A stretch of 7,195 bases of DNA, taken from contig CAMWWS010000134.1 of NCBI GenBank assembly GCA_947178085.1, positions 1 to 7,195 of the forward strand, in the 5' to 3' direction. The notes below the pieces were generated by a model. That model worked only from the letters and a program-made list of their open reading frames with translations, made no database searches and was not told the origin of the DNA. How positions within the stretch are numbered: position 1 is the first letter of the stretch; every line of letters begins with the position of its first letter. Source of the stretch: an uncultured Lachnospiraceae bacterium (GTDB lineage: Bacteria > Bacillota_A > Clostridia > Lachnospirales > Lachnospiraceae). This document shows positions 1-7,195 of this stretch, in pieces. The translations under genes and the position numbers were made by a program.

Positions 1-71
1 ATCTGATATATAACACATAATCCATAATTTGGTCAAGATAAGTCCTGTACAAAATGCAATAATTTTCCTAT

Positions 72-103
72 TAAAAGAGGTCATAGCCGAAACCATGACC
101 TCT
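72..103 (-). terminator. Rho-independent terminator of the sigma/ABC operon
   Basis: In the minus-strand transcript, AGAGGTCAT (103-95) pairs perfectly with ATGACCTCT (84-76) across a 10-nt loop and is followed by TTTTAA, a short U-tract. It begins 18 nt after the permease stop codon, where an operon terminator is expected. The U-tract is short, so termination may be partial. I see no gene or recognisable signal in bases 1-71 beyond it. Confidence 0.75.
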
Positions 104-121
104 GAATCTTTAGTATTCTTA

Positions 122-1378
122 TTATGATATTCTATGAACCACATATGTTCGGACAGACATAATTGAAAAAACGACCATTTCCACCGCCGCAAATCCTACC
201 ATAGCGTAAGGCGTCCAGACCGCCAGATTTCCAAGCGTCAGAAACTCATAATCAATTACGGAATATAAAAAACTGCTCATCATGCCCAGTCCGCCCGACG
301 GAAGCACGCATCTTAACCATAATCCCGGCTTAAAGGAATCCGGAATCGACATATAAATAAAAATCGGTGCAAAGCACATAACCAGCCCTATTGACAGGGA
401 TGTAATCACATTCCTGCATCTGGAAGAAAGGAAAGCGGTAAAACATACCGTAGCAATTACCGTCAGTAACCCTGCAAGCATAACTGCCAGCTGTAATTCT
501 CCCATATTCCAATTTGCCAGACTTGTAACCGAGTACTCTACCTGTATAGAGGTTTTGGTACACTCCCATCCGAATAAACTGTTGGAAAGTAAAAGATAAA
601 TCGTCATGCAGACGGTAAACAAAATACCTGAAATGCCTGCTGCCGTAACAGTTTTGGATATACCCAGACGCATGCGTCCATGTCTGGTACAGCGCAGAAT
701 ATCATCAGCTCCCGTTTGATAATCTGATGAAAAAGCCGGCGCCGCAATCACGGTACAGAACAGAAGTAACAGCATTGCCAGAAGCAGCTCATAGTCCATT
801 GCGTCTTTATTATATCCCGGATAATATAAATAAGGCTTTTCCACATTTTGGTAACTATCATGCATAAACTGTCTGGCTGCCTGACTGTTTTTTTGTTCAA
901 TTTCTCCCAGTGCAATAATCCGTTCATTGCAGGCCTCGTAGAAATTATCAACCTGCTCCGGTAAAATATCCGTAACCGCCGGCGCCATACCTGTTTTACG
1001 GTCGGATAAAGCTTCCCGTATTCTTGGTATCAACGGGTAAATCGGTAAAATCCGCTTTTCATAAACATCTCCTGTAAGTTCCCATATTCCCTCTGCATTA
1101 TATTCCCGCAGGCACGCCTGACATTCTTCCAATGCATGCCGCATAATTTCCGGCGTCAATTCCCCTTTTATGTCTTCCTGCAATATTTTTGTATACCGGA
1201 TCGCGTCCAAACCTTTCAGAGACGCTACTTTATTTCCTGCTTCATCATACTGACTTACAGATACGAAAGTTACCGGAAGATAAGCCATAAGTACGCTCAT
1301 AAAAAGCGATATCGCAATCAGAATTATTGTCCTGCGCGACTTTAAAATCTTTTTTAATTCTAAACTAAATACTCTCAT
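122..1378 (-). CDS. ABC-2-like transporter permease with large extracytoplasmic loop
   Basis: This 418-residue integral membrane protein is probably the membrane-spanning half of an ABC exporter driven by the ATPase encoded just upstream. About six hydrophobic helices are visible: 17-38, 196-216, 243-266, 297-318, 322-344 and 390-408. Between helices 1 and 2 lies a hydrophilic stretch of about 155 residues (39-195), predicted to be outside the membrane. The segment after helix 2 (FSSDYQTGADDILRCTRHGR, 216-235) resembles the coupling region of ABC-2 permeases, where an acidic residue and a TG/GR pattern precede the next helix. Its Shine-Dalgarno AAAGGAG (1397-1391) is formed by the last codons of the ATPase gene, and only 7 nt separate the ATPase stop from this ATG, so the two are probably translationally coupled. 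A terminator follows at 103-72. The substrate cannot be told from sequence; antimicrobial peptides or drugs are typical for such pairs. Membership of the ABC-2 superfamily is well supported, the exact subfamily is not. Confidence 0.85.
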   Translation of the reverse strand: MRVFSLELKKILKSRRTIILIAISLFMSVLMAYLPVTFVSVSQYDEAGNKVASLKGLDAIRYTKILQEDIKGELTPEIMRHALEECQACLREYNAEGIWELTGDVYEKRILPIYPLIPRIREALSDRKTGMAPAVTDILPEQVDNFYEACNERIIALGEIEQKNSQAARQFMHDSYQNVEKPYLYYPGYNKDAMDYELLLAMLLLLFCTVIAAPAFSSDYQTGADDILRCTRHGRMRLGISKTVTAAGISGILFTVCMTIYLLLSNSLFGWECTKTSIQVEYSVTSLANWNMGELQLAVMLAGLLTVIATVCFTAFLSSRCRNVITSLSIGLVMCFAPIFIYMSIPDSFKPGLWLRCVLPSGGLGMMSSFLYSVIDYEFLTLGNLAVWTPYAMVGFAAVEMVVFSIMSVRTYVVHRIS

Positions 1379-1385
1379 TTTCTTT

Positions 1386-2273
1386 TTATACTCCTTTCAG
1401 TGCCTCAGGAAACATCCACAGATACATATCCTCCAACCGCGCTTTTTCCTGTGTGGAATGTATCAGGCCGTCTGCAATCGGTTCCTCTGCCAGATACCGA
1501 ATAGATGCATAATCTGCATTTTCATTCTTTAAGTTGACTATTTTCAGGATTCTCTCATATTTCGGCAGTTCGGAAACCGGAATCATACAGCTCCATACTT
1601 TACCTTCCACCAGCCTGACTAATTCCTCTGTCGTTCCTGTTGCGACAAATTTACCGTTTTTCATTACAGCATTGCGCGTTGCTATATATTCTACGTCCGG
1701 TACAATATGTGTGGAAATAAGTACGATGCGCTCCTTGGCAAACTCTGAGAGCAGATTTCGAAAACGTACACGCTCGCCGGGGTCCAGTCCGCTTGTAGGC
1801 TCATCCAAAAGCAAAACCTCCGGCTCGTTCAACAATGCCTGTGCAATACCGACGCGGCGTTTCATACCGCCGGACAGTTTCACTATCTTTTTATTTCTCA
1901 CATCATATAAGGTCAGTTTTTCCAGCAGTTCTTCAAGTTTTCGCTTTGTATCTTTTACACTCAGGCCTTTTAGCGCAGCGACATATTCCAAATAGTCCAC
2001 TACCGTAAATTCAGGATAAAAACCAAATTCCTGCGGCAGGTAGCCGAAAATATCCCGGTATGCTTCTTTCAATACATCTATTGGCACGCCGTTGTATAAA
2101 ATTCTGCCGGAATCAGGTTTCATAATTCCTGCCACTATACGCATCAGGGTTGTTTTTCCTGCTCCGTTAGCGCCGAGCAGGCCCCAGACGCCCGGTGTGA
2201 TGCATAGGGAGACGTCGTCTACGGCTTTTTTGTCTTTATAATATTTTGCGATGTTTTCTATTACTAGTTCCAT
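1386..2273 (-). CDS. ABC transporter ATP-binding protein
   Basis: This cytoplasmic ATPase subunit of an ABC exporter (295 residues from the chosen start) should power the permease encoded immediately downstream. All nucleotide-binding motifs are intact: Walker A GANGAGKT (34-41), Q-loop in YLPQEFGFYPEFT (Q81), signature LSGGM (133-137), Walker B LLLDEPTSGLD (154-164) and the H-loop histidine in ISTH (H189). The Q-loop region and the LKG motif after it are typical of the drug-resistance/antibiotic-export group of ABC-2-coupled ATPases. About 80 residues follow the ATPase core, as is common in that group. An upstream in-frame ATG at 2282 would add MKL, but the Shine-Dalgarno AGAAAGG touches that ATG and sits 9 nt before the ATG at 2273, so 2273 is preferred. 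The gene is separated from the sigma/membrane pair by a palindromic repeat but shares their strand, and no independent promoter is evident. Function as an ABC ATPase is near certain; the substrate is unknown. Confidence 0.93.
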   Translation of the reverse strand: MELVIENIAKYYKDKKAVDDVSLCITPGVWGLLGANGAGKTTLMRIVAGIMKPDSGRILYNGVPIDVLKEAYRDIFGYLPQEFGFYPEFTVVDYLEYVAALKGLSVKDTKRKLEELLEKLTLYDVRNKKIVKLSGGMKRRVGIAQALLNEPEVLLLDEPTSGLDPGERVRFRNLLSEFAKERIVLISTHIVPDVEYIATRNAVMKNGKFVATGTTEELVRLVEGKVWSCMIPVSELPKYERILKIVNLKNENADYASIRYLAEEPIADGLIHSTQEKARLEDMYLWMFPEALKGV

Positions 2274-2282
2274 GAGTTTCAT

Positions 2283-2289
2283 CCTTTCT
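2283..2289 (-). promoter_or_regulatory. Ribosome binding site deciding the ABC ATPase start
   Basis: AGAAAGG on the minus strand lies directly against the ATG at 2282 (no spacing) but 9 nt before the in-frame ATG at 2273. Normal Shine-Dalgarno spacing therefore selects the second ATG. The site lies outside the palindromic repeat that ends at 2303, so the repeat does not remove it, although a large RNA hairpin would form about 13 nt upstream. Confidence 0.6.
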
Positions 2290-2302
2290 TAAGCTAAATA
2301 TA

Positions 2303-2511
2303 TAGGTTTTTGTGAAACTAACTTTTTCAAATAGTCCGTTGCACAATATATACAAATCAACGCAGGCACGCTTGCGCTGCATTGCCGCCAGTAGCGGTAC
2401 ATAAGGTGCCAAAATACGGCACCTAAGTACCGACGGCGGCAGAGCACCTGCTTATGTTTTGTATATATTGCGCAACTACATTTTGGAAATAGGGAGGTTC
2501 GCAATTACCTA
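2303..2511. repeat. 209-bp imperfect palindrome, MITE-like intergenic repeat
   Basis: The two halves of this stretch are reverse complements of each other over about 100 bp each. The best arm segments are GTTGCACAATATATACAAA (2338-2356) against its complement at 2458-2476 (18 of 19), TGCCGCC (2383-2389) with GGCGGCA (2435-2441), GGTAC (2396-2400) with GTACC (2427-2431), and AGGTGCC (2404-2410) with GGCACCT (2418-2424) around a 7-nt loop AAAATAC. Complementarity decays outward but can be followed to TAGG (2303) and CCTA (2508-2511). The left arm carries extra bases (2357-2382) that form a small side stem, and the right arm has its own AGCA-CC-TGCT. In RNA this would make one long branched hairpin. 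It fills almost the whole gap between the membrane protein gene and the ABC genes. No transposase lies inside and no clear target duplication is visible. A small reading frame across it is a by-product of the palindrome. Calling it mobile is inference, because copy number cannot be seen here. Confidence 0.8.
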
Positions 2512-2549
2512 ACTAACATAGAGTGCTGAAATCGTCCATGCAGGAGGGG

Positions 2550-3335
2550 TCATGCGATTTGGGCATATGCTGAACGATACATTATATAGCGGAGCTGTTT
2601 GATGCTAAAAAGCACTAACAGGAAACACACGAGCAGCCAGCCGGCTGAAAATGTCTGTCGGAAAAAATTTGAATGAAATCGGCTGAGTATTGTAAATGCT
2701 GTAAGCATCAGACAGCACAGTCCTACGCTGTATACTTCGAACTTATCCGCCGGAATATGTCCTAACAGGTACAGGAAGCCGCAGCATGCCGATAAATACG
2801 GCAGCAACAGATAAAGCAGAACACTTTCCGATTTCAAAGAAGTATTCGCTATCGTAAGCAGGAAAATTGTACTCAGCATAACAAGGTTTCCTATGCCGAT
2901 AAGAAGCAGTTTGGCAAGCAGTAATTTTACAGAGCTGAAACGGGTTGACAGTTCAATCTCATGCATTTTGTATCGGATAGAACGATGAATCATCGGCACG
3001 GAGGAAAGTAAAACGAGCACCGACAGGCAGCACAGCAGGAATGCTATTCCTTTCACACTATCTACTAAATAAAAATTCAACGGTCCGTTAAATGCCATAC
3101 ACAACATAATAAGCGCAGTACCCTGCATAAGCCAGATCGGCCAGCCGATAAAACGCAGCTGTCGCTTTAAAAATTCAGGATAGTTTATCCGTCTGCGTTT
3201 ACGTTTCTCTTCTAACAGCGGTTCCACGTTCCTACTAATCTGATTTATCTGCTCCCGATTTACCGGTTCTATCTGCATGGGCAGCATCTCTTTTAGCTGT
3301 TTGTTTATTGATGAATTACTCTGTTTTTTATTCAT
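2550..3335 (-). CDS. Six-helix membrane protein, candidate membrane anti-sigma or accessory subunit
   Basis: I do not recognise a named family. The 261-residue product has a cytoplasmic N-terminal region of about 60 residues, rich in charge and ending in a basic KRKRRR patch (44-49), then about six hydrophobic helices at 63-83, 95-114, 138-163, 171-192, 200-218 and 229-246. It starts 4 nt after the stop of the sigma factor gene. An upstream in-frame ATG would overlap that gene by 32 nt, but the Shine-Dalgarno AAGGAGG (3355-3349) fits the ATG at 3335 (13-nt spacing). Position directly after an ECF sigma gene is where membrane anti-sigma factors are usually encoded, and the soluble N-terminus could bind sigma. 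The zinc-binding HxxxCxxC motif of classic anti-sigma factors is absent. The stretch MHEIELSTRFSSVKLLLAK (124-142) also recalls the coupling segment of ABC-2 permeases, so an accessory transporter subunit is a real alternative. The role is inferred from context only. Confidence 0.8.
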   Translation of the reverse strand: MNKKQSNSSINKQLKEMLPMQIEPVNREQINQISRNVEPLLEEKRKRRRINYPEFLKRQLRFIGWPIWLMQGTALIMLCMAFNGPLNFYLVDSVKGIAFLLCCLSVLVLLSSVPMIHRSIRYKMHEIELSTRFSSVKLLLAKLLLIGIGNLVMLSTIFLLTIANTSLKSESVLLYLLLPYLSACCGFLYLLGHIPADKFEVYSVGLCCLMLTAFTILSRFHSNFFRQTFSAGWLLVCFLLVLFSIKQLRYIMYRSAYAQIA

Positions 3336-3339
3336 GATT

Positions 3340-3885
3340 TCAAATGTGCCTCCTTTCAATTTTTTCTCCACTCAATTTTTTCTTTAATTTTTTCAGAGCA
3401 GACCGCAGTCTGGACTGCACAGTCCGCATGGGAAGATTGACGATTTGCGCAATCTCTCTCATAGACAATTCCTGCACATACCGCAAAATAACAATTTCAT
3501 GTAATTCCTCCGGCAGGCTGTCCGTCATCTGTCGAAATTGTAAATTTTCGTCAACTTCGTCGAATCCGTTCTCGCGGTATGCGGTCTCTTCCGGTAATTG
3601 TTCCAGCGAAACGTCTGTCGTCCATTTCCTGCGTTTCATATCAACACAGGTATTTAATGCAATCTGATAAAGAAAAGCTTTAAACTTTCCCTTATGGACA
3701 TAGTGGTCAAAATAACGTATCGCCTTCAGGAATGTTTCCTGCGCCGCATCTTCCGCCAAATGTCTATTCGGGGCATTCCAGATACAGTAACGTAATATCT
3801 CAGGATAATACATTTCTATCAGTTCGTCTGCAGCTCCGGTATCGCCCTGCTCCATTCTTTTGATTAGTTCATCTTCACGCGTCAA
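3340..3885 (-). CDS. ECF-type RNA polymerase sigma factor
   Basis: This 181-residue sigma-70 family protein of the extracytoplasmic function class should direct RNA polymerase to a small set of promoters, often including its own. Region 2 spans about residues 12-85, with the conserved DAAQETFLKAI stretch (46-56) for core binding and -10 recognition and NTCVDMKRRK (78-87) near its end. After a variable linker (88-117), region 4 spans about 118-168 with the helix-turn-helix LSMREIAQIVNLPMRTVQSR (140-159) that reads the -35 element. A basic tail (KKLKKKLSGEKIERR) follows. There is no region 1.1 or 3, as expected for the class. The start codon is TTG (3885-3883): the Shine-Dalgarno AGGAGG lies 8 nt before it, and the first ATG, at codon 11, has no such site. 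It heads an operon with a membrane protein (4-nt gap) and an ABC exporter, suggesting a cell-envelope or peptide stress response. Assignment to a numbered ECF group cannot be made by eye. Confidence 0.92.
   Translation of the reverse strand: MTREDELIKRMEQGDTGAADELIEMYYPEILRYCIWNAPNRHLAEDAAQETFLKAIRYFDHYVHKGKFKAFLYQIALNTCVDMKRRKWTTDVSLEQLPEETAYRENGFDEVDENLQFRQMTDSLPEELHEIVILRYVQELSMREIAQIVNLPMRTVQSRLRSALKKLKKKLSGEKIERRHI
3349..3355 (-). promoter_or_regulatory. Ribosome binding site of the membrane protein, inside the sigma gene
   Basis: AAGGAGG on the minus strand lies within the last codons of the sigma factor gene and 13 nt before the ATG at 3335. It supports that start over the earlier in-frame ATG near 3371, which has no such site at proper distance, and implies translational coupling with the sigma gene. 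Confidence 0.65.
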
Positions 3886-3893
3886 GATTATTT

Positions 3894-3899
3894 CCTCCT
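3894..3899 (-). promoter_or_regulatory. Ribosome binding site for the TTG-initiated sigma gene
   Basis: AGGAGG on the minus strand lies 8 nt upstream of TTG (3885-3883). A perfect site at ideal spacing decides the TTG start for the sigma factor. A strong site paired with a weak start codon may keep sigma output low. Confidence 0.75.
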
Positions 3900-3937
3900 G
3901 GTATATATAACGGATGGGGATGAGGGGAATGATTTGA

Positions 3938-3978
3938 TTTTTTAATTTTTTTGCTTTTTTAGCTTTTTTTGACCTTTT
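3938..3978. other. Phased T/A-tract array between divergent promoters
   Basis: Five T-runs follow each other on the plus strand: 3938-3943, 3946-3952, 3955-3960, 3964-3970 and 3975-3978, with centres about 8.5 to 9.5 bp apart. A-tracts repeated close to the helical period bend DNA and can act as UP elements for the polymerase alpha subunit. The array lies just upstream of the rightward promoter and inside the leader of the leftward operon. The pattern is seen; the function is inferred. Confidence 0.5.
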
Positions 3979-3979
3979 A

Positions 3980-4008
3980 TTGATATATTATAAACGTAGT
4001 TGTAAAAT
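3980..4008 (+). promoter_or_regulatory. Sigma-A-type promoter for the split helicase gene
   Basis: TTGATA (3980-3985) and TAAAAT (4003-4008) each match the vegetative consensus at five of six bases and are separated by exactly 17 bp. Transcription would start near 4015, giving a leader of about 40 nt. T-tracts lie immediately upstream and may act as an UP element. This is the best promoter I can find in the window. Confidence 0.6.
3987..3992 (-). promoter_or_regulatory. Possible -10 element of the sigma/ABC operon
   Basis: On the minus strand this reads TATAAT, a perfect vegetative -10 hexamer, preceded by GTT. No convincing -35 hexamer lies 16-18 bp upstream of it. If used, transcription starts near 3980 and the leader is about 95 nt, containing the A-tracts and a C-rich stretch before the ribosome site. 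It overlaps the rightward promoter, so the two could compete. An autoregulatory ECF promoter may exist instead but cannot be recognised without its consensus. Confidence 0.3.
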
Positions 4009-4056
4009 AGTTGTTGTGAGATAATTATTTATTTTTTAGTATACAGGATGAAGACT

Positions 4057-5496
4057 ATGAACACAATTTTACGCGATATATTCCGTGCTATTCATGAAGG
4101 AAAATGGATAAGCATTGAATATCATAACAAAGAAGAACAGAATACAAAATACTGGATAGGAATCCGTAATATAGACGTGCGCAACCGTACTCTTGCGGTA
4201 GAAGGTTTTCATCTGGGTTTATATACGGTAGAATCTTTTGACCGAATAAAGATTGATTCAATTCAGTCATCACGGATTATAGAAGGCTCTTTTTATCCTG
4301 TCAACGAATCTCTGGTTAATGATATTTATTTAAATCCTCATAAATATCTCACTATTTTTGACAATACGGCAAATTTAAAAATACTCGGGTATCTCGAGAT
4401 GTGTAACCGCCTCGATTCAGTACCGTACAAGTCTGATTTCAATTTAGTCCGGTATTTGGACCACGACAATATTGCCGGTGAACTGTATCAGTTAAATCCG
4501 CAGCAGTTTCAGGAAATTGTTAAGAATTTTCAGTATCAGACAGAAAATAACGAACGTACAGACGGAAGTCTGCATATAAAGCAGCTTGCAATGAACGTCC
4601 TCAGCATCCATATGGCTAAAGCATTGTATGTACTGGCTTATCGTAAGCTGAATTTAGATGTGAAACAGCGCGCATTAAAACCGGATGATGAAATCACTAT
4701 CTGCACGGAGTTCACCATAGACGGAACGAAACAAAGTATACGCAGATTTTTAGATGGGGATGAATATGAGCTCCTCTCTGATTTTGAAGCGAATCAGGAA
4801 AAAATCAAAGACTGTATTACAAGGCATATGCAGCGCGGCAACGGCAACGTTGACGATATGCCGTATATTATAGGCTTAGAGACAGATATCGCATTAGATT
4901 TACACAAAGAATATCAGTCTATTATAAAAATATATAAAGAAGAAAAAGTTCCGGTACCGCTTAAAGCTTTTTTCGGGGATTTACTTGAACATCCAAGAAA
5001 TAACCACTCTCGTCCGATTATATTAATCAATCAAAAAATTAATATGGATCAATTACTCGCTATCCATAACGCCATGAAATATCCTGTGGCATATATTCAG
5101 GGACCTCCCGGAACCGGAAAAACAAATACAATCATCAATACGATCGTAACGGCTTTTTTTAATGAACGTACAGTATTGTTTACATCTTACAACAATCATC
5201 CGATTAACAATGTATATGAGAAATTGTCTTCTTTGAAATATAAAGAAAAGACTATTCCGTTTCCGATACTTCGTCTGGGAAATAATGAAAAAGTCAAAGA
5301 AGCATTAGATACAATAAAAAAACTCTATGAGAGCGTACAGAGTGTGCAGGTATTTGAACGTACTTTAGACCGTAACAAAGATGACAGGAAGAAACGGGCA
5401 AAACGATTATCCGAAATGTTAAGAAGATATGAGGACCTTTTAGATTTAAGGGAACGTGAAGAAACTATTAATCGAATGCTTGATTTTGAGAAGTAA
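4057..5496 (+). CDS. N-terminal half of split SF1 helicase: WYL-like domain plus Walker A
   Basis: This is the first part of a superfamily 1 helicase of the Upf1/DNA2 type, ended by an in-frame TAA. From the start at 4057 (479 residues), residues 5-80 look like a WYL-type small-barrel domain, which in other proteins senses nucleic acid or nucleotide ligands. Residues 80-320 are not recognised. Then come a Q-motif (LINQKINMDQLLAIHNAM, Q332), Walker A GPPGTGKT (349-356) and motif Ia (VLFTSYNNHPINNV, 373-386). A charged, probably coiled-coil stretch (430-479) is cut by the stop. Motifs II to VI are missing here and occur in the next reading frame, in the same phase. The ATG at 4048 is also in frame, but the AGGA at 4045-4048 abuts it and sits 8 nt before 4057, so 4057 is preferred. 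Alone it could bind but probably not hydrolyse ATP. It is either a broken gene or one subunit of a two-piece enzyme. Confidence 0.82.
   Translation: MNTILRDIFRAIHEGKWISIEYHNKEEQNTKYWIGIRNIDVRNRTLAVEGFHLGLYTVESFDRIKIDSIQSSRIIEGSFYPVNESLVNDIYLNPHKYLTIFDNTANLKILGYLEMCNRLDSVPYKSDFNLVRYLDHDNIAGELYQLNPQQFQEIVKNFQYQTENNERTDGSLHIKQLAMNVLSIHMAKALYVLAYRKLNLDVKQRALKPDDEITICTEFTIDGTKQSIRRFLDGDEYELLSDFEANQEKIKDCITRHMQRGNGNVDDMPYIIGLETDIALDLHKEYQSIIKIYKEEKVPVPLKAFFGDLLEHPRNNHSRPIILINQKINMDQLLAIHNAMKYPVAYIQGPPGTGKTNTIINTIVTAFFNERTVLFTSYNNHPINNVYEKLSSLKYKEKTIPFPILRLGNNEKVKEALDTIKKLYESVQSVQVFERTLDRNKDDRKKRAKRLSEMLRRYEDLLDLREREETINRMLDFEK
5494..5496 (+). other. In-frame TAA dividing the helicase gene
   Basis: The codons run GAG AAG TAA AAG GGC GCG TCT GTT GAG ATG ATG, and the frame before the stop (4057-5493) is the same as that after it (5497-7095). 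There is no frameshift, and no second stop occurs in over 3 kb. A single base change from CAA, GAA or AAA would produce it. It falls in the linker between motif Ia and motif II of the helicase, in a charged coiled-coil-like region. Confidence 0.9.
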
Positions 5497-5514
5497 AAGG
5501 GCGCGTCTGTTGAG

Positions 5515-7095
5515 ATGATGTCTTTTGAGGAAGATCTGGCAACAAGACAACGCAGTCAAATCAGCAAAAAGATAAACGAAACAGGTACAGTTTCCGAAAA
5601 AGATGCTATATCACTTCTGGATGATGATATAGAAGAATTGAAGAAATATCTATATTTTACTTCTGCCGGTTATATTAAAAAAATCGGTATGCCGAGATAT
5701 TCAGACTTAAGAGACATTTTAGAAATTGAAGACAGTAAAAAGCAGGTAGAAGCTTTCTCAAAATATTTAGGCGAGAAAGATAATATTTTAAAACTGCAGA
5801 AAATTTTCCCTATAATAGTCACGACATGTATTTCAGCGCATCGTCTGGGAGAGCCTGTACCGATGTTTGATATGGTCATAATGGATGAAGCAAGTCAATG
5901 TAATGTTGCTATGTCTTTAGTACCGATTGTGAGGGGCGATAATCTTATGCTTGTCGGAGACCCTCAACAACTCAATCCGGTCATCCTGCTGGACGAATTG
6001 ACTAACGTAAAACTGAAGAAACGCTATATGATTTCTGATGAATATGATTATCGTAAGAATTCCATTTCTAAGACTTATCTTTCAAGCGACGCTGTCAGTG
6101 ATGAAACTTTACTTCATAATCACTACCGCTGCCACAAGCGCATTATAGAATTTAATAATCGGAAATATTATAATTCGCGTCTCAACATTGTATCAGAGAG
6201 CAAAGAAGAACAGCCTCTTGTATATATGGATATGGGCGAAGCCATTACAGATTATAAGAATACCGCTCCGTCAGAAGCCCGTGAGATAGCAAAGTACGCC
6301 GCACTGAACAGGGATAAAAATATCGGAGTCATTACCCCTTTTGTAAACCAGAAGAAGCTGATTGAGGAAGAACTGCAACGCGCTAAGGTATCAAACGTTA
6401 CCTGCGGAACCGTACATGCTTTTCAAGGTGACGAGAAAGATATAATTTTGTTTTCTACGGCTATTACTAATCAAACGCAGGCAGGCACCTATGAATGGCT
6501 GAAGAATAACAAGGAATTGATTAACGTAGCGACTTCAAGGGCTAAGGACAAGCTTATCATATTGTCCAGCAGTAAGAATTTAGAACGTCTGCACCAAAAA
6601 GACGGCGAAGATGATTTATATGAGCTTGCGCAGTATGTACGCTCTAACGGAACGTCTGTGGTAACGCCAAAACAGGCAGCATCCAGAGCTTTGGGCGTAA
6701 AACCATTCAGCAGTGTTACGGAGGAGGCTTTTTTAGAGAATCTCAACCATGCGCTGGAAAATATATGGCTTACACAGAGCCGTTATGTTGTACATAAAGA
6801 AGTCGCCATATCTCATGTATTTGACGGAAATGAAAGTTACAACGACTTATTTTATAACGGCAGATTTGACTTCGTGGTATATGAAAAAATCGGAAAGCAG
6901 GAAAATGCCATTTTGGCAATAGAGCTTGACGGCAAAGAACATTATGACAATGAAGTGGTGATTAACAGGGATAAGAAGAAAAATGCTATTTGCAGTGAGC
7001 ATAATCTGCAATTAATCAGGGTGGAGAATTCGTATGCCAGAAGGTATAATCATATAAAGGAGATTTTGATTAATTATTTCTCGGTTGGGCATTGA
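5515..7095 (+). CDS. C-terminal half of split SF1 helicase with DUF2726-like nuclease domain
   Basis: This 526-residue frame completes the helicase begun upstream. Visible motifs: TTCISAHR (103-110), motif II with Walker B acid MDEAS (123-127), motif III VGDPQQLNP (147-155), HYRCH (203-207), VITPFVNQ (272-279), motif V GTVHAFQGDEKDIILFS (298-314) and motif VI NVATSRAKDKLII (337-349), which supplies the arginine finger. These are the hallmarks of Upf1/DNA2-type helicases (AAA_11/AAA_12). A linker leads to a C-terminal domain (about 400-526) resembling DUF2726, a PD-(D/E)XK-like nuclease fold: RFDFVV (D452), AIELDGKEHY (E470, D472, K474) and NRDKKKN (D486), then a LIRV strand. It lacks Walker A, so it cannot be an ATPase alone. 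The first ATG after the stop is at 5515; the only Shine-Dalgarno-like site, AAAAGGG (5495-5501), is 13 nt away, so restart would be weak. No further lesion is seen. It may be a subunit or the remains of one protein of about 1010 residues. Confidence 0.82.
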   Translation: MMSFEEDLATRQRSQISKKINETGTVSEKDAISLLDDDIEELKKYLYFTSAGYIKKIGMPRYSDLRDILEIEDSKKQVEAFSKYLGEKDNILKLQKIFPIIVTTCISAHRLGEPVPMFDMVIMDEASQCNVAMSLVPIVRGDNLMLVGDPQQLNPVILLDELTNVKLKKRYMISDEYDYRKNSISKTYLSSDAVSDETLLHNHYRCHKRIIEFNNRKYYNSRLNIVSESKEEQPLVYMDMGEAITDYKNTAPSEAREIAKYAALNRDKNIGVITPFVNQKKLIEEELQRAKVSNVTCGTVHAFQGDEKDIILFSTAITNQTQAGTYEWLKNNKELINVATSRAKDKLIILSSSKNLERLHQKDGEDDLYELAQYVRSNGTSVVTPKQAASRALGVKPFSSVTEEAFLENLNHALENIWLTQSRYVVHKEVAISHVFDGNESYNDLFYNGRFDFVVYEKIGKQENAILAIELDGKEHYDNEVVINRDKKKNAICSEHNLQLIRVENSYARRYNHIKEILINYFSVGH

Positions 7096-7101
7096 AAAAT
7101 C

Positions 7102-7134
7102 GCCTCGTATTAATAAGAATGATTAATGCGAGGC
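7102..7134 (-). terminator. Hairpin with T-tract facing the minus strand
   Basis: GCCTCGTATTAAT (7102-7114) pairs with ATTAATGCGAGGC (7122-7134) across a 7-nt loop, 12 of 13 pairs plus one G-T position. On the minus strand the stem is followed by ATTTTT (7100-7095), making a standard terminator for a leftward transcript entering from beyond the window. On the plus strand the stem is followed by AACGTATGGG, with no U-tract. It begins 7 nt after the helicase stop, so it may still stop or stabilise that transcript. Confidence 0.6.
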
Positions 7135-7141
7135 AACGTAT

Positions 7142-7195
7142 GGGACTATCCTAAAGTTTGTGTAAACCTTCAAACTGATGTAAGATAAAATTACT
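7142..7195. mobile_element. Possible terminus of an IS256-like element, cut by window end
   Basis: The stretch GGGACTATCCTAAAGTTTG then TGTAAAC (7142-7167) resembles, from memory, the terminal inverted repeats of IS256-family elements in Clostridia, which contain a TTTGTGTAAA block after a short guanine-led end. Only about 54 bp are inside the window, no transposase reading frame is visible, and the other end is missing. If correct, the insertion lies directly after the hairpin behind the helicase gene. This is a tentative call. Confidence 0.3.

Follow-up and report, generated by a model that had tools for sequence, protein, structure and literature searches.

The window, by which we mean the whole stretch of 7,195 nucleotides analysed here from an uncultured Lachnospiraceae bacterium, carries one long gene close to its right end. 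Positions 4057-7095 form one open reading frame with a single stop at 5494-5496, and when this stop at codon 480 is read across, the gene belongs to a family of 1012-residue proteins. Genes for an ECF sigma factor and an ABC transporter set lie to its left; its right side lies beyond the window. The features are as follows.

3980..4008, plus strand: promoter-like pair TTGATA and TAAAAT with a 17-nt spacer (consensus scan, 10 of 12 matches)
4057..5496, plus strand: first part of the gene, ending at the internal stop at codon 480, a codon that is open in the other 98 aligned rows
4057..4311, plus strand: WYL domain, residues 1-85 (AlphaFold2 model, PDB structure matches and weak sequence matches)
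4312..5016, plus strand: middle region, residues 86-320, predicted as helix, five-strand barrel and helix
5038..6654, plus strand: UPF1/IGHMBP2/DNA2-type SF1 helicase core, about residues 328-866
5101..5124, plus strand: Walker A, GPPGTGKT, residues 349-356 (each of the first seven residues in 99 of 99 rows, T356 in 97 of 99)
5494..5496, plus strand: internal TAA stop, codon 480 (1 of 99 aligned rows)
5497..7095, plus strand: second part of the gene, in which an ATG at 5515 opens a 526-residue ORF
5884..5895, plus strand: Walker B, DEAS, residues 610-613 (D, E and A in 99 of 99 rows, S in 98 of 99)
6712..7071, plus strand: DUF2726 PD-(D/E)XK-type nuclease, about residues 886-1005 (Pfam DUF2726 above its cut-off)
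7102..7134, no strand assigned: 13-bp hairpin (-18.4 kcal/mol, z -4.9)
7142..7195, no strand assigned: presumed end of a Mutator-type insertion sequence, truncated by the window edge

The consensus scan that gave the promoter-like pair was expected to yield 1.5 sites in shuffled sequence. The search for a terminator 3' of the gene gave the strong hairpin with no U tract behind it, and an Rfam search matched nothing. The insertion sequence, which we take to be IS256-like, had matches to its end in 7 of 200 family genomes and in none of 7 close genomes, and the exact pattern did not occur in viral_contigs.

A protein search with an X placed at the stop gave 3159 proteins at E ≤0.001 among 7996 scored candidates. 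Among the 120 matches listed, the identity was 73-98% over the full length (994-1070 residues), and the precomputed Pfam domains included the helicase and DUF2726. In genome_contigs, 143 stretches encode relatives, and 78 of the 80 that were kept contain no stop. The intact relatives reach 98% identity to the window gene. The closest one (L001, 98% identical) lies at the same genome place, and window positions 1-7120 align with it at 90%. The titles of the relatives mostly name Lachnospiraceae or its genera; one is titled Spirochaetales (L017) and one Bacteroidales (L035), which may reflect transfer or wrong binning.

The original prediction had placed a WYL-like domain, a helicase and a nuclease in one chain, and the AlphaFold2 and PDB matches, the motifs and the Pfam DUF2726 match bear this out. 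The AlphaFold2 model of residues 1-85 had its best PDB matches in BrxR, CapW, PafBC and DriD, and it has the WYL fold of these proteins, a helix with an Sm-like five-strand barrel. By sequence, the window member scored 12.1 bits against the curated Pfam WYL cut-off of 21.8, and 14 of 60 members matched Pfam WYL at E up to 1 (best 0.054). Residues 1-322 had no relative among the PDB sequences (best E 0.63). WYL domains act as sensors of ligands or nucleic acids. PMC9964779 describes ssDNA binding by the WYL domains of a Pif1 helicase and of DriD, and PafBC is reported as a further example (PMC11804915). By analogy, we infer that the WYL domain of the window family binds ssDNA as well. The pairing of WYL with an SF1 helicase is itself not new, since PMC4012209 gives superfamily I helicases, in general terms, among the combination partners of WYL domains. 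Residues 86-320 are probably the stalk and domain 1B of the helicase. The predicted helix-barrel-helix lies at 148-258, a stretch barely covered by the structural comparisons, and no fold match was obtained for residues 86-320. In the viral fold library, mostly small phage proteins were matched, several of them named WYL.

The predicted Upf1/DNA2-type helicase was confirmed by its motifs and its best structural neighbours, both of that clade, and the Walker motifs are near-invariant over the 99 rows of an alignment that retains the duplicate genomes L121 and L123-L126. The core contains a long helical insertion at about residues 430-580, within which the stop lies. The full-length model is weak (mean pLDDT 70.1, pTM 0.41) and was used for the helicase core and this insertion only. 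The PD-(D/E)XK-like nuclease was likewise recovered: Pfam DUF2726, presumably a member of the PD-(D/E)XK fold, scored 33.3 bits against a cut-off of 24.7, and E889, D938, E956, E961 and K975 are each conserved in 99 of 99 rows, although K960 is not invariant (88 of 99). To judge from this sequence, the DUF2726 domain would cleave DNA.

We compared the codons of the window gene with those of L001 on both sides of the stop. Before it, there were 49 synonymous and 12 non-synonymous differences (dN 0.012, dS 0.205); behind it, there were 90 and 10 (dN 0.0095, dS 0.349). Selection is unrelaxed behind the stop, and therefore the stop is either very young or an error. We took the window copy as disrupted because the stop cuts RecA domain 1, despite the possible restart at the ATG at 5515. 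In the window strain, the gene is thus probably interrupted and the pathway proposed below is probably off. Other broken copies were found, with one stop each in L034 and L066 and a copy in pieces in G734. These copies, and the absence of the stop from the 98 other rows, would suit a decaying pseudogene without present function, or a sequencing error in the window. We consider this account of the locus highly improbable, given that selection persists behind the stop; a young stop or an error bears nothing against the function of the family.

In the genus of the closest relative, the gene was found in 19 of 60 genomes (E up to 1e-40; one copy in pieces), and at the family level it was found in 23 of 299 (E up to 1e-100; three partial), with the genome on which the search was centred counted in both figures. 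At the phylum level, three of 398 genomes had a match, one being this central genome and one a distant helicase. The genus of G215 gave one of 79, which was again the genome at the centre of the search. The N-terminal 322 residues occurred in two of the 299 family genomes, the central one included. The genome G708 has no copy at E 1e-40. It matches the left flank of the window at 89% up to window base 3961, and about 220 bases further along the right flank, as known from L001, sets in again (82% over 153 bases). The G708 locus is an empty site.

The flanks of the gene were compared among 94 rows, after L121 and L123-L126 (the genomes of L009, L019, L024, L021 and L025) had been dropped. At least one flank was common in all nine pairs that were at least 95% identical, so the movement is not extreme. 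Among pairs at 90-95%, the upstream flank was common in 6 of 14 and the downstream flank in 2 of 11, and neither was common in 7 of the 11 with both readable; at 85-90%, neither flank was common in 35 of 44. We used recQ from the same genus as a control. For pairs of at least 90%, the upstream flank of recQ was common in 22 of 22 and the downstream flank in 13 of 22, compared with 1 of 7 and 2 of 7 for the gene; for pairs of 80-90%, the values were 11 and 6 of 47 for recQ and 4 and 1 of 66 for the gene, bearing in mind that flank pairs are not independent and that the two genes may differ in evolutionary rate. A second control, the peptidase adjoining the gene in L002, was present in 3 of 60 genomes, too few for use. 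Across the 11 genomes with both genes, the identities of the gene and of recQ were correlated with r 0.39 (55 non-independent pairs), and between G721 and G737 the gene was 86% alike and recQ 64%. The change of flanks and the weak correlation fit horizontal transfer. A core housekeeping gene is ruled out by the patchy presence, the empty site and the changing flanks. The original prediction had expected an accessory locus rather than a conserved core gene in a housekeeping context, and the patchy presence and changing place agree with it. The gene is accessory and mobile.

One full-length relative (L127, 53% identical) is on the contig of a contractile-tail phage, directly after the baseplate genes; the contig encodes major head, tail sheath and baseplate proteins and ends with the gene. 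The position behind phage baseplate or tail genes is a usual place for cargo. Viral_contigs held 32 relatives, of which this one was full-length and the others were partial from residue 225 on (21-41% identity). The N-terminal 322 residues had no plasmid or phage record at E 1e-5, and the helicase-nuclease half matched 1096 plasmid and 9 phage records, all below 60% identity. A plasmid- or phage-borne family was rejected on the lack of a near plasmid DNA match and of any plasmid or phage match to the N-terminal part. The phage contig and the frequent change of place could also mean that the helicase-nuclease serves the spread of carrier elements such as prophages, or superinfection exclusion by them. 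We judge this very unlikely. In five relatives located elsewhere in their genomes (L002, L003, L006, L007 and L025), the DNA homology starts at 3965-3976 and ends at 7084-7095, taking in little more than the coding region with its promoter-like stretch. Among the 25 relatives listed, most 3' flanks diverge directly past the stop codon; no element ends are therefore seen. In addition, among the 25 of 113 neighbour families listed, there was no integrase or transposase; most had ordinary host functions, and an N6 methylase appeared twice.

If the gene worked as an antiviral function, as originally predicted, an enrichment near known defence genes might be looked for. The comparison was flat: 46 PADLOC families matched 140 proteins sampled within 2.5 kb of the gene and 47 matched 140 proteins sampled more than 5.5 kb away (threshold 1e-15; samples drawn from 390 near and 294 far proteins), in a coarse test that counts families, several of which may match one protein, with 25 of each list shown. 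Among the families listed, the near ones included AbiD, type IIG and type I methylases and a type IV enzyme, and the far ones a type II methyl-directed enzyme, all as single matches. With no excess near the gene, a defence island was rejected.

In 9 of 95 loci, the gene directly adjoins a recQ homologue that has the same orientation and is no more than 1.5 kb away, downstream in eight (L031, L043, L045, L052, L055, L059, L080 and L118) and upstream in one (L117). The other 86 show none within 1.5 kb. Of the 95 loci, the upstream flank was readable over at least 600 nt in 94 and the downstream flank in 88. In L002, L028 and L061, recQ is 6-10 kb away. About 0.1 such neighbours would be expected by chance in 95 loci at approximately 3500 genes per genome, which is an estimate and not a computed test. 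The full domain set was confirmed for the recQ of L043. The loci L043, L045, L052, L055 and L059 form one clade, behind a cyclophilin gene, while L031, L080 and the pair L117/L118 fall elsewhere, which spreads the recQ-adjoining loci over four or more regions of the tree. Farther out, L031, L080 and the L043/L045/L052 clade have different neighbours. The order differs within the pair L117/L118, with recQ first in one genome and the gene first in the other. Of 60 genomes searched, 33 carry recQ, 32 of them as a single copy (E 1e-150); the recQ of L117 shares only 40-47% identity with the other copies and may be paralogous. The label 'recQ next', applied to five loci, required four changes on the tree, and its clustering is weak because as few changes arose in 39 of 500 shuffles. 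The linkage, whether old and kept in few lines or repeatedly arrived, hints at a shared task.

The recurrent neighbour suggests that the gene product is a DNA2-like partner of RecQ. DNA2 acts with Sgs1/BLM, of the RecQ family, in end resection. On this model, the gene would encode an accessory enzyme of DNA-end processing or fork repair, a bacterial counterpart of eukaryotic DNA2: RecQ would open the duplex, the helicase-nuclease would trim the strand so released and the WYL domain would bind ssDNA. Both the adjacency, recurring across the tree, and the DNA2/UPF1 kind of the helicase core favour such a role. We treat it as a serious rival but less likely than not, since 86 loci show no recQ within 1.5 kb, the clustering on the tree is weak and the L117 recQ may be a paralogue. 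Moreover, a general repair function would call for a less patchy distribution than one of 79 genomes in a genus. DNA2 also has another nuclease family and another domain order than the window family, which we counted against repair. A combined possibility is that the family corresponds, in bacteria, to the eukaryotic DNA2-RecQ resection machine: it would pair with the host RecQ, use WYL as an ssDNA sensor and, spreading horizontally among Lachnospiraceae as a one-gene module, turn DNA-end processing into defence against invading DNA. We consider this unlikely. The recurrent adjacency makes a bacterial DNA2-RecQ-like pair a directly testable question.

We favour, tentatively and at just under an even chance, a nucleic-acid-gated helicase-nuclease defence over repair with RecQ; a helicase-nuclease that is encoded by a single gene, is patchily distributed, contains a WYL domain and has a phage-borne member suits such a role. 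The gene would then be a stand-alone, horizontally moving accessory gene whose WYL sensor, UPF1/DNA2-type translocase and PD-(D/E)XK-type nuclease protect the host against phages or other invading DNA. First, the WYL domain, by itself or together with the neighbouring barrel, would hold single-stranded nucleic acid that has become exposed, for example at DNA ends or in phage replication intermediates, as other WYL proteins suggest. This binding would load or release the ATP-driven helicase, whose motifs are present. Finally, the motor would feed the strand to the nuclease, whose residues are in place and which would degrade it. A dedicated partner gene would be unnecessary, since most loci have no conserved neighbour.

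The domain set with its invariant motifs argues for defence, as do the patchy presence, the G708 empty site and a change of flanks faster than that of recQ, and the full-length member behind phage baseplate genes. Among the PADLOC models, proteins of Mokosh, PDC-S37 and Hhe come closest, and the ssDNA binding by WYL in Pif1 helicase and DriD (PMC9964779) counts on the same side. Against it, PADLOC families are not enriched among the neighbours, and the PADLOC matches lie mostly in the helicase, common to UPF1-type proteins at large. The recQ adjacency points to DNA repair, only one of the 32 relatives in viral_contigs is full-length and its contig ends with the gene, the N-terminal 322 residues have no plasmid or phage record, and the most similar pairs keep a flank. 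The defence interpretation of the original prediction thus stood in part: a helicase-nuclease with WYL in one accessory gene was found, whereas the enrichment was not and the recQ neighbour keeps repair as a rival. Single-gene defence by a WYL-helicase-nuclease protein is plausible. If true, a single chain of WYL sensor, UPF1/DNA2 motor and nuclease would equip a common family of gut bacteria with a self-contained machine that both senses and cuts.

The domain order had been described as that of no named system, and no PADLOC or NCBIfam model has it. The literature searched named no WYL-UPF1-nuclease fusion, and the statement rests on these three sources. Because no scanned PADLOC or NCBIfam model fits the whole protein, the gene is a concrete one-gene candidate for a plating test. 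The ProA model (NF058533) aligns at 1280-1683 with residues 581-989, the second half of the helicase and the nuclease, but it has 1903 positions, and the score of 95.1 bits misses the NCBIfam equivalog cut-off of 1500 (halves scanned apart), so that membership was rejected. The PDC-S37 model aligns similarly, at 916-1307 with residues 583-978, but has 1550 positions. Hhe, which has a Vsr nuclease in the same chain as its helicase, matched the helicase; membership was rejected at 57 bits against a cut-off of 2000 and with no DUF4011 match in the window halves. Eukaryotic DNA2 has another nuclease family, another domain order and no WYL. The best PADLOC matches of an intact member were with Mokosh, over the helicase (MkoA, E 4.8e-53; MkoC, E 4.2e-49), but the window family adds WYL and DUF2726. 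PMC10952713 lists a PLD-like domain for both Mokosh types, whereas Pfam gave no PLD match for either window half at E up to 1, which rules out membership. By sequence, the family is none of Mokosh, PDC-S37, Hhe or ProA.

CnuH of type III-B CoCoNuT (PMC11090510) resembles the window family in its UPF1-like helicase, helical insertion after Walker A and fused Vsr-like nuclease. CnuH occurs together with the McrBC-type CnuB/CnuC, and it differs in having an N-terminal wHTH instead of WYL, a term that occurs once in that paper, in a reference title. The thermophile Pif1 shares the SF1 helicase and an ssDNA-binding WYL domain, but belongs to the Pif1 branch, has its WYL C-terminally and has no nuclease reported in the accessible part of PMC9964779. 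A sister set of 893-925-residue helicase-DUF2726 proteins (L191 and L192), from E. coli and Bacteroides plasmids, has the same helicase and DUF2726 nuclease, but only about 170-180 residues before the helicase and no WYL match at E 0.05; L191 is 28% identical in an alignment that begins at residue 318, where the helicase starts. Overall, the observation is real and was correctly read.

Two relatives of the gene are broken by one internal stop each, at residue 348 in locus L034 and at residue 33 in locus L066 (window numbering). Because both stops differ in position from that of the window, we concluded that gene loss through stops is recurrent.

The contig titles place the family members L017 and L035 in Spirochaetales and Bacteroidales, respectively; the other titles are Lachnospiraceae-like. 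The placement of these two members may reflect either cross-phylum transfer or contigs that were binned wrongly. In addition, a helicase-DUF2726 relative of 893 residues is encoded on an E. coli plasmid (L191:4693-7374), and the next genes after it are a phosphoadenosine phosphosulfate reductase gene and a ParB-like gene.

The surroundings of the gene in the window comprise the following features.

122-3885, minus strand: ECF sigma factor, membrane protein, ABC ATPase and ABC-2 permease
2305-2505: a segment of roughly 200 bases, separating the ABC ATPase gene from the membrane-protein gene, in which palindromic stretches were read by eye
7142-7195, 46 bases past the gene: putative terminus of an insertion sequence of the Mutator type

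The genes at 122-3885 form an ordinary-looking regulated transporter set, in which the membrane protein had no family match. Part of this region was found in a second copy, together with the gene's first 111 codons, at a contig end of genome G001. The segment at 2305-2505 is present in the window and in its closest relative, L001, is absent from the relative L160, and portions of it were found again in loci L015 and L052. It looks like a small dispersed element.

The presumed insertion sequence end was found again, with 1-2 mismatches, in 7 of 200 genomes of the family, and in G110 it precedes a Transposase_mut ORF. As read by eye, the hairpin 3' of the gene is split in L001 (L001:11616-11779) by about 150 additional bases, and this extra stretch carries AAGAATCGTTA at each end. 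These additional bases resemble a tiny insertion element.
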